Source of the DNA: Streptantibioticus ferralitis | GTDB lineage: Bacteria > Actinomycetota > Actinomycetes > Streptomycetales > Streptomycetaceae | Assembly: GCF_029223525.1 (NCBI RefSeq) | Contig: NZ_JARHTQ010000017.1 | Span: forward strand, 1-64,000 | Length of the DNA stretch: 64,000 nt | Direction: 5' to 3' | The notes under the pieces: generated by a model | Seen by the model: the letters and a program-made list of their open reading frames with translations, nothing else | Database searches by the model: none | Told to the model about the DNA's origin: nothing | Program-made: the position numbers and the translations under genes | Part shown: positions 1-64,000 of the stretch, piece by piece | Position numbering within the stretch: position 1 is the stretch's first letter | Layout of the letters: the number at the start of each line of letters is the position of its first letter

Positions 1-63
1 GAAGACATCAGCTGCGAATGCTTCCAACTCGCCACGGATGGCTGCGATTTCTTCCGGCGTCAC
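1..63 (-). CDS. IS701-like transposase, N-terminal 21 codons only (partial)
   Basis: The leftmost 63 bases, read on the minus strand, open with GTG behind a GAAGG-like ribosome site and encode VTPEEIAAIRGELEAFAADV, then F, with the frame still open at the window edge. From memory this matches the N-terminus of IS701-family DDE transposases of streptomycetes. Only the start is visible, so neither the catalytic residues nor the intactness of the element can be judged. The gene runs leftward out of the window, away from the P450 genes. The 64 bases between it and the P450 stop show nothing else recognisable. A different protein with a similar helical N-terminus is possible. Confidence 0.45.
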   Translation of the reverse strand, partial: MTPEEIAAIRGELEAFAADVF

Positions 64-127
64 ACACCTTCAACGCATGCAGCGGCCGAAGGACACGCAC
101 CGCCAAGATCAACATGACCAAGCCCTA

Positions 128-1357
128 CTAGGACCTCGGTCCGGAGCCGAAGCGGACCGGCAGGTGGTGCGGGCCGCGGATCAGCATGCCCTCGCGCCAG
201 GTGAGGGCGGCGGGGCCGGCGTCCAGCGCGAGGTCGGGGCAGCGCTCCAGCAGCGTACGGATGGCGATCCGGGCCTCAAGGCGCGCCAGCGGCGCGCCCA
301 GGCAGAAGTGGATGCCATGCCCGAAGGCCACATGGCCGCCGGTCGGACGGCGGATATCGAAGCGGTTGGGCTCGGGGAAGCGGTCCGGGTCGCGGTCCGC
401 GTCGGCGAGTGCCACCAGGACCAGCTCGCCGCCGCCGGGGATCACGGTCCCGCCCACCTCGTACGGCTCGGTGGTGAACCGGTACGTCGGCGTCTCCACC
501 GGGCCGTCCCAGCGCAGCATCTCCTCGACGGCGTTGCCGATCAGTGTGAAGTCGGCGCGCAGCGCGGCCAGTTGCTCCGGGTGGGTCAGCAGCGCCAGTA
601 CGCCGTTGGAGATGAGATTGACCGTGGTCTCGTGTCCGGCGACCAGCAACAGCCAGGCGGTACCGCGCAGTTCCTCGGCGGAGAGCCGGTCGCCGTCCTC
701 GTCGGTGGTGCGGATCAGCGCGCTCATCAGATCGTCGCCGGGCGCGCGCCGCTTGTCGTCCAGCAGCCGGTCGAGATAGGCGGTCACCTCCTGGACGGCC
801 GCGTACCGTACGGCGGGATCGATGGCCGACAGCGCGTTGTTGGACCAGTTGCGGAACGCCTCCCGGTCGAGTGTCGGCACGCCGATCAGTTCGCAGATCA
901 CCGCGATCGGCAGCGGGAACGACAGCGCCTCCACCAGATCGGCCCGGCCGTCCGGCTCCGCGAGCATCGCGTCCAGCAGCCGGTCGGTGATCTCCTGGAT
1001 GCGCGGCGCGAGACCCTGGACCCTGCGCGGGGTGAACTCCTTGACTACCAGCTTGCGCAGCCGTGCGTGATCCGGCGGATCCGAGTTGAGCATATGGGTT
1101 CCGGCGGCCGGGCTGCTCAGCGGGAAGGTTTCGGCGGCCTTCTCCCACCGCTTCGACAACCGCGGGTCGGCCAGCGCGGCACGCCCCGCCTCATACCCGA
1201 CGACCAACCACGCGTCGGCGCCCTCGGGTATTCGCACCCGGTGCACGGGTCCGCGCTCACGCAGTGCCGCGTACACCGGATAGGGGTCGCGGACGAAGTC
1301 CTCACCCATTGCCGCCAGATCGATCACTTCGTCCGCCCTCACCGCGCGCCCTCTCAT
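128..1357 (-). CDS. Cytochrome P450 (first of a tandem pair)
   Basis: A 409-residue haem monooxygenase with normal length for a soluble bacterial class I P450. Visible signatures are the I-helix oxygen-binding motif AGHETT (240-245), the K-helix ExxR (E279-R282) and the haem loop FGHGIHFCLG (345-354) with the axial thiolate Cys352. There is no membrane anchor. It lies about 100 bp downstream of a close paralogue on the same strand, so the two are probably co-transcribed. No ferredoxin or ferredoxin reductase is adjacent, so electrons must come from elsewhere. The substrate cannot be told: no biosynthetic cluster surrounds it. A 65-base stretch (681-745) is identical to the paralogue, while the flanking sequence has drifted. 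Confidence 0.95.
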   Translation of the reverse strand: MRGRAVRADEVIDLAAMGEDFVRDPYPVYAALRERGPVHRVRIPEGADAWLVVGYEAGRAALADPRLSKRWEKAAETFPLSSPAAGTHMLNSDPPDHARLRKLVVKEFTPRRVQGLAPRIQEITDRLLDAMLAEPDGRADLVEALSFPLPIAVICELIGVPTLDREAFRNWSNNALSAIDPAVRYAAVQEVTAYLDRLLDDKRRAPGDDLMSALIRTTDEDGDRLSAEELRGTAWLLLVAGHETTVNLISNGVLALLTHPEQLAALRADFTLIGNAVEEMLRWDGPVETPTYRFTTEPYEVGGTVIPGGGELVLVALADADRDPDRFPEPNRFDIRRPTGGHVAFGHGIHFCLGAPLARLEARIAIRTLLERCPDLALDAGPAALTWREGMLIRGPHHLPVRFGSGPRS

Positions 1358-1458
1358 CCAGAACTTCCGTCACGCTAGTCAGCGGTCCGGCCTCGTTGAA
1401 CAGCAGATCCGGCCGAATCCGGTGCACGGCAGCCGCCCCGCACACCGCCCCCGGCCGG

Positions 1459-2691
1459 TCAGCCCTGCGGCGTCCAGCGGACCGCCAGCCGTCGCACCCC
1501 GCGGATCAGTAGCCCGGGACGCCAGTCGGGGGTGCTCGGGGCGGTGTCCAGAGCGAGGTCGGGGAAACGATTCAGCAGGGAGCGGATGGCGATCTGGCCC
1601 TCCATCCTGGCCAGCGGGGCGCCCAGGCAGAAGTGGATGCCATGACCGAAAGCCACATGACCGCCAGCCTGGCGGCGGATGTCGAAGCGGTTCGGGTCCG
1701 GGTAGCGATTCGGGTCGCGGTCCGCGGCAGCGAGGCTGAGGATCACCAACTCGCCGCCCCCGGGTATCTCCGTGCCGCCGACCTCGTAGGGCTGGGTGGT
1801 GAAACGGGCGGTCGCGCCCTCCACCGGGCCGTCCCAGCGGAGCATCTCCTCGACGGCGTTGTCGACAAGGGTCACGTCGGCGCGCAGGGCGGCCAGTTGC
1901 TCGGGATGGGTCAGCAGCCCGAGAACGCCGTTGGTGATCAGGTTGACGGTGGTCTCATGGCCCGCGACAAGGAGCAGGAAGGCCATCGAGGTCAGCTCCT
2001 GCGGCGAGAGCCGGTCGCCGTCCTCGTCGGTGGTGCGGATCAGCGCGCTCATCAGATCGTCGCCGGGCGCACGGCGCTTGTGCTCCACCATCTGCGACAG
2101 GTAGCCGGCCATCGCGGTGACGGCCGCCTGTTCCCGCTCGGCGTCACCATGCGGTGTGATCAGCGTGTTCGACCACTCACGGAACGGTTCACGGTCCATG
2201 AACGGCACCCCGAGCAGCTCGCAGATCACCGCGATCGGCAGCGGAAACGCCAGCGCCTCCACCAGATCCGCGTGGCCACCGGAAGGTGACGCGGCCATCG
2301 CGTCCAGGAGTTCATCGGTGAGCTGCTGTACACGCGGCCGCAGTGCCTCGATGCGGCGCGGGGTGAACTCCTTGGCGACCAGCCTGCGCAGCCGGGTGTG
2401 CCGTGGTGCGTCGGAGTTGAGCATATGGCGGACGAGTTCGCCCTGCTCATCGTCCGGTACCCAGTCGTCGGCGGACTTCGTCCAGTCCTTGGAGAGTGTC
2501 GGGGCGGCCAGCGCGGCACGCACCTCGTCATGGCCGACGACGAGCCAGCCCGTGTCGCCCTCAGGTGTGATCACCCGGTGGACCGGGCCGCGCTCGCGCA
2601 GTTCCGCGTAGACAGGGTACGGATCGGCGTGAAACGCCGATCCGTACGCCCTCAGGTCGACTGCCGGTTGCTCGGTGGCCTGTTCTGTCAT
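1459..2691 (-). CDS. Cytochrome P450 (second of a tandem pair)
   Basis: A 410-residue soluble P450 with AGHETT in the I-helix (243-248), ExxR (E282-R285) and the haem-binding FGHGIHFCLG with Cys355. It is the upstream member of a tandem duplication: it shares long blocks with the next gene (central and C-terminal regions) but differs in the N-terminal third and around residues 165-195, where substrate-recognition regions often lie. This suggests the two enzymes act on related but different substrates; that is inference. The start ATG at 2691 lies after a short purine-rich stretch. About 100 bp separate it from the KDPG-aldolase-like gene, which is on the same strand but functionally unrelated. 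Confidence 0.95.
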   Translation of the reverse strand: MTEQATEQPAVDLRAYGSAFHADPYPVYAELRERGPVHRVITPEGDTGWLVVGHDEVRAALAAPTLSKDWTKSADDWVPDDEQGELVRHMLNSDAPRHTRLRRLVAKEFTPRRIEALRPRVQQLTDELLDAMAASPSGGHADLVEALAFPLPIAVICELLGVPFMDREPFREWSNTLITPHGDAEREQAAVTAMAGYLSQMVEHKRRAPGDDLMSALIRTTDEDGDRLSPQELTSMAFLLLVAGHETTVNLITNGVLGLLTHPEQLAALRADVTLVDNAVEEMLRWDGPVEGATARFTTQPYEVGGTEIPGGGELVILSLAAADRDPNRYPDPNRFDIRRQAGGHVAFGHGIHFCLGAPLARMEGQIAIRSLLNRFPDLALDTAPSTPDWRPGLLIRGVRRLAVRWTPQG

Positions 2692-2795
2692 CGGGCCGTA
2701 CCCCCCGTGGTCTGCCGTGTGGGCCTGGAGATCAACTAGCCATCACGATAAGCCGAGTTGGGTGGCACGGCGTCAGCCGCAGGGAGGAGAGGCCA

Positions 2796-3422
2796 CTACT
2801 CCGCGAGGTCGGCGATGCGTCCGAGGAGGTCGGCGACGCGCTTCGCGACGGTTTCCCGGTCGCCTTCCACCAGCGCGGTGCCCATGCCGCAGGCGACCGC
2901 TCCGGCGGCCAGCCACTGCGGGGCGGTGTCCGGGGTGATGCCTCCGGCGGGGAGCAGGGGTGCCTGGGGCAGCGCGGCACGAACGTCTTCCAGCCAGCGA
3001 GGGGTGACGGCGGACGCGGGGAACAACTTGACCGCGTCCGCCCCGAGTTCCAGCGCGCGCACGATCTCGTTCACGGTCGCGGCACCGGGGAAGACGGGGA
3101 TGCCGTAGCGGTGGGCGGTGGAAATCACCTCGGTGTCGAGGTTGGGCGCGACCAGGAACCGGGCTCCGGCGTCGACGGCCATCCGGGCGGAGGCGCCGTC
3201 CAGCACCGTGCCCGCGCCGATGATCGCGTCGTCGCCGACCTCGCGCACCAGCGTGGTGACCGCTTCCAGCGCGAAGGGTGTGGTCAGCGAGATCTCCAGG
3301 GTGGTGAGCCCCGCGGACAGCAGGGTGTCGGCCAACCCGGCGGCCTGGTCGTAGCTGTCGGTGCGGATGGTGGCGAAGACCCGCTGGGCCAGTGCGGCCC
3401 GAGTGATCTCCCAGCGGTACAC
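2796..3422 (-). CDS. eda: KDPG/KHG aldolase
   Basis: A 208-residue class I aldolase of the 2-keto-3-deoxy-6-phosphogluconate / 4-hydroxy-2-oxoglutarate family, which splits the keto sugar acid into pyruvate and an aldehyde (glyceraldehyde 3-phosphate or glyoxylate). The TIM-barrel protein has its conserved Glu43 in LEISLTT and the Schiff-base Lys132 in GADAVKLFPAS, and its length is standard. The start is GTG at 3422. It lies downstream of the ROK regulator gene on the same strand, back-to-back with the sugar ABC operon, so it may handle a sugar-acid product of that system. The other possible role, splitting hydroxyoxoglutarate to glyoxylate, would fit the nearby glyoxylate genes. Sequence alone does not decide between them. 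Confidence 0.9.
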   Translation of the reverse strand: MYRWEITRAALAQRVFATIRTDSYDQAAGLADTLLSAGLTTLEISLTTPFALEAVTTLVREVGDDAIIGAGTVLDGASARMAVDAGARFLVAPNLDTEVISTAHRYGIPVFPGAATVNEIVRALELGADAVKLFPASAVTPRWLEDVRAALPQAPLLPAGGITPDTAPQWLAAGAVACGMGTALVEGDRETVAKRVADLLGRIADLAE

Positions 3423-3624
3423 GGCGGCTCGCCGTCCTTTCCTGTTCGGCCTGGGCCCGTCTCGTCCGAGGGGCCGGTGGTCGGCGAAGGACTGTCAGTC
3501 GTGAAGGGCTGTCTCCTGCGGAAGGCTATCGGTCGCCACCGACAGTTCCCCGCGCGGGAAGGCCGCCGACCCGCACGGGCTGCAGCGTGCGGGTGGTACG
3601 GGTGGGGGCGTGCGCTCCCCCCCG

Positions 3625-4860
3625 TCATGCCCAACGGACTGTGCGGGCCGCCGAGTTCCCGGCGGCGGAGGGCGCCCGCCCTCCGCTGTCCAGGAAGTGG
3701 GCCAACGGCAGCGTCGCCGCTCCCACGGTGACCGCGTCGGTGCCGAGTTGGCCGAGTTCGATCGAGGCATGGCGACCGGGTTGCCGCAGCGCGTACTCGG
3801 CGGCGGCGGTACGGACGGCGGGCAGCAGCCGCGGTCCGAGCAGCAGCCCTGCCCAGCCGCCGAGGACGATGCGTTCGGGGTTGAAGAGGTTGACCAGGTC
3901 GGCGATGCCCGCACCGAGGTACTCGGCCGTCTCGTCCAACAGCGCCGCCGCCTCCTGGTCGTGCCCGGCGCGCTCCGACAAGGCGGCCAGCGCGGCCTCT
4001 TCACCCATCCCGGCCGGTGCGCCGCGCCACCGCTGAAGCAGCGACGCGGCGCCCACGTACGCCTCCAGGCAGCCGCGGGCTCCGCACCGGCAGCGGCGGC
4101 CGCCCACCCGCATCGTGGTGTGCCCCCACTCGCCCGCACTGGAGGTGGCCCCTCGGTACGGCTTGCCGTCGGCGACCACACACGCGCCGACGCCGGAGCC
4201 GATGAGCGCGATCACGGCGTCGCGCGCGCCGCGGCCCGCGCCGAACCACATCTCGGCCTGGCCGAGGGTCTTGGCGCCGTTCTCGATGTAGAGCGGCAGT
4301 CGCGTTCCGGCACGCAGCAGCCGACCGAGTGGGACGGCGTCCCAGCCGATGGTCTGAGCGTGCACGACGGCGCTGTCCCAGCCCTGTTCGACGATCCCGG
4401 GCACCCCCACCCCGACGCCCAGCACGGTGGCCGGCTCGATGCCCGCGTCGGCCGTGACGGACCGCAGCCCGTCGGCGACCAGTCGGACGACGTGGTCCAC
4501 GTCCCGCCCGCCGTCGGACAACAGGTGTTCGGTGACGGCCAGCTCGGTCAGGTCGAGGTCGAACAGACCCACCCTGACCCGGGTTTCGCCGACGTCCACG
4601 CCGACCAGGTGGCCGTAGCCGGCGGCCACCTTGAGCAGGATGCGGGGGCGGCCGCCGTCGGAGTCGGCCACTCCGGCGCGTTCCACGAGGCCGTCGGCGA
4701 TGAGCTCGCCCACCACGTTGCTGACCGATCCGGCGCTCAGACCGGTGTCCCGTCCCAACTCCAGGCGGCTGAGCGGTCCTTCGAAGTACAGATGCCGCAG
4801 CAGCGCGGAGCGGTTGCCCCGGCGCAGGTCACGTACAGTTCGCTGGGTCCTGTCCGGCAT
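3625..4860 (-). CDS. ROK-family transcriptional regulator
   Basis: A 411-residue protein with an N-terminal winged-helix DNA-binding domain (about residues 8-65, helix-turn-helix around LSRLELGRDTGLSAGSVSNV) followed by a ROK sugar-kinase fold. The ROK zinc site CRCGARGC followed by LEAY and the preceding GEWGHTT are present. Proteins with this fusion are sugar-responsive repressors or activators, such as NagC, Mlc and XylR. The gene is divergent from the sugar-binding-protein gene at 4995, with 134 bp between starts, which is the classical arrangement for a local regulator. The ligand is unknown. A C-terminal tail of about 20 residues is Ala/Arg-rich and probably disordered. Confidence 0.92.
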   Translation of the reverse strand: MPDRTQRTVRDLRRGNRSALLRHLYFEGPLSRLELGRDTGLSAGSVSNVVGELIADGLVERAGVADSDGGRPRILLKVAAGYGHLVGVDVGETRVRVGLFDLDLTELAVTEHLLSDGGRDVDHVVRLVADGLRSVTADAGIEPATVLGVGVGVPGIVEQGWDSAVVHAQTIGWDAVPLGRLLRAGTRLPLYIENGAKTLGQAEMWFGAGRGARDAVIALIGSGVGACVVADGKPYRGATSSAGEWGHTTMRVGGRRCRCGARGCLEAYVGAASLLQRWRGAPAGMGEEAALAALSERAGHDQEAAALLDETAEYLGAGIADLVNLFNPERIVLGGWAGLLLGPRLLPAVRTAAAEYALRQPGRHASIELGQLGTDAVTVGAATLPLAHFLDSGGRAPSAAGNSAARTVRWA

Positions 4861-4930
4861 GCCCTCTGACTCCCCTCCCCCGACACGCCGAACCTATCGC
4901 TGCCAGTTGCCTTGACGCCGGGTTTTCACA

Positions 4931-4960
4931 CAGTTTAAATCACGGCTTGAATTAAGGCGT
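4931..4960. promoter_or_regulatory. AT-rich direct repeat in the ROK/ABC divergent promoter
   Basis: Within otherwise GC-rich DNA the sequence TTTAAAT (4934-4940) is followed 13 bp later by TTGAATT (4947-4953), and each is followed by an A/G-rich tail. It sits about 35-60 bp ahead of the binding-protein start. AT-rich operators of this kind are usual for ROK regulators. That this is the operator is inferred from position and composition only. Confidence 0.4.
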
Positions 4961-4994
4961 GAAGGTGTTCACTTCCCGAACAAGGGGCCTCACC

Positions 4995-6314
4995 GTGCCG
5001 AATCCCAAGGCCCGGGCACTCGCGGTTGTCGCCGCCGCCCTCGCCCTCACCGCCACCGCCTGCGGCGGCGGTACCACGATCTCCGGCAGCGGCGGCAACG
5101 CGCACCCCAGGACCCTCACCTACTGGGCCAGCAACCAGGGCGCGAGCCTGGCGGACGACAAACGGGTGCTCGCCCCCGAGTTGGCGAAGTTCCAGCGGCA
5201 GACCGGGATCAAGGTCAAGCTCGAAGTCATCGGCTGGCCCGATCTGTTGAACCGGGTCCTCGCCGCCACCATCTCCGGTCAGGGCCCGGACGTGCTGAAC
5301 ATCGGCAACACCTGGTCCGCCTCGCTGCAGGCGACCGGCGCGCTGATGCCGTTCGACGCCGGCACCCTGGCGGCCATCGGCGGCCGGGACCGCTTCGCAC
5401 CCGCCGCGCTCGCGGCCACCGGCGCGGCCGGCAGGGACCCGGCCGCCGTACCGCTGTACTCCCTGTCGTACGGCCTGTACTGGAACCGCAAGCTGTTCCG
5501 CCAAGCGGGCATTGCCCGACCACCCGCCACCTGGGACGAGTTGACCGCCGACGGCCGCAAGCTCACCGGCGCGGGCCACTGGGGCCTGGCCGTCGAGGGC
5601 GCCAGCTTCGCGGAGAACGCGCACCACGCCTTCATCCTCGGCCAGCAGCACTCGGCCGACTTCTTCACCGCCGACGGCAGGCCCCGCTTCAACTCACCGC
5701 GGGCCGTCGCCGCCGTCAAGCAGTTCGTCGACTTCATGGCGAAGGACAAGATCACCGCTCCAGGCGACGCCGAGTACGCCGCCCAGCAGTCCGTACAGGA
5801 CTTCGCCAGCGGCAAGGCCGCGATGCTGATGTGGCAGTCGGCCGCATCGTCCCTCAAGGCGCATGGGATGCGGCCGGACGACTACGGTGTGGCCCCGGTG
5901 CCGTTCCAGACCGCCGACGCCTCGGGCCGGACCCGGGTCGACTCCATGGTCGCGGGGATCAATCTCGCGGTCTTCAGGAACAGCCAGAACCACGACGGCG
6001 CGGTGAAGTTCGTGAAGTTCATGACCAGCACCACGGAGCAGAAGACGCTCAACGCCGCCTACGGCTCCATCCCGCCGGTCACTCAGGCCCAAGGCGATCC
6101 CGCCTTCGCCAGCGCGGACCTGACCACCTTGCGCGAGGTGCTGGCCCGCACCGCCACGCCGCTCCCCCAGGTCCCCGACGAGAGCCAGTTCGAGACGCTG
6201 GTCGGCACCGCCGTCAAGGACCTGTTCGCCGACGCGGCGGCGGGCCGCCCGGTCACCGAGGCGAGCGTGCGCGCCGCCCTCACCAAGGCCCAGCAGCAAC
6301 TGCCGACGAGTTGA
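4995..6314 (+). CDS. ABC sugar-binding lipoprotein
   Basis: Extracellular solute-binding protein of the carbohydrate uptake type 1 family, 439 residues from the GTG at 4995. This start is preferred over an in-frame GTG at 4959 because AAGGGG lies just ahead and the signal peptide then starts correctly. The N-terminus has a basic residue pair, a hydrophobic Ala/Val stretch and a lipobox ending ATAC, with the lipidated Cys at residue 23. The mature part shows the family pattern, with a Trp/Tyr-rich mid region and LYWNRKLFRQAGI. It leads an operon with two permeases and a GH1 glycosidase, which points to a beta-linked disaccharide or oligosaccharide as cargo. The exact sugar is not deducible. 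Confidence 0.93.
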   Translation: MPNPKARALAVVAAALALTATACGGGTTISGSGGNAHPRTLTYWASNQGASLADDKRVLAPELAKFQRQTGIKVKLEVIGWPDLLNRVLAATISGQGPDVLNIGNTWSASLQATGALMPFDAGTLAAIGGRDRFAPAALAATGAAGRDPAAVPLYSLSYGLYWNRKLFRQAGIARPPATWDELTADGRKLTGAGHWGLAVEGASFAENAHHAFILGQQHSADFFTADGRPRFNSPRAVAAVKQFVDFMAKDKITAPGDAEYAAQQSVQDFASGKAAMLMWQSAASSLKAHGMRPDDYGVAPVPFQTADASGRTRVDSMVAGINLAVFRNSQNHDGAVKFVKFMTSTTEQKTLNAAYGSIPPVTQAQGDPAFASADLTTLREVLARTATPLPQVPDESQFETLVGTAVKDLFADAAAGRPVTEASVRAALTKAQQQLPTS

Positions 6315-6325
6315 GGTGACGTCAG

Positions 6326-7303
6326 ATGACGGTCACGACCGCCGCCCCGCCCTCCCCTGCCGCCGAGGCGCCCGCTCGCGGACCCCGGCGCGCGGTGCGA
6401 CTGCGCCGTGCCGCGCTGCCGTACGTGCTGCTGCTGCCCGCGCTCGTCCTGGAACTGCTGGTCCATCTGGTCCCGATGACCGTCGGCGCCGTGATGAGCT
6501 TCAAGGAGCTCACCCAGTTCTTCGTCCGCGACTGGGGCTCGGCGCCCTGGACCGGGCTCGGCAACTACCGGGTCGCGGTGCGGTTCGACGCCCCCGTCGG
6601 CCAGGCGCTGCTCCACTCCTTCCTCATCACCTGCGGCTTCACGGTCCTGTCCGTCGGGCTGTCCTGGCTGCTGGGCACGGCGGCGGCGATCCTGACGCAG
6701 GAGCGCTTCCGCGGCCGGGCGCTGCTGCGCGGGGTCTTCCTCATCCCGTACGCGTTGCCGGTATACGCGGCCGTCATCACCTGGTCGTTCATGTTCCAGC
6801 GGGACAACGGCCTGGTGAACCACCTCTTCCACGACCAGTTGCACCTCGCCTCCGGCCACCCGTTCTGGCTGATCGGCGGCAACAGCTTCGCGGCGCTGGT
6901 GACGGTCTCGGTCTGGCGCTCCTGGCCGTTCGCCTTCCTGTGCCTGACCGCCGGACTGCAGAACATCCCGCGCGAGCTGTACGAGGCCGCGGCGATGGAC
7001 GGCGCGGGGATCTGGCAGCAGATCCGGCGGATCACCATGCCGTCGCTGCGGCCGGTCAACCAGGTGCTGGTCCTGGTGCTGTTCCTGTGGACGTTCAACG
7101 ACTTCAACACGCCGTACGTGCTGTTCGGCAAGTCCGCGCCGGACGCCGCCGACGTGATCTCGATCCACATCTACCAGTCGTCGTTCATCACCTGGAACTT
7201 CGGCTCCGGGGCGGCGATGTCCGTGCTCCTGCTGCTGTTCCTGCTGCTGGTGACGGCCGGATACCTGATCGCCACCACCCGCGGGAGGGACGCCGATGCG
7301 TGA
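6326..7303 (+). CDS. ABC sugar permease, MalF type
   Basis: A 325-residue inner-membrane permease with about six membrane segments; the first is around residues 28-52. The cytoplasmic EAA loop that contacts the ATPase is clear: YEAAAMDGAGIWQQIRRIT, followed by MP. The ATG at 6326 has GAGG 10 bp upstream and lies 11 bp after the binding-protein stop. The last codons overlap the next permease by 8 bp, implying translational coupling. No ATP-binding subunit is encoded in the operon. In Streptomyces, cellobiose, maltose and similar importers share one distant ATPase (MsiK), and that is the likely partner here. Confidence 0.94.
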   Translation: MTVTTAAPPSPAAEAPARGPRRAVRLRRAALPYVLLLPALVLELLVHLVPMTVGAVMSFKELTQFFVRDWGSAPWTGLGNYRVAVRFDAPVGQALLHSFLITCGFTVLSVGLSWLLGTAAAILTQERFRGRALLRGVFLIPYALPVYAAVITWSFMFQRDNGLVNHLFHDQLHLASGHPFWLIGGNSFAALVTVSVWRSWPFAFLCLTAGLQNIPRELYEAAAMDGAGIWQQIRRITMPSLRPVNQVLVLVLFLWTFNDFNTPYVLFGKSAPDAADVISIHIYQSSFITWNFGSGAAMSVLLLLFLLLVTAGYLIATTRGRDADA

Positions 7304-8135
7304 GACCAGAGCCTTCGTGTGGACCCGGCGGATCGTGCTCACCCTGCTCGCCGCCTTCGCCCTCACCCCGGTCTACGTGATGCTGAGCGCCTCGCTCAAA
7401 CCGCTGGCCGAGGTGCAGGGCGCCTTCCGCTGGCTGCCCGGCAGGCTGACGCTGCGGCCGTACCTCGACATCTGGCACACCGTTCCGCTCGCCCACTACT
7501 TCGTCAACTCGCTCATCGTCGCGACGGGTTCGACGCTGGCCTCCGTAGTGGTCGCGGTCTTCGCCGCCTACGGGGTGAGCCGGCACCGCTTCCGGGGTCG
7601 GCGGCTGTTCACGGTGACGGTGCTGTCCACGCAGATGTTCCCGGGGATCCTCTTCCTGCTGCCGATGTTCCTGCTCTTCGTCAACATCGGGAACGCCACT
7701 GGCATCGCCCTCTACGGCAGCCGTGGCGGGCTGATCCTCACCTATCTCACGTTCTCACTGCCCTTCTCGATCTGGATGCTGGTCGGCTACCTGGACTCCA
7801 TTCCGCGCGATCTCGACGAGGCCGCGCTCACCGACGGCTGCGGGCCGCTGGGGGCGCTGCTGCGGGTGGTGGTCCCGGCGGCCGTCCCGGGCATCGTCGC
7901 GGTCGCCGTCTACGCCTTCATGACCGCGTGGGGCGAGGTGCTGTTCGCCTCCGTGATGACCAACGACACCACCCGCACGCTCGCCGTCGGACTTCAGGGC
8001 TACGCCACCGAGACCGATGTCTACTGGAACCAGGTCATGGCGGCCTCACTGGTGGTGAGCGTCCCCGTTGTCGCGGGGTTCCTGCTGCTGCAGCGCTATC
8101 TGGTCGCCGGTCTCACCGCCGGTGCCGTCAAGTGA
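7296..8135 (+). CDS. ABC sugar permease, MalG type
   Basis: The second membrane subunit of the importer has 279 residues and about six transmembrane helices. It has the EAA loop [20 protein letters not shown] followed by P, near residue 170. The start ATG lies inside the end of the upstream permease gene, so the two subunits are probably made in equal amounts. It would pair with the MalF-type subunit to form the channel. Twenty bases later the glycosidase gene begins, so import and hydrolysis are co-expressed. Confidence 0.94.
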
Positions 8136-8154
8136 ACTCTTCGGAAGGGCTGTT

Positions 8155-9528
8155 GTGACCGAGCACAGTGTGGACGACCTCGCTGCCTTCCCCGCCGGTT
8201 TCGTCTGGGGCGCCGCCACATCCGCGTACCAGATCGAGGGCGGCGCGCGGGACGGCGGCCGTCAGCCGTCGATCTGGGACACCTTCTGCCATACCCCCGG
8301 CAAGGTCGCGAACGGCGACACCGGGGACGTCGCCTGCGACCACTACCACCGCTGGCGCGAGGACGTCGCGCTGATGCGGGAGTTTGGCATCACCGCGTAC
8401 CGCTTCTCCATCGCCTGGCCGCGGGTGGTGCCGCGGGGTGACGGCGAGGTCAACCGTCCGGGGCTGGACTTCTACGACCGGCTGGTGGACGCGCTGCTGG
8501 AGGCGGACATCACCCCGTATCCGACGCTCTACCACTGGGACCTGCCGCAGGCGCTGCAGGATCTGGGCGGCTGGCCGAGCCGGGACACCGCCGAGCGGTT
8601 CGGGGAGTACGCGGCCGTGGTGGCGGGGGCGCTCGGTGACCGGGTGCGTGACTGGGCGACGCTCAACGAGCCGCTGTGCTCCGCGTGGATCGGCCATCTG
8701 GAAGGGCGGATGGCACCGGGCCTGACGGATATGACGGCGGCGGTGCACGCCTCGTACCACCTCCACCTCGGGCACGGCCGGGCCGTCGCGGCGATCCGGG
8801 CGGCGGTGCCGGACGCCCGGGTCGGCATCGTCAACAACCTCAGCCCCTGCGAGCCCGCCACCGACCGTGAGGCGGACCGCGCGGCCGCGGTGCGCGCCGA
8901 CGGCCACGGCAACCGCTGGTGGCTGGACCCGCTGCACGGCCGCGGCTACCCGCAGGACATGATCGAGCTCTACGGGGCCGAACCTCCGGTCGGACCAGGG
9001 GACTTGGCGGCGATCGCGGCGCCCCTGGACTGGCTCGGCCTCAACTACTACTTCCGCAGTGTGGTCGCCGACGATCCGACCGGGCCGCCGCCGCACGCGC
9101 GCCAGGTCTACCTGCCCGGCGTACCGCGCACCGCCATGGACTGGGAGGTCAGCCCGGGCGGTCTGGAGACGTTGCTGATGCGGCTGACGGAGGAGTACGG
9201 CGCCCGCCGCATCCTGGTGACCGAGAACGGGGCCGCGTACCCGGACACCGTCGATCCGGACGGACAGGTCGACGATCCCGAGCGAGCCGCCTACCTGGCG
9301 GCCCATCTGGCGGCCTGTGCCCGCGCGGTGCGGCGTGGCGCGCCGCTGGGCGGGTACTTCGCGTGGTCCTTGCTGGACAACTTCGAGTGGGCGTACGGCT
9401 ATGAGAAGCGCTTCGGACTGGTACATGTGGACTACGCCACGCAGAAGCGCACCATCAAGGCCAGCGGCCGCCACTATGCCGAGCTGATCTCCGCACATCA
9501 TCGGCGCGCCCAACGGGTCTTGCGCTGA
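8155..9528 (+). CDS. GH1 beta-glucosidase (ABC operon)
   Basis: An intracellular glycoside hydrolase family 1 enzyme of 457 residues, without a signal peptide. The start chosen is GTG at 8155, with GGAAGGG 6 bp ahead; an earlier in-frame start would lie inside the permease gene. The N-terminal GH1 signature [15 protein letters not shown] is present, as are the acid/base Glu in TLNEP and the nucleophile Glu in LVTENG. The C-terminal [19 protein letters not shown] block is also typical. It would cleave the imported beta-glycoside to monosaccharide. Strong hairpins follow the stop, closing the operon. Confidence 0.95.
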
Positions 9529-9645
9529 GTTGGGCACCGCCGGGGAGCATGGGCCTTGCCCGCGACTTCCCGGGGGCTCGCCCCACATCATCCGCCGAGA
9601 TGGCCGGTAACCCCGCGGCGTGGACCTGCGGTCCCGCCCCGGCCG

Positions 9646-9690
9646 CACCCCGCGATGAGCGGGGTGGCCGGGGGACAACTCACCCCGGCC
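9646..9690. terminator. Bidirectional double-hairpin terminator
   Basis: Two perfect stems sit between convergent genes. CACCCCGC (9646-9653) pairs with GCGGGGTG (9659-9666) over a 5-base loop, and GGCCGGGG (9666-9673) pairs with CCCCGGCC (9683-9690) over a 9-base loop. There is no U-run, as is common in streptomycetes. The position suits termination of both the GH1 operon and the allantoicase operon. Confidence 0.6.
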
Positions 9691-9708
9691 ACCCCATGGT
9701 TGGCGCCG

Positions 9709-10821
9709 TCACAGTCGGGCGGTGCGCCCGCCCAGCCGTTCGGCGCCGGTCTCGGTGAGCGACCCGTGCAGCCGCAGACGGGCGATGCCGCCGTCCGGGA
9801 AGATGTCCAGCCGGACATGGGTGGCGGCCGGGGCTTCCACCACGAAGCGGTGGACGGTGTCGGGCTGGAGCCGGGTACGCGGCAGGATCTCGAACCACTC
9901 GTCGGAGCCGGAGGTCTGGTCCTGCCCGTAGAGCGCGGCCCAACCCGCCGAGTTGCCCTTGTAGTAGCCGGTGTCGATCTCCACGGCCCGGATCTCGGCG
10001 TGCTCGGTGAGGCGGTAGCGGACCCAGTCGCTGCCCTTGTCACGGCGGCGCCGGGTCTCCCATCCGTCGTCCATCTTGCGGGAGCGGCCCGGCAGGATGG
10101 TGTTGGCGGGCGGCGAGTAGAAGCGGTCGGAGGCGTCCTCGGCCGCGCCGCCGTTCTCCAGCGCCACCACGTCGAAGGTGCCGAGCGCGGCGAGCCACTT
10201 GGGGTCGGCGACGACCTCGCCGTACACCCGCAGCCGGGCGATGCCGCCGTCCGGGTGCTGGTTCAACCGCAGGTGGGTGAAGCGGCGTTCGAGGTCCACC
10301 TCGAAGGCGTTGGCGGCGTGGCCGCCGACGGGGGTGCGCGGGACGATCTCGGTCCACTGGGTGGACGGCGCGAGCAGTTCTTCCGGAGCGGCGGACAGCG
10401 GCGCGGTGGTGGCCTCGATGCTGATCTGCTGCGGGTAGTTGCCGCGGAAGTGCGCGGTGTCCACGATGATGCCGCGGATGACACCGGGAGCGCCGAGCCG
10501 GATCAGCGCCCAGTCATGGTCGTCGTCGGCCGGATGCGGGGTGTCGGGACCGGTGCCCCGGCGGCGCCGGGTCTCCCAGCCGTCCATGATCTTGCCCTTG
10601 TGCCCGAAGTGCTCGGGGTCGAACACGGCGGGCTCGGGGATTAGCAGGTTCTCCCGCTCGGCGAAGAACTCGTCGTTGGCGGCGATGACTCCGGCGCCGA
10701 GACGGCGGTCCGCGAGGTCGACGAGGTGGTCGAACGGGACCTCCGCGCTGCGGTAGTCGGCATACGGTTCGCCGCCTCCGTACGGCTTGGCGTCGCCGGT
10801 GAAGCGAGTGACCTGCGTCAT
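9709..10821 (-). CDS. alc: Allantoicase
   Basis: A 370-residue allantoate amidinohydrolase, which converts allantoate to ureidoglycolate and urea in the cytoplasm. It consists of two homologous galactose-binding-like halves. The repeats can be seen as [14 protein letters not shown] / [14 protein letters not shown] and as [14 protein letters not shown] / [14 protein letters not shown]. The N-terminal [20 protein letters not shown] block is diagnostic. Its ATG overlaps the stop of allantoinase by four bases (ATGA), so the two are translationally coupled and allantoinase is made first. Ureidoglycolate would next give glyoxylate; no ureidoglycolate lyase gene is visible in the window. Confidence 0.95.
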
Positions 10822-12179
10822 GCATGCTCCTCTTCTCGTTCGCGTTCGATGAGCCGGCCGCGGGGACGGGTGGTCGTCCCGTGGTCGGCGATGAGCTGTC
10901 CGCGCAGCCAGGTGGCGCGTACCACGCCGTGCAGGGTGCGGCCGGCGTAGGCGGTGACCTGGTTGCGGTGGTGCAGGGCGGCCGGGTCGACGGTGAAGGT
11001 CTCCTCCGGGGCGAGCACCACGAAGTCGGCGTCGCGGCCGGGGGCGATGGCCCCCTTACGGCTGAGGCCGACGAGTTCCGCGGGCCCGCTCGACATCCAG
11101 CGCACCACATCGCTGAGGGTGTGGCCGCGCCGCCTGGCCTCGGTCCAGATGGCGGGCAGTCCGAGCTGGAGCGAGGAGATCCCGCCCCAGGCCTGGCCGA
11201 AGTCGCCGGTGTCCAGGCGCTTGAGGTCGATGGTGGACGGCGAGTGGTCGGAGACGACGCAGTCGATCGTCCCGTCCGCCAGCCCCTGCCAGAGCGCGTC
11301 CTGGTTGCCCGCCTCGCGGATCGGCGGACAGCACTTGAACTCCGTCGCGCCGTCCGGGACTTCCTCGGCCCTCAGCGTCAGGTAGTGCGGACACGACTCG
11401 ACGGTCAGCGGCACCCCCTCGCGCTTGGCGGCGGCGATCAGCGGCAGTGCCTCGCTGGACGACAGATGCAGGATGTGCACCCGGGCGCCGAGCCGCCCGG
11501 CGACCGCGATGAGCCCCTTGATGGCGGTGTTCTCGGCGGCGCGCGGCCGGGAGGCCAGGAAGTCCGCGTACTTCGGTCCCCGCGGCTGCGGGGCCGAGTC
11601 GATCAGACGGGGGTCCTCGGCATGCACGATCAGCAGTCCGCCGAACGAGGCGATCTCCCCCATCGCCTCTTCGAGCCCGGCCGGTGACAGCTGCGGGAAC
11701 TCGTCCACGCCCGAGTGCAGCAGGAAGCACTTGAACCCGAAGACACCCGCTTCGTACAGGGGTTGCAGGTCCTTGACGTTGCCGGGTACCGCACCGCCCC
11801 AGAAGCCGACGTCGACATGCGCCTTGTCCCGGGCGGTGTCCCGCTTGGTCCGCAGCGCCGCCACCGTGGTGGTCGGCGGGATGCTGTTGAGCGGCATGTC
11901 GATCAGGGTGGTGACGCCACCGGCCGCGGCGGCGCGGGTGGCCGAGTCGAAGCCCTCCCACTCGGTGCGACCGGGATCGTTGACATGGACGTGGGTGTCG
12001 ACGAGCCCCGGTAGCAGGGCGTCCGCGCCGACGTCCACGACCCGTGCCCCCGCGGGCACTTCCGCGTGGTGCGGCAGGACCTCGGTGATCCGTCCGGCGC
12101 TGACCGCGACGGCGGCCGGGCGCTCCCCTTCGGGCGTGATGACCCGCGTCGAACGCAGTACGAGCTCTACGTCGGACAC
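10818..12179 (-). CDS. allB: Allantoinase
   Basis: A 453-residue amidohydrolase that opens allantoin to allantoate. The metal site is visible: H63 and H65 in DTHVHVND, the carboxylated Lys150 in [11 protein letters not shown]186 in VHAED, a HLSS strand and the DHSPST aspartate. All residues for a binuclear centre are present. It is the first gene of an operon with allantoicase and is divergent from the IclR regulator. Its promoter region carries two overlapping TTCAAC-N5-GTTGAA elements about 30-60 bp upstream of the start. Length and motifs match characterised allantoinases and separate it from dihydropyrimidinase. Confidence 0.96.
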
Positions 12180-12208
12180 GCGCTCCCCTCCTCTTCCACC
12201 CGACGGAC

Positions 12209-12237
12209 TTCAACGTTCTGTTGAACGCACTGTTGAA
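12209..12237. promoter_or_regulatory. Inverted-repeat operator pair ahead of allB
   Basis: TTCAAC (12209-12214) and GTTGAA (12220-12225) form a perfect inverted repeat with a 5-base spacer. A second copy with one mismatch, TTGAAC-N5-GTTGAA, overlaps it at 12221-12237. The same geometry recurs ahead of uraD (22747-22763). It is probably the operator for the allantoinase-allantoicase operon; the protein that binds it is unknown. Confidence 0.55.
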
Positions 12238-12313
12238 CGAATCTTCATCCCGTGGACAGGGGGCGTCAAGAGGCCACCGGAGGGGCGGCCGGGCGCAGCG
12301 ACACATTCAGGCG

Positions 12314-12351
12314 ATTCCACGAAATGGAATCATGATTCCGTAGAGTAGAAT
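12314..12351. promoter_or_regulatory. Paired 17-bp boxes ahead of the IclR gene
   Basis: ATTCCACGAAATGGAAT (12314-12330) and ATTCCGTAGAGTAGAAT (12335-12351) are palindromic boxes of form TTCC-N8-GAA, spaced 21 bp centre to centre. The same pair with the same spacing precedes malate synthase and the hyi operon. The position, about 180-220 bp ahead of the IclR start and between divergent genes, suits autoregulation. Confidence 0.65.
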
Positions 12352-12354
12352 GTA

Positions 12355-12369
12355 GCAACAACCAGTTGC
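12355..12369. promoter_or_regulatory. GCAAC-N5-GTTGC inverted repeat
   Basis: GCAAC (12355-12359) and GTTGC (12365-12369) share the CAAC-N5-GTTG core and spacing of the elements ahead of allB and uraD, although the outer bases differ. It lies just beyond the paired 17-bp boxes in the same divergent promoter. The rest of the stretch from 12370 to 12534 shows no further element I can recognise. Confidence 0.35.
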
Positions 12370-12534
12370 GGTCTCGACGCGGGGACGGCGGCCCCCTCGA
12401 TCCTGCCGACGAACCCGCCCTGGACCATGGATACGCGAGTCCACCGGCGGCGATCGGGCCAGCGGCGCCCGGTAGGCTGCGGTACTGCCGACGGGCTGCT
12501 ACCCGGCGGCCCAGCGGCTTCGAGAGGACCGGAC

Positions 12535-13350
12535 GTGCCGTCGATCAGCTCCAGCAGCTCCGCCAACACCTCGAGCGCGGCCAAGCCGCCCAACGGAGGC
12601 GCCGGGGGCGTGCAGTCACTGGAGCGCGCCTTCGACCTGCTGGAGCGGATGGCCGACGCCGGTGGCGAGGTGGGGCTCAGCGAGCTGTCCGCCAGCAGCG
12701 GGCTGCCGCTGCCGACCATTCACCGGCTGATGCGCACCCTGGTCTCCTGCGGCTACGTACGCCAGCAGCCCAACCGCCGCTACGCGCTCGGCCCCCGGCT
12801 GATCCGGCTCGGCGAGAGCGCCTCGCGTCTGCTCGGCACCTGGGCCAGGCCCTATCTGGCGGAGCTGGTCGAGGCCACCGGCGAGACCGCGAACATGGCG
12901 CTGCTCGACGGGGACGAGGTCGTCTACGTGGCACAGGTGCCGTCGCGGCACTCGATGCGGATGTTCACCGAGGTCGGGCGGCGAGTGCTGCCGCACTCGA
13001 CGGGCGTCGGCAAGGCGCTGCTCGCCAACGTGCCGGCGGACGAGGTACGGGCACTGCTGGCCCGCACCGGAATGCCCGCGGCGACCGAGAAGACGATCAC
13101 CGATCCGGATGCCTTCATCGCGGAACTCGAGCGGATCAGGGCCGCCGGGTACGCGGTCGACGACAACGAGCAGGAGGTCGGCGTGCGGTGCCTGGCGGTG
13201 ACGGTGCCGGACTCGCCGACGGCGGCCGCCATCTCGATCTCCGGCCCGGCGGGCCGGGTCACCGAGACGGCGCAGGACCGGATCATTCCGGTGCTGCGGG
13301 ATATCGCTCGGCAGTTGTCGGCCGCCCTGGCCAGCGCGGGGTCCGCCTGA
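12535..13350 (+). CDS. allR: IclR-family regulator of allantoin/glyoxylate genes
   Basis: A 271-residue IclR-type regulator with an N-terminal winged helix (about residues 22-80; LSELSASSGLPLPTIHRLMR) and a C-terminal GAF-like effector domain (about 95-270) with the family pattern GVGKALLANVP and YAVDDNEQEVGVRCLAV. GTG at 12535 is preferred because GAGAGG lies 8 bp ahead; a Ser-rich leader of about 20 residues precedes the domain. It is divergent from allantoinase and followed by molybdenum-cofactor-like and malate synthase genes. In S. coelicolor the equivalent gene next to allantoinase and malate synthase is, as I recall, called AllR. Glyoxylate or allantoate as effector is inferred from IclR relatives. 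Confidence 0.85.
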   Translation: MPSISSSSSANTSSAAKPPNGGAGGVQSLERAFDLLERMADAGGEVGLSELSASSGLPLPTIHRLMRTLVSCGYVRQQPNRRYALGPRLIRLGESASRLLGTWARPYLAELVEATGETANMALLDGDEVVYVAQVPSRHSMRMFTEVGRRVLPHSTGVGKALLANVPADEVRALLARTGMPAATEKTITDPDAFIAELERIRAAGYAVDDNEQEVGVRCLAVTVPDSPTAAAISISGPAGRVTETAQDRIIPVLRDIARQLSAALASAGSA

Positions 13351-13504
13351 CGGCGGAGGTTGGCCGCTCGGGGTGAGCGGGTTGCGCCCCGGTCCCCTTC
13401 GAGGCCCCCGAACACCCCTCCGCGGGGGCTGCGCCCCGGACCCCTGGTCGCGTGCCTCGCGGGGACGCGTGTCGCGGCCCGGTCGCCGCGGTCGCGGCGC
13501 GGTC

Positions 13505-13837
13505 TTACGGGGAGACCCGCCACGGCGGGACCGTCGGGTGGGGGGACAGCGGGCCGAAGAGGTCGATCGCGTTGCGGACTTCGCGAAGGGCCGGGGCCAG
13601 CGCGCTCACCGAACCGAGGGCGCCGGTGATGAGGAGAAGCGAGTAGCGCAGGCGATCCCCGGCGGGGACGCCGGTGGCCGTCTGGCCGTCGAGTGCCGTC
13701 AGCTCTTCCTCGGCGATCTCACGGTCGGGCAAGTGGCCACGGTATCCCGCCAGTTCGCGGCGCAGCCGGGTGACGGCGGTGCGCAGCTCCGCCACCCGTG
13801 GGTCCTGCGGGCCCACGCCGGTCGGGTCGTTCGACAC
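13505..13837 (-). CDS. Small DUF5955-like protein
   Basis: A 110-residue protein starting at GTG 13837, with GGGGAG nine bases ahead. The first half is a charged helix (DPRVAELRTAVTRLRREL); the second half is a conserved RLRYSLLLITGALGSVSALA then ALREVRNAIDLFGP segment. I recognise this layout as a small Streptomyces family (DUF5955, from memory) of unknown function. It has no clear signal peptide. The hydrophobic stretch at about residues 62-82 is too interrupted for a confident membrane helix. It is convergent with the IclR gene, and the 154-bp gap between them holds only GC-rich inverted sequence. Confidence 0.7.
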   Translation of the reverse strand: MSNDPTGVGPQDPRVAELRTAVTRLRRELAGYRGHLPDREIAEEELTALDGQTATGVPAGDRLRYSLLLITGALGSVSALAPALREVRNAIDLFGPLSPHPTVPPWRVSP

Positions 13838-14107
13838 TAGGCACTCCCCTTCGAGCGCAGTAGGCCGGACCAGTAAAGGCGACGCTCCGCACACCGCGCC
13901 ACACAGAGAGCTAAATACGTCCTAAAAACCTTTGCCGGTAGGGTATTTCGCGGCCTTGCGCACCGTGTTTTTCACACACCGTCGCCATATCGGCCCGCCG
14001 CGCTCACCCACCGTCACCATCGCGTGATCGTCCATCAAATCCCCGTTCCCCAGCTCGCGCAGACGTCCCCCTTTTCCCCGCGGACCGGAAAGGGGTATGC
14101 AGGGGGC

Positions 14108-14788
14108 ATGGTGGAACATAACGGCGCCGAGCCCTCCGTGGCCGGCCTGGTGCTGGCCGCCGGGACCGGCCGCCGACTGGGCGGGCGGCCCAAGGCCCTG
14201 CTGGCGTACCGCGGCGGCCTGCTGGTGGAGCATGCGGCGGGTGTCCTGCGGGACGGCGGCTGCCGTCCGGTCCATGTGGTGCTGGGCGCCGCCGCCCCGG
14301 AGGTACGGGCCCGGGCCACCGGTCTCGACGAGTGCGTGCTGGTCGACAATCCCGACTGGGCGCAGGGCATGGGCTCCTCGCTGCGCGCCGGGCTGGAGTC
14401 GCTGCAGCCGCTGGGCGCACCAGCCGTCCTGGTCTCACTGGTGGACCAGCCGGGCATCGGCTCCGACGCGATCGCCCGCGTCCTCAGGGAAGCCGGTCCG
14501 GTGTCACCGGGCACGTTGGCCGCCGCCGCGTACGACGGGCGGCGCGGCCATCCGGCGCTGTTCGGCGCGGACCACTGGCCCGGGATCATCGCCTCCGCGG
14601 CTGGCGACCAGGGCGCCAGGGCCTACCTCAAAGCCCACGAGAGCAGCATCACACTCGTCGAATGCGGGGACATCGCCGCGCCCTACGACATCGACACCCC
14701 CGCCGACCTGCGGCTCCTTTCCGACGATCTTTCCGGGGATTCGGCGGACCCGACGCCCCCCCCTGCACTCGGTGCCACAGACCGTTGA
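14108..14788 (+). CDS. MobA/MocA-like nucleotidyltransferase
   Basis: A 226-residue NTP transferase starting at ATG 14108 behind AGGGGGC. The N-terminal nucleotide-binding loop is LAAGTGRRLGGRPKALL, and the metal-binding aspartate block appears as VSLVDQPGIGSDAI, where MobA/MocA proteins have the same DQP. GHPALFGADHWPGI and the late DIDTPADL segment also match the molybdenum-cofactor cytidylyl/guanylyltransferase family. The likely role is to add a nucleotide to molybdopterin for the xanthine dehydrogenase encoded at 46-50 kb. That partnership is inferred from family and setting. It lies upstream of malate synthase on the same strand but is separated from it by the paired 17-bp boxes. Confidence 0.8.
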   Translation: MVEHNGAEPSVAGLVLAAGTGRRLGGRPKALLAYRGGLLVEHAAGVLRDGGCRPVHVVLGAAAPEVRARATGLDECVLVDNPDWAQGMGSSLRAGLESLQPLGAPAVLVSLVDQPGIGSDAIARVLREAGPVSPGTLAAAAYDGRRGHPALFGADHWPGIIASAAGDQGARAYLKAHESSITLVECGDIAAPYDIDTPADLRLLSDDLSGDSADPTPPPALGATDR

Positions 14789-14789
14789 T

Positions 14790-14827
14790 CTTCCACTATG
14801 CAGAAACTATGCTCCACGCAGCAGAAG
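14790..14827. promoter_or_regulatory. Paired 17-bp boxes ahead of aceB
   Basis: CTTCCACTATGCAGAAA (14790-14806) and GCTCCACGCAGCAGAAG (14811-14827) follow the TTCC-N8-GAA pattern. They are exactly 21 bp apart, matching the pairs at 12314 and 23554. They sit about 120-155 bp ahead of the malate synthase start and just past the stop of the preceding gene. Confidence 0.65.
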
Positions 14828-14944
14828 CCTTCGGCCTGACCGCACACCTGACCGGAGCCCTGCCGCCGTACCCACGATCCACGGCACCCCGTGCCGCCAC
14901 CGCGCCACCGCCGCACACGGTCCGCGCGTGAAGGAGTGACTGCC

Positions 14945-16561
14945 ATGTCCGCAGCAGCGCCGTCCGAACCGGCCGTTGTCGTCGATGCCGCGCCCGTGCC
15001 GCGATCCGAGGAGGTGCTGACCGACGCGGCGCTGGCGTTCGTCGCCGCGTTGCACCGCCGGTTCACGCCGCGCCGCGCCGAGTTGCTCGCGCGCCGCGCC
15101 GAGCGGCGCGATCAGATCGCCCGCACCGCAACCCTGGACTTCCTCCCCGAGACGGCGTCGATCCGGGACGGGGACTGGCGGGTCGCCCCCGCGCCCGCCG
15201 CGCTGGACGACCGACGGGTGGAGATCACCGGTCCGACCGACCGCAAGATGACGATCAACGCGCTCAACTCCGACGCGAAGGTCTGGCTCGCCGACTTCGA
15301 AGACGCCTCCGCCCCCACCTGGGAGAACGTCGTCGTCGGCCAGATCAACCTGATCGACGCCTATGAGCGCCGCATCGACTTCACCACGCCCGAGGGCAAG
15401 TCGTACGCGCTGCGCCCCGACGAGGAGTTGGCCACCGTCGTCATGCGCCCGCGCGGCTGGCACCTCGACGAGCGCCATCTGACCGTCGACGGCGAACCGG
15501 TCCCCGGCGCGTTCGTCGACTTCGGCCTGTACTTCTTCCACAACGCCCGTCGCCTGCTGGCCAAGGGCAAGGGCCCGTACTTCTACCTGCCGAAGACCGA
15601 GTCGCACCTGGAGGCGCGGCTGTGGAACGACATCTTCGTCTTCTCCCAGGACCACCTCGGCATTCCGCAGGGCACCATCCGGGCCACCGTGCTGATCGAA
15701 ACCATCACCGCCGCGTTCGAGATGGAGGAGATCCTCTATGAACTGCGCGACCACGCGAGCGGGTTGAACGCGGGCCGCTGGGACTACCTGTTCTCGATCG
15801 TGAAGAACTTCCGCGACGGCGGCGAGAAGTTCGTCCTCCCGGACCGCAACGCGGTGGCCATGACCGCACCCTTCATGCGCGCGTACACCGAACTGCTGGT
15901 CCGCACCTGCCACAAGCGCGGCGCGCACGCCATCGGCGGCATGGCCGCGTTCATCCCCTCGCGCCGTGACCCGGAGGTCAACGCCAAGGCGCTGGAGAAG
16001 GTCAAGGCCGACAAGGACCGCGAGGCGTCCGACGGTTTCGACGGTTCCTGGGTCGCCCACCCCGACCTGGTGCCGGTGGCCCGCGCCTGCTTCGACGCGG
16101 TGCTCGGCGACCGGCCGAACCAGAAGGACCGGCTGCGCGAGGACGTGCACGTCACCGGCGACCAACTGCTCGCCATCGACTCGCTGGAGGCCAAGCCGAC
16201 GTACGAGGGCCTGCGCAACGCGGTCCAGGTCGGCATCCGCTACATCGAGGCCTGGCTGCGCGGGCTCGGCGCCGTCGGCATCTTCAACCTGATGGAGGAC
16301 GCGGCGACCGCGGAGATCTCCCGCTCCCAGATCTGGCAGTGGATCAACGCGGGGGTGGTCTTCGAGAACGGCGAGAAGGCCACCGCCGATCTGGCCCGCC
16401 GGGTGGCGGCCGAGGAACTGGCCGCGATCCGCACGGAGATCGGCGCCGAGGCGTTCGCGTCGGGCAAGTGGCAGCAGGCCCATGACCTTCTGCTGCAGGT
16501 GTCGTTGGACGAGGTGTACGTGGACTTCCTGACACTGCCCGCGTACGAGTTGCTGGGCTGA
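14945..16561 (+). CDS. aceB: Malate synthase A
   Basis: A 538-residue malate synthase of the A isoform, condensing glyoxylate with acetyl-CoA to malate. The signature [15 protein letters not shown] is intact, as are the acidic [12 protein letters not shown] segment and the [13 protein letters not shown] region. Length agrees with isoform A and excludes the longer isoform G. The ATG at 14945 follows GGAG. With no isocitrate lyase nearby, and with the shared regulatory boxes, its job here is to drain glyoxylate made from allantoin rather than to serve the glyoxylate bypass. That is inference from context. Confidence 0.96.
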
Positions 16562-16578
16562 TCCGCGCCCGGCGGCGG

Positions 16579-16601
16579 ACCCGGTCCCCCAGGGGCCGGG
16601 T
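16579..16601. terminator. Hairpin between convergent aceB and a secreted protein gene
   Basis: ACCCGGTCCC (16579-16588) pairs with GGGGCCGGGT (16592-16601), with one G-U wobble and a 3-base loop. It lies between two gene 3' ends, so it can serve both. Confidence 0.55.
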
Positions 16602-16618
16602 TCGTCGTTCACGGCGTC

Positions 16619-17530
16619 TCATCCGTGCAGTCGCACGATCTGGTGCATACCGAGGAAGGTGTGGGGTGCACCGGTGCCCTCGTCGGGGACGAAGCAGAGC
16701 AGCGCGTAGGTGCCGCGCCGTAGGTGATGGGGATGCACCATCACGGTGCGGCCGGGCGAGATGGCGCCGAGTCCGGTGGGCTCGCCGGTGAAGGGTGACC
16801 GCTCGGCCGGCCGGCCGTGCGCCAGCGCGTCGAAGTACCGGGTCAGATCGGCATCGGTGGTGCCGCTCCTGACGGGCTGGATCCGCATCTCGTGGATCTC
16901 GGTCGAGATGTCGTGCACCAGCAGGGTGCCGTGGGCGTAGTCCACATCCTGCGGACGGAAGCGGGGACCGGTCTGGGTGTCGACGGTGAGTACGCGCCCG
17001 GTCGGTGGGCGCCTGATCGGTTCGTAGCGGCAGGGGCCGTGCAGGTGGAGCGTCTCCACCTCGGCGTCGGCGCTGGGGTGTTGCCGGAAGTCCGTGAAGT
17101 CCAGCAGGTAGACCCAGCCCGCGGTGATCGCCTCGGTGAACTCCGTCGGGACCCGGGAGGTGACGAAGGCGCCGCCCAGCGCCTCGGCGTCGGCCCGCAC
17201 CGCGTGGATGCCGGTGGCGGCGGTGCGCGGGTCGCGGCTGACCGCGTTGACCAGGTCCTCCAGCACCCGTCGCCACCGGACCCCGCGCTTGGGGCGGAAG
17301 AGCTGCAGCTGACGCCCGCGCCGGTCGCTGGTGTGGACCTGGAACGTGGTGTTTCCGCACGGGCGGTTTCGGGGGGCCCGGATACCCGAAGGATCGATCC
17401 GCACATCGATGCGCGGGTGTCCGGTTCCCGGCCGGGCGCACACCGGACCGGCTCCGGCGACGGTGGCGGCGAACGCCAGAGCGGCGACGGCGGCCGCCCT
17501 GGCGCCGCGCCGCGACGATGCGATGCGCAT
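16619..17530 (-). CDS. Secreted protein of unknown function
   Basis: A 303-residue protein with an N-terminal signal peptide: an Arg-rich start (MRIASSRRGARAAAV), a hydrophobic Ala stretch and a likely cleavage after GPVCA. The ATG at 17530 is preferred because it places the signal at the very start. I do not recognise the family. The last 45 residues (MVHPHHLRRGTYALLCFVPD, then GMHQIVRLHG) resemble the copper-site edge of cupredoxins, where a His pair, a Cys and a Met are spaced much like this; a metal site is a guess. It sits alone between the malate synthase and permease genes. Confidence 0.7.
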   Translation of the reverse strand: MRIASSRRGARAAAVAALAFAATVAGAGPVCARPGTGHPRIDVRIDPSGIRAPRNRPCGNTTFQVHTSDRRGRQLQLFRPKRGVRWRRVLEDLVNAVSRDPRTAATGIHAVRADAEALGGAFVTSRVPTEFTEAITAGWVYLLDFTDFRQHPSADAEVETLHLHGPCRYEPIRRPPTGRVLTVDTQTGPRFRPQDVDYAHGTLLVHDISTEIHEMRIQPVRSGTTDADLTRYFDALAHGRPAERSPFTGEPTGLGAISPGRTVMVHPHHLRRGTYALLCFVPDEGTGAPHTFLGMHQIVRLHG

Positions 17531-17675
17531 GAAGATCCCTTCCGCTGTGACCCACGCCACAGCAGAACACCGAGCGCGGCCGTTGCCAAGCGACCATGCG
17601 GGTGAGCCTCACTCGCTGTTGCCGAATGCCGCTGCCCGCCCTCGCGATCAGGGCGGGCGGCGGCACCGACTGCCG

Positions 17676-19070
17676 TCAGCGCGAAGCGGATGGCACCGGT
17701 TCGCCGACCGCCTCCACGGGCTCGGCGGGTCCCGGCCCGGGCTTGCGGCCGAGGTGGTGGAAGACCAGGTTGAGGACGACGGCGACCAGACAGCCGGTGC
17801 TGATGCCGGACTTGAGCACGATCTGCAGATGCTGGTCCACACCGTCGTAGAAGTCGGGAGCGACGATCGGAACGATGCCGATGCCGAGGGCGACGGCCAT
17901 GATCAGCAGGTTGTTGCCGTCGTTGAGGTCCGCTTCGGCAAGCGTCCTGACGCCACTGGCGGCGACCGTGCCGAACAGGACGATGCCCGCGCCGCCCAGC
18001 ACCGGACCGGGAACCAGTGCGATCAGCGACGCCAGGACCGGAGACAGGCCCATCAGGATCAGGATGACGCCACCGGCCGCGACCACGAACCGGCTGCGCA
18101 CCCTGGTGATCGCCACCAGTCCGATGTTCTGCGCGAAGGCGCTGTTGGCGAAGCCGTTGAAGAACGGGCTGATGGCGCTGCCCAGTGTGTCGGCACGCAG
18201 GCCCGCGGCCAACACGGCCTCGTCGGCCGGCTTTTCGACCACCTTGCCCAGCGCCAGGATGTCGGCCGTCGACTCGGTCAGACACACCAGCATCACGATG
18301 CACATCGAGACGACGGCCGGAACCTGGAACTGCGGCGCACCGAAGTGGAACGGGGTGGGGAAGCCGATGACGCTCGCCTTGCCCAACGGGCTGAAGTCGG
18401 TCCGGCCGAACGGGATCGCGATCAGCGTTCCGGCGACCAGGCCGATGAGTACCGCGATCTGCTGCAGGAATCCGGCCAGCAGCCGCCGCAGTACGAGCAC
18501 GATGACGAGTGTGATGACGGCGAGCGCGATGTCGGAGAGCCCGGCCGCGGGGTGCGCCGGATTGTTTCCGGCGACCCATCCGACGGCGACCGGCAGCAGC
18601 GAAACCCCTATCAGGGTGATGACGGAGCCGGTGACGACGGGCGGGAAGAACCGGACGAGTCTGCTGAAGTACGGGGCGACGAGGAAGCCGAGGACTCCGG
18701 CGACCATCACCGCGCCGAACATGATGGGCAGGCTGTCGCGGTGCGGGGTGGTGTCGGCGATCGCGACCAGCGGTGCGACACCGGCGAACGAGACTCCGTT
18801 GACGAAGGGCAGCTTGGCCCCGACCTTCCAGAAGCCGAGGGTCTGCAGCAGCGTCGCGAGGCCCGCCGTGAACAGGCTGGCGCCGACCAGGAAGGTCATT
18901 TCGGTGCCGGACAGCCCGCAGGCCTTGCCCACCACCAGCGGCGGCGCGACCACACCGGCGTACATGGCGGCCACATGCTGCAGACCGCTGGTGATGAGCT
19001 TGAGTGGGGGGAGGGTCTGATCGACCGGATGCTTGCGCTCTGCGATTGCTGGAGCCGGGGTGGCGACCAC
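17676..19070 (-). CDS. Xanthine/uric acid permease (NCS2)
   Basis: A 464-residue nucleobase:cation symporter-2 family transporter with 12-14 predicted membrane helices. The NCS2 signature is visible in QNIGLVAITRVRSRFVVAAG, and the substrate loop in helix 8 contains LTESTADILALG, the Glu of xanthine/uric-acid carriers. The N-terminal HVAAMYAGVVAPPLVVG block is characteristic of the PbuX/PucJ branch. It lies downstream of the guanine/8-oxoguanine deaminase gene on the same strand, with a terminator-like hairpin between them. It would bring xanthine or urate into the cell for the pathway encoded around it. Confidence 0.92.
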   Translation of the reverse strand: MVATPAPAIAERKHPVDQTLPPLKLITSGLQHVAAMYAGVVAPPLVVGKACGLSGTEMTFLVGASLFTAGLATLLQTLGFWKVGAKLPFVNGVSFAGVAPLVAIADTTPHRDSLPIMFGAVMVAGVLGFLVAPYFSRLVRFFPPVVTGSVITLIGVSLLPVAVGWVAGNNPAHPAAGLSDIALAVITLVIVLVLRRLLAGFLQQIAVLIGLVAGTLIAIPFGRTDFSPLGKASVIGFPTPFHFGAPQFQVPAVVSMCIVMLVCLTESTADILALGKVVEKPADEAVLAAGLRADTLGSAISPFFNGFANSAFAQNIGLVAITRVRSRFVVAAGGVILILMGLSPVLASLIALVPGPVLGGAGIVLFGTVAASGVRTLAEADLNDGNNLLIMAVALGIGIVPIVAPDFYDGVDQHLQIVLKSGISTGCLVAVVLNLVFHHLGRKPGPGPAEPVEAVGEPVPSASR

Positions 19071-19156
19071 GGTGCTCCTCCTGTCGGTTACGCGCTCTTG
19101 CGCGGGTTTCAGGGAGGTGGTGCGGGTCGAGGGGTTGCGGATGGTGCGTCAGGGGC

Positions 19157-19188
19157 GGGATCTCCTGGGGGCTGCTTCACGAGATCCC
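19157..19188 (-). promoter_or_regulatory. Inverted repeat in the permease leader
   Basis: GGGATCTC (19157-19164) and GAGATCCC (19181-19188) form a perfect 8-bp stem with a 16-base loop, about 90-120 bp ahead of the permease start. It could be an operator or a leader hairpin. I see no purine-riboswitch core around it. Confidence 0.3.
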
Positions 19189-19199
19189 ATCGGAAGAAA

Positions 19200-19241
19200 T
19201 GCGCCGCCCCCTGCCGTGACCATCCGGCACGGGGGCGGCGC
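19200..19241 (-). terminator. Intrinsic terminator after the deaminase gene
   Basis: GCGCCGCCCCC at the low end pairs with GGGGGCGGCGC at the high end, extended by TGCCG/CGGCA across a short loop. On the minus strand the stem is followed by ATTTCTT. It ends transcription of the deaminase before the permease gene. Confidence 0.65.
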
Positions 19242-19289
19242 GGCCGGCCGGGGACCGTCCTCCTCGGCCGGTGCCGTGGTGGCGCGAAC

Positions 19290-20693
19290 TCAGCTGGTGA
19301 GACCGGCGATCTCGGCCAGTCGTCGGGCCTCGGCGCGCGTGGAGCGGGCGATGGCGTCCTCGTCGACATTGACGAGATGGCCGTGCTCCACAACGGGCTT
19401 GCCGTTGGTGAGCAGCAGGGTCAGCGGTGCGGCGGCGCCGAAGACCAGCGCGGCGACCGGGTCGGCGATGGACGCGTGGAGCACACCGTCGAGCTTCCAC
19501 AGCGCCAGGTCGGCCAGCTTGCCGGGTTCGATGGAGCCGATCTCCTGGTCACGGCCGAGCACCCGGGCGCCGCCCATCGTGCCGAGCCGCAGCGCCTGGC
19601 GGGCGTTCAGCGCCTTCTCGCGGTGGCCGCCGAGCCGGTTGATCAGCAGGGCGTTGCGTAGTTCGGTGCCCAGCTCGCCGGACTCGTTGGAGGCGGTGCC
19701 GTCCACCCCCAGGCCGACCGGCACACCGGCGGCCAGCATGTCGGGCACCCGGGCGATACCTGCCCCCAGTCGTGCGTTGGAGGAGGGGCAGTGGGCGACA
19801 CCGGTACCGGTCTCGGCGAACTTGGCGATGTCGGAGTCGTTCATGTGGACGCAGTGCGCCATCCACACGTCCTCACCCAGCCACCCGGTGGACTCCAGGT
19901 AGTCGGTGGGACCCATGCCGAACAGCTCGTGGCAGAACTTCTCCTCCTCCACCGTCTCACTGCCGTGGGTGTGCAGCCGGACGCCTCTGCGGCGGGCCAA
20001 CACGGCGGCCTCACGCAGCAGTTCGGTGGAGACCGAGAACGGCGAGCAGGGTGCGACGCCGATCCGCAGCATCGAGTCGAAGGACGGGTCGTGCCAGCGG
20101 TCGATCGCCTCCTCGGTCGCGGCGAGCGCGGCCTCGGTGGTCTCGACGGCGAAGTCCGGCGGCAGGCCGCCGTCCGACTGGCCGCGGTCCATCGAGCCCC
20201 TGGTCGGCGAGAACCGCACCCCCATCTCGGCGGCGGCGCGGATCTCGGCGCCGAGCAGATCACCGGCGCCCCGGGGGAAGACGTAGTGGTGGTCCATCGC
20301 GGTCGTCACACCGGACAGCGCCAGCGCGGCCAGTGAGCCCTGGGCCGCCGCGTACACCATCTGTTCGTCGATCCGCGCCCAGGTCGGGTAGAGGGTGACC
20401 AGCCAGTCGAAGAGGTTGCAGTCCTGGGCCAGGCCGCGGGTGATCCACTGGTAGAAGTGGTGATGGGTGTTGACCAGGCCCGGGGTGAGCAGATGGCCGT
20501 CGGCGTCGACGCGCCGTACGACGTTGTCCACACCCGCGGGTGCGGGCCCGGCTCCGACCGACTCGATGCGGTTCCCCGCGATGACCACGTGTCCGCAGGC
20601 GTACTCGGAGTCGTCCGGGTCGACGGTGGCGATGGAACAGTTCTCGATGACGATGCGCGCCGTCGCGCCGCCGGAGGCTGCCGATGCTGCCAT
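19290..20693 (-). CDS. 8-oxoguanine/guanine-type deaminase
   Basis: A 467-residue amidohydrolase starting at ATG 20693, with GAGGAAG seven bases ahead. The metal site is visible as PGLVNTHHHFYQWITRG, the HTHGSE strand, CVHMND and GVDGTASNESG. These motifs match the 8-oxoguanine deaminase branch of the cytosine/guanine/atrazine deaminase group (the early HHHFYQW in particular). Members release ammonia from 8-oxoguanine to give urate, or from guanine/isocytosine-like substrates. Either product would feed the urate oxidase encoded next to it. Guanine versus 8-oxoguanine preference cannot be settled by reading. Confidence 0.87.
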   Translation of the reverse strand: MAASAASGGATARIVIENCSIATVDPDDSEYACGHVVIAGNRIESVGAGPAPAGVDNVVRRVDADGHLLTPGLVNTHHHFYQWITRGLAQDCNLFDWLVTLYPTWARIDEQMVYAAAQGSLAALALSGVTTAMDHHYVFPRGAGDLLGAEIRAAAEMGVRFSPTRGSMDRGQSDGGLPPDFAVETTEAALAATEEAIDRWHDPSFDSMLRIGVAPCSPFSVSTELLREAAVLARRRGVRLHTHGSETVEEEKFCHELFGMGPTDYLESTGWLGEDVWMAHCVHMNDSDIAKFAETGTGVAHCPSSNARLGAGIARVPDMLAAGVPVGLGVDGTASNESGELGTELRNALLINRLGGHREKALNARQALRLGTMGGARVLGRDQEIGSIEPGKLADLALWKLDGVLHASIADPVAALVFGAAAPLTLLLTNGKPVVEHGHLVNVDEDAIARSTRAEARRLAEIAGLTS

Positions 20694-20829
20694 GGTGCTT
20701 CCTCGTTCTGTGTGTTGGCGGTCGGGCACGGCATGGCCCAGGGGATTTGAGTGCCGGAGCCGGGCGGGGCGGTCGAGGACGCCGCCCCACCCGTCGAGCG
20801 CTCCGGGTGCCGAGTGAGCGATGGGTCTG

Positions 20830-21777
20830 TCAGAGGTTGGTCATGTCGACCGGTATGCGGGCCTCGGCACCGTCCCGCAGCACGGTCGCCTCGATGAGGC
20901 CGTACGGGCGGTCGGCGGCGTAGTACACCTCGTTGTCGTTCTTCAGGCCGAACGGCTCCAGGTCCACCAGGAAGTGGTGGTTGTTGGGCAGCGAGAAGCG
21001 GATCTCGTCGATCTCGGAACGGCTGTTGATGACGCGCGAACCCATCTGGTACAGCGTCTGCTGCAGCGAGAGGCTGTAGGTCTCGGCGAAGGCCTGCAGG
21101 ATGTGCTGGCGGGCCTGCGCGTAGGACTTGTTCCAGTTGGGCATCCGCTCCTCGTCGCTGGTCCAGTTGTAGCGCCAGACGGTGGCGACATCGGTGGCCA
21201 GGATGCGGTCGTACGCTTCCTTGAGGGTCGTGTACTTGTCCTTGACGTAGCCCCAGAACTCCGAGTGGGTGGAGTTCAGCACCGTCAGGTTCTTCAGTCC
21301 GGACAGCACCTCCCAGCGCTCACCGTCGAAGGTGATCTGGGCGGTGCGTATCTCCTGGTTGTTGCGCACGAACGAGTGCTTGACCTCGTCCGATCCGATG
21401 AACCGGGAGTTGGCGTCGGCGCTTTGGATTCGGTCCCAGGAGTACTCCTCGATCCGGATCCGCGCCCGCTCGATCGGCTCCTGGCTGGTGACGAAGTGCC
21501 GGGCGAGGTGGATGCCGAACTGCTCGGCCGAGTCGATCCCGTACTCCTTCGCGAAGGCGAAGACGGTGTTCTTGGTGGTGTCGGTCGGCAGCACGTTGGC
21601 GTTGCTGCCGGAGTAGTGGACGTCGTCCATGTCGCCGGAGAGGGCGACCGAGACGTTGAGGTCCTTGATGTGGTGGGTGTCGCCGTCCCTCGTGATCCTT
21701 ACGACGCGGTTCTCCGCTTTGCCGTACTGGTTCTGGCCGAGAACTACCGGGCGGGCCGGGTGGGAATAGGCAGACAT
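20830..21777 (-). CDS. uox: Urate oxidase
   Basis: A 315-residue cofactor-free uricase, turning urate and oxygen into 5-hydroxyisourate and hydrogen peroxide. The ATG at 21777 follows GAGGGAG; a longer in-frame extension upstream runs through the neighbouring hydrolase gene and is not real. The two tunnel-fold halves are present: QNQYGKAENRVVRI carries the catalytic Lys, VLPTDTTKNTVF the catalytic Thr, and FSLPNNHHFLVDL the late signature. It is the third gene of an operon reading uraD, uraH, uox, which matches the reverse order of reaction steps 3, 2, 1. Peroxide from this step probably explains the linked catalase gene. Confidence 0.97.
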   Translation of the reverse strand: MSAYSHPARPVVLGQNQYGKAENRVVRITRDGDTHHIKDLNVSVALSGDMDDVHYSGSNANVLPTDTTKNTVFAFAKEYGIDSAEQFGIHLARHFVTSQEPIERARIRIEEYSWDRIQSADANSRFIGSDEVKHSFVRNNQEIRTAQITFDGERWEVLSGLKNLTVLNSTHSEFWGYVKDKYTTLKEAYDRILATDVATVWRYNWTSDEERMPNWNKSYAQARQHILQAFAETYSLSLQQTLYQMGSRVINSRSEIDEIRFSLPNNHHFLVDLEPFGLKNDNEVYYAADRPYGLIEATVLRDGAEARIPVDMTNL

Positions 21778-21784
21778 GTCGGTG

Positions 21785-22165
21785 CTAGCTCCCTCGGTAT
21801 ACGGAGTAGCCGAACGGGTTGAGCAGCAGCGGCACGTGGTAGTGCTCACCCGGCTTGACGGCGAACGTGATCGCCACCTCCGGGAAGAAGGCGTCGCTGT
21901 CCCTTTCGCGGGGGGCGTCCTGCTGTTCCTCGGCTTGCTTTCTCGATAGGAAGTACGGCTCGGTCTCGAAGTGCAGCCGTACGTGGGTGGTGCCCTCGGG
22001 AAGGGCGGGCAGATCCTTGCAGCGCCCGTCGGCATCGGTCTTGGACGCGCCGTGCACCGTCCAGGCGGTGTCGCCGCCGCGCACGGACAGTTGCACGGGT
22101 ACGCCCTCGGCGGGGCAGCCGATGCTCGTGTCCAGGATGTGCGTGGACACGGAGGTCTCCGTCAT
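21785..22165 (-). CDS. uraH: 5-hydroxyisourate hydrolase
   Basis: A 126-residue transthyretin-like protein that hydrolyses 5-hydroxyisourate to OHCU. The N-terminal VSTHILDTSIGCPAEGVPV, the central Arg in VRLHFET and the C-terminal YRGS tetrapeptide that marks the enzyme (not thyroid-hormone transthyretin) are all present. A stretch of about 15 residues around KQAEEQQDAPRERD is longer and more charged than usual and probably forms a surface loop. It overlaps uraD by four bases and ends 7 bp before the uox start. Confidence 0.96.
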   Translation of the reverse strand: MTETSVSTHILDTSIGCPAEGVPVQLSVRGGDTAWTVHGASKTDADGRCKDLPALPEGTTHVRLHFETEPYFLSRKQAEEQQDAPRERDSDAFFPEVAITFAVKPGEHYHVPLLLNPFGYSVYRGS

Positions 22166-22683
22166 GACGGGTCTCCTTCCGCGACCGCCACGAGGCGGGT
22201 CAGCCGGATGCGGTTGATCTTCCCCAGCTCACCGCGGACGATCTCGCGCTCCTGTTCCAGTGTGTTGCCGATCCGGGCCCTGGCCGCGTCCCGCATCTGC
22301 TCACCGGTGAGTCCGGTGGCGCAGATCAGGAAGACATGCCCGAACCGGTCCTGATAGGCGAGGTTGAGTTCGAGCAGCTCGGCCTTGAGCTGTTCCGATG
22401 CTCCGGCCATGCCGCTCTGCTCGCGCGCCGAGGCCGGGTCACCGGGCTTGGGACGGCCGATCGGCGGGTGGCCCGCCATCGCCTGGCCGAGATCCTCGGC
22501 GGCCAGCTCACGCATCGCGGCGTCGCTCGCCTTGAGGAGCGCCTCCGTGTCGGCGTACGGGCGCTTGGCGAGCACCGCGTTGACCCAGACGGTGGACGTG
22601 CACACCTCGTGCAGCAGGTGAGCGGCGGTGTCACCGTCAGCGGAGTTGAAGCGGGCGAGGCCCGCCGTGGTGCGAGAAGTCAT
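22162..22683 (-). CDS. uraD: OHCU decarboxylase
   Basis: A 173-residue 2-oxo-4-hydroxy-4-carboxy-5-ureidoimidazoline decarboxylase, the step that yields (S)-allantoin. The catalytic His lies in GHPPIGRPKPGD, and the FGHVFLICATGLT strand is conserved. The ATG at 22683 is chosen because the frame upstream encodes nothing family-like and runs across the operator. It is the first gene of the uraD-uraH-uox operon. An inverted repeat like that ahead of allB lies 64-80 bp upstream. Confidence 0.95.
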   Translation of the reverse strand: MTSRTTAGLARFNSADGDTAAHLLHEVCTSTVWVNAVLAKRPYADTEALLKASDAAMRELAAEDLGQAMAGHPPIGRPKPGDPASAREQSGMAGASEQLKAELLELNLAYQDRFGHVFLICATGLTGEQMRDAARARIGNTLEQEREIVRGELGKINRIRLTRLVAVAEGDPS

Positions 22684-22746
22684 CTGCGGCCTCCGGGGCC
22701 TGCTGGACCGGGCTTGCCGGAAAGCTAGATGCCTGCGCCACATGCC

Positions 22747-22779
22747 GTCAACACTTTGTTGAACTTTCCGCAACAGAAA
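22747..22779. promoter_or_regulatory. Operator-like repeats ahead of uraD
   Basis: GTCAACACTTTGTTGAA (22747-22763) has the CAAC-N5-GTTG inverted repeat seen ahead of allB. Directly after it, TTTCCGCAACAGAAA (22765-22779) resembles the TTCCGCAA...GAAA half of the paired boxes at 23575. Both kinds of site may therefore meet at this promoter. Confidence 0.5.
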
Positions 22780-22780
22780 A

Positions 22781-22812
22781 GGCCGCCCCCCGGGACAAAA
22801 CCGGGCGGCGGC
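22781..22812 (-). terminator. Intrinsic terminator of the HTH gene
   Basis: On the minus strand GCCGCCGCCCGG pairs with the CCGGGGGGCGGC side over a TTTTGT loop, with one bulged base, and is followed by CTTTTC. It sits 36 bp after the HTH gene stop and just ahead of the uraD operator. Confidence 0.65.
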
Positions 22813-22847
22813 TCCAAAAACGCTGGTCACGCCATGCTCTCGGGCGA

Positions 22848-23234
22848 TTACTCACTGCCCTTCGCGGCGTTCTCGCGGTTGAGGTAGTTGTAGACGGTGA
22901 AGCGGCTGACACCGAGCGCCGAGGCGACCGTCTCGACCCCGTGCCGCACCGAGAAGGCGCCGCGCTCCTCCAGGATCCGCACCACCGTCTGCTTCTCCTT
23001 GCGGTCCAGCTCGGCGAGCGGACGCCCCTGACGGCGCTCCAGGTCGGCCAGGATGTGATCGAGCGAGTCGGCTATGTGCGGCAACCGCACCGCGACCACC
23101 TGCTCACCCTCCCAGCTGAGCACCACGTCGTCCCCGCGCGCCGCGTCCGGCGGGACCATCTCCCCGCCCATGGCGTCGACCAGCGGCTTGACCGCGTCGA
23201 CGAGCGGGTGGCCATCGGGTCCGGTCACGATCAC
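22848..23234 (-). CDS. Small helix-turn-helix protein
   Basis: A 128-residue protein starting with GTG. The N-terminal 60 residues (LVDAVKPLVDAMGGEMVPPD, then VVAVRLPHIADSLDHIL) form an alpha/beta segment. The C-terminal 50 residues (LDRKEKQTVVRILEERGAF, then VASALGVSRFTVYNYLNRE) are a clear helix-turn-helix of the YheO/HTH_22 type. Its start overlaps the stop of the upstream 83-residue gene by four bases (GTGA), so the pair is coupled. It sits directly ahead of the urate operon on the same strand and ends in its own terminator. It is a candidate regulator for purine degradation. Confidence 0.78.
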   Translation of the reverse strand: MIVTGPDGHPLVDAVKPLVDAMGGEMVPPDAARGDDVVLSWEGEQVVAVRLPHIADSLDHILADLERRQGRPLAELDRKEKQTVVRILEERGAFSVRHGVETVASALGVSRFTVYNYLNRENAAKGSE

Positions 23235-23482
23235 CCCTCCCCCTCATCCACCACGTTGAGCTGCAGGGAGACCCGTGTCGCACCCGCGTCCAGGGTGCGC
23301 TTCAGCAGATCGCCGACCGCGGCGAGCACCGCCTCGGCGGAACCCTCCGCGGTGTTGCCGAACGGACCGACGTCCACCCGGTCCAGGTCGGCCGCCTGCA
23401 CCACCTCGCGTGCCACCACCGCATGCCGCGGGGCCTCGTCGAGATCGAACGGCTCCGTCGTGAACTCAACCCTCAATCGCAC
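23231..23482 (-). CDS. Conserved small protein coupled to the HTH gene
   Basis: An 83-residue acidic protein (MRLRVEFTTEPFDLDE to LQLNVVDEGEG) read from GTG 23482 behind AGGTTGAGGG. It looks like one alpha/beta ferredoxin-like unit: strand, HAVVAREVVQAADLDRVDVG, helix AEAVLAAVGDLLKRTLDAG, strand. I do not recognise its family. Overlap with the HTH gene suggests the two proteins work together, perhaps as a ligand sensor and DNA-binding partner; this is inference. It is divergent from the hyi operon, with the paired 17-bp boxes between them. Confidence 0.65.
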   Translation of the reverse strand: MRLRVEFTTEPFDLDEAPRHAVVAREVVQAADLDRVDVGPFGNTAEGSAEAVLAAVGDLLKRTLDAGATRVSLQLNVVDEGEG

Positions 23483-23553
23483 GCCCTCAACCTAACCGGT
23501 TCCGCACGCGCCTCGACATCGGCACTTGACACTCGCCGCGCCCATCCCCCACT

Positions 23554-23591
23554 CTTCCAATACGCAGAAACTAACTTCCGCAATACGAAAT
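23554..23591. promoter_or_regulatory. Paired 17-bp boxes ahead of hyi
   Basis: CTTCCAATACGCAGAAA (23554-23570) and CTTCCGCAATACGAAAT (23575-23591) repeat the TTCC...GAA design with the same 21-bp spacing found ahead of the IclR gene and aceB. A TTGACA lies just upstream at 23526-23531, so binding would overlap or follow the promoter. Confidence 0.68.
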
Positions 23592-23638
23592 AGACCACTG
23601 CGGAAGACAGCGCGATTTCCGGAAAGGGGCGCATCCCC

Positions 23639-24481
23639 GTGGGTTTCTCTGACACGCGCTTCGACGTGAACCTGTCGATCCTCTTCACCGAGCTCCCGCT
23701 GCTGGAGCGCCCCGCGGCGGCCGCGGCGGCCGGGTTCACCGCGGTGGAACTGTGGTGGCCGTGGGTCGACGCACCCGCCCCCGGCCAGGCCGAACTCGAC
23801 GCACTGCGGGACGCGTTGCACAGCGCGGGCACCCGGCTGGTGGGGCTGAACTTCTACGCAGGGCAGCTGCCGGGCCCGGACCGCGGCGCGCTGTCGATCC
23901 CCGGTGCCGAATCGGACCGCTTCCGCGCCAACATCGACGTGGCCGCCGACTTCGCACAGTCGCTGGGCTGCACGGCGCTCAACGCGCTCTACGGCAACCG
24001 GGTGGACGGCGTCGACCCGGCCGAACAGGACGAACTCGCCCTGGAGAACCTGGTGTTGGCGGCGCGCGCCGCACACCGGGTGGGCGCGGTGCTGCTGATC
24101 GAGGCGCTCAACGCCCCCGAGTCACCGCGCTGCCCGATCGTCAGCGCACCGAAGGCGATCGAGGTGGTGGACAAGGTCAACGACGCCACGGGCCTGGGCA
24201 ACGCCAAGTTCCTGATGGACCTGTACCACCTGTCGATGAACGGCGAGGACCTGCACGAGGTCATCGACCGCCACACCGGCAGGACCGGTCACGTACAGAT
24301 CGCGGACAACCCGGGCCGCGGCTTCCCCGGCAGCGGTGAGCTGGACTTCGCCGACCTGCTCGGCCGCCTGCGGAAGGCCGGTTACGACGGCTGGGTCGGC
24401 CTTGAGTACAAGCCGGGCGACGGCCCGAGCTCGGCCGCCTTCGAGTGGCTGCCCGTGGCAGACCGCGCCGCCAAGCACTGA
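23639..24481 (+). CDS. hyi: Hydroxypyruvate isomerase family protein
   Basis: A 280-residue TIM-barrel sugar-isomerase-like protein starting with GTG. FDVNLSILFTELPLLERPAA and the Glu/His/Asp metal-site strands (LIEALNAPESPRCPI; LMDLYHLSMNGEDL; HVQIADNPGRGFPGSGELDF; GLEYKPG) match hydroxypyruvate isomerase. Such enzymes interconvert hydroxypyruvate and tartronate semialdehyde and accompany glyoxylate carboligase. It leads an operon hyi-glxR-gcl with gaps of 22 and 5 bp. The paired regulatory boxes end 47 bp before the start. Confidence 0.92.
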   Translation: MGFSDTRFDVNLSILFTELPLLERPAAAAAAGFTAVELWWPWVDAPAPGQAELDALRDALHSAGTRLVGLNFYAGQLPGPDRGALSIPGAESDRFRANIDVAADFAQSLGCTALNALYGNRVDGVDPAEQDELALENLVLAARAAHRVGAVLLIEALNAPESPRCPIVSAPKAIEVVDKVNDATGLGNAKFLMDLYHLSMNGEDLHEVIDRHTGRTGHVQIADNPGRGFPGSGELDFADLLGRLRKAGYDGWVGLEYKPGDGPSSAAFEWLPVADRAAKH

Positions 24482-24503
24482 TTCTCGATCCGAGAGGCAC
24501 CCA

Positions 24504-25418
24504 ATGAGCAGCACACTCGCAGACCCCTCCCGCCCGGCGATCGCGTGGATCGGCCTCGGGATCATGGGCTCCCCCATGGCCGAGAACCTCATCAAGGCCG
24601 GGTACCCGGTCACCGGCTACACCCTTGAGCAGCCCAAGTTGGACCGCCTCGCGGCGAACGGCGGCACCGCCGCCACCTCGATCGCCGAGGCCGTCCGGGA
24701 CGCCGACGTCATCATCACCATGGTCCCGGCCTCCCCGCAGGTCGAGGCCGTCGCCTACGGCGAGGACGGCATCCTGGAGCACGCGAGGTCCGGCGCGCTG
24801 CTGATCGACATGTCCTCGATCACCCCGCAGACCTCGGTCGACCTGGCCAAGAACGCGGCGGAGAAGGGCATTCGGGTACTGGACGCCCCGGTCTCCGGCG
24901 GCGAGGCCGGCGCCGTCGAGGCGGTGCTCTCCATCATGGTCGGCGGTGAGCGAGCCGACTTCGACTACGCCAAGCCCATCTTCGAGGCGCTCGGCAAGAC
25001 GATCGTGCTGTGCGGTCCGCACGGCTCGGGTCAGACGGTGAAGGCCGCCAACCAGCTCATCGTCGCCGTCAACATCCAGGCGTGCGCCGAGGCCGTGGTC
25101 TTCCTGGAGAAGTCCGGGGTGGACCTGGCCGCCGCACTGGACGTGCTGAACGGCGGTCTGGCCGGCTCGACCGTGCTGACCCGCAAGAAGGACAACTTCC
25201 TGGGCCGGGACTTCAAGCCGGGCTTCCGGATCGATCTGCACCACAAGGACATGGGCATCGTCACCGACGCCGCCCGCAACGTCGGCGCCGCGCTGCCGGT
25301 CGGCGCCGTCGTCGCCCAGCTCGTCGCCTCCCTGCGTGCCCAGGGCGACGGCGGCCTGGACCACTCCGCGCTGCTGCGCGCCGTCGAACGTCTCTCCGGA
25401 CAGAAGGTCGAGGGCTGA
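24504..25418 (+). CDS. glxR: Tartronate semialdehyde reductase
   Basis: A 304-residue beta-hydroxyacid dehydrogenase reducing tartronate semialdehyde to glycerate with NAD(P)H. The Rossmann loop IGLGIMGSPMAENLIKAG is at the N-terminus (about residue 15), the substrate-binding DAPVSGGEAGA is at about 130, and the catalytic Lys is in GQTVKAANQLIVAVN at about 179. The start ATG follows GAGAGG. It is placed between hyi and gcl, so all three steps from glyoxylate to glycerate are made together. A glycerate kinase is not seen in the window. Confidence 0.95.
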   Translation: MSSTLADPSRPAIAWIGLGIMGSPMAENLIKAGYPVTGYTLEQPKLDRLAANGGTAATSIAEAVRDADVIITMVPASPQVEAVAYGEDGILEHARSGALLIDMSSITPQTSVDLAKNAAEKGIRVLDAPVSGGEAGAVEAVLSIMVGGERADFDYAKPIFEALGKTIVLCGPHGSGQTVKAANQLIVAVNIQACAEAVVFLEKSGVDLAAALDVLNGGLAGSTVLTRKKDNFLGRDFKPGFRIDLHHKDMGIVTDAARNVGAALPVGAVVAQLVASLRAQGDGGLDHSALLRAVERLSGQKVEG

Positions 25419-25423
25419 CCGCC

Positions 25424-27142
25424 ATGGCTGCCACAAGGATTCCCGCCATGCAGGCGGCCGTCCAGATCATGAAGGACGAGGGTGTCGACATCGCGTTCGG
25501 CTGCCCCGGCGCCGCGATCCTCCCGCTGTACAAGGCGATGGAGGTGGTGGGCGGCATCGACCATCTGACGGTCCGCCACGAAGAGGGCGCGACGCACATG
25601 GCGGACGGCTGGGCGCGCACCAACGGCAGGGTCGGGGTGGCGATCGCCACTTCGGGCCCGGGCGCCACCAACTTCATCACCGGTCTGTACACCGCGCAGG
25701 CCGACTCCATCCCGATGGTCTGCATCACCGGCCAGGCGGTCTCCCCGAAGCTGCACCAGGAGGCCTTCCAGGCGGTCGACATCGTGGAGATAGCCAAGCC
25801 GGTCACCAAGTGGGCGGTGCAGGTCAAGGAGGCGGCGCAGATCCCGTGGATCTTCCGGGAGGCGTTCCGGATCGCCCGTGAGGGCCGTCCGGGACCGGTG
25901 CTGATCGACATCCCGCTGGACAAGGGCCGGCAGGAGATCTGGTACGACGCCGAGATCGACGCGCCGCTGCCGGTCAAGACCGTCGCACCGCACGCGCCGC
26001 GCGTCGAGGCCGCGTTGGACCTGCTGCTGGCCGCGCGCAGGCCGCTGATCCTGGCGGGCGGCGGGGTGATCCTGTCCGAAGCCTCGGACGTGCTGCGGGA
26101 GTTGGTCGAGTACCTACGGGTGCCGTTCCAGGTGACCTTGATGGGCAAGGGCTGCATCGAGGACGACCACCAGCTGAACCTGGGCACGACGGGGGTCCAG
26201 ACCTCCCAGAGGTACGCCAACGCCTCCTTCCTGGAGTCGGACTTCGTGCTCGCCGTCGGCGCCCGGTTCGGCGACCGGCACACCGGGGCCGACATCGACA
26301 TCTACAAGGGCGACCGCACGTTCGTCCATGTGGACATCGAGCCGGGCCAGTTGGGCCGGGTCATCGAGCCCGATCTCGGCATCGTCTCCGACGCCAGGCT
26401 GTTCCTGGAGGCGCTGCTGGCCGCCGCCAAGCGGCGCCGGGCCACGGCCGACGTCGCGTCCTGGATCGAGCGCTGCCAGGAGCTCAAGCGCACCCTGGTC
26501 CGCAGGGAGGACTTCGACACCACCCCGATCAAGGCCCCGCGGGTCTACAAGGAGATCAACGAGATCTTCGACGAGGACACCTACTTCGTCACCGCCATCG
26601 GCCTTTACCAGATCTGGGGCGGCCAGCACCAGAAGGCCCACAAGCCGCGGCACTACCAGGTCTGCGGTCAGGCGGGACCGCTGGGTTGGGAGATCCCGGC
26701 CGCGATCGGCGTCAAGAAGGCGCTGCAGAGCCAGGGCAGGAACGACGAGGTCGTCGGCATCGTCGGTGACTACGGCTTCCAGTACATGGTCGAGGAACTC
26801 GCGGTCGCCGCCCAGTACAACGTGCCGTACGTGCTGATCATGCTCAACAACGAGTACCTGGGCCTGATCCGCCAGGCGTCCATCGGGTACGACATGAACT
26901 ACCAGGTCGACATCCACTACGACGAGTACGGCTCGGACAACGTCAAGATCATGGAGGCGTACGGCTGCTCCGGCCGCCGTGTCTGGGATCCGGCCGACAT
27001 CCGCTCGACCGTCGAGTGGGCCCGCAAGGAGGCGGCCTCGACCTCCCGCCCGGTGCTCGTCGAGATCATGATCGAGCGCGAGGCGAACACCCCGCACGGC
27101 CCGAACATCGACGCCGTCAAGGAGTTCGAGCCGGAGGCGTAG
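25424..27142 (+). CDS. gcl: Glyoxylate carboligase
   Basis: A 572-residue thiamine-diphosphate enzyme joining two glyoxylates into tartronate semialdehyde with loss of CO2. The pyrimidine-binding N-domain, the FAD-like middle domain ([16 protein letters not shown]) and the C-terminal ThDP motif with [12 protein letters not shown] and [10 protein letters not shown] follow in order. The start ATG lies 5 bp after glxR; a longer frame upstream is only read-through of glxR. In E. coli Gcl the usual catalytic Glu is replaced by Val51. Here the matching site reads [13 protein letters not shown], with Glu53, as in acetolactate synthase. The operon setting still argues for Gcl. An acetohydroxyacid synthase-like side activity is conceivable. 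Confidence 0.9.
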
Positions 27143-27157
27143 GCCTCACCCCGACCT

Positions 27158-27211
27158 CCGTCCGGCGGCGCGCCGACCTGTCCTGTCGCGCCCAAGCGCG
27201 CCGCCGGGCGG
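27158..27211. terminator. Long hairpin after gcl
   Basis: CCGTCCGGCGGCGCGC (27158-27173) pairs with GCGCGCCGCCGGGCGG (27196-27211) with one mismatch over a 22-base loop. It lies 16 bp after the gcl stop and just before the catalase promoter. Confidence 0.6.
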
Positions 27212-27216
27212 AACCA

Positions 27217-27246
27217 TTGACATTTTGTTGAAGCGATTCGTAATGT
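27217..27246 (+). promoter_or_regulatory. Catalase promoter
   Basis: TTGACA (27217-27222) and TAATGT (27241-27246) are separated by 18 bp. The spacer includes GTTGAA (27227-27232), the right half of the element ahead of allB and uraD, preceded by a T-run as at uraD. A regulator bound there would sit between -35 and -10. Confidence 0.55.
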
Positions 27247-27256
27247 CCCGGGACAC

Positions 27257-27294
27257 AGTCCGGCATACGGAAACGCGCTACCGCACGACGGTAG
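27257..27294. promoter_or_regulatory. Two palindromes 21 bp apart ahead of katA
   Basis: AGTCCGGCATACGGAAA (27257-27273) and CTACCGCACGACGGTAG (27278-27294) are both of form CCG-N5-CGG and again 21 bp apart. The first is a fair match to the TTCC...GAA boxes; the second keeps the symmetry but not the outer bases. They lie between the promoter and the start codon. Confidence 0.45.
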
Positions 27295-27350
27295 TTGAGG
27301 GTGCTGTGTTGTCCCGGGGGGTGCCCCCGGACCCCCATCGGAAGGTCGTC

Positions 27351-28805
27351 ATGCCCAAGCCCACGCTTACCACCGAGTCCGGCGCTCCGGTCGCCGACAA
27401 CCAGAACTCCGCCAGCGCAGGTGTCGGCGGTCCGCTGCTGCTCCAGGACCAGCATCTGCTGGAGAAGCTCGCGCGCTTCAACCGCGAGCGGATTCCGGAG
27501 CGCGTGGTACACGCCCGCGGTTCCGGCGCGCACGGCCACTTCGAGGTGACCGACGATGTCACCGCCTTCACCAGGGCCGCGTTCCTGTCGCAGATCGGCA
27601 AGCGCACCGACATCTTCATCCGCTTCTCCACGGTGGCCGGCAATCTCGGTGCGGCGGACGCGGTACGCGACCCGCGCGGCTTCGCGCTGAAGTTCTACAC
27701 CGAGGAGGGCAACTACGACCTCGTCGGCAACAACACCCCGGTGTTCTTCATCAAGGACCCCGTCAAGTTCCCGGACTTCATCCACTCGCAGAAGCGCGAC
27801 CCGTTCACCGGCATCCAGGAGCCGGACAACGTATGGGACTTCTGGGCGCACGCCCCCGAGGCCACGCACCAGGTCACCTGGCTGTTCGGCGACCGCGGCA
27901 TCCCGGCCTCGTACCGCCACATGAACGGCTACGGCTCGCACACCTACGGCTGGGTCAACGAGGCGGGCGAGGCGTTCTGGGTCAAGTACCACTTCAAGAC
28001 CAACCAGGGCATCCGCTGCCTGTCCACCGAGCAGGCCGCCGAGCTGGCCGGTAGCGACCCGGACAGCCACCAGCGGGACCTGGTGCAGTCGATCGAGCGC
28101 GGCGTCAAGCCGTCGTGGACCCTGTACGTGCAGATCATGCCGGTCGCCGAGGCGGCGGACTACCGCTTCAACCCGTTCGACCTGACCAAGGTCTGGCCGC
28201 ACGCCGACTACCCGCTGCGGCGCGTCGGCCGCCTGGTGCTGGACCGCAACCCGGACAACGTGTTCGCCGAGGTCGAGCAGTCGGCTTTCTCCCCGAACAA
28301 CTTCGTGCCCGGCATCGGCCCGTCCCCGGACAAGATGCTCCAGGGCCGGCTGTTCGCCTACGCCGACGCGCACCGCTACCGCCTGGGCGTCAACCACACC
28401 CAGCTCGCGGTCAACGCGCCGAAGAACCCGGCCGCCAACTACGGCCGCGACGGCTTCATGGCGACCAACGCACAGGGCCGGCACGCGAAGAACTACGAGC
28501 CCAACTCCTACGACGGCCCGGTCCAGACCGACCAGCCACTGGCCGCGGCCCTCGCGGTCTCCGGCCACACCGGCACCCACCCGGCCCCCGAACACACCAA
28601 GGACGACGACTTCTTCCAGGCCGGTGAGCTGTACCGGCTGATGTCGCCCGAGGAGCGGTCCCGGCTCATCGCCAACATCGCCGGAAGCCTCTCCCAGGTG
28701 ACCCGCGACGACGTGATCGAGGCCAACCTCGCCCACTTCCACGCCGCCGACCCGGACTACGGCAAGCGCCTTCAGGCGGCCGTACGCGAGCTGCGCGAGA
28801 ACTGA
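27351..28805 (+). CDS. katA: Catalase (monofunctional haem)
   Basis: A 484-residue small-subunit (clade 3) catalase. The distal His lies in [12 protein letters not shown], the distal Asn lies in [12 protein letters not shown], and the proximal Tyr lies in [14 protein letters not shown]. Length is typical. ATG at 27351 follows GGAAGG; upstream in-frame codons overlap the promoter and palindromes, so they are not used. Its place right after gcl, with motifs shared with the uricase and allantoinase promoters, suggests it is induced with purine breakdown to remove peroxide made by urate oxidase. No OxyR or FurA-type regulator gene is adjacent. Confidence 0.96.
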
Positions 28806-28825
28806 TCCCCGACGGGGCACCAACT

Positions 28826-28876
28826 CGCCCGCGCCGCCGGCCTCTTCTGAGGGGTGGAGGACCGGCGGTGCGGGCG
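28826..28876 (+). terminator. Hairpin after catalase
   Basis: CGCCCGCGCCGCCGG (28826-28840) pairs with CCGGCGGTGCGGGCG (28862-28876), with one G-U wobble and a 21-base loop, 20 bp after the catalase stop. Confidence 0.55.
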
Positions 28877-28939
28877 TACCGCGTTCTTCCGGGGACCGTG
28901 GCGCGGCGTTCGACGCCGCGGGACCCCGGGTCCCGGCTG

Positions 28940-28979
28940 CCCTGGCGGCTGACGTCTGTGCGGGCGTCAGCCGCCAGGG
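28940..28979. terminator. Perfect 15-bp hairpin
   Basis: CCCTGGCGGCTGACG (28940-28954) pairs perfectly with CGTCAGCCGCCAGGG (28965-28979) over a 10-base loop. It lies between the catalase terminator and the next start at 29063. It may be a second terminator or a leader structure of the zinc-ribbon gene. The rest of the 258-bp gap shows nothing else. Confidence 0.5.
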
Positions 28980-29062
28980 CCGCATGCCGGGCCCTGAGCC
29001 TCGGCCCCGGATATTGTGGTCGCACGACCGCCCACCGGACCGGATCTGCCTGGAGTTCCGCC

Positions 29063-29818
29063 TTGGCCGAAAGCGTGCCCGTCCGCTGCCCGGCTTGCCG
29101 CCGCGAGCACGGGTTCACCCCGCCGACCTTCCCCTGTCCATGCGGTGCGCCGGTGACCATTGCGGTACTGCGCGGCGGCGTACCGACCGAGGTACGGCAG
29201 CGGACCTGGAAGAACTCCTGGGTGACACTGCGCTGCCCGTCGTGCGGACGCAGCGACGACTGGCCGCAGCCCGAGCTGGGCTGCACCTGCGGCGCCGTCA
29301 TCCGACTCCCCATCGACCCGGGACCGCCCGATGTACCGCCCGCCGAGTCGGAACCGGCGGGAGCGCCGCTGCCCACCACCGGCACGGGTACACCGCTCAC
29401 CGGAGCGCCGCAGCCGGTGCGGCGGCCGCCGTTCCGGCCGGTGACGATCCGCACCGGCGGAGACGCGGTAACAGCGGCGGCGCAGTATCTGAAGTGGCTG
29501 GGCTTCACCGGCGTGGCCGTCGCGGCCGACCACTCGGCGACCGGAGTCGACCTGCGCGGTGAGGGCGTGGTGGCACAGGTGGACCCGGCAACCCGGCCGA
29601 CCCCGTTGCGCGATGTCGAGACGCTCTGGCTCAACTCGCTCAACGAGGACTGCGCCGGTGCGTTCTTCTCGCTGGCCGGTTACGCGCATGACGCCCGGCT
29701 GCGCGCCGACCAACTCGGCGTTCCGCTGTTCGTGATGGACCTGACCGGTACACCGCAACCGGTCAACGACGCGGCCGACCAGCTGATCCGTACCGCACCG
29801 GGCAGCAAACCGGCCTGA
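29063..29818 (+). CDS. Zinc-ribbon protein with Mrr-like domain
   Basis: A 251-residue protein from TTG 29063 (GGAG eight bases ahead); a GTG four codons later is also possible. The N-terminus has two four-Cys ribbons: CPAC with CPC, then CPSC with CTC, at about residues 8-80. A Pro/Thr-rich linker follows. The last 110 residues (GDAVTAAAQYLKWLGFTGVA, then GVDLRGEGVVAQV and FFSLAGYAHDARLRADQLGV) have the layout of an Mrr-type restriction-endonuclease fold: the Asp of GVD, then the Gln of the QxK strand. The position where Mrr has its catalytic Lys is Asp (AQVDP), so cleavage activity looks lost. Function is unknown; nucleic-acid binding is a fair guess. Confidence 0.72.
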   Translation: MAESVPVRCPACRREHGFTPPTFPCPCGAPVTIAVLRGGVPTEVRQRTWKNSWVTLRCPSCGRSDDWPQPELGCTCGAVIRLPIDPGPPDVPPAESEPAGAPLPTTGTGTPLTGAPQPVRRPPFRPVTIRTGGDAVTAAAQYLKWLGFTGVAVAADHSATGVDLRGEGVVAQVDPATRPTPLRDVETLWLNSLNEDCAGAFFSLAGYAHDARLRADQLGVPLFVMDLTGTPQPVNDAADQLIRTAPGSKPA

Positions 29819-29866
29819 GACGGCGGGCCGCTCCCCGCCCTCTCAGGCCGATGTCATCCGATCCGG

Positions 29867-30208
29867 TCAGTCACCGGTGTTCGTGGCCCAGATCGGCCCG
29901 CCGGCCTTGTCGTAGACCACCGCGTTTCCGTCATCCTGCACGACCAGATACGCACCGTCGTTGCCTTCGGTGTTGGAGGCCCAGACGGGGCGGTCGCCCT
30001 CGTCGTACAGCACGACGTTGCCGTCGCTTTGCACCTTCAGGGTGTTGCCGTGCGACCAGGCGTTCTCGGCCTGCCAGGCAGGCTTGTTGTCCTTGTAGAG
30101 CACCAGGTTGCGGTCCTCCTGCAGGCGCAGCAGGGTCCGGCCGTTGCCCGAGGTCAGCGCTTCGTTCAGGGTAATCTGCGTGCCCGCGTGGAAGATGGCG
30201 TCGCTCAT
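29867..30208 (-). CDS. GNA-type mannose-binding lectin
   Basis: A 113-residue single B-lectin (bulb-type) domain. It shows three mannose-site motifs of the QxDxNxVxY type: LQEDRNLVLY, VQSDGNVVLY and VQDDGNAVVY, one per blade of the beta-prism, all intact. ATG at 30208 follows AAGGGTGGG. There is no signal peptide or transmembrane helix, so the protein would stay in the cytoplasm unless released by another route. It lies beside the toxin-like remnant but on the other strand. Such domains also occur in lectin-like bacteriocins, which carry two; a single domain argues against that role here. Confidence 0.88.
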   Translation of the reverse strand: MSDAIFHAGTQITLNEALTSGNGRTLLRLQEDRNLVLYKDNKPAWQAENAWSHGNTLKVQSDGNVVLYDEGDRPVWASNTEGNDGAYLVVQDDGNAVVYDKAGGPIWATNTGD

Positions 30209-30275
30209 CGTTGCCCACCCTTCAACTCGGCTTGCCTGACGGCCCGGAGGACTCCCCGGGCCGTGGTGGCAACGT

Positions 30276-30902
30276 ATGCGGGCACCACTCACAGCCGACA
30301 GGCAGGAATCCGTCACCTCACCATGGACAGGGGCTAACGGCGCACTCCGTGCACGGTGCCCCGCGCCACACGCCGGGGGCGCTCACCGCAGATCCAGTTC
30401 CCGGAACTCGCTGCTCGTCCAGGCATCCGGGGTGGCCGCCGAAGGAACCTTGGCCTCGGTAGCCGTGGACTGTAAGGCATCCTCCGGCGGCGGCTGCACC
30501 GAAACCGGCGGTGGCGAGCAACGGCTCAAATACCCGGCACAAAACCAGCACTTCACCTTCAAGGTGACCTCGCCTGGCAAGAACACCACCTACCACCAGC
30601 CGCCAGTGAACGTGACGGTCAGGAACCTCTCCGCCCCGAACCAACTGCAGCAGAAGCTCGGCGACACCGCTCAGGTCCGCTGCGACCGTCAGCCCGTCGG
30701 CAGCGGGACCGGCCGAGGCTGTGTGAACTGGACCTACGACCCCACCTACACCCTCAACACCCGCGATGGACGGATCGACCAGGTGGCCTGGCACGTGTAC
30801 TGGGCGCAGCACAACCTGATTCACAAATGGGGCCTTCAAGGCCAGGGCAGGCGGAACCGCATACTGGACCACGACGAGTACTGGGTCCAGGTCCTGACCT
30901 GA
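30276..30902 (+). CDS. NucA/NucB-like toxin remnant, catalytic core missing
   Basis: An open frame of 208 codons whose first 45 residues are low in homology and probably not natural. The remainder ([20 protein letters not shown], then [26 protein letters not shown] and [20 protein letters not shown]) resembles the N-terminal part of the DNase NucA/NucB domain found at the ends of actinobacterial polymorphic toxins. The closing [14 protein letters not shown] resembles its C-terminus. The usual central CDE(Y/F)PFA catalytic block is absent, so an internal deletion seems likely. The 23-bp gap to the next gene has a strong GGGAGGGGAG site. Family assignment rests on recalled patterns. Confidence 0.42.
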
Positions 30903-30925
30903 CACTCAGGGAGGGGAGACGCTCC

Positions 30926-31435
30926 ATGGTCCATCCGGTGTGGGAAGTGCGCGCCCGGCTGTTCGTCTCCGCGAGGCAGTACCTGATCGTCGGCAACCCA
31001 GATCACGTACCCATCCCAGAACGGGTGCCCACCGGTGTGATCCTCACCGCGACCGACGGCGCGCTGCTCCTACCCGGGCTGAACACAGGCGACATCTGGA
31101 TGAAGGCCGAGACGTGGGCCGAAGCGCCGCCACTGGAGCTGGACGGCTGGGACGACGTCGTCGAGGCCAGCTACAACGCCACCCAGGAAGCACGACTCTG
31201 CGCGGTGGACGGCGGCCCTGCGGAGCGGTTCCCCAACCTGGCATGGAACGGGCCCGGCACGTACCGGTTACGGGTCAGCACCCGGGGCCGGGACGCCGGA
31301 AGCTACGCCGACGCCATCGACGAGGACGAAGAACCAGTCGAGGAACACCGCATCCAGTCGTGGCCCGCACCACCCAGCCCAGCAGTCGTACACAAGGCGA
31401 CCGACGCGGTGGGCAGGTACTGGCGAACGGCCTGA
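30926..31435 (+). CDS. Putative immunity-type protein
   Basis: A 169-residue acidic, soluble protein starting at ATG 30926 behind a strong GGGAGGGGAG. It shows no signal peptide. Segments such as [44 protein letters not shown] and [15 protein letters not shown] are of the all-beta kind seen in small Streptomyces proteins placed after toxin C-termini, and I read it as the immunity partner of the preceding remnant. That function is inference from order and spacing. The frame appears intact, so it may have outlived its toxin or protect against relatives' toxins. Confidence 0.6.
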
Positions 31436-31449
31436 CAACGGCAGACCGG

Positions 31450-31646
31450 CCCCGCGCCAACAATCGGCGCGGCTCCATCTGCATCACCCGCGACCAGAAG
31501 GGCATCGGCCGCGGCCAGGCCAGCGCAGTGCTCGACGTCGCTGCGGCTCGGGACGCCTTCCGCGAGCGCACCGGCGAGTACGTGCCGATCTGCTCCGACG
31601 GCGGGCTGGTGCACGACTACGACGTGGCCCTGGCTCTGGCGATGGG
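31450..31646 (+). pseudogene. Fragment of an IMP dehydrogenase-like gene
   Basis: One plus-strand frame reads [20 protein letters not shown], then [35 protein letters not shown] and VALALAMG. This is the active-site segment (catalytic Cys in GSICITR and the flap-side SDGG phosphate loop) of the GuaB-family IMP dehydrogenase/GMP reductase proteins of actinomycetes. There is no start, and the homology stops abruptly after LALAMG, where the full protein would continue with the GRYFA region. About 65 codons survive. It lies between the immunity-like gene and the 3' end of an acyl-CoA synthetase, a spot where other genes are also broken. Confidence 0.7.
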
Positions 31647-31695
31647 AACCCGAGTGCCGCCAGAGCATGGCAGCGAGATCAAGTGGGCCCGGCGC

Positions 31696-33237
31696 TCAGT
31701 GGACTTCCCGTTCCAGCCCCGCCCAATACGGCTCGCGGAGCTTGAACTTCTGGATCTTGCCGGTGGCCGTGCGCGGGATGGAGTCGCGGAACTCCACGCT
31801 TGTCGGCGCCTTGTATCCGGCCATCCGCTGCTTGCAGTGGGCGATGATGTCGGCCTCGGTCGCCGTCGCTCCCTCGGCCAGGACCACCAAGGCCTTGATC
31901 GTCTCGCCCCACTTCTCGTCCGGCACACCGATCACGGCGACCTCGGCGACCGCCGGGTGGCTGAAGATCGTGTCCTCCACCTCGATCGACGACACGTTCT
32001 CCCCACCGGTGATGATCACGTCCTTCTTCCGGTCGGAGATCGTCAGGTGGCCGTCCGCCTCGTCGATGGTGCCGCCGTCACCGGTGTGGAACCAGCCGCC
32101 CTCCAGCGCCTCCGCCGTCTCCTCCGGCTTGTCCCAGTAGCCGTCGAGCACCGTATTCGACCGTGCCAGGACCTCGCCGGAGTCCGCGACCTTCAGCTTG
32201 ACGCCCAGCGCGGGCAACCCCGCACGCGACAGCTTCCGAGCCCTCTCCTCCGCGGGCAGATCCGCATCGGCCAGACGGGAGCGGTTGAAGGTGAGCAGCG
32301 GGGACGTCTCCGTCAGGCCGTAGAGCTGGGTGAACTCCCAGCCCAACTCCTCGCCCACCCGCTGGATCGTCCTGCTCGGCGGCGGTGCCCCGGCGCACAC
32401 GATCCGCACCCGATCGCGACCTGGGATCTCGCCTTCCCACGTCGCCGCAGCATCCAGCACCGCGTTCCACACCGCGGGCGCGCCGCACATGAGCGTGACG
32501 CCGTGTTGCTCAACACGGCGCAGGATCTCCGCGCCGTCGACCTTGCGCAACACCACCTGCTTCACGCCGAGTCCTGCCATCACATACGGCATGCCCCAGC
32601 CGTTGCAGTGGAACATCGGCAGCGTGTGCATGTAGACGTCGCGCTCCCAGACGCGGGTGTGCAGCCCGAAGGTCAGGCCGTTCACCCAGATGTTGCGGTG
32701 GGTCACCTGCACACCCTTGGGCCTGGCGGTGGTCCCCGAGGTGTAGTTGATCGTGGCGGTGGCGTCCTCGTCCGGATTCGACCACGGGCGCGGCTCAACG
32801 CCGAACCGCATCAGCTCGCTCTCCGTCTGTGCGCCGAGAACGAAGCGGTGGCGCGCCTTCACCGCGGAGAGCGCACCGTCCAACTCCGGGTCGACGAGCA
32901 GGGCCGAGGCCCCGCTCTGCTGCACCACGTATTCGACCTCTTCCGGCTTGAGGCGGAAGTTGACCGGCACGCAGATCCGGCCGCTCATCGGCACTGCGAA
33001 CAGCAACTCAAGCAGCCGGGCGGAGTTGTGGCTGACCACCGCCACCCGCTCGCCCTCGCCGACGCCGAGCGCGTCGAACCCCGCCTGCCAGGCCCGCACC
33101 CGTTCCGCGAACCGCCCGTACGACGAGTCCGGCACCGGCTCGGCGGGCTGGGTCGGCTCGTCGACCACCCCCAGGCTGGACGAGAACCCCAGCTCTGCCC
33201 GATCGAGGAAGTCCGTGATGGTCATCGGTACCCGCAT
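31696..33237 (-). CDS. Fatty acyl-CoA synthetase (AMP-binding)
   Basis: A 513-residue ANL-superfamily adenylating enzyme, activating a carboxylic acid with ATP and CoA. Motifs in order: the P-loop-like [12 protein letters not shown] (near residue 175), YGLTETSP (about 310), the adenine-site GWFHTGDGG (about 390), [20 protein letters not shown] (hinge) and the catalytic Lys near the C-terminus in [11 protein letters not shown]. The start ATG at 33237 follows GGGGAG. The substrate class (short/medium chain or aromatic) is uncertain. Just upstream lies the wreck of another AMP-binding enzyme from a different subfamily. Confidence 0.93.
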
Positions 33238-33341
33238 TGCTCTCCCCTGTCCGCGACGCTCAGGAACAACAACGAAGGAATACCAACAGCCGCCATCGAT
33301 CAAGCGGCCAGCCGCAATTGAACGGAAAAGCCCCCTGATCT

Positions 33342-33624
33342 TGACGCCTTGAACACGTCGTCGGCGCGCCTGATGTACGTGATGTGGCCGTCGGAGTCGC
33401 GCGAGCCGATGTCGCCGGTGCGGTAGTAGCCGCCTCGTCGAACTTCCCGGTGTCCGCCGCGCGTACCAGCACATGGCGGGCGCCGCCCCGCTCGATGCGG
33501 TCGGCGGGGTCGGCCGGGCCGAGCAGCGGGGTGGCCGGGACGACGACCGCGCGCAGCTTCATGGCGGCCAGTGCCGTCTCCTACGGCTCCGTCTGGTTGC
33601 CGAGCATCACGATGTGTGCCCCCC
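33342..33624 (-). pseudogene. Decayed acyl-CoA synthetase gene
   Basis: The minus strand reads RGAHIVMLGNQTEP, then a TAG at 33582-33580, then ETALAAMKLRAVVVPATPLL and RIERGGARHVLVRAADTGKF, DE. In relatives the TAG position is Trp (PWE). After about 33433 the homology jumps, in another frame, to GGYYRTGDIGSRDSDGHITY and RADDVFKAS, which in the intact family lies some 250 residues later. So the gene has a nonsense change, an internal deletion with frameshift, and lost ends. It cannot make an enzyme. It is bounded by the synthetase at 31696 and the GH1 gene stop. Confidence 0.78.
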
Positions 33625-33646
33625 GTGGGGTGTGAGCCGGTCGGGA

Positions 33647-35005
33647 TCACATGGTGGCATCGGGTGCGCCGGGTTGGCTCCGGTGGTGCGCGGCGATCAG
33701 GTCCCGGTACCAGGCGTAGGAGGCCTTGGGGGTGCGGGTCTGGGTGGCGTGGTCGAGATGGACCAGGCCGAAGCGCTGGGTGTAGCCCTCGGCCCACTCG
33801 AAGTTGTCGACGAGCGTCCAGACGAAGTAGCCGCGTACGTCCACGCCTTCGGCGACCGCGTCGGCGACGGCGCGGATGTGTCCGTCGAGGTAGGCGATCC
33901 GGTCGGGGTCGTCGATGCCGGGGTACGAGCAGCCGTTCTCGGTGATGGTGATGGGCACCAGCGCGTCCCCGTACCGGCGGCCCAACCGCAGCAGCAGTTC
34001 ACGTAGGCCCTCGGGAACGACGGGCCAGCCGAAGGCGGTGCTGGGCACTGCGTCGATGGTTGCCTGCGTGAACGGCAGGCCGTCGGAGTCGTCGGTGGGC
34101 GCGCAGATGCGCGTGGGGTTGTAGTAGTTGATCCCGAGACCGTCGAGGGTCCCGTGGATCAGCGCCAGGTCGCCGTCCTTGACCGAACCTCCGAGGTCGT
34201 CTCCGACGCCGTAGGCGGACAGGTCCGGGTAACGGCCGGCCAGCAGCGGGTCGTTGAAGAGCTGGTTGTGCAGGGCGTCGTACGCCTCGGCGGCGGCACG
34301 GTCCGGTGCGGTGTCGCTCGCCGGGCTCACCGGGGTGCAGTTGTTGGCGATCATCACCCGGCCGCCGTGCCCGCGCAGGATCCCGGCGGCGAGCGCATGG
34401 CCGAGCAACTGGTGGTGCGCGGTGGGCAGGGCATCCAGCATGAGCGTGTGGCCGGGCGCGTGCTGGCCCAGCGCATAGCCGAACACCATGTGGACGAATG
34501 GCTCGTTGAGCGTGATCCAGTCGCGGATCCGGTCACCGAGCCGGTCGGCGGTGTGCGCCGCGTACTCGGCGAAGCGGTACGCGGTCTCCCGCGACATCCA
34601 GCCGCCGTCCTCGGCCTCCAGGGCCTGCGGCAGGTCCCAGTGGAAGAGCGTCGGCAACGGTGTGATGCCGGATTCGAGCAACGCGTCGGTGAGCCGGTCG
34701 TAGAACGCGAGCCCGCGTTCGTTGACCGGCCCGCGCCCGGTCGGCTGGATACGTGGCCAGGCGATGGAGAAACGGTAGGCGTCGATGCCGAGTTCCCGCA
34801 TCAGCGCGATGTCCTCGGGCCAGCGATGGTAGTGGTCGCAGGCGGTGCGCGCATGGTGCCCGTCCCTGATGGCACCGGGTCTGGCGGCGAACACGTCCCA
34901 GACGCTGGGCCCTCGTCCGTCCTCCGTGGCCGCCCCCTCGATCTGGTAGGAGGCGGTGGACACGCCCCAGCGGAAGGTCGGCGGCAGTGCGGGTGTGCGC
35001 GGCAT
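33647..35005 (-). CDS. GH1 beta-glucosidase (TetR-linked)
   Basis: A 452-residue family 1 glycosidase, cytoplasmic. It carries FRWGVSTASYQIEGA, the acid/base in TLNEP, the nucleophile in ITENGCSYPG and the late NFEWAEGYTQRFGLVHLD. ATG 35005 follows AAGGGG; an ATG 13 codons earlier lacks a ribosome site. It is only moderately similar to the GH1 at 8155 (for example HQLLGHALAAGI and NNCTPVSPAS here). No transporter is adjacent. It is divergent from a TetR gene with 85 bp between starts, which probably regulates it. The substrate is unknown. Confidence 0.94.
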   Translation of the reverse strand: MPRTPALPPTFRWGVSTASYQIEGAATEDGRGPSVWDVFAARPGAIRDGHHARTACDHYHRWPEDIALMRELGIDAYRFSIAWPRIQPTGRGPVNERGLAFYDRLTDALLESGITPLPTLFHWDLPQALEAEDGGWMSRETAYRFAEYAAHTADRLGDRIRDWITLNEPFVHMVFGYALGQHAPGHTLMLDALPTAHHQLLGHALAAGILRGHGGRVMIANNCTPVSPASDTAPDRAAAEAYDALHNQLFNDPLLAGRYPDLSAYGVGDDLGGSVKDGDLALIHGTLDGLGINYYNPTRICAPTDDSDGLPFTQATIDAVPSTAFGWPVVPEGLRELLLRLGRRYGDALVPITITENGCSYPGIDDPDRIAYLDGHIRAVADAVAEGVDVRGYFVWTLVDNFEWAEGYTQRFGLVHLDHATQTRTPKASYAWYRDLIAAHHRSQPGAPDATM

Positions 35006-35090
35006 GGGCTCGGCCCCTTCGACGCAAACATGAGGGTTGTTCATGCTAGCGATTCGCCGCCGGAAGGCCAGATCCGGCACAGTGGTTCGT

Positions 35091-35720
35091 ATGAAGGCCG
35101 TTCCGCTCCGCCGCCGTCCCGTCCAGCGACGCAGCCTGGAGCGGTTCGAGCGGATCCTCGACGTGAGCGCGGAGTTGCTGGCCGAGACCGGGTACGGCGC
35201 CCTCACCACCCGCGAGGTGGCCCGCCGCGCCGGGGTCCCTATCGGCACGCTCTACCAGTTCTTCCCCGGCAAGGACGGATTGGTGGCGGCGCTGGCCGCG
35301 CGCAATCTGGAGCGCTACCTGGACCGCCTCGCGCGGCGCATGGAGGCCGAAGCACCGTCCGGTACCGCCGAGTTGGTCGACCTGGCGGTCGACGAGTTCG
35401 TCGCCATGAAGCGCTCGATGCCCGGTTTCGCGGTGCTCGACTTCGGGTTGGCCGGGCGCCCCGGCACCCGCGCCGAGCAGCACATCCTCGACACGGTGCT
35501 GGACAACAACGCCGCGGTCGCCGAGCGCCTGCGCGCCCTGACCTCCGGCTCACTGGACGACGGCGCCGGGATCGAGTCGCCGCTGACACTGCAGGTGGCC
35601 ATGGAGTGCGCCGACGCCGTGCTCCAACTCGCCTTCCGGACCGACCCGGAGGGGGATCCGGGTCTGATCGCGGAGTGCAAGCGGGTGTTGCGGCGGTATC
35701 TGGCGGCGGGCACCGGCTGA
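35091..35720 (+). CDS. TetR-family regulator
   Basis: A 209-residue regulator starting at ATG 35091. The N-terminal helix-turn-helix is standard: RILDVSAELLAETGYGALTT, then REVARRAGVPIGTLYQFFPG. The C-terminal all-helical ligand domain runs to the end (AMECADAVLQLAFR). Being divergent from the GH1 gene with a short shared promoter, it probably represses it and itself. The ligand is unknown. About 40 bp after its stop lies the 3' end of a convergent membrane protein gene. Confidence 0.92.
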   Translation: MKAVPLRRRPVQRRSLERFERILDVSAELLAETGYGALTTREVARRAGVPIGTLYQFFPGKDGLVAALAARNLERYLDRLARRMEAEAPSGTAELVDLAVDEFVAMKRSMPGFAVLDFGLAGRPGTRAEQHILDTVLDNNAAVAERLRALTSGSLDDGAGIESPLTLQVAMECADAVLQLAFRTDPEGDPGLIAECKRVLRRYLAAGTG

Positions 35721-35761
35721 CGGCGATATGTGAGCGCGCCCGGCTGACGCCGATGGGTCGG

Positions 35762-36547
35762 CTAGCCGCGCTCGACATCCTTGCGGCTGACCGCCAGATA
35801 TCCGACGAAGGCCGCGATCACCACCGCCAGAGCCAGGCTGACCAGCCCGGTGCCCACACCGAGGCCGCCGCGGCTGTGCGGTACGCCCATCCAGTCCGCG
35901 AACGAGGCGCCGAGCGGGCGGGTCACGATGTAGGCGAACCAGAAGGCGAAGATCTCGTTCAGACCGAAGCGCCAGTAGGCCAGGGCCGGGATGGCGATCA
36001 GGACGGCGAACATCACGCCGGAGGAGAAGTACCCCAGGTGCATGGTCACCGCGGTCATGTCGCCCGCGGCGGTGCCCAGCGCGAACGTCGCCATGACCGT
36101 GGCCCAGTAGAAGGCCTCACGGCGGCGGGTGTGGATGCTGTGGATGGACAGCGTCTTCTCGGTCGCGTACCAGACAACGAAGACGGCGGCCAGCACGACC
36201 ACGTAGAACGCGGTGGACGCGACGTAGGGCACGCCCAGTCCGACGTGCAGGACGTCGGCGGCCATGGTGCCGAACACGCTGACCATGACGATGGCGAGCC
36301 AGTAGATCCAGGGCACGTAGCGGCGGGCGGAGAACTGCAGCGCCAGCGCGGCGACCAGGGCCAGTCCCGCGATGCCGACCGCGATCACCGGGTCGATCGT
36401 GCGGGCCAGGTAGTCCGAGGTCGTCTCACCCATGCCGGTCGTCAGCACCTTGATGATCCAGAAGTAGACCGTCACTTCCGGGACCTTGCTCATCGCGTGC
36501 CGCGCGGGGGCCACTGGCCCGTCGTAACGGAGCTGCTCTGTCGTCAT
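35762..36547 (-). CDS. COG4705-type membrane protein
   Basis: A 261-residue integral membrane protein with about eight hydrophobic segments, in pairs joined by conserved loops: GMGETTSDYLA, ALGTAAGDMTAVTMHLGY and WFAYIVTRPLGASFADWMG. The repeated (T)GE/GD-x-T pattern is typical of the COG4705 family, annotated only as membrane-anchored proteins with no assigned function. ATG 36547 is the likely start, with an alternative at Met 19; no strong ribosome site is visible for either. The N-terminal 20 residues are cytoplasmic. It sits alone between the TetR gene and an acyl-CoA synthetase. Confidence 0.85.
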   Translation of the reverse strand: MTTEQLRYDGPVAPARHAMSKVPEVTVYFWIIKVLTTGMGETTSDYLARTIDPVIAVGIAGLALVAALALQFSARRYVPWIYWLAIVMVSVFGTMAADVLHVGLGVPYVASTAFYVVVLAAVFVVWYATEKTLSIHSIHTRRREAFYWATVMATFALGTAAGDMTAVTMHLGYFSSGVMFAVLIAIPALAYWRFGLNEIFAFWFAYIVTRPLGASFADWMGVPHSRGGLGVGTGLVSLALAVVIAAFVGYLAVSRKDVERG

Positions 36548-36627
36548 GGCGGCAAAGGATGGCACACAATCCCATGAGATTCCCAACGCCCCCTGACCCA
36601 CCGTAAACTTCGGACAAATCGCCCGGA

Positions 36628-38235
36628 TCACCGCTGGAAATTCGCTCGCAGTTCGACCTTGCGCACCTTGCCGCTCACGGTCATCGGGAAGCTCTCCACG
36701 ATCCGCAGATGGCGTGGGACCTTGAAGTGCGCCAGTTGGCCACGGCAGAAGGCCTCGATCTCCGACAGGGTGGGCGCGTCCGCCGCATCGCGCGGGATGA
36801 CGCAGGCGAGGATCTCCTCGCCGTACCGCTCGTCGGGGACGCCGACGACCTGGACATCGGCGATCTTCGGGTGGGTGTAGAGGAACTCCTCGATCTCCCT
36901 GGGGTAGATGTTCTCGCCGCCGCGGATGATCATGTCCTTGATGCGGCCGGCGATCACGACGTAGCCGTCCTCGCGCATGATCGCCAGATCGCCGGTGTGC
37001 ATCCAGCGGGCGGCGTCGATCACTTCGGCTGTCCGCTGCGGCTCCTGCCAGTAGCCGAGCATCACGCTGTAGCCGCGGGTGCACAGTTCGCCCGGTTCGC
37101 CCCGCGGGACGGTCCGGCCGGTCACCGGGTCGATGATCTTGACCTCGATGTGCGGGAGCACCCGGCCCACGGTCTCCGTGCGGCGTTCCAGGTCGTCGTC
37201 GCGGCGGGTCTGGGTGGACACCGGTGAGGTCTCCGTCATTCCGTAGCAGATGGCCACCTGCGACATGTGCATTTCGGCGACCACCCGTTTCATCACCTCC
37301 ACCGGACACGGCGATCCGGCCATGATGCCGGTGCGCAGCGACGACAGGTCATAGGAGGGGAAGCCCGGCAGGTTCAGCTCCGCGATGAACATCGTCGGGA
37401 CGCCGTAGAGGGAGGTGCAGCGCTCCGCCGCCACCGCGCGCAGGGTGGCCGCGGGATCGAACCCGGGTGCCGGGATGACCACACAGGCGCCGTGGCTGGT
37501 GGCGGCCAGGTTGCCCATCACCATGCCGAAGCAGTGGTAGAAGGGGACCGGCAGGCAGATCCGGTCCTGCTCGGTGTATCCCACCAACTCGCCGACGAAA
37601 TAACCGTTGTTGAGGATGTTGTGGTGGGACAGCGTCGCACCCTTGGGGAAGCCCGTGGTGCCCGAGGTGTACTGGATGTTGACCGGGTCGTCGCAGCCCA
37701 CGCCCGCCTCCGCGGCGGCCAGCCGGTCGTCCGGGACCGCCGCTCCGGCCGCGGTCAGCTCCTCCCACGTCGGATCGCCGATGTAGACGACGTCGCGCAG
37801 CGACGGGCAGTCGCCCCGCGTCCGCTCGACCATGCCCCGGTAGTCGCTGCTCTTGAACGCCGTCGAGGCGACCAGCAGCCGAACCCCGGCCTGGTTCAGC
37901 ACATACGCCAACTCATGGACGCGGTAGGCGGGGTTGATGTTCACCATGATCGCGCCGATCCGCGCGGTGGCGTACTGGACCAGCACCCACTCGGGGCAGT
38001 TGACCGCCCAGATCCCGACCCGGTCGCCCTGGCCCACGCCCTTCGCCAGCAGACCGCGGGCCACCGCGTCGACAGCACGCCCGAACTCCCGATAGGTCCA
38101 GCGGCGACCGCCGGCCATGTCCACCAGCGCTTCGCGCTCCGGGTACGCGGCGATCGCGCGGTCCAGATTGGCGCCGATCGTGTCGCCCAGCAGCGGGGTC
38201 GTTCCGGTACCGCCGCTGTACGAGAGTGTGGTCAT
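36628..38235 (-). CDS. Acyl-CoA synthetase (AMP-binding)
   Basis: A 535-residue ANL enzyme. It shows [33 protein letters not shown], the [15 protein letters not shown] block, [20 protein letters not shown] and the C-terminal Lys in [15 protein letters not shown] 38235 follows GGGAGG. The motifs are those of medium/long-chain fatty-acid CoA ligases (FadD/AcsM type). Its natural neighbour upstream is a TetR gene that has become a pseudogene, so any local control may be lost. It shares little sequence with the synthetase at 31696 beyond the motifs. Confidence 0.94.
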
Positions 38236-38305
38236 CCGTCGCCTCCCTCGATGCCCGACCGATCGCCGGACTGCCACGGAGCCCATTACCCCGGCGCCCG
38301 CGCCA

Positions 38306-38800
38306 CTACCCGCCGTGGCCAAGCGTCTCCCGCAGCGCCGGGGCCAGCGTCTCCACGATGTCGTCCAGTGACAGTGCGGTCACCGTCGGCAGCCGGATCA
38401 TGTAGCGGGTCACGGCGAGGCCGAGGAGTTGCGAGGAGACCAGGCCCGCCCGGCGGGCGGCCTGCGGGGCCGATGACGGCCGCCAGCGCCGGAGCGACCT
38501 GCGTGGCGAAGATCTCCCGGGTGCGCTGCGCGGCGCGCTCGTTGGTGACCCCCGAGCGCAGCACCATCAGCAGCGCGTCGTCGGCCGGGTCGCTCTCCCA
38601 GCGGTCCAGGAAGTGGCGCACCAGGGCGTACGGCAGCTCGGCGGGGGGAACGGCGGTGAGGTCGGGCAGCCGCAGATCGATGGTGAGGGCGGCGTCGAAG
38701 AGCTGCTCCTTGGTGCCGAAGTAGCGGATGACCATCGACGGGTCGATGTCCGCGTCGGCCGCGGTCCGGTGGTGTCGAACGCACCTCGACCCGATCACGA
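38306..38800 (-). pseudogene. TetR regulator, frameshifted and N-truncated
   Basis: The minus strand encodes AADADIDPSMVIRYFGTKEQ, a TetR recognition helix, followed by the ligand domain to APALAAVIGP. There the frame breaks: the continuation PQAARRAGLVSSQLLGLAVT, RYMIRLPTV, then [15 protein letters not shown] and stop is in another frame. Upstream, only FDTT of the first HTH helix can be seen, again in a different frame, and the normal 30-residue lead-in is absent. Two frame changes and a short deletion make it non-functional unless they are sequencing errors. It lies directly ahead of the acyl-CoA synthetase gene, which it probably once regulated. Confidence 0.75.
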
Positions 38801-38980
38801 TGCGAGCGGACGAGTCGCAGCTCGGGCGAGTGCCAGCGGCGGGCTGTCAAGGGGACGTCAATCCGCGTGCCGCGCGGATCAACACCGCGTCATGGCCCGG
38901 CTGCCGCCCAGGCAGCCGGGCATAGCTTCGGTGTCGCGGCATCCGCCCGCACCGCCAGCTCGCCCTAGGAGCCCGCTGCT

Positions 38981-39376
38981 ATGAAGCGCACCACCGCGCC
39001 CGAGGACCCGGAGCCCGAGGAACGACGCCCGGCAGGACCGCTGTTCGTCCCCGTACGACCAGGACCTGCCGGGCAGGCCCTACGCGTCTGCCGTAGCCCA
39101 CGGGGCATCCGTACGGCCGTCGCGTTCACCAGCGAACGGCGGCTCACGACGGCGTTCGGCCCTGAGCAGCCGTGGATCCGGCTGGCCGAGCCCGCACTGC
39201 GCGCCCTCGCCGAGCCGCTGGGGGTGCGTGAACTCACCGTTGACCCACGGCTCAGCGCCCGGCGCAGTCAGGCTCCCGCGCCGTGCCCGGTGCGCTGGGA
39301 GCCCGCGGCCGTCGGTGTGCTGCGGGTGACCGGCGCGGCTGCCGCGCTCACCGCCCTGACCTCATTCCTGGGCTGA
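38981..39376 (+). CDS. SAV_915-type small protein
   Basis: A 131-residue soluble protein. The core GPLFVPVRPGPAGQALRVCR, then RTAVAFTSERRLTTAFGPEQPWIRLAEPALRALAEPLGV (written here in shorter blocks: RTAVAFTSERRL, WIRLAEPALRALAEPLGV, RELTVDP) is the pattern of the SAV_915/SseB-like family of streptomycetes. The function is unknown. The C-terminal 40 residues, Ala-rich and ending in LTALTSFLG, look extra. It precedes lysA by 13 bp on the same strand. The 180 bp before it, up to the TetR wreck, hold no recognisable gene. Confidence 0.72.
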   Translation: MKRTTAPEDPEPEERRPAGPLFVPVRPGPAGQALRVCRSPRGIRTAVAFTSERRLTTAFGPEQPWIRLAEPALRALAEPLGVRELTVDPRLSARRSQAPAPCPVRWEPAAVGVLRVTGAAAALTALTSFLG

Positions 39377-39389
39377 ACGGAGGCATTCC

Positions 39390-40736
39390 ATGTCGCCCCT
39401 GTCCCTCGTGCCCGCGGCGCTCCCCGAACTCCCCGGCGCCGGGTCGCTCGATGTGTGGCCGGCGTCCACCCGGCCCGCGCCACGTGGCGATCTGACCGTC
39501 GGCGGCGTCGCCCTGGCCGAGCTCGCCGACCGGTTCGGCACCCCGCTCTATGTACTCGACGAAGCCGAGGTCCGCGCCCGCGCCCGGGCCTGGCGGCAGG
39601 CGCTGCCGGACGCCGACGTCGTCTACGCCGCCAAGGCGTTCCTGTGCCGCGCGATGCTGCACTGGATCGACGAGGAGGGGCTCGGTCTGGACGTCTGCTC
39701 CGCGGGCGAACTGGAGTTCGCTGCCACCTGCGGCTTCCCGGCGGACCGGATCGTGCTGCACGGCAACGCCAAGTCCCCTGAGGACCTGCGGGCCGCACTG
39801 CGCCTCGGCGTCGGCCGGATCGTGCTGGACGCGGGCTGCGAGGTCGCCCGGCTGGCCGCGCTACTGCCTGAGCGCTCCTACCAGCAGGTGATGCTGCGTG
39901 TGCTGCCGGGCATCGAGGCCGGTTCGCACCCGGCGGTGCGCACCGGCACCGCGGGCCAGAAGTTCGGGCTGCCGATCGCGGGCGGCGAGGCGCAGGAAGC
40001 GGTGGAGCGGATCCTCGGCCAGCCCCGGCTCGACCTGGTCGGGCTGCACTGCCACCTCGGCTCGCAGATCACCACTGTGGAGCCGTATCTGCGGGCGGTG
40101 CGCCGTCTGGTGCCGTTCCTGGCGCGGCTTCGCGACCGGTACGGGATCGCCCTGCCGGAGCTCGACCTCGGCGGCGGCTTCGGTGTCGCCTACCGCCCCG
40201 GGGAACGGACGATCGACCCCGGCGAGTACGCCCGTCGGGTGACGGCCGAACTCTCCGCGCTGTGCGAGGAGTTCGAGTTCCCGGTGCCGAGGCTCACCGT
40301 CGAGCCCGGCCGGTGGATCGCCGGGCCCTCCGGTCTCGCGCTGTACCGGGTGCTGTCCGTCAAGCACAGCGCCGGGCACCGCTTCGTGGCGGTGGACGGC
40401 GGGATGAGCGACAACCCGCGCCCCGCGCTGTACGGGGCGCACTACGCGGTGCGGTTGGTCGGACGCCGCAGCGACGCCCCGATGCGGCCGATGACCGTGG
40501 TCGGACGGCACTGCGAGGCGGGCGACGAGCTGGCACGCGGCACCGAACTGCCGGAGGATGTACGGCCCGGGGACCTGCTCGCGGTGCCGGTGGCGGGCGC
40601 CTACCACCTGTCGATGGCCTCCGGCTACAACATGGTCGGGCGGCCACCGGTGGTGGCGGTGGCGGACGGCCGTGCCCGGCTGCTGGTCCGCCGTGAGACG
40701 GTGGAGGACATCCGGCGGCGCGACATCGGGATCTGA
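39390..40736 (+). CDS. lysA: Diaminopimelate decarboxylase
   Basis: A 448-residue PLP enzyme of the alanine-racemase fold, making lysine from meso-diaminopimelate. The PLP Lys lies in VVYAAKAFLC, the phosphate-binding loop in LDLGGGFGVAY, and HCHLGSQI and VEPGRWI complete the active site. CEAGDELARGTELPEDVRPG holds the partner-subunit Cys-Glu. ATG 39390 follows GGAGG. Streptomycetes usually have another lysA with argS and hom. This copy stands apart, so it may be a second copy or serve a pathway-specific need; that cannot be judged from the window. Confidence 0.93.
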   Translation: MSPLSLVPAALPELPGAGSLDVWPASTRPAPRGDLTVGGVALAELADRFGTPLYVLDEAEVRARARAWRQALPDADVVYAAKAFLCRAMLHWIDEEGLGLDVCSAGELEFAATCGFPADRIVLHGNAKSPEDLRAALRLGVGRIVLDAGCEVARLAALLPERSYQQVMLRVLPGIEAGSHPAVRTGTAGQKFGLPIAGGEAQEAVERILGQPRLDLVGLHCHLGSQITTVEPYLRAVRRLVPFLARLRDRYGIALPELDLGGGFGVAYRPGERTIDPGEYARRVTAELSALCEEFEFPVPRLTVEPGRWIAGPSGLALYRVLSVKHSAGHRFVAVDGGMSDNPRPALYGAHYAVRLVGRRSDAPMRPMTVVGRHCEAGDELARGTELPEDVRPGDLLAVPVAGAYHLSMASGYNMVGRPPVVAVADGRARLLVRRETVEDIRRRDIGI

Positions 40737-40798
40737 GGGCTCGCCCGGGGACAATGCGGTGGCGAACCGCCCCACTCGGATCACGCAGGAGGACCGCG

Positions 40799-41518
40799 AT
40801 GCCGCAAGCGGCGCAGAGCGCACCCGCGCTGGCGCTCGTCGTCGAGGACGACGCGACCCTGGCCGAGGCCCTCACCACCGCACTTGAAGTACACGGCCAC
40901 CGGGTCGAGACGGTCGGCGACGGCCGCCTCGGCCTGGAGCGGATCCGTACCGCCGCGCCCGATGTCGTACTGCTCGACGTGATGCTGCCGCAGCTGGACG
41001 GACTGACCGTCTGCCGCCGGGTGCGCGCCGACGGGGACCGTACGCCGATCCTGATGCTCACCGCGCGCTCGGCGGTGGCCGACCGGATCGACGGGCTCGA
41101 CGCGGGCGCCGACGACTACCTGCCCAAGCCGTTCGATCTGGATGAACTCATCGCGCGGGTAAGGGCGTTGCTCCGCCGCGCGCAGCCGGGCCCCGCACCG
41201 GATCTGCCGGAGGAGCTGTCCTTCGGGGACCTGGTCCTCGACACCCGCACCCGGCGGGCCCGGCGCGGCGGCCGGAGCATCGACTTCACCCGCACCGAAG
41301 CCGCGCTGCTGGAACTGTTGATGACCAATGCCGGACAGGTGCTGACCCGGGACCTGATCACCGACCGGGTGTGGGGATACGACTTCGGCCCGTCGTCCAA
41401 CTCCCTTGAGGTGTACGTGGGTTATCTGCGTCGCAAGCTGGAGGAAGGAGGCGAACCACGCCTCGTCCACACCGTGCGCGGTGTCGGGTATCTACTGAGT
41501 GAGCACCGCGATGGCTGA
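40799..41518 (+). CDS. OmpR-type response regulator
   Basis: A 239-residue two-component regulator. The receiver domain has the acidic pair EDD near residue 16, the phospho-Asp in LLDVMLPQLDG (about 60) and the Lys in PKPFDLDELIARV (about 110). The C-terminal winged helix (residues 140-237) ends RLVHTVRGVGYLL. ATG 40799 follows GGAGG. Its stop lies inside the start region of the kinase gene, so the pair is coupled. The target genes and stimulus are unknown. Confidence 0.95.
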   Translation: MPQAAQSAPALALVVEDDATLAEALTTALEVHGHRVETVGDGRLGLERIRTAAPDVVLLDVMLPQLDGLTVCRRVRADGDRTPILMLTARSAVADRIDGLDAGADDYLPKPFDLDELIARVRALLRRAQPGPAPDLPEELSFGDLVLDTRTRRARRGGRSIDFTRTEAALLELLMTNAGQVLTRDLITDRVWGYDFGPSSNSLEVYVGYLRRKLEEGGEPRLVHTVRGVGYLLSEHRDG

Positions 41519-42851
41519 GGACCGGCGCCCGGAACGCCGCGCTCCGCTGCGGCTGCGGCTTGCGGTGGCCACCACGTTGGCCGTCGCCGCGGTCGCGGCG
41601 GCCGTCTGCGGGGCCGCGTACCTCGCCGTCGGCCAGCAGCTCGGCCATGAACTGAACCTCAGCCTGATCCGCGAGTCGAACCGGGTCGTGCCGCAGGTAC
41701 GGGCCGGAGCGGCGCCACCCGGCGGCGAGTGCGCCTGGTTGGCCTCCCCCGACTGTGTGCAGGTGGTCCACTCCGATGGCACGGTGACGCCCGCCCCGGA
41801 TCCCTACGTGCCGCCGGTGGTGCCCGGCGCGGTGGCCGTGGCGAAGGGCGAGCGGGGTGCGTACTTCACCGATTCGGCCTCCCAGGGCCTGCCGTTCCGC
41901 AGCTATGTCGCCCCGGCCGGGCAGGGCCGGGCGGTACAGGTGTCCATGCGGACCGACTCGATCCAGCACAGCGAGCGCCGGATCGCGGTGGCACTGGTGG
42001 TGATCGGCGGGGCGGGCGCCGTGCTCGCCGCGGTACTCGGCCATGCCGTGGCCCGTACCGGACTGCGGCCGGTGGCCCGGCTCACCCGGACCGCCGAGAC
42101 CATCGCGGCCACCCGCGATCCCGGCCATCGCATCGATGTGCCGGGACGCGACGAGTTGTCCCGGCTGGCGGGCAGCTTCAACGTGATGCTGGGCGAGTTG
42201 GAGCAGGCGCTGGACGCCCGTCGGCAGATCGTCGCGGACGCCTCGCATGAGCTGCGCACCCCGCTCACCGGGCTGCGGACCAATATCGCGCTGCTGTCGC
42301 ACGACTTGACGGACGGGCAGCGGCGGCGGGTGAACAACGCGCTGTCCGCGCAGATCACCGAGATGAGCGGGCTCGTCGATGATGTGATCGAACTGGCCAG
42401 GGGCGATGAGACGTCCGGTGAACCGGAGGATGTGCGGCTCGACGAGATCGTGCGGCACTGTGTGGCGGCGGCTCGCCGCCACTCGCCCACGACACGGTTC
42501 GAGGTGGCACTTGAGCCGTGTGTGGTGCGCGGTGTTCCGGCGCGGCTGGCGCGTGCGGTCACCAATCTGCTCGGTAACGCCGCGAAGTTCTCGCCGCCTG
42601 ACGCGCCGGTCGAGGTGCGGCTCGACGGGGGTGCGCTGACCGTCCGCGATCACGGGGCCGGGTTCGCCGAAGTGGATCTCCCGCATGTCTTCGACCGGTT
42701 CTACCGGTCGCAGTCGGCCCGCGGGCTGCCCGGCTCGGGACTCGGCCTCGCCATCGTCCAGCAGGTGGCCCATGCCCACGGTGCCCACGCCGAGGCGCTC
42801 AACGCCTCGGGCGGCGGGGCGTTGTTGCGAATCCGCTTCCCTACGGCGTAG
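41499..42851 (+). CDS. Sensor histidine kinase
   Basis: A 450-residue membrane kinase, partner of the preceding regulator. It has one membrane helix at about residues 20-40, an extracytoplasmic sensor of about 125 residues with a Cys pair (ECAWLASPDCVQV), a second helix at about 160-182, and a HAMP domain. The phospho-acceptor follows in DASHELRTPLTGL (about 250), then the ATPase with N-box LLGNAAKF and GLPGSGLGLAIVQQ. GTG 41499 or ATG 41511 could be the start; neither has a strong ribosome site because it overlaps the upstream gene. The two extracytoplasmic cysteines could form a disulfide or redox switch. Confidence 0.93.
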   Translation: MSTAMAEDRRPERRAPLRLRLAVATTLAVAAVAAAVCGAAYLAVGQQLGHELNLSLIRESNRVVPQVRAGAAPPGGECAWLASPDCVQVVHSDGTVTPAPDPYVPPVVPGAVAVAKGERGAYFTDSASQGLPFRSYVAPAGQGRAVQVSMRTDSIQHSERRIAVALVVIGGAGAVLAAVLGHAVARTGLRPVARLTRTAETIAATRDPGHRIDVPGRDELSRLAGSFNVMLGELEQALDARRQIVADASHELRTPLTGLRTNIALLSHDLTDGQRRRVNNALSAQITEMSGLVDDVIELARGDETSGEPEDVRLDEIVRHCVAAARRHSPTTRFEVALEPCVVRGVPARLARAVTNLLGNAAKFSPPDAPVEVRLDGGALTVRDHGAGFAEVDLPHVFDRFYRSQSARGLPGSGLGLAIVQQVAHAHGAHAEALNASGGGALLRIRFPTA

Positions 42852-42926
42852 GCTCCGCGCCTGCGGATCTGCCATGGTGACGGCCCGTCCGAACACCGCC
42901 GACCCGCGCCGCGGGGGTTACTCGCC

Positions 42927-43157
42927 ATCGCGGCGGATTTCCTTCGCCAGCGCGGCGACCGATCGCCGCCGGTCCCTGTCATCGTGGTTCCTCGCCATCG
43001 CGGCGGATTCATTTCGCTGCCGCAGCGATCAGTCACTGCACGTCCTCATCACGGGAGTTGTACGCCTTATCACGGGAGTTGTACGCCTTCGCGGCGGATT
43101 CTCCTCGCTGCCGCGGCAACCAGTCACCACCGGTCCGCATCACGGAAGTTCCGCGCC
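42927..43157. repeat. 70-bp tandem repeat, three units
   Basis: Units begin at 42927, 42997 and 43088 with (A/T)TCGCGGCGGATT. Unit 1 is exactly 70 bp. Unit 2 is 91 bp because a 21-bp segment (ATCACGGGAG followed by TTGTACGCCTT) is duplicated in tandem within it; 91 minus 21 is 70. Unit 3 is again 70 bp. A partial fourth begins at 43158. Seventy is not a multiple of three and no convincing protein is present. The region lies between the convergent kinase and xdhC genes (42852-43598). That gap otherwise holds the 59-bp repeat, the 30-bp repeats and the MITE-like element. Confidence 0.7.
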
Positions 43158-43179
43158 GATGCGGCGGCAACACCATTCC

Positions 43180-43238
43180 GCCGGGGACGGCGAGCAACCG
43201 CCGCGGCGTGGACCGGCGGTGTCGACCGGCCGCAACCC
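43180..43238. repeat. Interspersed repeat, copy A
   Basis: This 59-bp stretch opens GCCGGGGACGGCGAGCAACC and ends ACCGGCCGCAACCC. It matches the stretch 53064-53122 with about eight mismatches and two single-base gaps. Both copies lie in gaps between convergent genes. Confidence 0.65.
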
Positions 43239-43274
43239 ACCGCATCCCGACGGGCGGAACGCCAGAACACCCCC

Positions 43275-43365
43275 AGCCCGCCGAACGGCGAAACCACCAC
43301 CCCCAGCCCGCCGGACGGCGAACCCACCACACCCGAGCCCGCCGAACGGCGAAACCAGCGCATCC
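43275..43365. repeat. 30-bp tandem repeat, three units
   Basis: Units start at 43275, 43305 and 43336 with AGCCCGCCGAACGGCGAAAC or a near copy (second unit GGACGG). Each contains the small palindrome CGCCG-AA-CGGCG. The periods are 30 and 31 bp with no distinct spacers, so it is a minisatellite-like repeat. Confidence 0.65.
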
Positions 43366-43386
43366 CAACCGGCCGGAACGGCGCGG

Positions 43387-43602
43387 CTAGTACTGCAACC
43401 GCACCTGCCACGTCATCGCAGGTCAGAAGCGGTGCGGCGGTCTCCGAACAGTGCGGGGTGGTCTACGGCCGGGCACCACCGCGCCCGGGCAAGCGCGATT
43501 CAGCAGGTCAGCGCCACGTTCGCCTGACGGCATATCAGTTTCTGTCGCCCGACGCACCCGCTCCGACCTGCGCCGATCCGCCGAGTGCGGTTGCAGTACT
43601 AG
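43387..43602. mobile_element. MITE-like element with 18-bp inverted ends
   Basis: CTAGTACTGCAACCGCAC at 43387-43404 is the exact reverse complement of 43585-43602. Inward of this the ends stay related for about 36 more bases, including CGCAGGTC and GGTGCG on each side. The unit is 216 bp, has no transposase frame, and is bordered by CTAG at both ends, which could be the target duplication; IS5-group elements often use such sites. It is best read as a non-autonomous element or a deletion remnant of an IS. Its right edge forms the stop codon of the accessory gene xdhC. Confidence 0.75.
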
Positions 43603-44747
43603 GCCACCGAGTGGACGCGACCCGCGGAGTGGGTCGCGTCATGGTGGATGGAGGTGTGCGCACCGGTCAGCGGGACGCCGCTGCCGCCCCTGCGATGGGC
43701 GACGATCTCGGCGGCGATGGACAGCGCGGTCTCCTCGGGCGTGCGGGCGCCGAGGTCCAGGCCGATGGGCGAGCGCAGCCGGGCCAACTCCAGTTCGGTG
43801 ACGCCCGCTTCACGCAGCCGGTCGAGCCGGTCCAGATGCGTACGGCGGGACCCCATCGCGCCGACGTAGGCGACCGGCAGCCGCAACGCCCGCTGCAGCA
43901 GCGGGATGTCGAACTTCGCGTCATGGGTCAGAACGCACATCACCGTGCGCGCGTCCAGGACCTGGGAGTCCAGATAGCGGTGCGGCCAGTCCACGACGAC
44001 CTCATCGGCCTCCGGGAAGCGGGCCCTGGTGGCGAAGACCGGGCGGGCGTCGCAGACGGTCACCCGGTAGCCGAGGAACTTCCCCATCCGCACCACCGCG
44101 GCCGCGAAGTCGATCGCGCCGAAGACCAGCATCCGAGGCGGCGGAACGCTGGATTCGACCAGCAGCGTCAGCGGTTCGCCGCAGCGGCTGCCGTCCGCTC
44201 CGACCTCGACCGTGCCGGTGCGTCCGGCCTCCAGCAGCGCGACGGTCTCAGCGCGCACCGTGCCGTCGAGCGCCGGATCGCCGAAGCCGCCCTCGTACGC
44301 GCCGTCCGCTGTCACCGCCATGGTCCCGCCGAGCAGCTCGGCGGGACCCTTGACGATCCTGGCCACCGCCGCCGCCTGTCCGGCGGCAGCGGCGGCCAGC
44401 GCACGGGCGACCTCCGGCCGGGCGGCCGGGTCCACCCGCTGGACGAAGATGTCGATGATTCCGCCGCAGGTCAGGCCGACGGCGAAGGCATCCTCGTCCG
44501 AGTACCCGAAGCGCTCCAGAACCGGCACGGCCGCGTCGCCCGCCTGCAGCGCCTGCTGGCACAGCTCGTAGACCGCTCCCTCGACACACCCGCCGGACAC
44601 GCTGCCGATGACGGTGCCCTCGGCGTCGACGGCGAGCGCCGCGCCCGGCTGCCGTGGCGCGCTGCCGCCGATGGCGACCACTGTCGCGACCGCGAACGGA
44701 CGCCCGCGCTCGCACCAGTCCAGCAGCTCGTCAGCGATGTCCAGCAT
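43599..44747 (-). CDS. xdhC: XdhC-family molybdenum-enzyme maturation factor
   Basis: A 382-residue XdhC/CoxI protein, which binds and sulfurates the molybdenum cofactor before insertion into xanthine dehydrogenase. The N-terminal domain has SVSGGCVEGAVYELC and LTCGGIIDIFVQ. The C-terminal Rossmann domain has LVFGAIDFAAAVVRMGKFLG, VVDWPHRYL, YVGAMGSRRTH and SPIGLDLGARTPEETALSIA. Both halves are intact. The last codons (GRVHSVA) run into the MITE-like element, whose CTAG gives the stop codon, so the native C-terminus may have been longer. It is the last gene of the xanthine dehydrogenase cluster, 14 bp after the permease. Confidence 0.93.
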   Translation of the reverse strand: MLDIADELLDWCERGRPFAVATVVAIGGSAPRQPGAALAVDAEGTVIGSVSGGCVEGAVYELCQQALQAGDAAVPVLERFGYSDEDAFAVGLTCGGIIDIFVQRVDPAARPEVARALAAAAAGQAAAVARIVKGPAELLGGTMAVTADGAYEGGFGDPALDGTVRAETVALLEAGRTGTVEVGADGSRCGEPLTLLVESSVPPPRMLVFGAIDFAAAVVRMGKFLGYRVTVCDARPVFATRARFPEADEVVVDWPHRYLDSQVLDARTVMCVLTHDAKFDIPLLQRALRLPVAYVGAMGSRRTHLDRLDRLREAGVTELELARLRSPIGLDLGARTPEETALSIAAEIVAHRRGGSGVPLTGAHTSIHHDATHSAGRVHSVA

Positions 44748-44760
44748 GGTGTGTCACTCC

Positions 44761-46221
44761 TCAGCGGACGCCCAGCCACCCTTGGATGGGGTGAAGGGCG
44801 AAGTAGACGACGAAGACGGCCGACAGGACCCACATGAAGGCGCCGGGTTCGCGCCACTTGCCCTGCGCGGTCTTGATGACGGTGTACGCGATGACGCCCG
44901 CGCCCACACCCGCGGTGATCGAGTAGGTGAACGGCATCAGCGCCACGGTCAGGAAGACCGGGATCGCCACCGAGCGGTCGCTCCAGTTCACATGCTTCGC
45001 ATTACCCATCATCATGGATCCGACCACCACCAGCGCGGCGGCCGCGACCTGGCTCGGCACGATCTGTGCCAGCGGCGTGAAGAACAGCCCGGCGGCGAAC
45101 AGCAGGCCGGTGACCACGCTCGCCAGACCGGTGCGGGCCCCTTCGCCCACGCCGGTCGCCGACTCGATGAACACCGTCTGGCCGGAGCCGCCGACGACCC
45201 CGCCGACCATGCCACCGGCGCCGTCGATCAGCAGCGCCTTGCTCAGGCCGGGCATCCGGCCCCTGGCGTCGGCGAGACCGGCCTCCGTGCCGACGCCGAT
45301 GATGGTCGCCATCGCGTCGAAGAAACCGGCCAGCACCAGGGTGAAGACGATGATCCCGACGGTCATGGCGCCGATGTGGCCCCACCCGCCGAACTGCACA
45401 TGCCCGAGGAGCGAGAAGTCCGGCATCGAGACGACCTTCTTGGGCAGCTCGGGCACCGCGTAGCCCCAGACCTTGGGGCCCAGGCCCGCCACCGACTGCA
45501 CGGCCACCGCGATCACCGTGCCGACGGCGATGCCGATGAGGATGGCGCCGGGAACGTTGCGGGCCTGCAGGGCGAAGATCAGCAGCAGCGTGACGGCGAA
45601 GATCAGCACCGGCCAGCCGACCAGATGGCCGCCGACGCCGAGCGTCACCGGGGCGTCCGCGCTGCCGATGCCGACGAATCCGGCGTGCACCAGGCCGATC
45701 AGCGCGATGAACATGCCGATGCCGATGGTGATCGCGTGCTTCAGCGGCAGCGGGATGGCGTTCATGATCAGCTCGCGGAGTCCGGAGACGACCAGCAGCA
45801 CTATCACCGCGCCGTAGATCACGCACATGCCCATGGCCTGCGGCCAGGTCATGTTGGGCACCACCTGGGTGGACATCACGCCCGAGACGCTCAGCCCGGC
45901 GGCGAGGGCGAGCGGGACCTTGCCGATGAATCCCATCACCAGGGTGGTCACCGCGGCGCCGAGCGCGGTCGCGGTGATCAGCCCGGCCTGGCCGAGCTTG
46001 TGGCCGCTGACGTCCGCTCCGGACAGGATCAGCGGGTTGAGCAGCAGGATGTAGGCCATCGCCATGAAGGTGGTCAGACCTCCACGGACCTCTCGGGCCA
46101 CGGTCGAGCTTCTGTCGGAGATGTGGAAGTAGCGATCGAGCCATGAGCGGCCGGACGGCGGGCGCGAGCCGGTGCCCGCGTCCTCCGCGACCGTTGCCGG
46201 CTCGACTTGCGACTGGGTCAT
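44761..46221 (-). CDS. Adenine/guanine/hypoxanthine permease (NCS2)
   Basis: A 486-residue purine transporter of the AzgA/GhxP branch of NCS2, with 12-14 helices. The N-terminal REVRGGLTTFMAMAYILLLNP is diagnostic. Loop motifs GFFDAMATIIGVGTEAGL and GGSGQTVFIESATGVGEGAR carry the conserved Glu and TGV used for substrate binding in this branch. ATG 46221 follows GGGAG. It lies in the xanthine dehydrogenase cluster, after a strong hairpin. It would import hypoxanthine or guanine for oxidation and is distinct from the xanthine/urate-type permease at 17676. Confidence 0.93.
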   Translation of the reverse strand: MTQSQVEPATVAEDAGTGSRPPSGRSWLDRYFHISDRSSTVAREVRGGLTTFMAMAYILLLNPLILSGADVSGHKLGQAGLITATALGAAVTTLVMGFIGKVPLALAAGLSVSGVMSTQVVPNMTWPQAMGMCVIYGAVIVLLVVSGLRELIMNAIPLPLKHAITIGIGMFIALIGLVHAGFVGIGSADAPVTLGVGGHLVGWPVLIFAVTLLLIFALQARNVPGAILIGIAVGTVIAVAVQSVAGLGPKVWGYAVPELPKKVVSMPDFSLLGHVQFGGWGHIGAMTVGIIVFTLVLAGFFDAMATIIGVGTEAGLADARGRMPGLSKALLIDGAGGMVGGVVGGSGQTVFIESATGVGEGARTGLASVVTGLLFAAGLFFTPLAQIVPSQVAAAALVVVGSMMMGNAKHVNWSDRSVAIPVFLTVALMPFTYSITAGVGAGVIAYTVIKTAQGKWREPGAFMWVLSAVFVVYFALHPIQGWLGVR

Positions 46222-46353
46222 GAGTCCAACTCCCAAGGTTCACAGGGGCACCCGCGCCGAGCGCGGGATTTGGGAAGGTGTTTTGGCCTGCACGACCCGG
46301 GGGACGGCCCGAGACGAACGGGGTTACTGCGGCGGCCGGGGAACCGGCCGGAT

Positions 46354-46394
46354 CCGGGCGGTGGCGGGAGGGACGAGAACCCGTCACCGCCCGG
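46354..46394 (-). terminator. Hairpin between the Mo subunit and permease genes
   Basis: CCGGGCGGTGGCGGG (46354-46368) pairs with CCCGTCACCGCCCGG (46380-46394), with one G-U wobble and an 11-base loop. It starts 10 bp after the large-subunit stop. It probably attenuates read-through into the permease gene, which then needs its own promoter in 46222-46353. Confidence 0.6.
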
Positions 46395-46403
46395 AAACTG
46401 GTG

Positions 46404-48785
46404 TCACGTACCGGTGAGGTGTTCGGGGCGCACCGGTACGCGGTTGAGGGCGAGACCGGTCGCCGCGCGGATGGCGGAGACGACGGCCGGGGTCGAGGAC
46501 AGGGTCGGTGCCTCGCCGATGCCGCGCAGCCCGTACGGGGCGTGCTCGTCGGCGAGTTCGAGGACATCGACCGGAATGGTCGGGGTGTCGAGGATGGTGG
46601 GGATCAGGTAGTCGGTGAAGGACGGGTTGCGGACCTTGGCCTCCTTGGAGACCACGATCTCCTCCATGACGGCCAGGCCCAGGCCCTGGGTGGTGCCGCC
46701 CTGGATCTGGCCGACCACCGACAGCGGGTTGAGCGCCCTGCCGACGTCCTGGGCGCAGGCCAGCTCGACCACCTTCACCAGGCCCAGTTCGGTGTCCACC
46801 TCGACGACCGCCCGGTGTGCGGCGAACGAGTACTGGACGTGGCCGTTGCCCTGACCGGTGTGCAGGTCGAACGCCTCGGTCGGGCGGTGCCGCCACTCCA
46901 GCTCAAGGTCGATCGCCTCGCCTTCGAGGACTTCCACCAGATCGGCCAGCACCTCGCCGCCGTCGGTGACCACCTTGCCGCTCTCCAGCAGGAGTTCGGC
47001 GGTGGCCCACGCCGGGTGGTACGAGCCGAACCTGGCCCGGCCGAGCTCCAGCACCTTCTCGCGGACGGCCTCGCAGGTGTTCTTCACCGCGCCGCCGGTG
47101 ACGTACGTCTGCCGGGACGCCGAGGTGGAGCCCGCCGAGCCGACCTGGGTGTCGGCGGGGTGGATGGTCACCTGGGTGACGCCGAGTTCGGTGCGGGCGA
47201 TCTGGGCGTGCACGGTGACTCCGCCCTGCCCGACCTCCGCCATGGCGGTGTGCACGACGGCCACCGGCTCGCCGCCCACGACCTCCAGGCGCACCCGCGC
47301 GGTGGAGTAGTCGTCGAAGCCCTCGGAGAAGCCGACGTTCTTGATGCCGACCGCGTATCCGACGCCCCGTACGACGCCCTCGCCGTGGGTGGTGTTGGAC
47401 AGTCCGCCGGGTAGCGCCCGGACGTCCGCCGACTCGCCCGCGGTCTCCCACTGCCGCTCCGGCGGCAGCGGCATCGCCTTGATCCGGCGCAGCAGTTCGG
47501 CGACCGGGGCCGGGGAGTCGACCACCTGTCCGGTCGGCAGCAATGTGCCCTGCGACATCGCGTTGAGCCGGCGGAACTCCACCGGATCCATGCCGAGTTC
47601 GGCGGCCAGCTTGTCCATCTGCGCCTCGTAGGCGAAGCACGCCTGCACCGCGCCGAAGCCGCGCATCGCACCGCAGGGCGGGTTGTTGGTGTAGAGCGCC
47701 ACGGCCTCGATCTCCACGTCGTCGATCACATAGGGACCGACGGAGAGCGACGAGGCGTTGCCGACGACCGCGGGGGAGGCGGAGGCGTAGGCGCCGCCGT
47801 CCAGCACGATCCGGCACCTCATGTGCGTGAGCTTGCCGTCCTTGGTGGCGCCGTGCTCGTACCAGAGCTTGGCCGGGTGCCGGTGCACATGGCCGAAGAA
47901 GGACTCGAAGCGGTTGTAGACGATCTTGACGGGTTTGCCGGTGCGCAGCGCCAGCAGGCAGGCGTGGATCTGCATCGACAGGTCCTCGCGCCCGCCGAAG
48001 GCACCGCCGACGCCGGACAGCGTCATCCGGACCTTCTCCGGCGGCAGCCCGAGCACCGGGGCGATCTGGCGCAGGTCCGAGTGCAGCCACTGGGTGGCGA
48101 TGTACAGGTCCACGCCACCGTCCTCGGCGGGTACCGCGAGGCCCGACTCCGGGCCGAGGAAGGCCTGGTCCTGCATGCCCACCACGTACTCGCCGGAGAC
48201 GATCACATCGGCCCTGGCCCTGGCGGCTGCCACGTCGCCGCGGTGGATCGGCTGGCGGTGCACGACGTTCGGGTGCGGGACATGCCCGGCGTGGTGGTCG
48301 TCGCGGCCCGGGTGCAGCAGTGGGGCGTCCTCGGCGAGCGCGGTCTGCTCGTCGTGGACGACGGGGAGCTGGACGTACTCGACCTTGATCTTGGCGGCCG
48401 CGCGGCGCGCGGTCTCCGGGTGGTCGGCGGCGACCAGGGCCACCGGCTCGCCGTGGTGCCGGACCCGGCCGTGCGCCAGCACCGGGGTGTCCTGGATCTC
48501 CAGCCCGTAGTTCTTGACGTCGGTCGGCAGGTCGTCATAGGTCAGCACGGCGTAGACACCGGCCTGGGCCAGCGCCTCGGAGGTGTCGATCGACTTGATC
48601 TCGGCGTGCGCGTGCGGGCTGCGCAGCGTGAAGCCCCACAGCATGTCCTCGTGCCACATGTCGGAGGAGTACGCGAACTCGCCGGTCACCTTCAGGGTTC
48701 CGTCGGGGCGCAGGGTGGACTCGCCGATGCCGCCCTTGGCCGTGCTGCCCTGGGTGATGTTGCCGGGTATGCGGGTCGCGCCCAT
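46404..48785 (-). CDS. xdhA: Xanthine dehydrogenase, molybdopterin subunit
   Basis: A 793-residue large subunit that binds the molybdenum cofactor and oxidises hypoxanthine/xanthine to urate. Landmarks include GEFAYSSDMWHEDMLWG, the Gln-loop GVGGAFGGRED, the Arg loop GAMRGFGAVQACFA, IARTELGV, and the C-terminal catalytic Glu in YGLRGIGEAPTLSSTPAV. ATG 48785 lies 2 bp after the iron-sulfur subunit stop. Codons upstream in frame are read-through of that gene. The three subunits are encoded FAD, Fe-S, Mo, which is the order of a bacterial heterotrimer. Other purine-type hydroxylases share this fold, but the neighbours support xanthine dehydrogenase. Confidence 0.94.
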   Translation of the reverse strand: MGATRIPGNITQGSTAKGGIGESTLRPDGTLKVTGEFAYSSDMWHEDMLWGFTLRSPHAHAEIKSIDTSEALAQAGVYAVLTYDDLPTDVKNYGLEIQDTPVLAHGRVRHHGEPVALVAADHPETARRAAAKIKVEYVQLPVVHDEQTALAEDAPLLHPGRDDHHAGHVPHPNVVHRQPIHRGDVAAARARADVIVSGEYVVGMQDQAFLGPESGLAVPAEDGGVDLYIATQWLHSDLRQIAPVLGLPPEKVRMTLSGVGGAFGGREDLSMQIHACLLALRTGKPVKIVYNRFESFFGHVHRHPAKLWYEHGATKDGKLTHMRCRIVLDGGAYASASPAVVGNASSLSVGPYVIDDVEIEAVALYTNNPPCGAMRGFGAVQACFAYEAQMDKLAAELGMDPVEFRRLNAMSQGTLLPTGQVVDSPAPVAELLRRIKAMPLPPERQWETAGESADVRALPGGLSNTTHGEGVVRGVGYAVGIKNVGFSEGFDDYSTARVRLEVVGGEPVAVVHTAMAEVGQGGVTVHAQIARTELGVTQVTIHPADTQVGSAGSTSASRQTYVTGGAVKNTCEAVREKVLELGRARFGSYHPAWATAELLLESGKVVTDGGEVLADLVEVLEGEAIDLELEWRHRPTEAFDLHTGQGNGHVQYSFAAHRAVVEVDTELGLVKVVELACAQDVGRALNPLSVVGQIQGGTTQGLGLAVMEEIVVSKEAKVRNPSFTDYLIPTILDTPTIPVDVLELADEHAPYGLRGIGEAPTLSSTPAVVSAIRAATGLALNRVPVRPEHLTGT

Positions 48786-48787
48786 GG

Positions 48788-49381
48788 TCAGACCGCCTCT
48801 TCGGTCCGGGCGGCCGCGAGGCGGACCGCGTCGAGGATCTTCTCGTAGCCGGTGCAGCGGCACAGGTTGCCGGACAGGGCCTCGCGGATGTCCTCGTCCG
48901 AGGGCGAGGCGTTGCGCTCCAGCAGTTCGTCGGCGGCGACCAGCAGACCCGGGGTGCAGAAGCCGCACTGCACCGCGCCCGCGTCGATGAACGCCCGCTG
49001 GATCGCAGAGAGCTGCTGCGGGAAGGCGCCCGCCTCACCGGTCCGGCCGTCGGCGGGCTTGGACTGCCAGCGCTTGGCGTCGTCCAGGGACGTACCGCAC
49101 GCGCCCGTGCCGCAGCCGCCCTCGGCGCGCTGCCTGGCGTAGTCGGCGAGGCCCTCGACGGTGACCACCTCGCGGTCCTGGACCTGGCCCGCGGCCACCA
49201 GGCAGGCGCAGACCGGGACGCCGTCGAGACGTACCGTGCACGAGCCGCACTCGCCCTGCTCGCAGGCGTTCTTGGAGCCGGGCAGGCCCATGCGTTCACG
49301 CAGCACGTACAGCAGGCTCTCGCCTTCCCAGACGTCGTCGGCCTCCTGCTGGCGGCCGTTGACGGTGAACGTCAGGCGCAT
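48788..49381 (-). CDS. Xanthine dehydrogenase, 2Fe-2S subunit
   Basis: A 197-residue iron-sulfur subunit carrying electrons from the Mo site to FAD. The plant-ferredoxin-type cluster has CEQGECGSC with a later C in PVCACL; the helical cluster has CGFCTPG and CRCTGYEKI. All eight ligands are present. Between the two domains is an insert of about 40 residues containing CGTGACGTSLDDAKRW, with two extra cysteines, which makes the protein about 30 residues longer than typical relatives. Its start overlaps the FAD-subunit stop by ten bases. Confidence 0.95.
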   Translation of the reverse strand: MRLTFTVNGRQQEADDVWEGESLLYVLRERMGLPGSKNACEQGECGSCTVRLDGVPVCACLVAAGQVQDREVVTVEGLADYARQRAEGGCGTGACGTSLDDAKRWQSKPADGRTGEAGAFPQQLSAIQRAFIDAGAVQCGFCTPGLLVAADELLERNASPSDEDIREALSGNLCRCTGYEKILDAVRLAAARTEEAV

Positions 49382-50259
49382 CGCGCGCTCCTCTCGTTTC
49401 CGCGGTACTCGTCCCAGGTCCAGCCGAGGGTGCGGCGGGCCATGACGCCCAGCGCGTGACGGCGGTACGCGGCCGACCCGCGTACGTCGTCAATGGGGTT
49501 GGCGGCGCCGGAGACGAGCTCGGCGAACTGGCGGGCGACGGACGGGGGGATGATCCTGCCGTTGTCCCACAGCCCGGCCTCTTCGAGTGCCGCGTTCAGG
49601 AACTCCTCGGCGGCTCTGGCGCGGATCGGGGTGGGCGCGGCCGAACCGATGCCGGTCTTGACCGTGCGGGTCTCGGGGTGCAGGGCGAGGCCGAAGGCGC
49701 AGACCGCGATCACCATCGCGTTGCGGGTCCCGACCTTGGAGAACTGCTGCGGCCCGTCGGCCTTCTTGATGTGCACCGCCCGGATCAGCTCATCGGCCTC
49801 AAGGCAGTTGCGCTTGACGCCGGTGTAGAACTCCTCGACGGGGATCATCCGGGTGCCCCGCACCGAGACCGCCTCGACCTCGGCACCGGCCGCGAGCAGC
49901 GCCGGATGCGAGTCTCCGGCCGGGGAGGCGGCGCCGAGGTTGCCTCCGACGCTGCCGCGGTTGCGGATCTGCGGCGATCCGACGGTGTGCCCGGCCAGTG
50001 CCAGCCCGGGCAGTTCCCCGCGCAGCCGCTCGATGATGCGGGTGTACGGGACCGAGGCGCCGAGCCGCACGGTCTCCTCGCCCACCTCCCATTCCTGGAG
50101 CTCGCCGATACGGTTCAGGTCCAGAAGCACGTCGGGCCGGCGGTGGTCGAAGTTGATCTCGACCATCACATCGGTGCCGCCCGCGATCGGCACAGCGGTG
50201 GGGTGCTCGGCCTTCGCGGCGAGCGCCTCCTCCCAGCTGGCGGGGCGCAGGAAGTCCAT
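49372..50259 (-). CDS. Xanthine dehydrogenase, FAD subunit
   Basis: A 295-residue FAD-binding subunit of the CoxM/XdhB family, passing electrons to NAD. The pyrophosphate loop VPIAGGTDVMVEIN (about residues 22-35) and the second FAD motif RNRGSVGGNLGAASPAGDS (about 108-126) are intact. The C-terminal CO-dehydrogenase-like domain follows (DDVRGSAAYRRHALGVMARR). It is the first gene of the cluster and is divergent from the PucR regulator, with 235 bp between their starts. Confidence 0.95.
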   Translation of the reverse strand: MDFLRPASWEEALAAKAEHPTAVPIAGGTDVMVEINFDHRRPDVLLDLNRIGELQEWEVGEETVRLGASVPYTRIIERLRGELPGLALAGHTVGSPQIRNRGSVGGNLGAASPAGDSHPALLAAGAEVEAVSVRGTRMIPVEEFYTGVKRNCLEADELIRAVHIKKADGPQQFSKVGTRNAMVIAVCAFGLALHPETRTVKTGIGSAAPTPIRARAAEEFLNAALEEAGLWDNGRIIPPSVARQFAELVSGAANPIDDVRGSAAYRRHALGVMARRTLGWTWDEYRGNERSARCA

Positions 50260-50494
50260 AGGGGTCTCTTCTCGGATGTCGAAGGGGCCGGGTGGTGCGG
50301 AATCGCGAGGGGCTCGTTCATGTGCTGTTCACGTGATGTGGCCCAGTACACAAAGAACCGGCCGGTCGGGTGCAGTCACCGAAAACATGAAGCACTTGGC
50401 TGGCCGGACACTGGACCTTGTAGATTCCTCTGAAAGGCGAGGTCCCACCCCCTCGCGGGATTACAAGAGCGTCATTCAAGACAAGGCGAGAACG
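50260..50494. promoter_or_regulatory. Divergent promoter region of xdh and pucR
   Basis: This 235-bp gap contains the 10-bp palindrome ACCGGCCGGT (50357-50366) and the near-repeat TTCATGTG / TTCACGTG near 50319-50336. A TAGATT at about 50422 could be a -10 for pucR. I do not see the TTCC...GAA pairs or CAAC-N5-GTTG repeats found at the other purine promoters, so this half of the pathway may be regulated separately by PucR. Confidence 0.45.
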
Positions 50495-52138
50495 ATGCGG
50501 CTGCGCACACTGCTGGACACCGAGGCGCTGGGCTTGCGGCTGCTCGGCGGCGAGGACGAGCTGGACCGTACGGTCCGCGGCGTGATGACCACCGACCTGC
50601 GGGATCCGAGCCGCTATCTGTCCGGCGGCGAGCTGGTGCTGTCCGGCCTGGCGTGGCTGCGCGGCCCCGAGGACTGCGAACCGTTCGTCCGCCGGTTGGC
50701 CACCGCCGGGGTGGCGGCGCTGGCCGCGGGCGAGGCCGAGGTCGGCGGGGTGCCGCAGGAACTGGTGGACGCCTGCGCACGGCACCGGCTGCCGCTGTTC
50801 GCGGTGCACGAGAGCGTGGCGTTCGCGGCCATCACCGAGTACGTGGTGCGGCAGGTCTCCACCGAGCGCGCCGGGGATCTGGCGGCCGTCGTGGAACGGC
50901 ACCGCAGGCTGATGTCGGCCGGTCCCGCGGGCGGCGGCCCGGACGCGGTGCTGGACCTGCTCGTCACCGATCTGGACCTACGGGCCTGGGTGATGTCCTC
51001 CACCGGGCGCCGCATCGCGGGTTCCGCCCATGAGCTGGCGGACCAGATCCGCGCCGAACTGGCCGGGGAACATCTTGCGGCGTCCCGGACCGGTCGTCCG
51101 GCGCCGCACCGGGTGCAGGTCGGCGGGCGGGTCTTTTCGGTCTTTCCGATCAAGGGCGCCGAGGCGGATCCGCGGGCCACCGTGCTGTCCGACTGGCTGC
51201 TGGCGGTCGAGGCGGACGCGGGCGACTGGCCCGGTGAGCGCCTTGACCTGCTGCACGGGGTGACCCAGCTGATCGCGGTCGAACGGGACCGGCAGGACGC
51301 GGCGGGCGCGGTACGCCGCCGCCTCGCGCACGAGGTGCTGGAACTGGTGCAGGCGGGCGCGCCGCCCGCCGAGGTGGCGGCCCGGCTGCGGGTGGCCGCG
51401 CCGGTGCTGCTGCCTGGTGCGGGCAGCGCACCGCACTGGCAGGTGGTGGTGGCCCGGGTGGACTGGGAGGGCGGGGATCTGCCCGGCGGTCCGGTGGCGC
51501 AGGCGCTGCTGGAGGAGATCCTGATCGACCCGTCGTCGACCGGCACCGACCCCGCCGACCGGATCGCGGTCGCGCACGGCGACGAGGAGGCCATGGCGCT
51601 GCTGCCGCTGCCCGCCACGGGCCCGGATGCGGAGGAGCCCGCCAAGCTGCAGGCTGACGGGCTGCTGCGCACGGTGGCGGCACCGCTGGCTCGCGGTCTG
51701 GACGGCGACGGCCGGCTGACGATCGGGGTGAGCGCCCCCGTCCACTCGGCCGAGGGGCTGCGCGGCGCCCTGGAGGAGGCGCGGCACGCCCGCCGGGTGG
51801 CCGCCGCCCGGCCCGGCCGGGTGTGCGTGGCGGGCCATGAGGAACTGGCCTCGCACGTGCTGCTGCTGCCGTTCGTACCGGACGACGTACGCCGCGCGTT
51901 CACCGCGCGGCTGCTGGACCCGCTGCGCGCCTACGACCGACGGCACCGGGCCGAACTGATCCCCACCCTGGAGGCGTTCTTGGACTGCGACGGCTCCTGG
52001 ACCCGCTGCGCGACCCGGCTGCACCTGCATGTGAACACCCTGCGCTACCGCATCGGCCGGATCGAGCAGCTGACCAGCCGCGACCTGTCGCGGCTGGAGG
52101 ACAAGGTGGACTTCTTCCTTGCCCTGCGCATGAGTTGA
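50495..52138 (+). CDS. pucR: PucR-family purine regulator
   Basis: A 547-residue regulator with an N-terminal PucR domain (MRLRTLLDTEALGLRLLGGE, then RYLSGGELVLSGLAWL) and a long central region. The C-terminal PucR helix-turn-helix reads LIPTLEAFLDCDGSWTRCAT then RLHLHVNTLRYRIGRIEQLT. ATG 50495 follows AAGGCGAG. PucR of Bacillus activates purine catabolism in response to allantoin and related metabolites. Here it is divergent from xanthine dehydrogenase, the entry step, so it probably controls that operon. The effector is unverified. Confidence 0.9.
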   Translation: MRLRTLLDTEALGLRLLGGEDELDRTVRGVMTTDLRDPSRYLSGGELVLSGLAWLRGPEDCEPFVRRLATAGVAALAAGEAEVGGVPQELVDACARHRLPLFAVHESVAFAAITEYVVRQVSTERAGDLAAVVERHRRLMSAGPAGGGPDAVLDLLVTDLDLRAWVMSSTGRRIAGSAHELADQIRAELAGEHLAASRTGRPAPHRVQVGGRVFSVFPIKGAEADPRATVLSDWLLAVEADAGDWPGERLDLLHGVTQLIAVERDRQDAAGAVRRRLAHEVLELVQAGAPPAEVAARLRVAAPVLLPGAGSAPHWQVVVARVDWEGGDLPGGPVAQALLEEILIDPSSTGTDPADRIAVAHGDEEAMALLPLPATGPDAEEPAKLQADGLLRTVAAPLARGLDGDGRLTIGVSAPVHSAEGLRGALEEARHARRVAAARPGRVCVAGHEELASHVLLLPFVPDDVRRAFTARLLDPLRAYDRRHRAELIPTLEAFLDCDGSWTRCATRLHLHVNTLRYRIGRIEQLTSRDLSRLEDKVDFFLALRMS

Positions 52139-52235
52139 GCCCCGGGCGGGGACGCGGGATACCTGCGGCCTCCCTCTTGCTGGGCGCCGTGCGCCGTGCT
52201 GAACTTCGCGTACCGACGGCGCGCGGGAGGGGACT

Positions 52236-53015
52236 GTGGCAGACGCCTCCATGGCGGATTCGCACAAGGCCAACGGCATCGCGCACGACAGCTGGACGGA
52301 TCCGCCGGCGGTGTGGCGGCTGCGGTCCCGCGGCTGCTGGACGGAGGCGGCGGCGCTGCTGGCCGGGCCCGGCGCGGGCGAGGCCCACGCCGCGCTGCGC
52401 CGGGCGTCCCTGCTGATCGAACGGTGCACGTTCACCGGCGACGGGTGGGCCGAGGCGGAGGACGCGCTGCGGACCGCGGAGGCACTGGCCGGTACCGACA
52501 GCGAACGCGGCCGTGCGGCGTGCGAGCGCGGCCAACTGGCCTACGCGGTCACGTCGTTCGGTGTCCGGGACCGTGCCGACGAGGCCCGCTCCGCGCTGGG
52601 CCGCAGCGCCGCACTGCTGCCACCGGGGGCGGCGGACCGGGCGCTGCTGGACTTCCGGCGCGGGCTGCTCTCGGAGAACCTCGCGGGCGACCCGGCCGGT
52701 GCCCGCCTCGCCTACCGCCGCGCCCACGCGGCCGCCACCGCGCACGGCGACCGGCTGCTCGTCTCGTTCACCTGGCGCCAGCTGGCCGGACTCGCGCTGC
52801 GCGACGGCGAGTTGGCCGAGGCGCGGTACGGGTTCGCGGAATCGCTGCGGATCCGCGAAGAGCTCGGCTATCTGATCGGTACGCCGCCCGCCCTGGTCTC
52901 CCTCGCCGAAGTGGAACCGGAACCGGAGTCCACCCGGCTGCGCACGGAAGCGGGCCGCCTGTTCCGGCTGCTCGGCTGCCTGCCGGTCTGGCTACGGGAC
53001 GTCCTGAGCGCGTAG
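52236..53015 (+). CDS. TPR-like protein of unknown function
   Basis: A 259-residue soluble protein from GTG 52236 behind GGGAGGGG. It is almost entirely helical, with helix pairs of the tetratricopeptide kind: WAEAEDALRTAEALAG, RGRAACERGQLAYAVT, ALLDFRRGLLSENLAGDPAG and RLLVSFTWRQLAGLALRDGE then AEARYGFAESLRIREELG. About four to five repeats fit residues 40-240. It probably mediates a protein contact. No catalytic or membrane region is visible. It lies 98 bp after pucR on the same strand; a functional link is not evident. Confidence 0.75.
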   Translation: MADASMADSHKANGIAHDSWTDPPAVWRLRSRGCWTEAAALLAGPGAGEAHAALRRASLLIERCTFTGDGWAEAEDALRTAEALAGTDSERGRAACERGQLAYAVTSFGVRDRADEARSALGRSAALLPPGAADRALLDFRRGLLSENLAGDPAGARLAYRRAHAAATAHGDRLLVSFTWRQLAGLALRDGELAEARYGFAESLRIREELGYLIGTPPALVSLAEVEPEPESTRLRTEAGRLFRLLGCLPVWLRDVLSA

Positions 53016-53063
53016 CGCCTCCCGGCGGGGGGTTTGCCGCCGGACAGTTCGACCCTGATGTCC

Positions 53064-53122
53064 GCCGGGACGGCGAGCAACCACGACGCCGTGGTTCCGC
53101 GGTGCCGAACCGGCCGCAACCC
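53064..53122. repeat. Interspersed repeat, copy B
   Basis: This is the second copy of the 59-bp repeat at 43180-43238. It includes the hairpin AACCACG-ACGC-CGTGGTT. It sits between the 3' ends of the TPR gene and the GntR gene, the same kind of convergent gap as copy A. Confidence 0.65.
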
Positions 53123-53154
53123 GATGGAGACCCACAGCCCCCGCCGGGCAGGCG

Positions 53155-53988
53155 CTACGCGCCCGCGGAGAAGTGCTCGCGGACGAGCGACTCGACCGTC
53201 GGAAGATCACCCGCGATCAGCGCGTCCAGCAGCACCTCGTGTTCCGCGGCGTCGGCGAGCAGGTCGGCGGGACCGGGCGCGCGGCGGGTACCGGCGTGCG
53301 GGTCGGCCACCGGCCACTGCGCGCGGCGGTGCAACTGATCGGCCACGCCGACGAGTTGGCTGTTCCCGGCCAGGCTCAGCAGCGCGCGGTGGAAGGCGCG
53401 GTCGGCCTCCGCGTACCCGGCCCGGTCGCCCTCCGCGGCGGCCTCCACGGAGGCCCGGGCGAGCGGGCGCAGCGCCTCCCAGCGTTCGGCGGGCATAGTA
53501 CGGGCCAGCCGCAGCATCACCGGGACCTCGATCAGCGCCCGCACCTCGGCCAGTTCGGCCAGATCCCGAGCGGTGCGCTCGGCGACCCGGAAGCCGCGGT
53601 TCTGGACGACCTCCACCGCGCCCTCCCTGACCAACTGCTGCATCGCCTCGCGTACCGGGGTGGCCGACACGTCGAAGCGCTCGGCGAGCGCGGGGGCCGA
53701 GTAGACCGTGCCGGGTCTCAGTTCGCCGGTCACCAAGGCGTCGCGCAGGCCGCGCAGCACCTGGTCGCGCAGCGACAGCCGCTCCGGAAGGCGGCGCGCC
53801 GGACAGGGCGGTCCCGGCTCGTGGTGCGGATGCTCGCCGCGCGTGCCGCCCGCCGGCTCGAATCCCGGGGACGCCGCGGCTGCCCCGGCAGCGCTCGTAC
53901 CGGGCTCGAACGGTGTGGTCCGTCCCTGGCCCGGTAGCCGTACCGGTACCGCGACGCTGTGCGTGCGCGGCTGCGCCTCCTGTTCCAC
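53155..53988 (-). CDS. GntR/FadR-type regulator
   Basis: A 277-residue regulator of the FCD subgroup. GTG 53988 follows GGAGG six bases ahead; the first 60 residues are a Pro/Gly-rich tail unusual for the family. The winged helix is LSLRDQVLRGLRDALVTGEL then PALAERFDVSATPVREAMQQ. The C-terminal helical FCD domain contains the metal-site residues D and H in YAEADRAFHRALLSLAGNS, and a late H in AEHEVLLDALIAGD. It likely senses a small carboxylate; the target is unknown. No catabolic operon adjoins it. Confidence 0.9.
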   Translation of the reverse strand: MEQEAQPRTHSVAVPVRLPGQGRTTPFEPGTSAAGAAAASPGFEPAGGTRGEHPHHEPGPPCPARRLPERLSLRDQVLRGLRDALVTGELRPGTVYSAPALAERFDVSATPVREAMQQLVREGAVEVVQNRGFRVAERTARDLAELAEVRALIEVPVMLRLARTMPAERWEALRPLARASVEAAAEGDRAGYAEADRAFHRALLSLAGNSQLVGVADQLHRRAQWPVADPHAGTRRAPGPADLLADAAEHEVLLDALIAGDLPTVESLVREHFSAGA

Positions 53989-54141
53989 CGGCGCCTCCTT
54001 CAGCCCGTAAGCCCGTTGCTGGCCCAAAGCCCTTCGCCGCCTTCTCCGCGGCCTTCCGGGTAACCCGTCCGGGCGAATGCCCCCTATTTCACCACTCGAC
54101 ACCACCGGCGCACACCGACGGCACCCTCGGCACAGTTCAGC

Positions 54142-54158
54142 TAAGGTAAGGCTTCCCT
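54142..54158. promoter_or_regulatory. Iron box (DmdR/DtxR type)
   Basis: TAAGGTAAGGCTTCCCT agrees with the actinomycete iron-box TTAGGTTAGGCTNNCCT at 13 of 15 specified positions by my count. It lies about 95 bp ahead of the FhuF-type gene, as expected for iron-dependent repression. Confidence 0.6.
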
Positions 54159-54252
54159 GTGTGGATCTCCGTCAGTGGGTCCCGGCAGCCGCCCCCTGTC
54201 GCCGCATCCGTGGACCGAAACCCCGCCGGCCCTCGATCAGGACGGTTCGCCC

Positions 54253-55080
54253 ATGCCCGTGGCCACGCTTCGCCGCCCCTCGCCGCTCAGCGCGTCCTAT
54301 GCGCGCCTGGCGGAGGTCTTCGAGCGGCTGCGGGTGACCGAGGAGGCACCCCGCGCCGCCGCGGGCTGGATCGGGTCGCACCAGCTGGCGGCGGGCGGCG
54401 GCGCGCTTGTGGAGTTCCTGGCCCGGGAGGAGACGCGGATCCTGCGGGAGCACGGCGAGCGGGCCCGGCCCGATGTCGTGGCGAGCCTGGGCCTCCACCA
54501 CTACGCCTGGCCCGCGTGCCTGCTGTTCACCGTGCCGTGGTTCCTGCACCGCCGGGTGCCCCGGCTGGGGGTACGCGATGTGTCGTTCCACCGGACGGCC
54601 GGGCGGATGACCGTGCGACCCGCCCATGTCGTATGCCTGCCCGACGATCCGGCGGCCGAGTGGCCCGGCGCGGTGGCCGTACCGGACGCGGCGGCGCTAC
54701 GGGAGGCGCTGCGCGGCGCGATCGCCGAGCACATCGGGCCGGTGCTCGGCGCGTTCCGGCCGCACACCCGGCGCGGGCCGCACGCGCTGTGGGGCATGGT
54801 CTGCGACGAGATCGCCGAAGGGCTCTGGCATGTCGCACGGCTGCTCGGCGAGGAGGAACGCGCGGTCGCCGAACTCGGCGCACTGCTGCCCGGCGGCACG
54901 CCCCCGTACCCCGGCGGCGCGGACTTTCGCGCCCTGGGGCGGGAGCACACCCGCGAGCGGCTGTCCTGCTGCCTGTTCTACACACTCCGCCCCGACGACC
55001 CCTGCGCCGCCTGCCCCCGTACCTGCGACGCGGACCGGCTCACCCGCGCCGGAGCGGAAGCGGAAGAGCAAGCGAAATGA
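54253..55080 (+). CDS. FhuF-type ferric-siderophore reductase
   Basis: A 275-residue iron-sulfur protein. The C-terminal cluster motif is LSCCLFYTLRPDDPCAACP: a CC pair, then Cys ten and thirteen residues on, the hallmark of FhuF reductases that release iron from siderophores. The body (SLGLHHYAWPACLLFTVPWF, then HALWGMVCDEIAEGLWH) matches Streptomyces members. ATG 54253 is chosen; a GTG at 54175 is possible but has weaker support. No siderophore genes are adjacent, so it probably serves a siderophore encoded elsewhere. Confidence 0.85.
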   Translation: MPVATLRRPSPLSASYARLAEVFERLRVTEEAPRAAAGWIGSHQLAAGGGALVEFLAREETRILREHGERARPDVVASLGLHHYAWPACLLFTVPWFLHRRVPRLGVRDVSFHRTAGRMTVRPAHVVCLPDDPAAEWPGAVAVPDAAALREALRGAIAEHIGPVLGAFRPHTRRGPHALWGMVCDEIAEGLWHVARLLGEEERAVAELGALLPGGTPPYPGGADFRALGREHTRERLSCCLFYTLRPDDPCAACPRTCDADRLTRAGAEAEEQAK

Positions 55081-55277
55081 TGGCACGTCACCTGATAGTG
55101 TGCCGCCGATTGCCTCAACTCCCCTAACTCCGTCCGGTAGTTCGAGACTTCGCACACCGCCTCCCGCAAACACCCGGCCATTGGCGTCCTCTTGTCCCGA
55201 AACCCCTTCGGGAACGCGGGTCATTCGCCAGGATGGCGCACAGCGCGAAGACAAGCGAAACAAGGGAACCACCACAG

Positions 55278-56369
55278 ATGAGACTTACGGATATATCGCT
55301 GGATTGGGCGCTGTCAGGCGCCGTAGGACTGGCGGTTCTGGCGGCTACCGGGACGGTGGTGGTGCGTGGCCGCCGGGCCAAGGCGGCGCGGGGTGAGCAG
55401 TTGGATTCCTGGGAGCGCGGGGAGGAGCGGCGACGGCAGAAGGAGGCGATGTACGGCAGCGCGTCGTACGTGCTGCTGTTCTGCTGCGCCGCGGTGGCGG
55501 CGGCGCTGTCGTTCCACGGCCTGGTCGGCTTCGGCCGGCAGAACCTGAGCCTGGACGGCGGCTGGGAGTACCTGGTGCCGTTCGGCCTCGACGGCGCGGC
55601 CATGTTCTGCTCGGTACTGGCCGTGCGCGAGGCCAGCCACGGTGACGCGGCGCTCGGCTCGCGCATGCTGGTGTGGACGTTCGCGGCGGCCTCCGCCTGG
55701 TTCAACTGGGTGCACGCGCCGCGCGGTCTGGGCCACGCCGGAGCGCCGGAGTTCTTCGCCGGGATGTCGCTGTCGGCCGCCGTACTGTTCGACCGGGCGC
55801 TCAAGCAGACCCGCCGGGCCGCGCTGCGCGAGCAGGGGCTGGTACCGCGCCCGCTGCCGCAGATCCGTATGGTGCGCTGGCTTCGCGCACCGCGTGAGAC
55901 CTACCGCGCCTGGTCGCTGATGCTGCTGGAGAACGTCCGCTCCCTCGACGAGGCTGTCGAGGAGGTTCGCGACGACCGGCGGGAGAAGGAGCGCAACCGC
56001 AGGCGCCGCCGCGACCACGACCGGCTGGAGCGTGCCCGTCTGAAGGCGATCACCCGGCAGCACCGCGGCTGGGGGCAGCACCGTGGCGGCCGCCAGGTGG
56101 AGCTCGCCCCGGCCGCCCCGAGCACCGCGGCGACCGGCACCGGATCCGGTGCCACGGGCGGCACGACCGCCGCCCAGGTCGAACTCGCGGAGCCCGTCAT
56201 AGCCGAGGCGGCCGAACTGCCGGTGCGCCCGCGCCCGGCACTGCAGTCCATCAACGGCGAATCCGCCCCGGCGGTCGTCGACCTCACCGCCGAGGACGAC
56301 ACCCAGGCGCTGCCGCGGCTGGACTCCCTGGAAGCCAAACTCAAGGACCTTGAACGGCAGTTCGGCTGA
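55278..56369 (+). CDS. DUF2637 membrane protein
   Basis: A 363-residue protein with a membrane helix at about residues 8-28, a basic stretch, then three helices between about 60 and 165 (YVLLFCCAAVAAALSFHGLV; YLVPFGLDGAAMFCSVLAV; MLVWTFAAASAWFNWVHAP). This is the DUF2637 core, shared with SpdB/TraB-linked spread proteins of Streptomyces plasmids. The second half is highly basic (EKERNRRRRRDHDRLERARL), then Ala/Thr-rich, ending in a short coiled coil (LDSLEAKLKDLERQF). No plasmid transfer genes surround it, so it may be a chromosomal cousin. Its function is unknown. Confidence 0.82.
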   Translation: MRLTDISLDWALSGAVGLAVLAATGTVVVRGRRAKAARGEQLDSWERGEERRRQKEAMYGSASYVLLFCCAAVAAALSFHGLVGFGRQNLSLDGGWEYLVPFGLDGAAMFCSVLAVREASHGDAALGSRMLVWTFAAASAWFNWVHAPRGLGHAGAPEFFAGMSLSAAVLFDRALKQTRRAALREQGLVPRPLPQIRMVRWLRAPRETYRAWSLMLLENVRSLDEAVEEVRDDRREKERNRRRRRDHDRLERARLKAITRQHRGWGQHRGGRQVELAPAAPSTAATGTGSGATGGTTAAQVELAEPVIAEAAELPVRPRPALQSINGESAPAVVDLTAEDDTQALPRLDSLEAKLKDLERQFG

Positions 56370-56485
56370 GCCCACCGGGCACACCGTTCAGCCCACCGGG
56401 CACGCCGCTGAGCCCTCCGGGCACGCCAACGCTTCAGTCCGCCGGGCGTGCCAGTGCTCTCAGCCCACCAGGCACGCCAGTGCTT
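56368..56485. repeat. Five degenerate 21-26 bp repeats
   Basis: Units begin at 56368, 56389, 56410, 56435 and 56461 with (C/G)AGCCCACCGGGCACGCC or a close variant. They start in the stop codon of the DUF2637 gene and fill its gap with the convergent ATPase gene. CCCACCGGG-type units can form small stems, so the array may act in termination. Confidence 0.6.
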
Positions 56486-56585
56486 CCGGGTGGGGCGCGG
56501 AACGCAGAAACCGTTCCTCTAGCCTCGGGCCAGAGCCCTTGACCGATCCCCGTGCCATGGCGGCGCGGGGATCGCTGTGTTCAGG

Positions 56586-57128
56586 TCAGCTCGAGGCCGC
56601 GGTCAGCTCGAACCACACCGTCTTGCCCAGCCGCTGCACCCGTACCCCCCAGGCGTCAGCGAGCTCCTTCACCAGCAGCAGCCCACGACCGGACGGCGCG
56701 TGGTCGGTCGCCTGGCGGGCCACCGGCCGGTGCGCGGTGAAGTCGCGCACCTCCACCCGCAGCCGGTGCTCGGGACCACCGGTGAGGGTCGCGGTGAACA
56801 CCGCGCCCTGATCGGTGTGCACCAGCGCGTTGGTCACCAGCTCACTCGTCAGCAGCTCGGCCGTGTCGACCAGGCCCGGTACCTCCCAGCGGCGTAAGTG
56901 CTCGCGCAGCAGGGCGCGTACCTCTCCGACGGCGGGCAGGTCCGCGCGCCGCAACTGGCGCCGCACCTCCCGCCTGCGTGTGGTGAGTTGAGCCCCCCGG
57001 GATCCGCGCGTCCCGTGGGACCCACGGGATATCCGAGACCCCCGTGATCCGTGGGACGCCAGTCCGGCGTCCCGTGCCACCCGTTCCCCCGACAGTCGGT
57101 CCACTGATTCCGCTCCGGCCCCCGTCAC
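56586..57128 (-). CDS. RsbW-like ATP-binding protein
   Basis: A 180-residue protein from GTG 57128 behind GGGGGA. After an N-terminal tail rich in Ser-Arg-Gly repeats (SHGSRGSRISRGSHGTRG) comes a HATPase_c_2 domain: the N-box LLTSELVTNALVHT, the G1 box in VEVRDFTAHRPV and the G2 box SGRGLLLVKELADAWGV. These are the anti-sigma-factor serine kinases of which streptomycetes have dozens. Its sigma factor or antagonist is not next door. It is divergent from the alpha-mannosidase gene. Confidence 0.88.
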   Translation of the reverse strand: MTGAGAESVDRLSGERVARDAGLASHGSRGSRISRGSHGTRGSRGAQLTTRRREVRRQLRRADLPAVGEVRALLREHLRRWEVPGLVDTAELLTSELVTNALVHTDQGAVFTATLTGGPEHRLRVEVRDFTAHRPVARQATDHAPSGRGLLLVKELADAWGVRVQRLGKTVWFELTAASS

Positions 57129-57301
57129 AAGTCCCCCTTCGAACGTGCGTCGCCGAATGCATTCCCACCCACCCGCGGTCCACTCCCCGAACGCGGATCT
57201 CATATCGGTACGGAGTGCGCCAACGGCCTCCTTGGGGAATGGTCATCCTGGGGCACGGCGTGGGATGACCGATGGCCATCAGCAGTGCGGGAGGAGCCGC
57301 G

Positions 57302-60300
57302 ATGCACGACGATCGCTTGCTGGTCGAGGGGCGCTTGGAGCGGGCGCTCGCCCAGTTCATCAGAGCCGCGGTGTATTCGGCGCGCACACCGATGACGGTG
57401 CGCGCCTGGCATGTCCAGGGCGAGCCGGTGCCCGTCGAGGAGGCGTTGAAGGCCTCCTACGAGCCGTTCGCCCCCGGGACGGCATGGGGCTCGCCGTGGG
57501 CCACCAGCTGGTTCCGGATCGAGGGCAGGGTGCCCCCGGAGTGGGCGGGACGCCGGGTGGAGGCGCTGCTCGATCCGGGGTTCACCGGTGTGCATCCGGG
57601 GTTCCAGGCGGAGGGCCTGGTCCACGACCACGAGGGCGTGCCGATCAAGGGCATCCATCCGCGCAACCGGCAGGTGCCGGTGGGCTCCCCGGTCGCGGGC
57701 GGCGAGTCGGTCCGGCTGCTGTTGGAGGCGGCGGCGAACCCGCAGGTGCTGCACGACTTCCGGCCGACCCGGCTGGGCGACATCACCACCGCCGGGGACG
57801 CCCCGCTGTACCGCTTCGGCTCGGCGGAACTGGCGGTGCTGGACGAGAACGTCTGGCATCTGGTCTTCGACATCGAGGTGCTGTCGGAGCTGATGCACGA
57901 GCTGGCCCTGCACGATCCGCGCCGCCACGAGATCCTGCGCGCCCTGGAGCGCGCGCTCGACGCCCTTGACCTGCACGATGTCGGCGGCACCGCGGTGGCC
58001 GCGCGCGGCGAGCTGGCCGGGGTACTGGCCCGCCCGGCGCACGCCAGCGCCCATCGCATCACCGCGACCGGCCATGCGCACATCGACTCCGCATGGCTGT
58101 GGCCACTGCGCGAGACGGTGCGCAAGGCGTCCCGCACCTTCGCCAATGTCACCGATCTCGCCCGGGAGTACCCGGAGTTGGTCTTCTCCTGTTCCCAGGC
58201 CCAGCAGTACGCCTGGGTCAAGGAACACCAGCCGTACATCTGGGAGCGCATCAAGAAGGCGGTGGCGAGCGGCAACTGGGCGCCGGTGGGCTCGATGTGG
58301 GTGGAGTCGGACGCCAACATGCTGGGCGGTGAGGCGCTGGCCCGGCAGATCACCCATGGAAAGCGGTTCTTCCTGGACGAGCTGGGGGTCGACACCCAGG
58401 AGATCTGGCTGCCGGACTCCTTCGGCTACACCGCGGCGTTTCCGCAACTCGCCAAGCTCGCCGGGGTCCGCTGGTTCCTGACCCAGAAGATGTCCTGGAA
58501 CCAGTCCAACAAGATGCCGCACCACACCTTCTGGTGGGAGGGAATCGACGGCACGCGGGTGTTCACCCACTTTCCGCCGGTCGACACCTACAACAGCGAG
58601 ATGCGCGCCTCGGAACTCGCACACGCGGTGCGGAATTTCGCCGAGAAGGGACTGGCGACCCGCTCGCTGGTTCCTTTCGGCTACGGAGACGGCGGCGGCG
58701 GACCGACCCGCGAAATGCTGGAGAAGGCGCGGCGGCTGCGTTCCCTCGAAGGTTCGCCGCGGGTCGAGGTCGACCGGCCGTCGGCGTTCTTCACGGAGGC
58801 CGAAGCGGAATACGGTGAGCGGGCACCGGTGTGGTCCGGTGAGATGTATCTGGAACTGCACCGCGGCACGTACACCACCCAGGCCAAGACGAAGCAGGGC
58901 AACCGGCGCAGTGAGCACCTGCTGCGCGAGGCGGAGTTGTGGGCCACCACCGCCGCGCTGCGCGCGCCGGACTACGCCTACCCCTATGACGATCTGGACC
59001 GGATCTGGAAGACGGTGCTGCTGCACCAGTTCCACGACATCCTGCCGGGCAGCTCCATCGCCTGGGTGCACCGGGAGGCCCGCGACACCTATCAGCGGGT
59101 ACGCGCCGAGCTGGAGCAGCTCATCGCCGATGCGGTCGCGGCGCTGGGCGGTCCCGGCGCGAGCGGCGACACGGTGGTGCTGCTCAACACCTCGCCGTAC
59201 CCGCGCGCCGAGCCGGTGGTGCTCCGCGACGGGCGCACCGTCTGGTCCCAGGCGCCCGCCCTCGGGGCGGGCCGGGTGACCGAAGCTCCGCGCGGTGTAC
59301 GGGTGGAGGCGCGCGCCGATCCCGGCGGCCATGTGCTGGAGAACGATCTGCTGCGGGTGGCCATCGACTCCGACGGCCTGCTGGACTCGGTGTACGACAA
59401 GGCGGCGGACCGCGAGGTGCTGGCCCCCGCAAGCCGGGGCAACCTGCTCCAGCTCCACCCTGACCACCCCAACAAGTGGGACGCCTGGGACATCGACCGG
59501 CACTACCGGCGGCAGCACACCGACCTGACCACCGCCGAGTCCGTACGGCTGACCGAGCCGGGGCCGCTGCGCGCGGTGGTGCGCGTGGTGCGGAAGTTCG
59601 GGCGCTCGCGGGTGGTCCAGGACATCGAGCTACGGGCGGGCAGCGGGCGCCTCGACATCACCACGGAGGTCGACTGGCACGAGTCGGAGAAGGTGCTCAA
59701 GGCCGCCTTCCCCCTCGACGTGCACGCCGAACAGGCCACTTCCGAGATCCAGTTCGGGCATGTGCACCGGCCGACGCACACCAACACCAGCTGGGACGCG
59801 GCCCGGTTCGAGACCTGCGCGCACCGCTGGACGCATGTCGCCGAGCCCGGCTACGGCGTCGCGGTGCTCAACGACTCGACGTACGGGCATGACACCAGGC
59901 GCGGCACCAGTGCGGCCGGGACCGCCACCACGGTACGGCTGACGCTGCTGCGCGCGCCGCACAGCCCGGATCCGGAGACCGACCAGGGCGCCCACCGGTT
60001 CAGCTATGCGCTGCTTCCCGGTGCGCGGATCGGCGATGCGGTCGCCGAGGGGCTGGCGCTCAACCTGCCGTTGCGACCCGCGGTCGTCAGCGCGCCCGAC
60101 GCACTGCTCGACCCGTTGGTCTCGGTGGACGATCCGGCGATCACCATCGAGTCGGTCAAGTCGGCCGACGACCGCTCCGGCGATGTGGTGGTACGGCTCT
60201 ACGAGTCGCGCGGCGGGCGGGCGCACGGGACGCTGGCCGCGGGTTTCCCGGTGGCCGGGGCACATGTCACCGATCTGCTGGAGCGGCCGCAGGAGACCGC

Positions 60301-60379
60301 GGCGGCCGAGGGGGGCCGGATCGCGGTGCGGCTGCGGCCGTTCCAGATTCTCACCCTGCGGCTGCGTCCTTCGGCGTAG
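57302..60379 (+). CDS. GH38 alpha-mannosidase
   Basis: A 1025-residue cytoplasmic glycoside hydrolase family 38 enzyme cutting alpha-mannosides. The zinc site is HAHID (H258, H260, D262 region, in GHAHIDSAWLWPLRETVRK). The nucleophile is Asp372 in WLPDSFGYTAAFPQL. WVESDANMLGGEALARQ and LLHQFHDILPGSSIAWVH follow, and then the beta-rich C-terminal domains. ATG 57302 follows GGGAGGAG. There is no signal peptide, so it acts on imported or internal mannosides. No mannose transporter is adjacent. Confidence 0.95.
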   Translation: MHDDRLLVEGRLERALAQFIRAAVYSARTPMTVRAWHVQGEPVPVEEALKASYEPFAPGTAWGSPWATSWFRIEGRVPPEWAGRRVEALLDPGFTGVHPGFQAEGLVHDHEGVPIKGIHPRNRQVPVGSPVAGGESVRLLLEAAANPQVLHDFRPTRLGDITTAGDAPLYRFGSAELAVLDENVWHLVFDIEVLSELMHELALHDPRRHEILRALERALDALDLHDVGGTAVAARGELAGVLARPAHASAHRITATGHAHIDSAWLWPLRETVRKASRTFANVTDLAREYPELVFSCSQAQQYAWVKEHQPYIWERIKKAVASGNWAPVGSMWVESDANMLGGEALARQITHGKRFFLDELGVDTQEIWLPDSFGYTAAFPQLAKLAGVRWFLTQKMSWNQSNKMPHHTFWWEGIDGTRVFTHFPPVDTYNSEMRASELAHAVRNFAEKGLATRSLVPFGYGDGGGGPTREMLEKARRLRSLEGSPRVEVDRPSAFFTEAEAEYGERAPVWSGEMYLELHRGTYTTQAKTKQGNRRSEHLLREAELWATTAALRAPDYAYPYDDLDRIWKTVLLHQFHDILPGSSIAWVHREARDTYQRVRAELEQLIADAVAALGGPGASGDTVVLLNTSPYPRAEPVVLRDGRTVWSQAPALGAGRVTEAPRGVRVEARADPGGHVLENDLLRVAIDSDGLLDSVYDKAADREVLAPASRGNLLQLHPDHPNKWDAWDIDRHYRRQHTDLTTAESVRLTEPGPLRAVVRVVRKFGRSRVVQDIELRAGSGRLDITTEVDWHESEKVLKAAFPLDVHAEQATSEIQFGHVHRPTHTNTSWDAARFETCAHRWTHVAEPGYGVAVLNDSTYGHDTRRGTSAAGTATTVRLTLLRAPHSPDPETDQGAHRFSYALLPGARIGDAVAEGLALNLPLRPAVVSAPDALLDPLVSVDDPAITIESVKSADDRSGDVVVRLYESRGGRAHGTLAAGFPVAGAHVTDLLERPQETAAAEGGRIAVRLRPFQILTLRLRPSA

Positions 60380-60400
60380 GACCGTTGCCAGGTGGGCGGT

Positions 60401-61747
60401 TCAGCCCTCCCACACGGCGACGGCGGTCCGGTCGTCCGCGTACCCCTTGACCCGGGTCGCGGCGTCGGCGAGGAACGTGGCGAGGCCGGGCGGATGCTCC
60501 GCCCGGCCCCAGCGCCGCGCGAGGTGTTCGGACAGTTCCGGCACCTCGCGCAGCGGGTCGGCGAGCCCGGCGCTGCACAGCAGCAAGGTATCTCCGCGCT
60601 GCGCCACCGAGGCCCGGAACCGGAACCGTCCGCCCGGTGGGCTCGCCTCGTCCTCGGGTTCGCCGTCGGGGTCGAGGTCCTGCCACTGGCCGTCGCGGAG
60701 CCGGAACAGGCCGCCCGATCCGACGCCGAAGAACACCCGGGTCCGGCACTCGGGGTCCACGGGAAGCAGCAGACAGCGCAGCGAGGCGACGAACTCGCCC
60801 GGTGGCGCGGCGGGTTCGTCCTCCGCGTGCGGGTTGCCGTAGGCCCGCGCGGTGAGTCGGCGCAGTCCCGCCTTCAGTGCGCCGCGCTGCCCGGATCGTA
60901 TGTCCTCGGCGAGCCGGGTCCTGCTACGGCCCACGGCGCTGCCGAGGGCGTGACAGGCGTCGCGGGCGGCGCGCGGCCCGTCCTCGGCGGCCCGGGCGCC
61001 GCCCGCGACGGCGATGAACAGCAGCGCGTCATCCCCCGAGCCGAACCGCGCGGTCAGCAGGGCGTCCGCGCGCGGTGCTCCCCGGTACCGCGCGGAGTCC
61101 CCGCGTCCGGAGACCGCACGCACCGTCAGCAGCCCGTAGCGGGCGCCGTCCAGCACGGTGTCCGGGACCAGTCCGTCCAGCCGTTCGGGGTCGGCGGGCG
61201 GCCAGGCGGTCGGCTCCGCGGCGTAGGTGGGCGGCCGGTCCCCCAGGTGGACGACCTGCGGTGGGGACGGTGCGGCGGGCGGCGCCGGGGGGTCGGGAGG
61301 CGGTGCGAAGGCTCCGGTGGGGGTCCACGGTGCTCCGGGGGCGGGGGCAGCGCCCTGCCGTGGTAGCGGAGTTCGGGCGTCGGGCGGCGGCGCCGGGGTC
61401 GCCGCGGGTTTCACCGCCGAGCGGACCGGCGGCAGGTGCGGGGGCGGTGCGGCCGCACCGGGGGGCGGACCGCCAAGCGGTCGCGGAGGGTCCGATGAGG
61501 GGGGATGCGCCACGGGCAGCCCGTCGGCCGCTGGTGGCGTGCTGGCCGCTGGTGGCGTGGCGGTCGCCGGTGGCCGCGGGTCCGGCGGCTTCGAAGGCGG
61601 GGCCGCGAAGGCCCGCCGGACGGTGTCGAAGTGCTCGTCGAGCGAACCGTCGGCCGGTGCGCCGGCCAGGTCGGGTGTTCCATCGTCGTCGTAGAGCTGC
61701 CGCCACCACGCATCATCGTGGTGGTGCTGCTCCCCCTGATGACTCAT
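60401..61747 (-). CDS. PP2C-like protein with Pro-rich N-terminus
   Basis: A 448-residue protein. Residues about 50-175 are Pro/Ala-rich and probably disordered. The last 260 residues have the PP2C phosphatase layout (GDSARYRGAPRADALLTARF; ALLFIAVAGGARAAEDG; LLLCSAGLADPLREVPEL; LADAATRVKGYADDRTAVAV). The metal-binding DG of active PP2C enzymes (usually VxDGxGG) is here AGGARA, so one catalytic Asp is missing; only the final DDRT-type Asp remains clear. It may be a regulatory pseudophosphatase. Streptomycetes carry several like it. Confidence 0.78.
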   Translation of the reverse strand: MSHQGEQHHHDDAWWRQLYDDDGTPDLAGAPADGSLDEHFDTVRRAFAAPPSKPPDPRPPATATPPAASTPPAADGLPVAHPPSSDPPRPLGGPPPGAAAPPPHLPPVRSAVKPAATPAPPPDARTPLPRQGAAPAPGAPWTPTGAFAPPPDPPAPPAAPSPPQVVHLGDRPPTYAAEPTAWPPADPERLDGLVPDTVLDGARYGLLTVRAVSGRGDSARYRGAPRADALLTARFGSGDDALLFIAVAGGARAAEDGPRAARDACHALGSAVGRSRTRLAEDIRSGQRGALKAGLRRLTARAYGNPHAEDEPAAPPGEFVASLRCLLLPVDPECRTRVFFGVGSGGLFRLRDGQWQDLDPDGEPEDEASPPGGRFRFRASVAQRGDTLLLCSAGLADPLREVPELSEHLARRWGRAEHPPGLATFLADAATRVKGYADDRTAVAVWEG

Positions 61748-61872
61748 GTCGTCATTGTCCGCCGCGACGCGCCTGCGGAAACGGTTCTTGGCAAAAGGCT
61801 ACGGTTCGCCATGGTCCGCGTCCTGTCGGAGGTCATGAGGCGCGGCGGTACGGCTTCCGGCAGTCTTGGCAC

Positions 61873-62369
61873 ATGGCGGCCGCCCAAGTGCGGTTTGTGG
61901 GACCGGTGATGCTCGCAGGACTGCTCGCGGTTCTGGTGCCGGGGTTACCGGGACCGCTGCTGTGCTGGGCCGCCGTGCCGTGGTGGGCGTCAACCGTCCA
62001 TACCGCGCCGGCCTGGTACGTGCTGTTCGGCTCCGCGGTCGTCCTGGTGGTCGGTCAGGTACTGAGGTGGTTCGCCCCCGGGCGCCGGATGCGGGACGCG
62101 GGATGCGGGACGCGGGCATCACCCGGCAGACCCTGCTGCTGAGCGGGCGCTACGGCATCGCCGGATTCCTCCTCCTGCCCGTGCGGGGCGCGCTGCTGGG
62201 CTTCGTCGGCGGAATCCACGGCCAGGAACGCCACCGCCTGGGCAGTCACGGCGCGGCCCGCGTCACCCCCCGTACGGCGATGCGCGCGGTCGGCCTGTCC
62301 GTACTGGCCGAACTCCTGGCCTGTCTGCTGGTGGCCGGGGCCTGACTGGGCGCGGTCGTCTTCCGCTGA
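61873..62369 (+). pseudogene. DUF456 membrane protein, frameshifted
   Basis: The first part (MLAGLLAVLVPGLPGPLLCW, then YVLFGSAVVLVVGQVLRWFA) is a typical DUF456 start. At 62089-62116 the 14 bases ATGCGGGACGCGGG occur twice in tandem, which shifts the frame. If one copy is removed, the reading continues as GRRMRDAGITRQTLLLSGRY, then LLPVRGALLGFVGGIHGQER and RTAMRAVGLSVLAELLACLL, the proper family ending. A TGA at 62343-62345, where relatives have Trp (GAWLG), is a second lesion seven codons before the expected stop at 62369. Either a recent inactivation or, for the first, a phase-variation-like slip. Confidence 0.82.
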
Positions 62370-62388
62370 CGGCACCGGTGTCGGGCCG

Positions 62389-62928
62389 CTACGGCGCCGT
62401 GGTGGCCGGGGCGGGAGTGGCCGGGGTGGCCGGGACCGCGCAGCGCAGCGGACCGCGGGTGGCGCGGCCGCCGGTGATCCGTACGTCGATCCGGGCCGCC
62501 GGTCCTTCGCCCTCCTTGGCCGCGGCGTTGGCCGCCGTGCAGGTCAACTGGCTGACCGCGTTGGGGGTGAGGGCGGAGACATCGGTGGACATCACGATCT
62601 GCACCTGTTCGGTGCCGGTGACGACCTTGGCCACACCGACCGGCGGCGCCAGCTCCGTGGTCAGACCGCGGGCCGCCTCCGCGCTGTTGGGGCCGCTGAG
62701 CAGCAGGTCGAGCGTCTCCCGGGGACCGACGGGACCGGAGGCGGGCCGGGTGACCGACTGCAGGCCGGTCGCAGAGACGAAGTACAGCCGGACCGTGGCC
62801 TGCGGATGGACACCGGTCGCCGGTACCCCGGCCTCGATGACGCCGGTCGGCTGGATACCGCAGCCCGCGAGCGCCGCGAGCCCGGCGAGCCCCGAGGTGG
62901 CGGCCGCCAGCCGCCGCGCCGTCCTCAC
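62389..62928 (-). CDS. GerMN-type lipoprotein
   Basis: A 179-residue lipoprotein. The signal ends in the lipobox LAALAGC. The exported part (TVRLYFVSATGLQSVTRPAS, then ETLDLLLSGPNSAEAARGLT, TELAPPVGVA and VSALTPNAVSQLTCTAANA) has the pattern of the GerMN (spore germination GerM) domain. The GTG at 62928 overlaps the kinase stop (GTGA), so it is translated together with the sensor kinase and may modulate it from outside the membrane. Streptomyces kinase-lipoprotein operons of this form exist. Confidence 0.82.
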   Translation of the reverse strand: MRTARRLAAATSGLAGLAALAGCGIQPTGVIEAGVPATGVHPQATVRLYFVSATGLQSVTRPASGPVGPRETLDLLLSGPNSAEAARGLTTELAPPVGVAKVVTGTEQVQIVMSTDVSALTPNAVSQLTCTAANAAAKEGEGPAARIDVRITGGRATRGPLRCAVPATPATPAPATTAP

Positions 62929-64000
62929 TTCCACTCCTCGCCGTCGCCGGGGCACGGGTCGTCCGCGTGCGGGTCCCGGGCGCGCAGCGGGAGATCCACC
63001 GTGAAGACCGCACCGCCCTCGGGCCGGTTGGCGGCGCGCAGTTCGCCGCCGTGCAGCCGGACGTTCTCCTCGGCGATGGCGAGCCCGAGTCCGCTGCCCT
63101 CCGAGCGGGCGCGGGCCGCGTCGGCCTTGTAGAAGCGCTCGAAGATGTGCGGCAGCACCTCGGCCGGGATACCGGGGCCGTTGTCGGCGACCTCGATCAG
63201 CAAGCGGTCTCCTTGGGTTGTGAGCGAGACCCGGACGGGCGCGCCGCCGTGCCGCAGCGCGTTGCCGACCAGGTTGGCGACGGCCACGTCTATGCGTCGC
63301 GGATCGAGCGACGCCCGTACGGCCTGCGGAAGTCGGGTTTCCACCTGGTCCTGCCAGCCACGGGCCTGCAGGGACTTGCGTACCGTCTCCGCGGCGTCCA
63401 CCTCGTCGAGGTGGAGGGCGGCGGCTCCGGCGTCGAAGCGGGAGATCTCCATCAGGTCCTCGACCATCCGGACCAGCTTGGCCGTCTCCCCGCTCACCAG
63501 CCGGACGGCGGCGGCGGTGTCCGGGTCGAGGGTGGCCGCGTCCTCGTCCAGCACGTCGGTGACCGCGGTCATCGCGGCCAGCGGGGTGCGCAGTTCGTGC
63601 GAGACGTCGGAGGCGAAGCGCCGGGCGGTGGCTTCCAGGCGGCGCAACTCGATGACGTTCTCCTCCAGGGTCGCGGCCATGTGGTTGAACGTGCGGGAGA
63701 GATCGGCGAGTTCGTCACCGCCGCGAACCGCGAGCCGGGTGTCCAGCTTGCCCGCCGCGATGGCCCCGGCGGCCCTGCGCAGCCCGCGTACCGGCCGCAG
63801 CACGCCCTGCGCGGCGAGCAGCGCGGCCACCAGGGACAGGGCGAGCGCGGGTACCGCGCCCCGCTCCGCGGCCTTGATCAGCGCGCTGGTGTTGGCCTGT
63901 TCCGCGGTGAGCGGGAGTTCCGCGTAGACGGCGAGGCCGGACTGCGTACGGTCGGTGCGCGCGTAGGTCACCGGCATGCCGATCGCCAGCCAGGGGCGGC
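62925..64000 (-). CDS. Sensor histidine kinase, N-terminus cut by window edge
   Basis: At least 358 residues are visible, with the reading frame open at the window end (RPWLAIGMPVTYARTD continues past 64000). From the visible left: the end of an extracytoplasmic sensor, one membrane helix (AVPALALSLVAALLAAQGVL), a HAMP domain, the phospho-acceptor SDVSHELRTPLAAMTAV, and an ATPase with NLVGNALRHGG, ADNGPGIP and GSGLGLAIAEENVRLHGG. All kinase motifs are intact. The response regulator is presumably encoded just outside the window. The coupled lipoprotein gene follows it. Confidence 0.93.
   Translation of the reverse strand, partial: RPWLAIGMPVTYARTDRTQSGLAVYAELPLTAEQANTSALIKAAERGAVPALALSLVAALLAAQGVLRPVRGLRRAAGAIAAGKLDTRLAVRGGDELADLSRTFNHMAATLEENVIELRRLEATARRFASDVSHELRTPLAAMTAVTDVLDEDAATLDPDTAAAVRLVSGETAKLVRMVEDLMEISRFDAGAAALHLDEVDAAETVRKSLQARGWQDQVETRLPQAVRASLDPRRIDVAVANLVGNALRHGGAPVRVSLTTQGDRLLIEVADNGPGIPAEVLPHIFERFYKADAARARSEGSGLGLAIAEENVRLHGGELRAANRPEGGAVFTVDLPLRARDPHADDPCPGDGEEWK

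Follow-up and report, generated by a model that had tools for sequence, protein, structure and literature searches.

A short IS701-type element probably inserted at the stop codon of an intact xdhC gene in Streptantibioticus ferralitis

We interpret 208 bp of DNA beside xdhC in Streptantibioticus ferralitis as a non-autonomous, IS701-derived element that inserted at a YTAR target including the xdhC stop codon and left XdhC unchanged, a reading to which we assign a probability of about 0.9. The element lies in a 64-kb stretch of DNA (64,000 nucleotides, hereafter the window) that is contig C19 of an 8.8-Mb, 110-contig draft assembly. The features on which the argument turns are these:

41499-42851, plus strand: histidine kinase gene, convergent with xdhC across the intergenic region (an ORF; the kinase was named from reading the sequence, not from a family search).
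43387-43390, no strand: left target-site duplication, CTAG (CTAA at the second copy; YTAR at the scorable borders of IS701 relatives).
43391-43598, no strand: probable 208-bp non-autonomous IS701-type (MITE-like) element (second copy at 95% identity; search for pairs of terminal inverted repeats; without a transposase ORF).
43391-43404, plus strand: left terminal inverted repeat, TACTGCAACCGCAC, exact, with imperfect symmetry to about 43440 (repeat search; ends of autonomous elements).
43585-43598, minus strand: right terminal inverted repeat (repeat search; comparison of ends).
43599-43602, no strand: right target-site duplication, CTAG (minus-strand 43601-43599 is the xdhC stop codon TAG).
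43599-44747, minus strand: xdhC, encoding a complete 382-aa XdhC/CoxI-family molybdoenzyme maturation factor (Pfam PF02625 and PF13478; orthologues end ...VHSVA*).

A repeat search recovered inverted arms of 54 nt (43387-43440 and 43549-43602) that are 76% complementary, with the outer 18 bp exact, and an exhaustive count of exact inverted repeats in the window, with arms of 18 bp or longer and a span of no more than 400 bp, found none besides 43387-43602. CTAG stands at both borders of this interval; the window holds only 12 occurrences of it, where base composition would predict about 171. A first-pass annotation had reported the 18-bp repeat with its inward imperfect symmetry, the two CTAG borders and the lack of a transposase within the 216 bp, and had proposed a MITE-like element. 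These observations hold, and the ORF list of the window places no transposase ORF inside 43391-43598. The borders can additionally be refined: because the second copy carries CTAA on both sides, CTAG is a target-site duplication and not part of the element. Thus, the element proper is 208 bp long, beginning with TACTGCAACCGCAC and ending in its complement, and its inverted repeat is 14 bp exact with an imperfect extension.

The second copy was found by searching the organism's own assembly (C46:48020-48239) and is 95% identical over the full length. It measures 213 bp, differing from the window copy by two short mid-element indels and a handful of substitutions, and these two, next to unrelated genes, are the only copies in the draft genome. 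Copy 2 adjoins an EamA-type transporter gene ending GGT TAG, where the duplicated target is TTAG, and the EamA orthologues of two genomes of the same genus (G001 and G002) have TAG at the same codon without the element. Both copies lie directly after the stop codon of the bordered gene, in the same orientation at the two sites.

The xdhC product contains the XdhC_CoxI and XdhC_C domains, and its gene ends GCC TAG, the last sense codon and stop that together contain CTAG. The earlier reading, in which the right border provides the TAG that ends xdhC, is correct. Its further proposal, that insertion had replaced the native end of the gene, is contradicted by the comparison of C-termini: the orthologues in G001 and G002 are 90% identical to the window protein and end ...VHSVA* at the same codon, with a TGA stop in G001, a TAG stop in G002 and no element at either. 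Thus, nothing of xdhC was replaced. The C-terminal residues SVA are frequent in more distant XdhC orthologues too. That XdhC is complete, as had been suggested, is borne out by its domains and orthologues, for another reason than the one first implied: the insertion fell on the native stop of xdhC, which the duplication restored. The stop position is native in the genes beside both copies. Since the 4 bp that were duplicated include this stop codon and one copy of them was kept on the side of the gene, XdhC is unchanged.

Autonomous elements with the same ends connect this element to the IS701 family. The 14-bp end was searched as a pattern in 298 genomes of the family, yielding inverted pairs. 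One such pair, in a Streptomycetaceae MAG (G023, C247 616-1998), has ends about 1.38 kb apart, both identical to the 14 bp of the window element, with TTAA on both sides, and encloses a gene for a 365-aa transposase scoring 435.6 bits against the NCBIfam IS701 model NF033540 (cut-off 150) and matching Pfam DDE_5. The identical 14 bp occur at both ends of the autonomous element of locus L085, and 13-14 bp of them at L153 and L155 and on Streptomyces plasmids. G241, with CTAG on both sides, and Kitasatospora aureofaciens also carry elements that combine these ends with a similar transposase; the G241 element has full-length relatives on Streptomyces plasmids at 83-88% identity over 98-100% of its length. 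Duplication of a YTAR target is generally regarded as a rule of the IS701 family as a whole. In nine plasmid IS701 elements that we read, two of which (L219 and L224) share identical flanks and represent one insertion site, YTAR lies immediately outside TACTGCA(A/G)CCGCA at 17 of 17 scorable borders. According to a published survey, IS701 members in Deinococcus duplicate nTAG (PMC10017437). A search for IS701 and YTAR together found no report in the literature collection used.

A point against this connection is that the draft S. ferralitis genome yielded no intact autonomous element with exactly these ends, a fragment on C38 having a TACTGCAACGG end; since the genome is a draft, the donor could be missing from it. 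An intact-looking IS701 on C32 was considered as the exact donor and rejected, as its ends differ. In that element (L144 1254-3256), TACTCCAGCCGTAG-like ends that have CTAG close by enclose an IS701-type transposase gene (438 aa). A third copy of the end lies inside it (2646-2668), separated from the outer copy by an ORF that looks, on visual inspection, acetyltransferase-like, and the element is possibly an IS carrying a passenger gene.

As the ends and target rule of IS701 are shared and a transposase is absent, we classify the element as a MITE-like, non-autonomous IS701 derivative. Like bacterial MITEs, it is short and non-coding, with inverted ends in common with an insertion sequence (14 bp with the G023 element, 13-14 bp with others), a target duplication and more than one copy, and both orthologous sites are empty in G001 and G002. 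Its copy number, two in this genome, is by comparison very low. With autonomous Streptomycetaceae members of the IS701 family (NF033540, PF13546 DDE_5) it shares TACTGCAACCGCA(C) over 13-14 bp, a terminal inverted repeat identical to ends flanking IS701 transposases, and the 4-bp YTAR/nTAG duplication (CTAG and CTAA). It differs in having no DDE transposase gene of its own, in being 208 bp rather than about 1.4 kb long, and in an interior that shows no recognizable descent from the IS701 elements that we found; it is thus a relative of IS701 insertion sequences and not itself one. From the shared ends, we infer that the element was moved in trans by an IS701 transposase. Such an enzyme would have linked the TACTGCAACCGCAC termini to a YTAR site, in this case the CTAG that the final sense codon of xdhC (GCC) makes with the TAG stop. 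Repair would then have duplicated the 4 bp, one stop-containing copy staying with xdhC, and only the downstream sequence would be new.

No near-identical copy of the short element was found in 120 sampled genomes besides its own; searching relatives outside this genome with the 216 bp gave short partial matches only (best E 3e-6), the plasmid collection gave no match, and the inner sequence resembled no IS701 element that we found. Pairs of the terminal repeat 192-222 bp apart occurred, among 395 genomes of the family, only in this genome (the two copies) and in G037. The terminal repeat combined with YTAR matched 16 stretches in genome contigs, four being Streptomycetaceae loci and the rest scattered over unrelated phyla. 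A repeat-like match at C21:36794 was set aside as a chance coding match, as it lies inside an ORF and its motif is common to coding-looking matches in G026 and G241. Diverged elements of about 204-209 bp are present in Actinacidiphila soli (L086 175-383, and L151) and G037 (C143 3042-3245). They have the same ends and length class as the window element, and the A. soli copies also have the subterminal CGCAGGTC motif in common with it, whereas their interiors have diverged and their border duplications are degenerate or lost (TTAG/TCAG-like, TTGG/CTCG). In A. soli (G022 C291 and C163), two near-identical 209-bp copies lie beside a truncated transposase-like reading frame.

The intergenic region in which the window copy lies varies within the genus. 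The distance from the histidine-kinase block to the xdhC block is about 4 bp in G002, 112 bp in G001 and about 750 bp here, where the remaining gap (42852-43386) also contains several units of a repeat that is dispersed in genomes of this genus. This GC-rich repeat of about 62 bp lies at 43177-43238, with an inverted copy at 42881-42937, and also at 9591-9651 and 53061-53122. We detected at least 38 matches in each of two genomes, this one and G002, and 10 in G001, often as inverted pairs, from only about 35 candidates scored per genome, so that true numbers may be higher; it is almost absent from 23 other genomes of the family or order. It looks like a genus-specific REP-like family, and a single unit folds no better than shuffled sequence. 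Two tandem arrays lie nearby: three 30-bp units of CACCCCCAGCCCGCCGAACGGCGAAACCAC (43268-43358) and about two 21-bp units of CCTTATCACGGGAGTTGTACG (43044-43089).

The position between convergent genes raises the question of whether the element has been kept as a terminator or a stabilizer of the 3' end of the mRNA. A long GC-rich hairpin does lie directly 3' of the stop in both bordered genes, in the same orientation. There are only two sites, however, and a shared orientation at two sites has a probability of one half; a terminator scan found none inside the element, and the relatives manage without it. We consider such a role unlikely, and the element appears to have no needed function.

The coincidence of insertions with stop codons invites an explanation in terms of target choice. 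Besides the two copies, an IS701 transposase fragment on C38 (L145 1233) has a TACTGCAACGG end immediately behind a 323-codon frame that ends ...IGIAN*; the TAG stop of this frame lies within a CTAG flank, and the fragment is probably a third case of stop-codon insertion in this genome. One of the nine plasmid IS701 elements sits on an annotated stop, and the remaining IS701 insertions that we looked at lie mostly off stop codons. Base rates came from 464 kb sampled from this genome, with approximate calls from a home-made gene finder (350 genes, 79% of the sequence). The sample contained 190 YTAR sites, among which 135 were intergenic, 29 in predicted coding sequence, 25 on predicted stops (about 13%) and one at a gene edge; for CTAG alone, stops accounted for 18 of 74 non-coding sites (24%). 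As YTAR sites are rare, mostly non-coding and on stops in about 13% of cases, no special targeting of stop codons is needed. The stop insertions are consistent with site availability; numbers are small, and we do not claim active targeting. It is decidedly doubtful that YTAR-targeting IS701-type elements in GC-rich actinomycetes reach stop codons frequently enough, with target duplication restoring them reliably enough, for these codons to form a safe landing niche beyond what site availability provides. That the family actively seeks stop codons is very unlikely: the two copies, the C38 fragment and the plasmid case speak for it, but YTAR avoids coding sequence, so a few matches to stops are expected by chance, and most relatives are elsewhere.

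That the 216 bp belong to the host and not to mobile DNA, being intergenic sequence conserved as, for example, a structured RNA or a terminator, is extremely improbable. The first-pass annotation had named a conserved single-copy intergenic sequence as the alternative. The 216 bp do fold better than shuffled versions (z -3.7), yet any sequence with inverted ends does so; they occur twice, at unrelated genes with differing border duplications, are absent from the orthologous sites, and Rfam gave no match over 43000-44000. The idea that xdhC was truncated by an insertion into its 3' portion, with the element border providing a fortuitous stop, can practically be dismissed: the stop is physically within the border duplication, but G001 and G002 share the end codon and the residues VHSVA, and two orthologues of the EamA gene likewise stop with TAG at the codon bordered by copy 2.

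The preferred reading is thus a non-autonomous IS701-derived insertion, with the MITE-like character first proposed now resting on a second copy, differing 4-bp duplications, the empty sites and the autonomous IS701 elements with the same ends. This is an ordinary mobile-element insertion, and the annotation of xdhC should read intact. More broadly, YTAR-targeting elements in GC-rich genomes are steered off coding sequence, and since the target that they duplicate includes the stop, they can land on TAG or TAA stops and leave the gene unharmed. This accounts for genes that seem to owe their stop codon to a transposon, and it counsels caution against calling such cases truncations.
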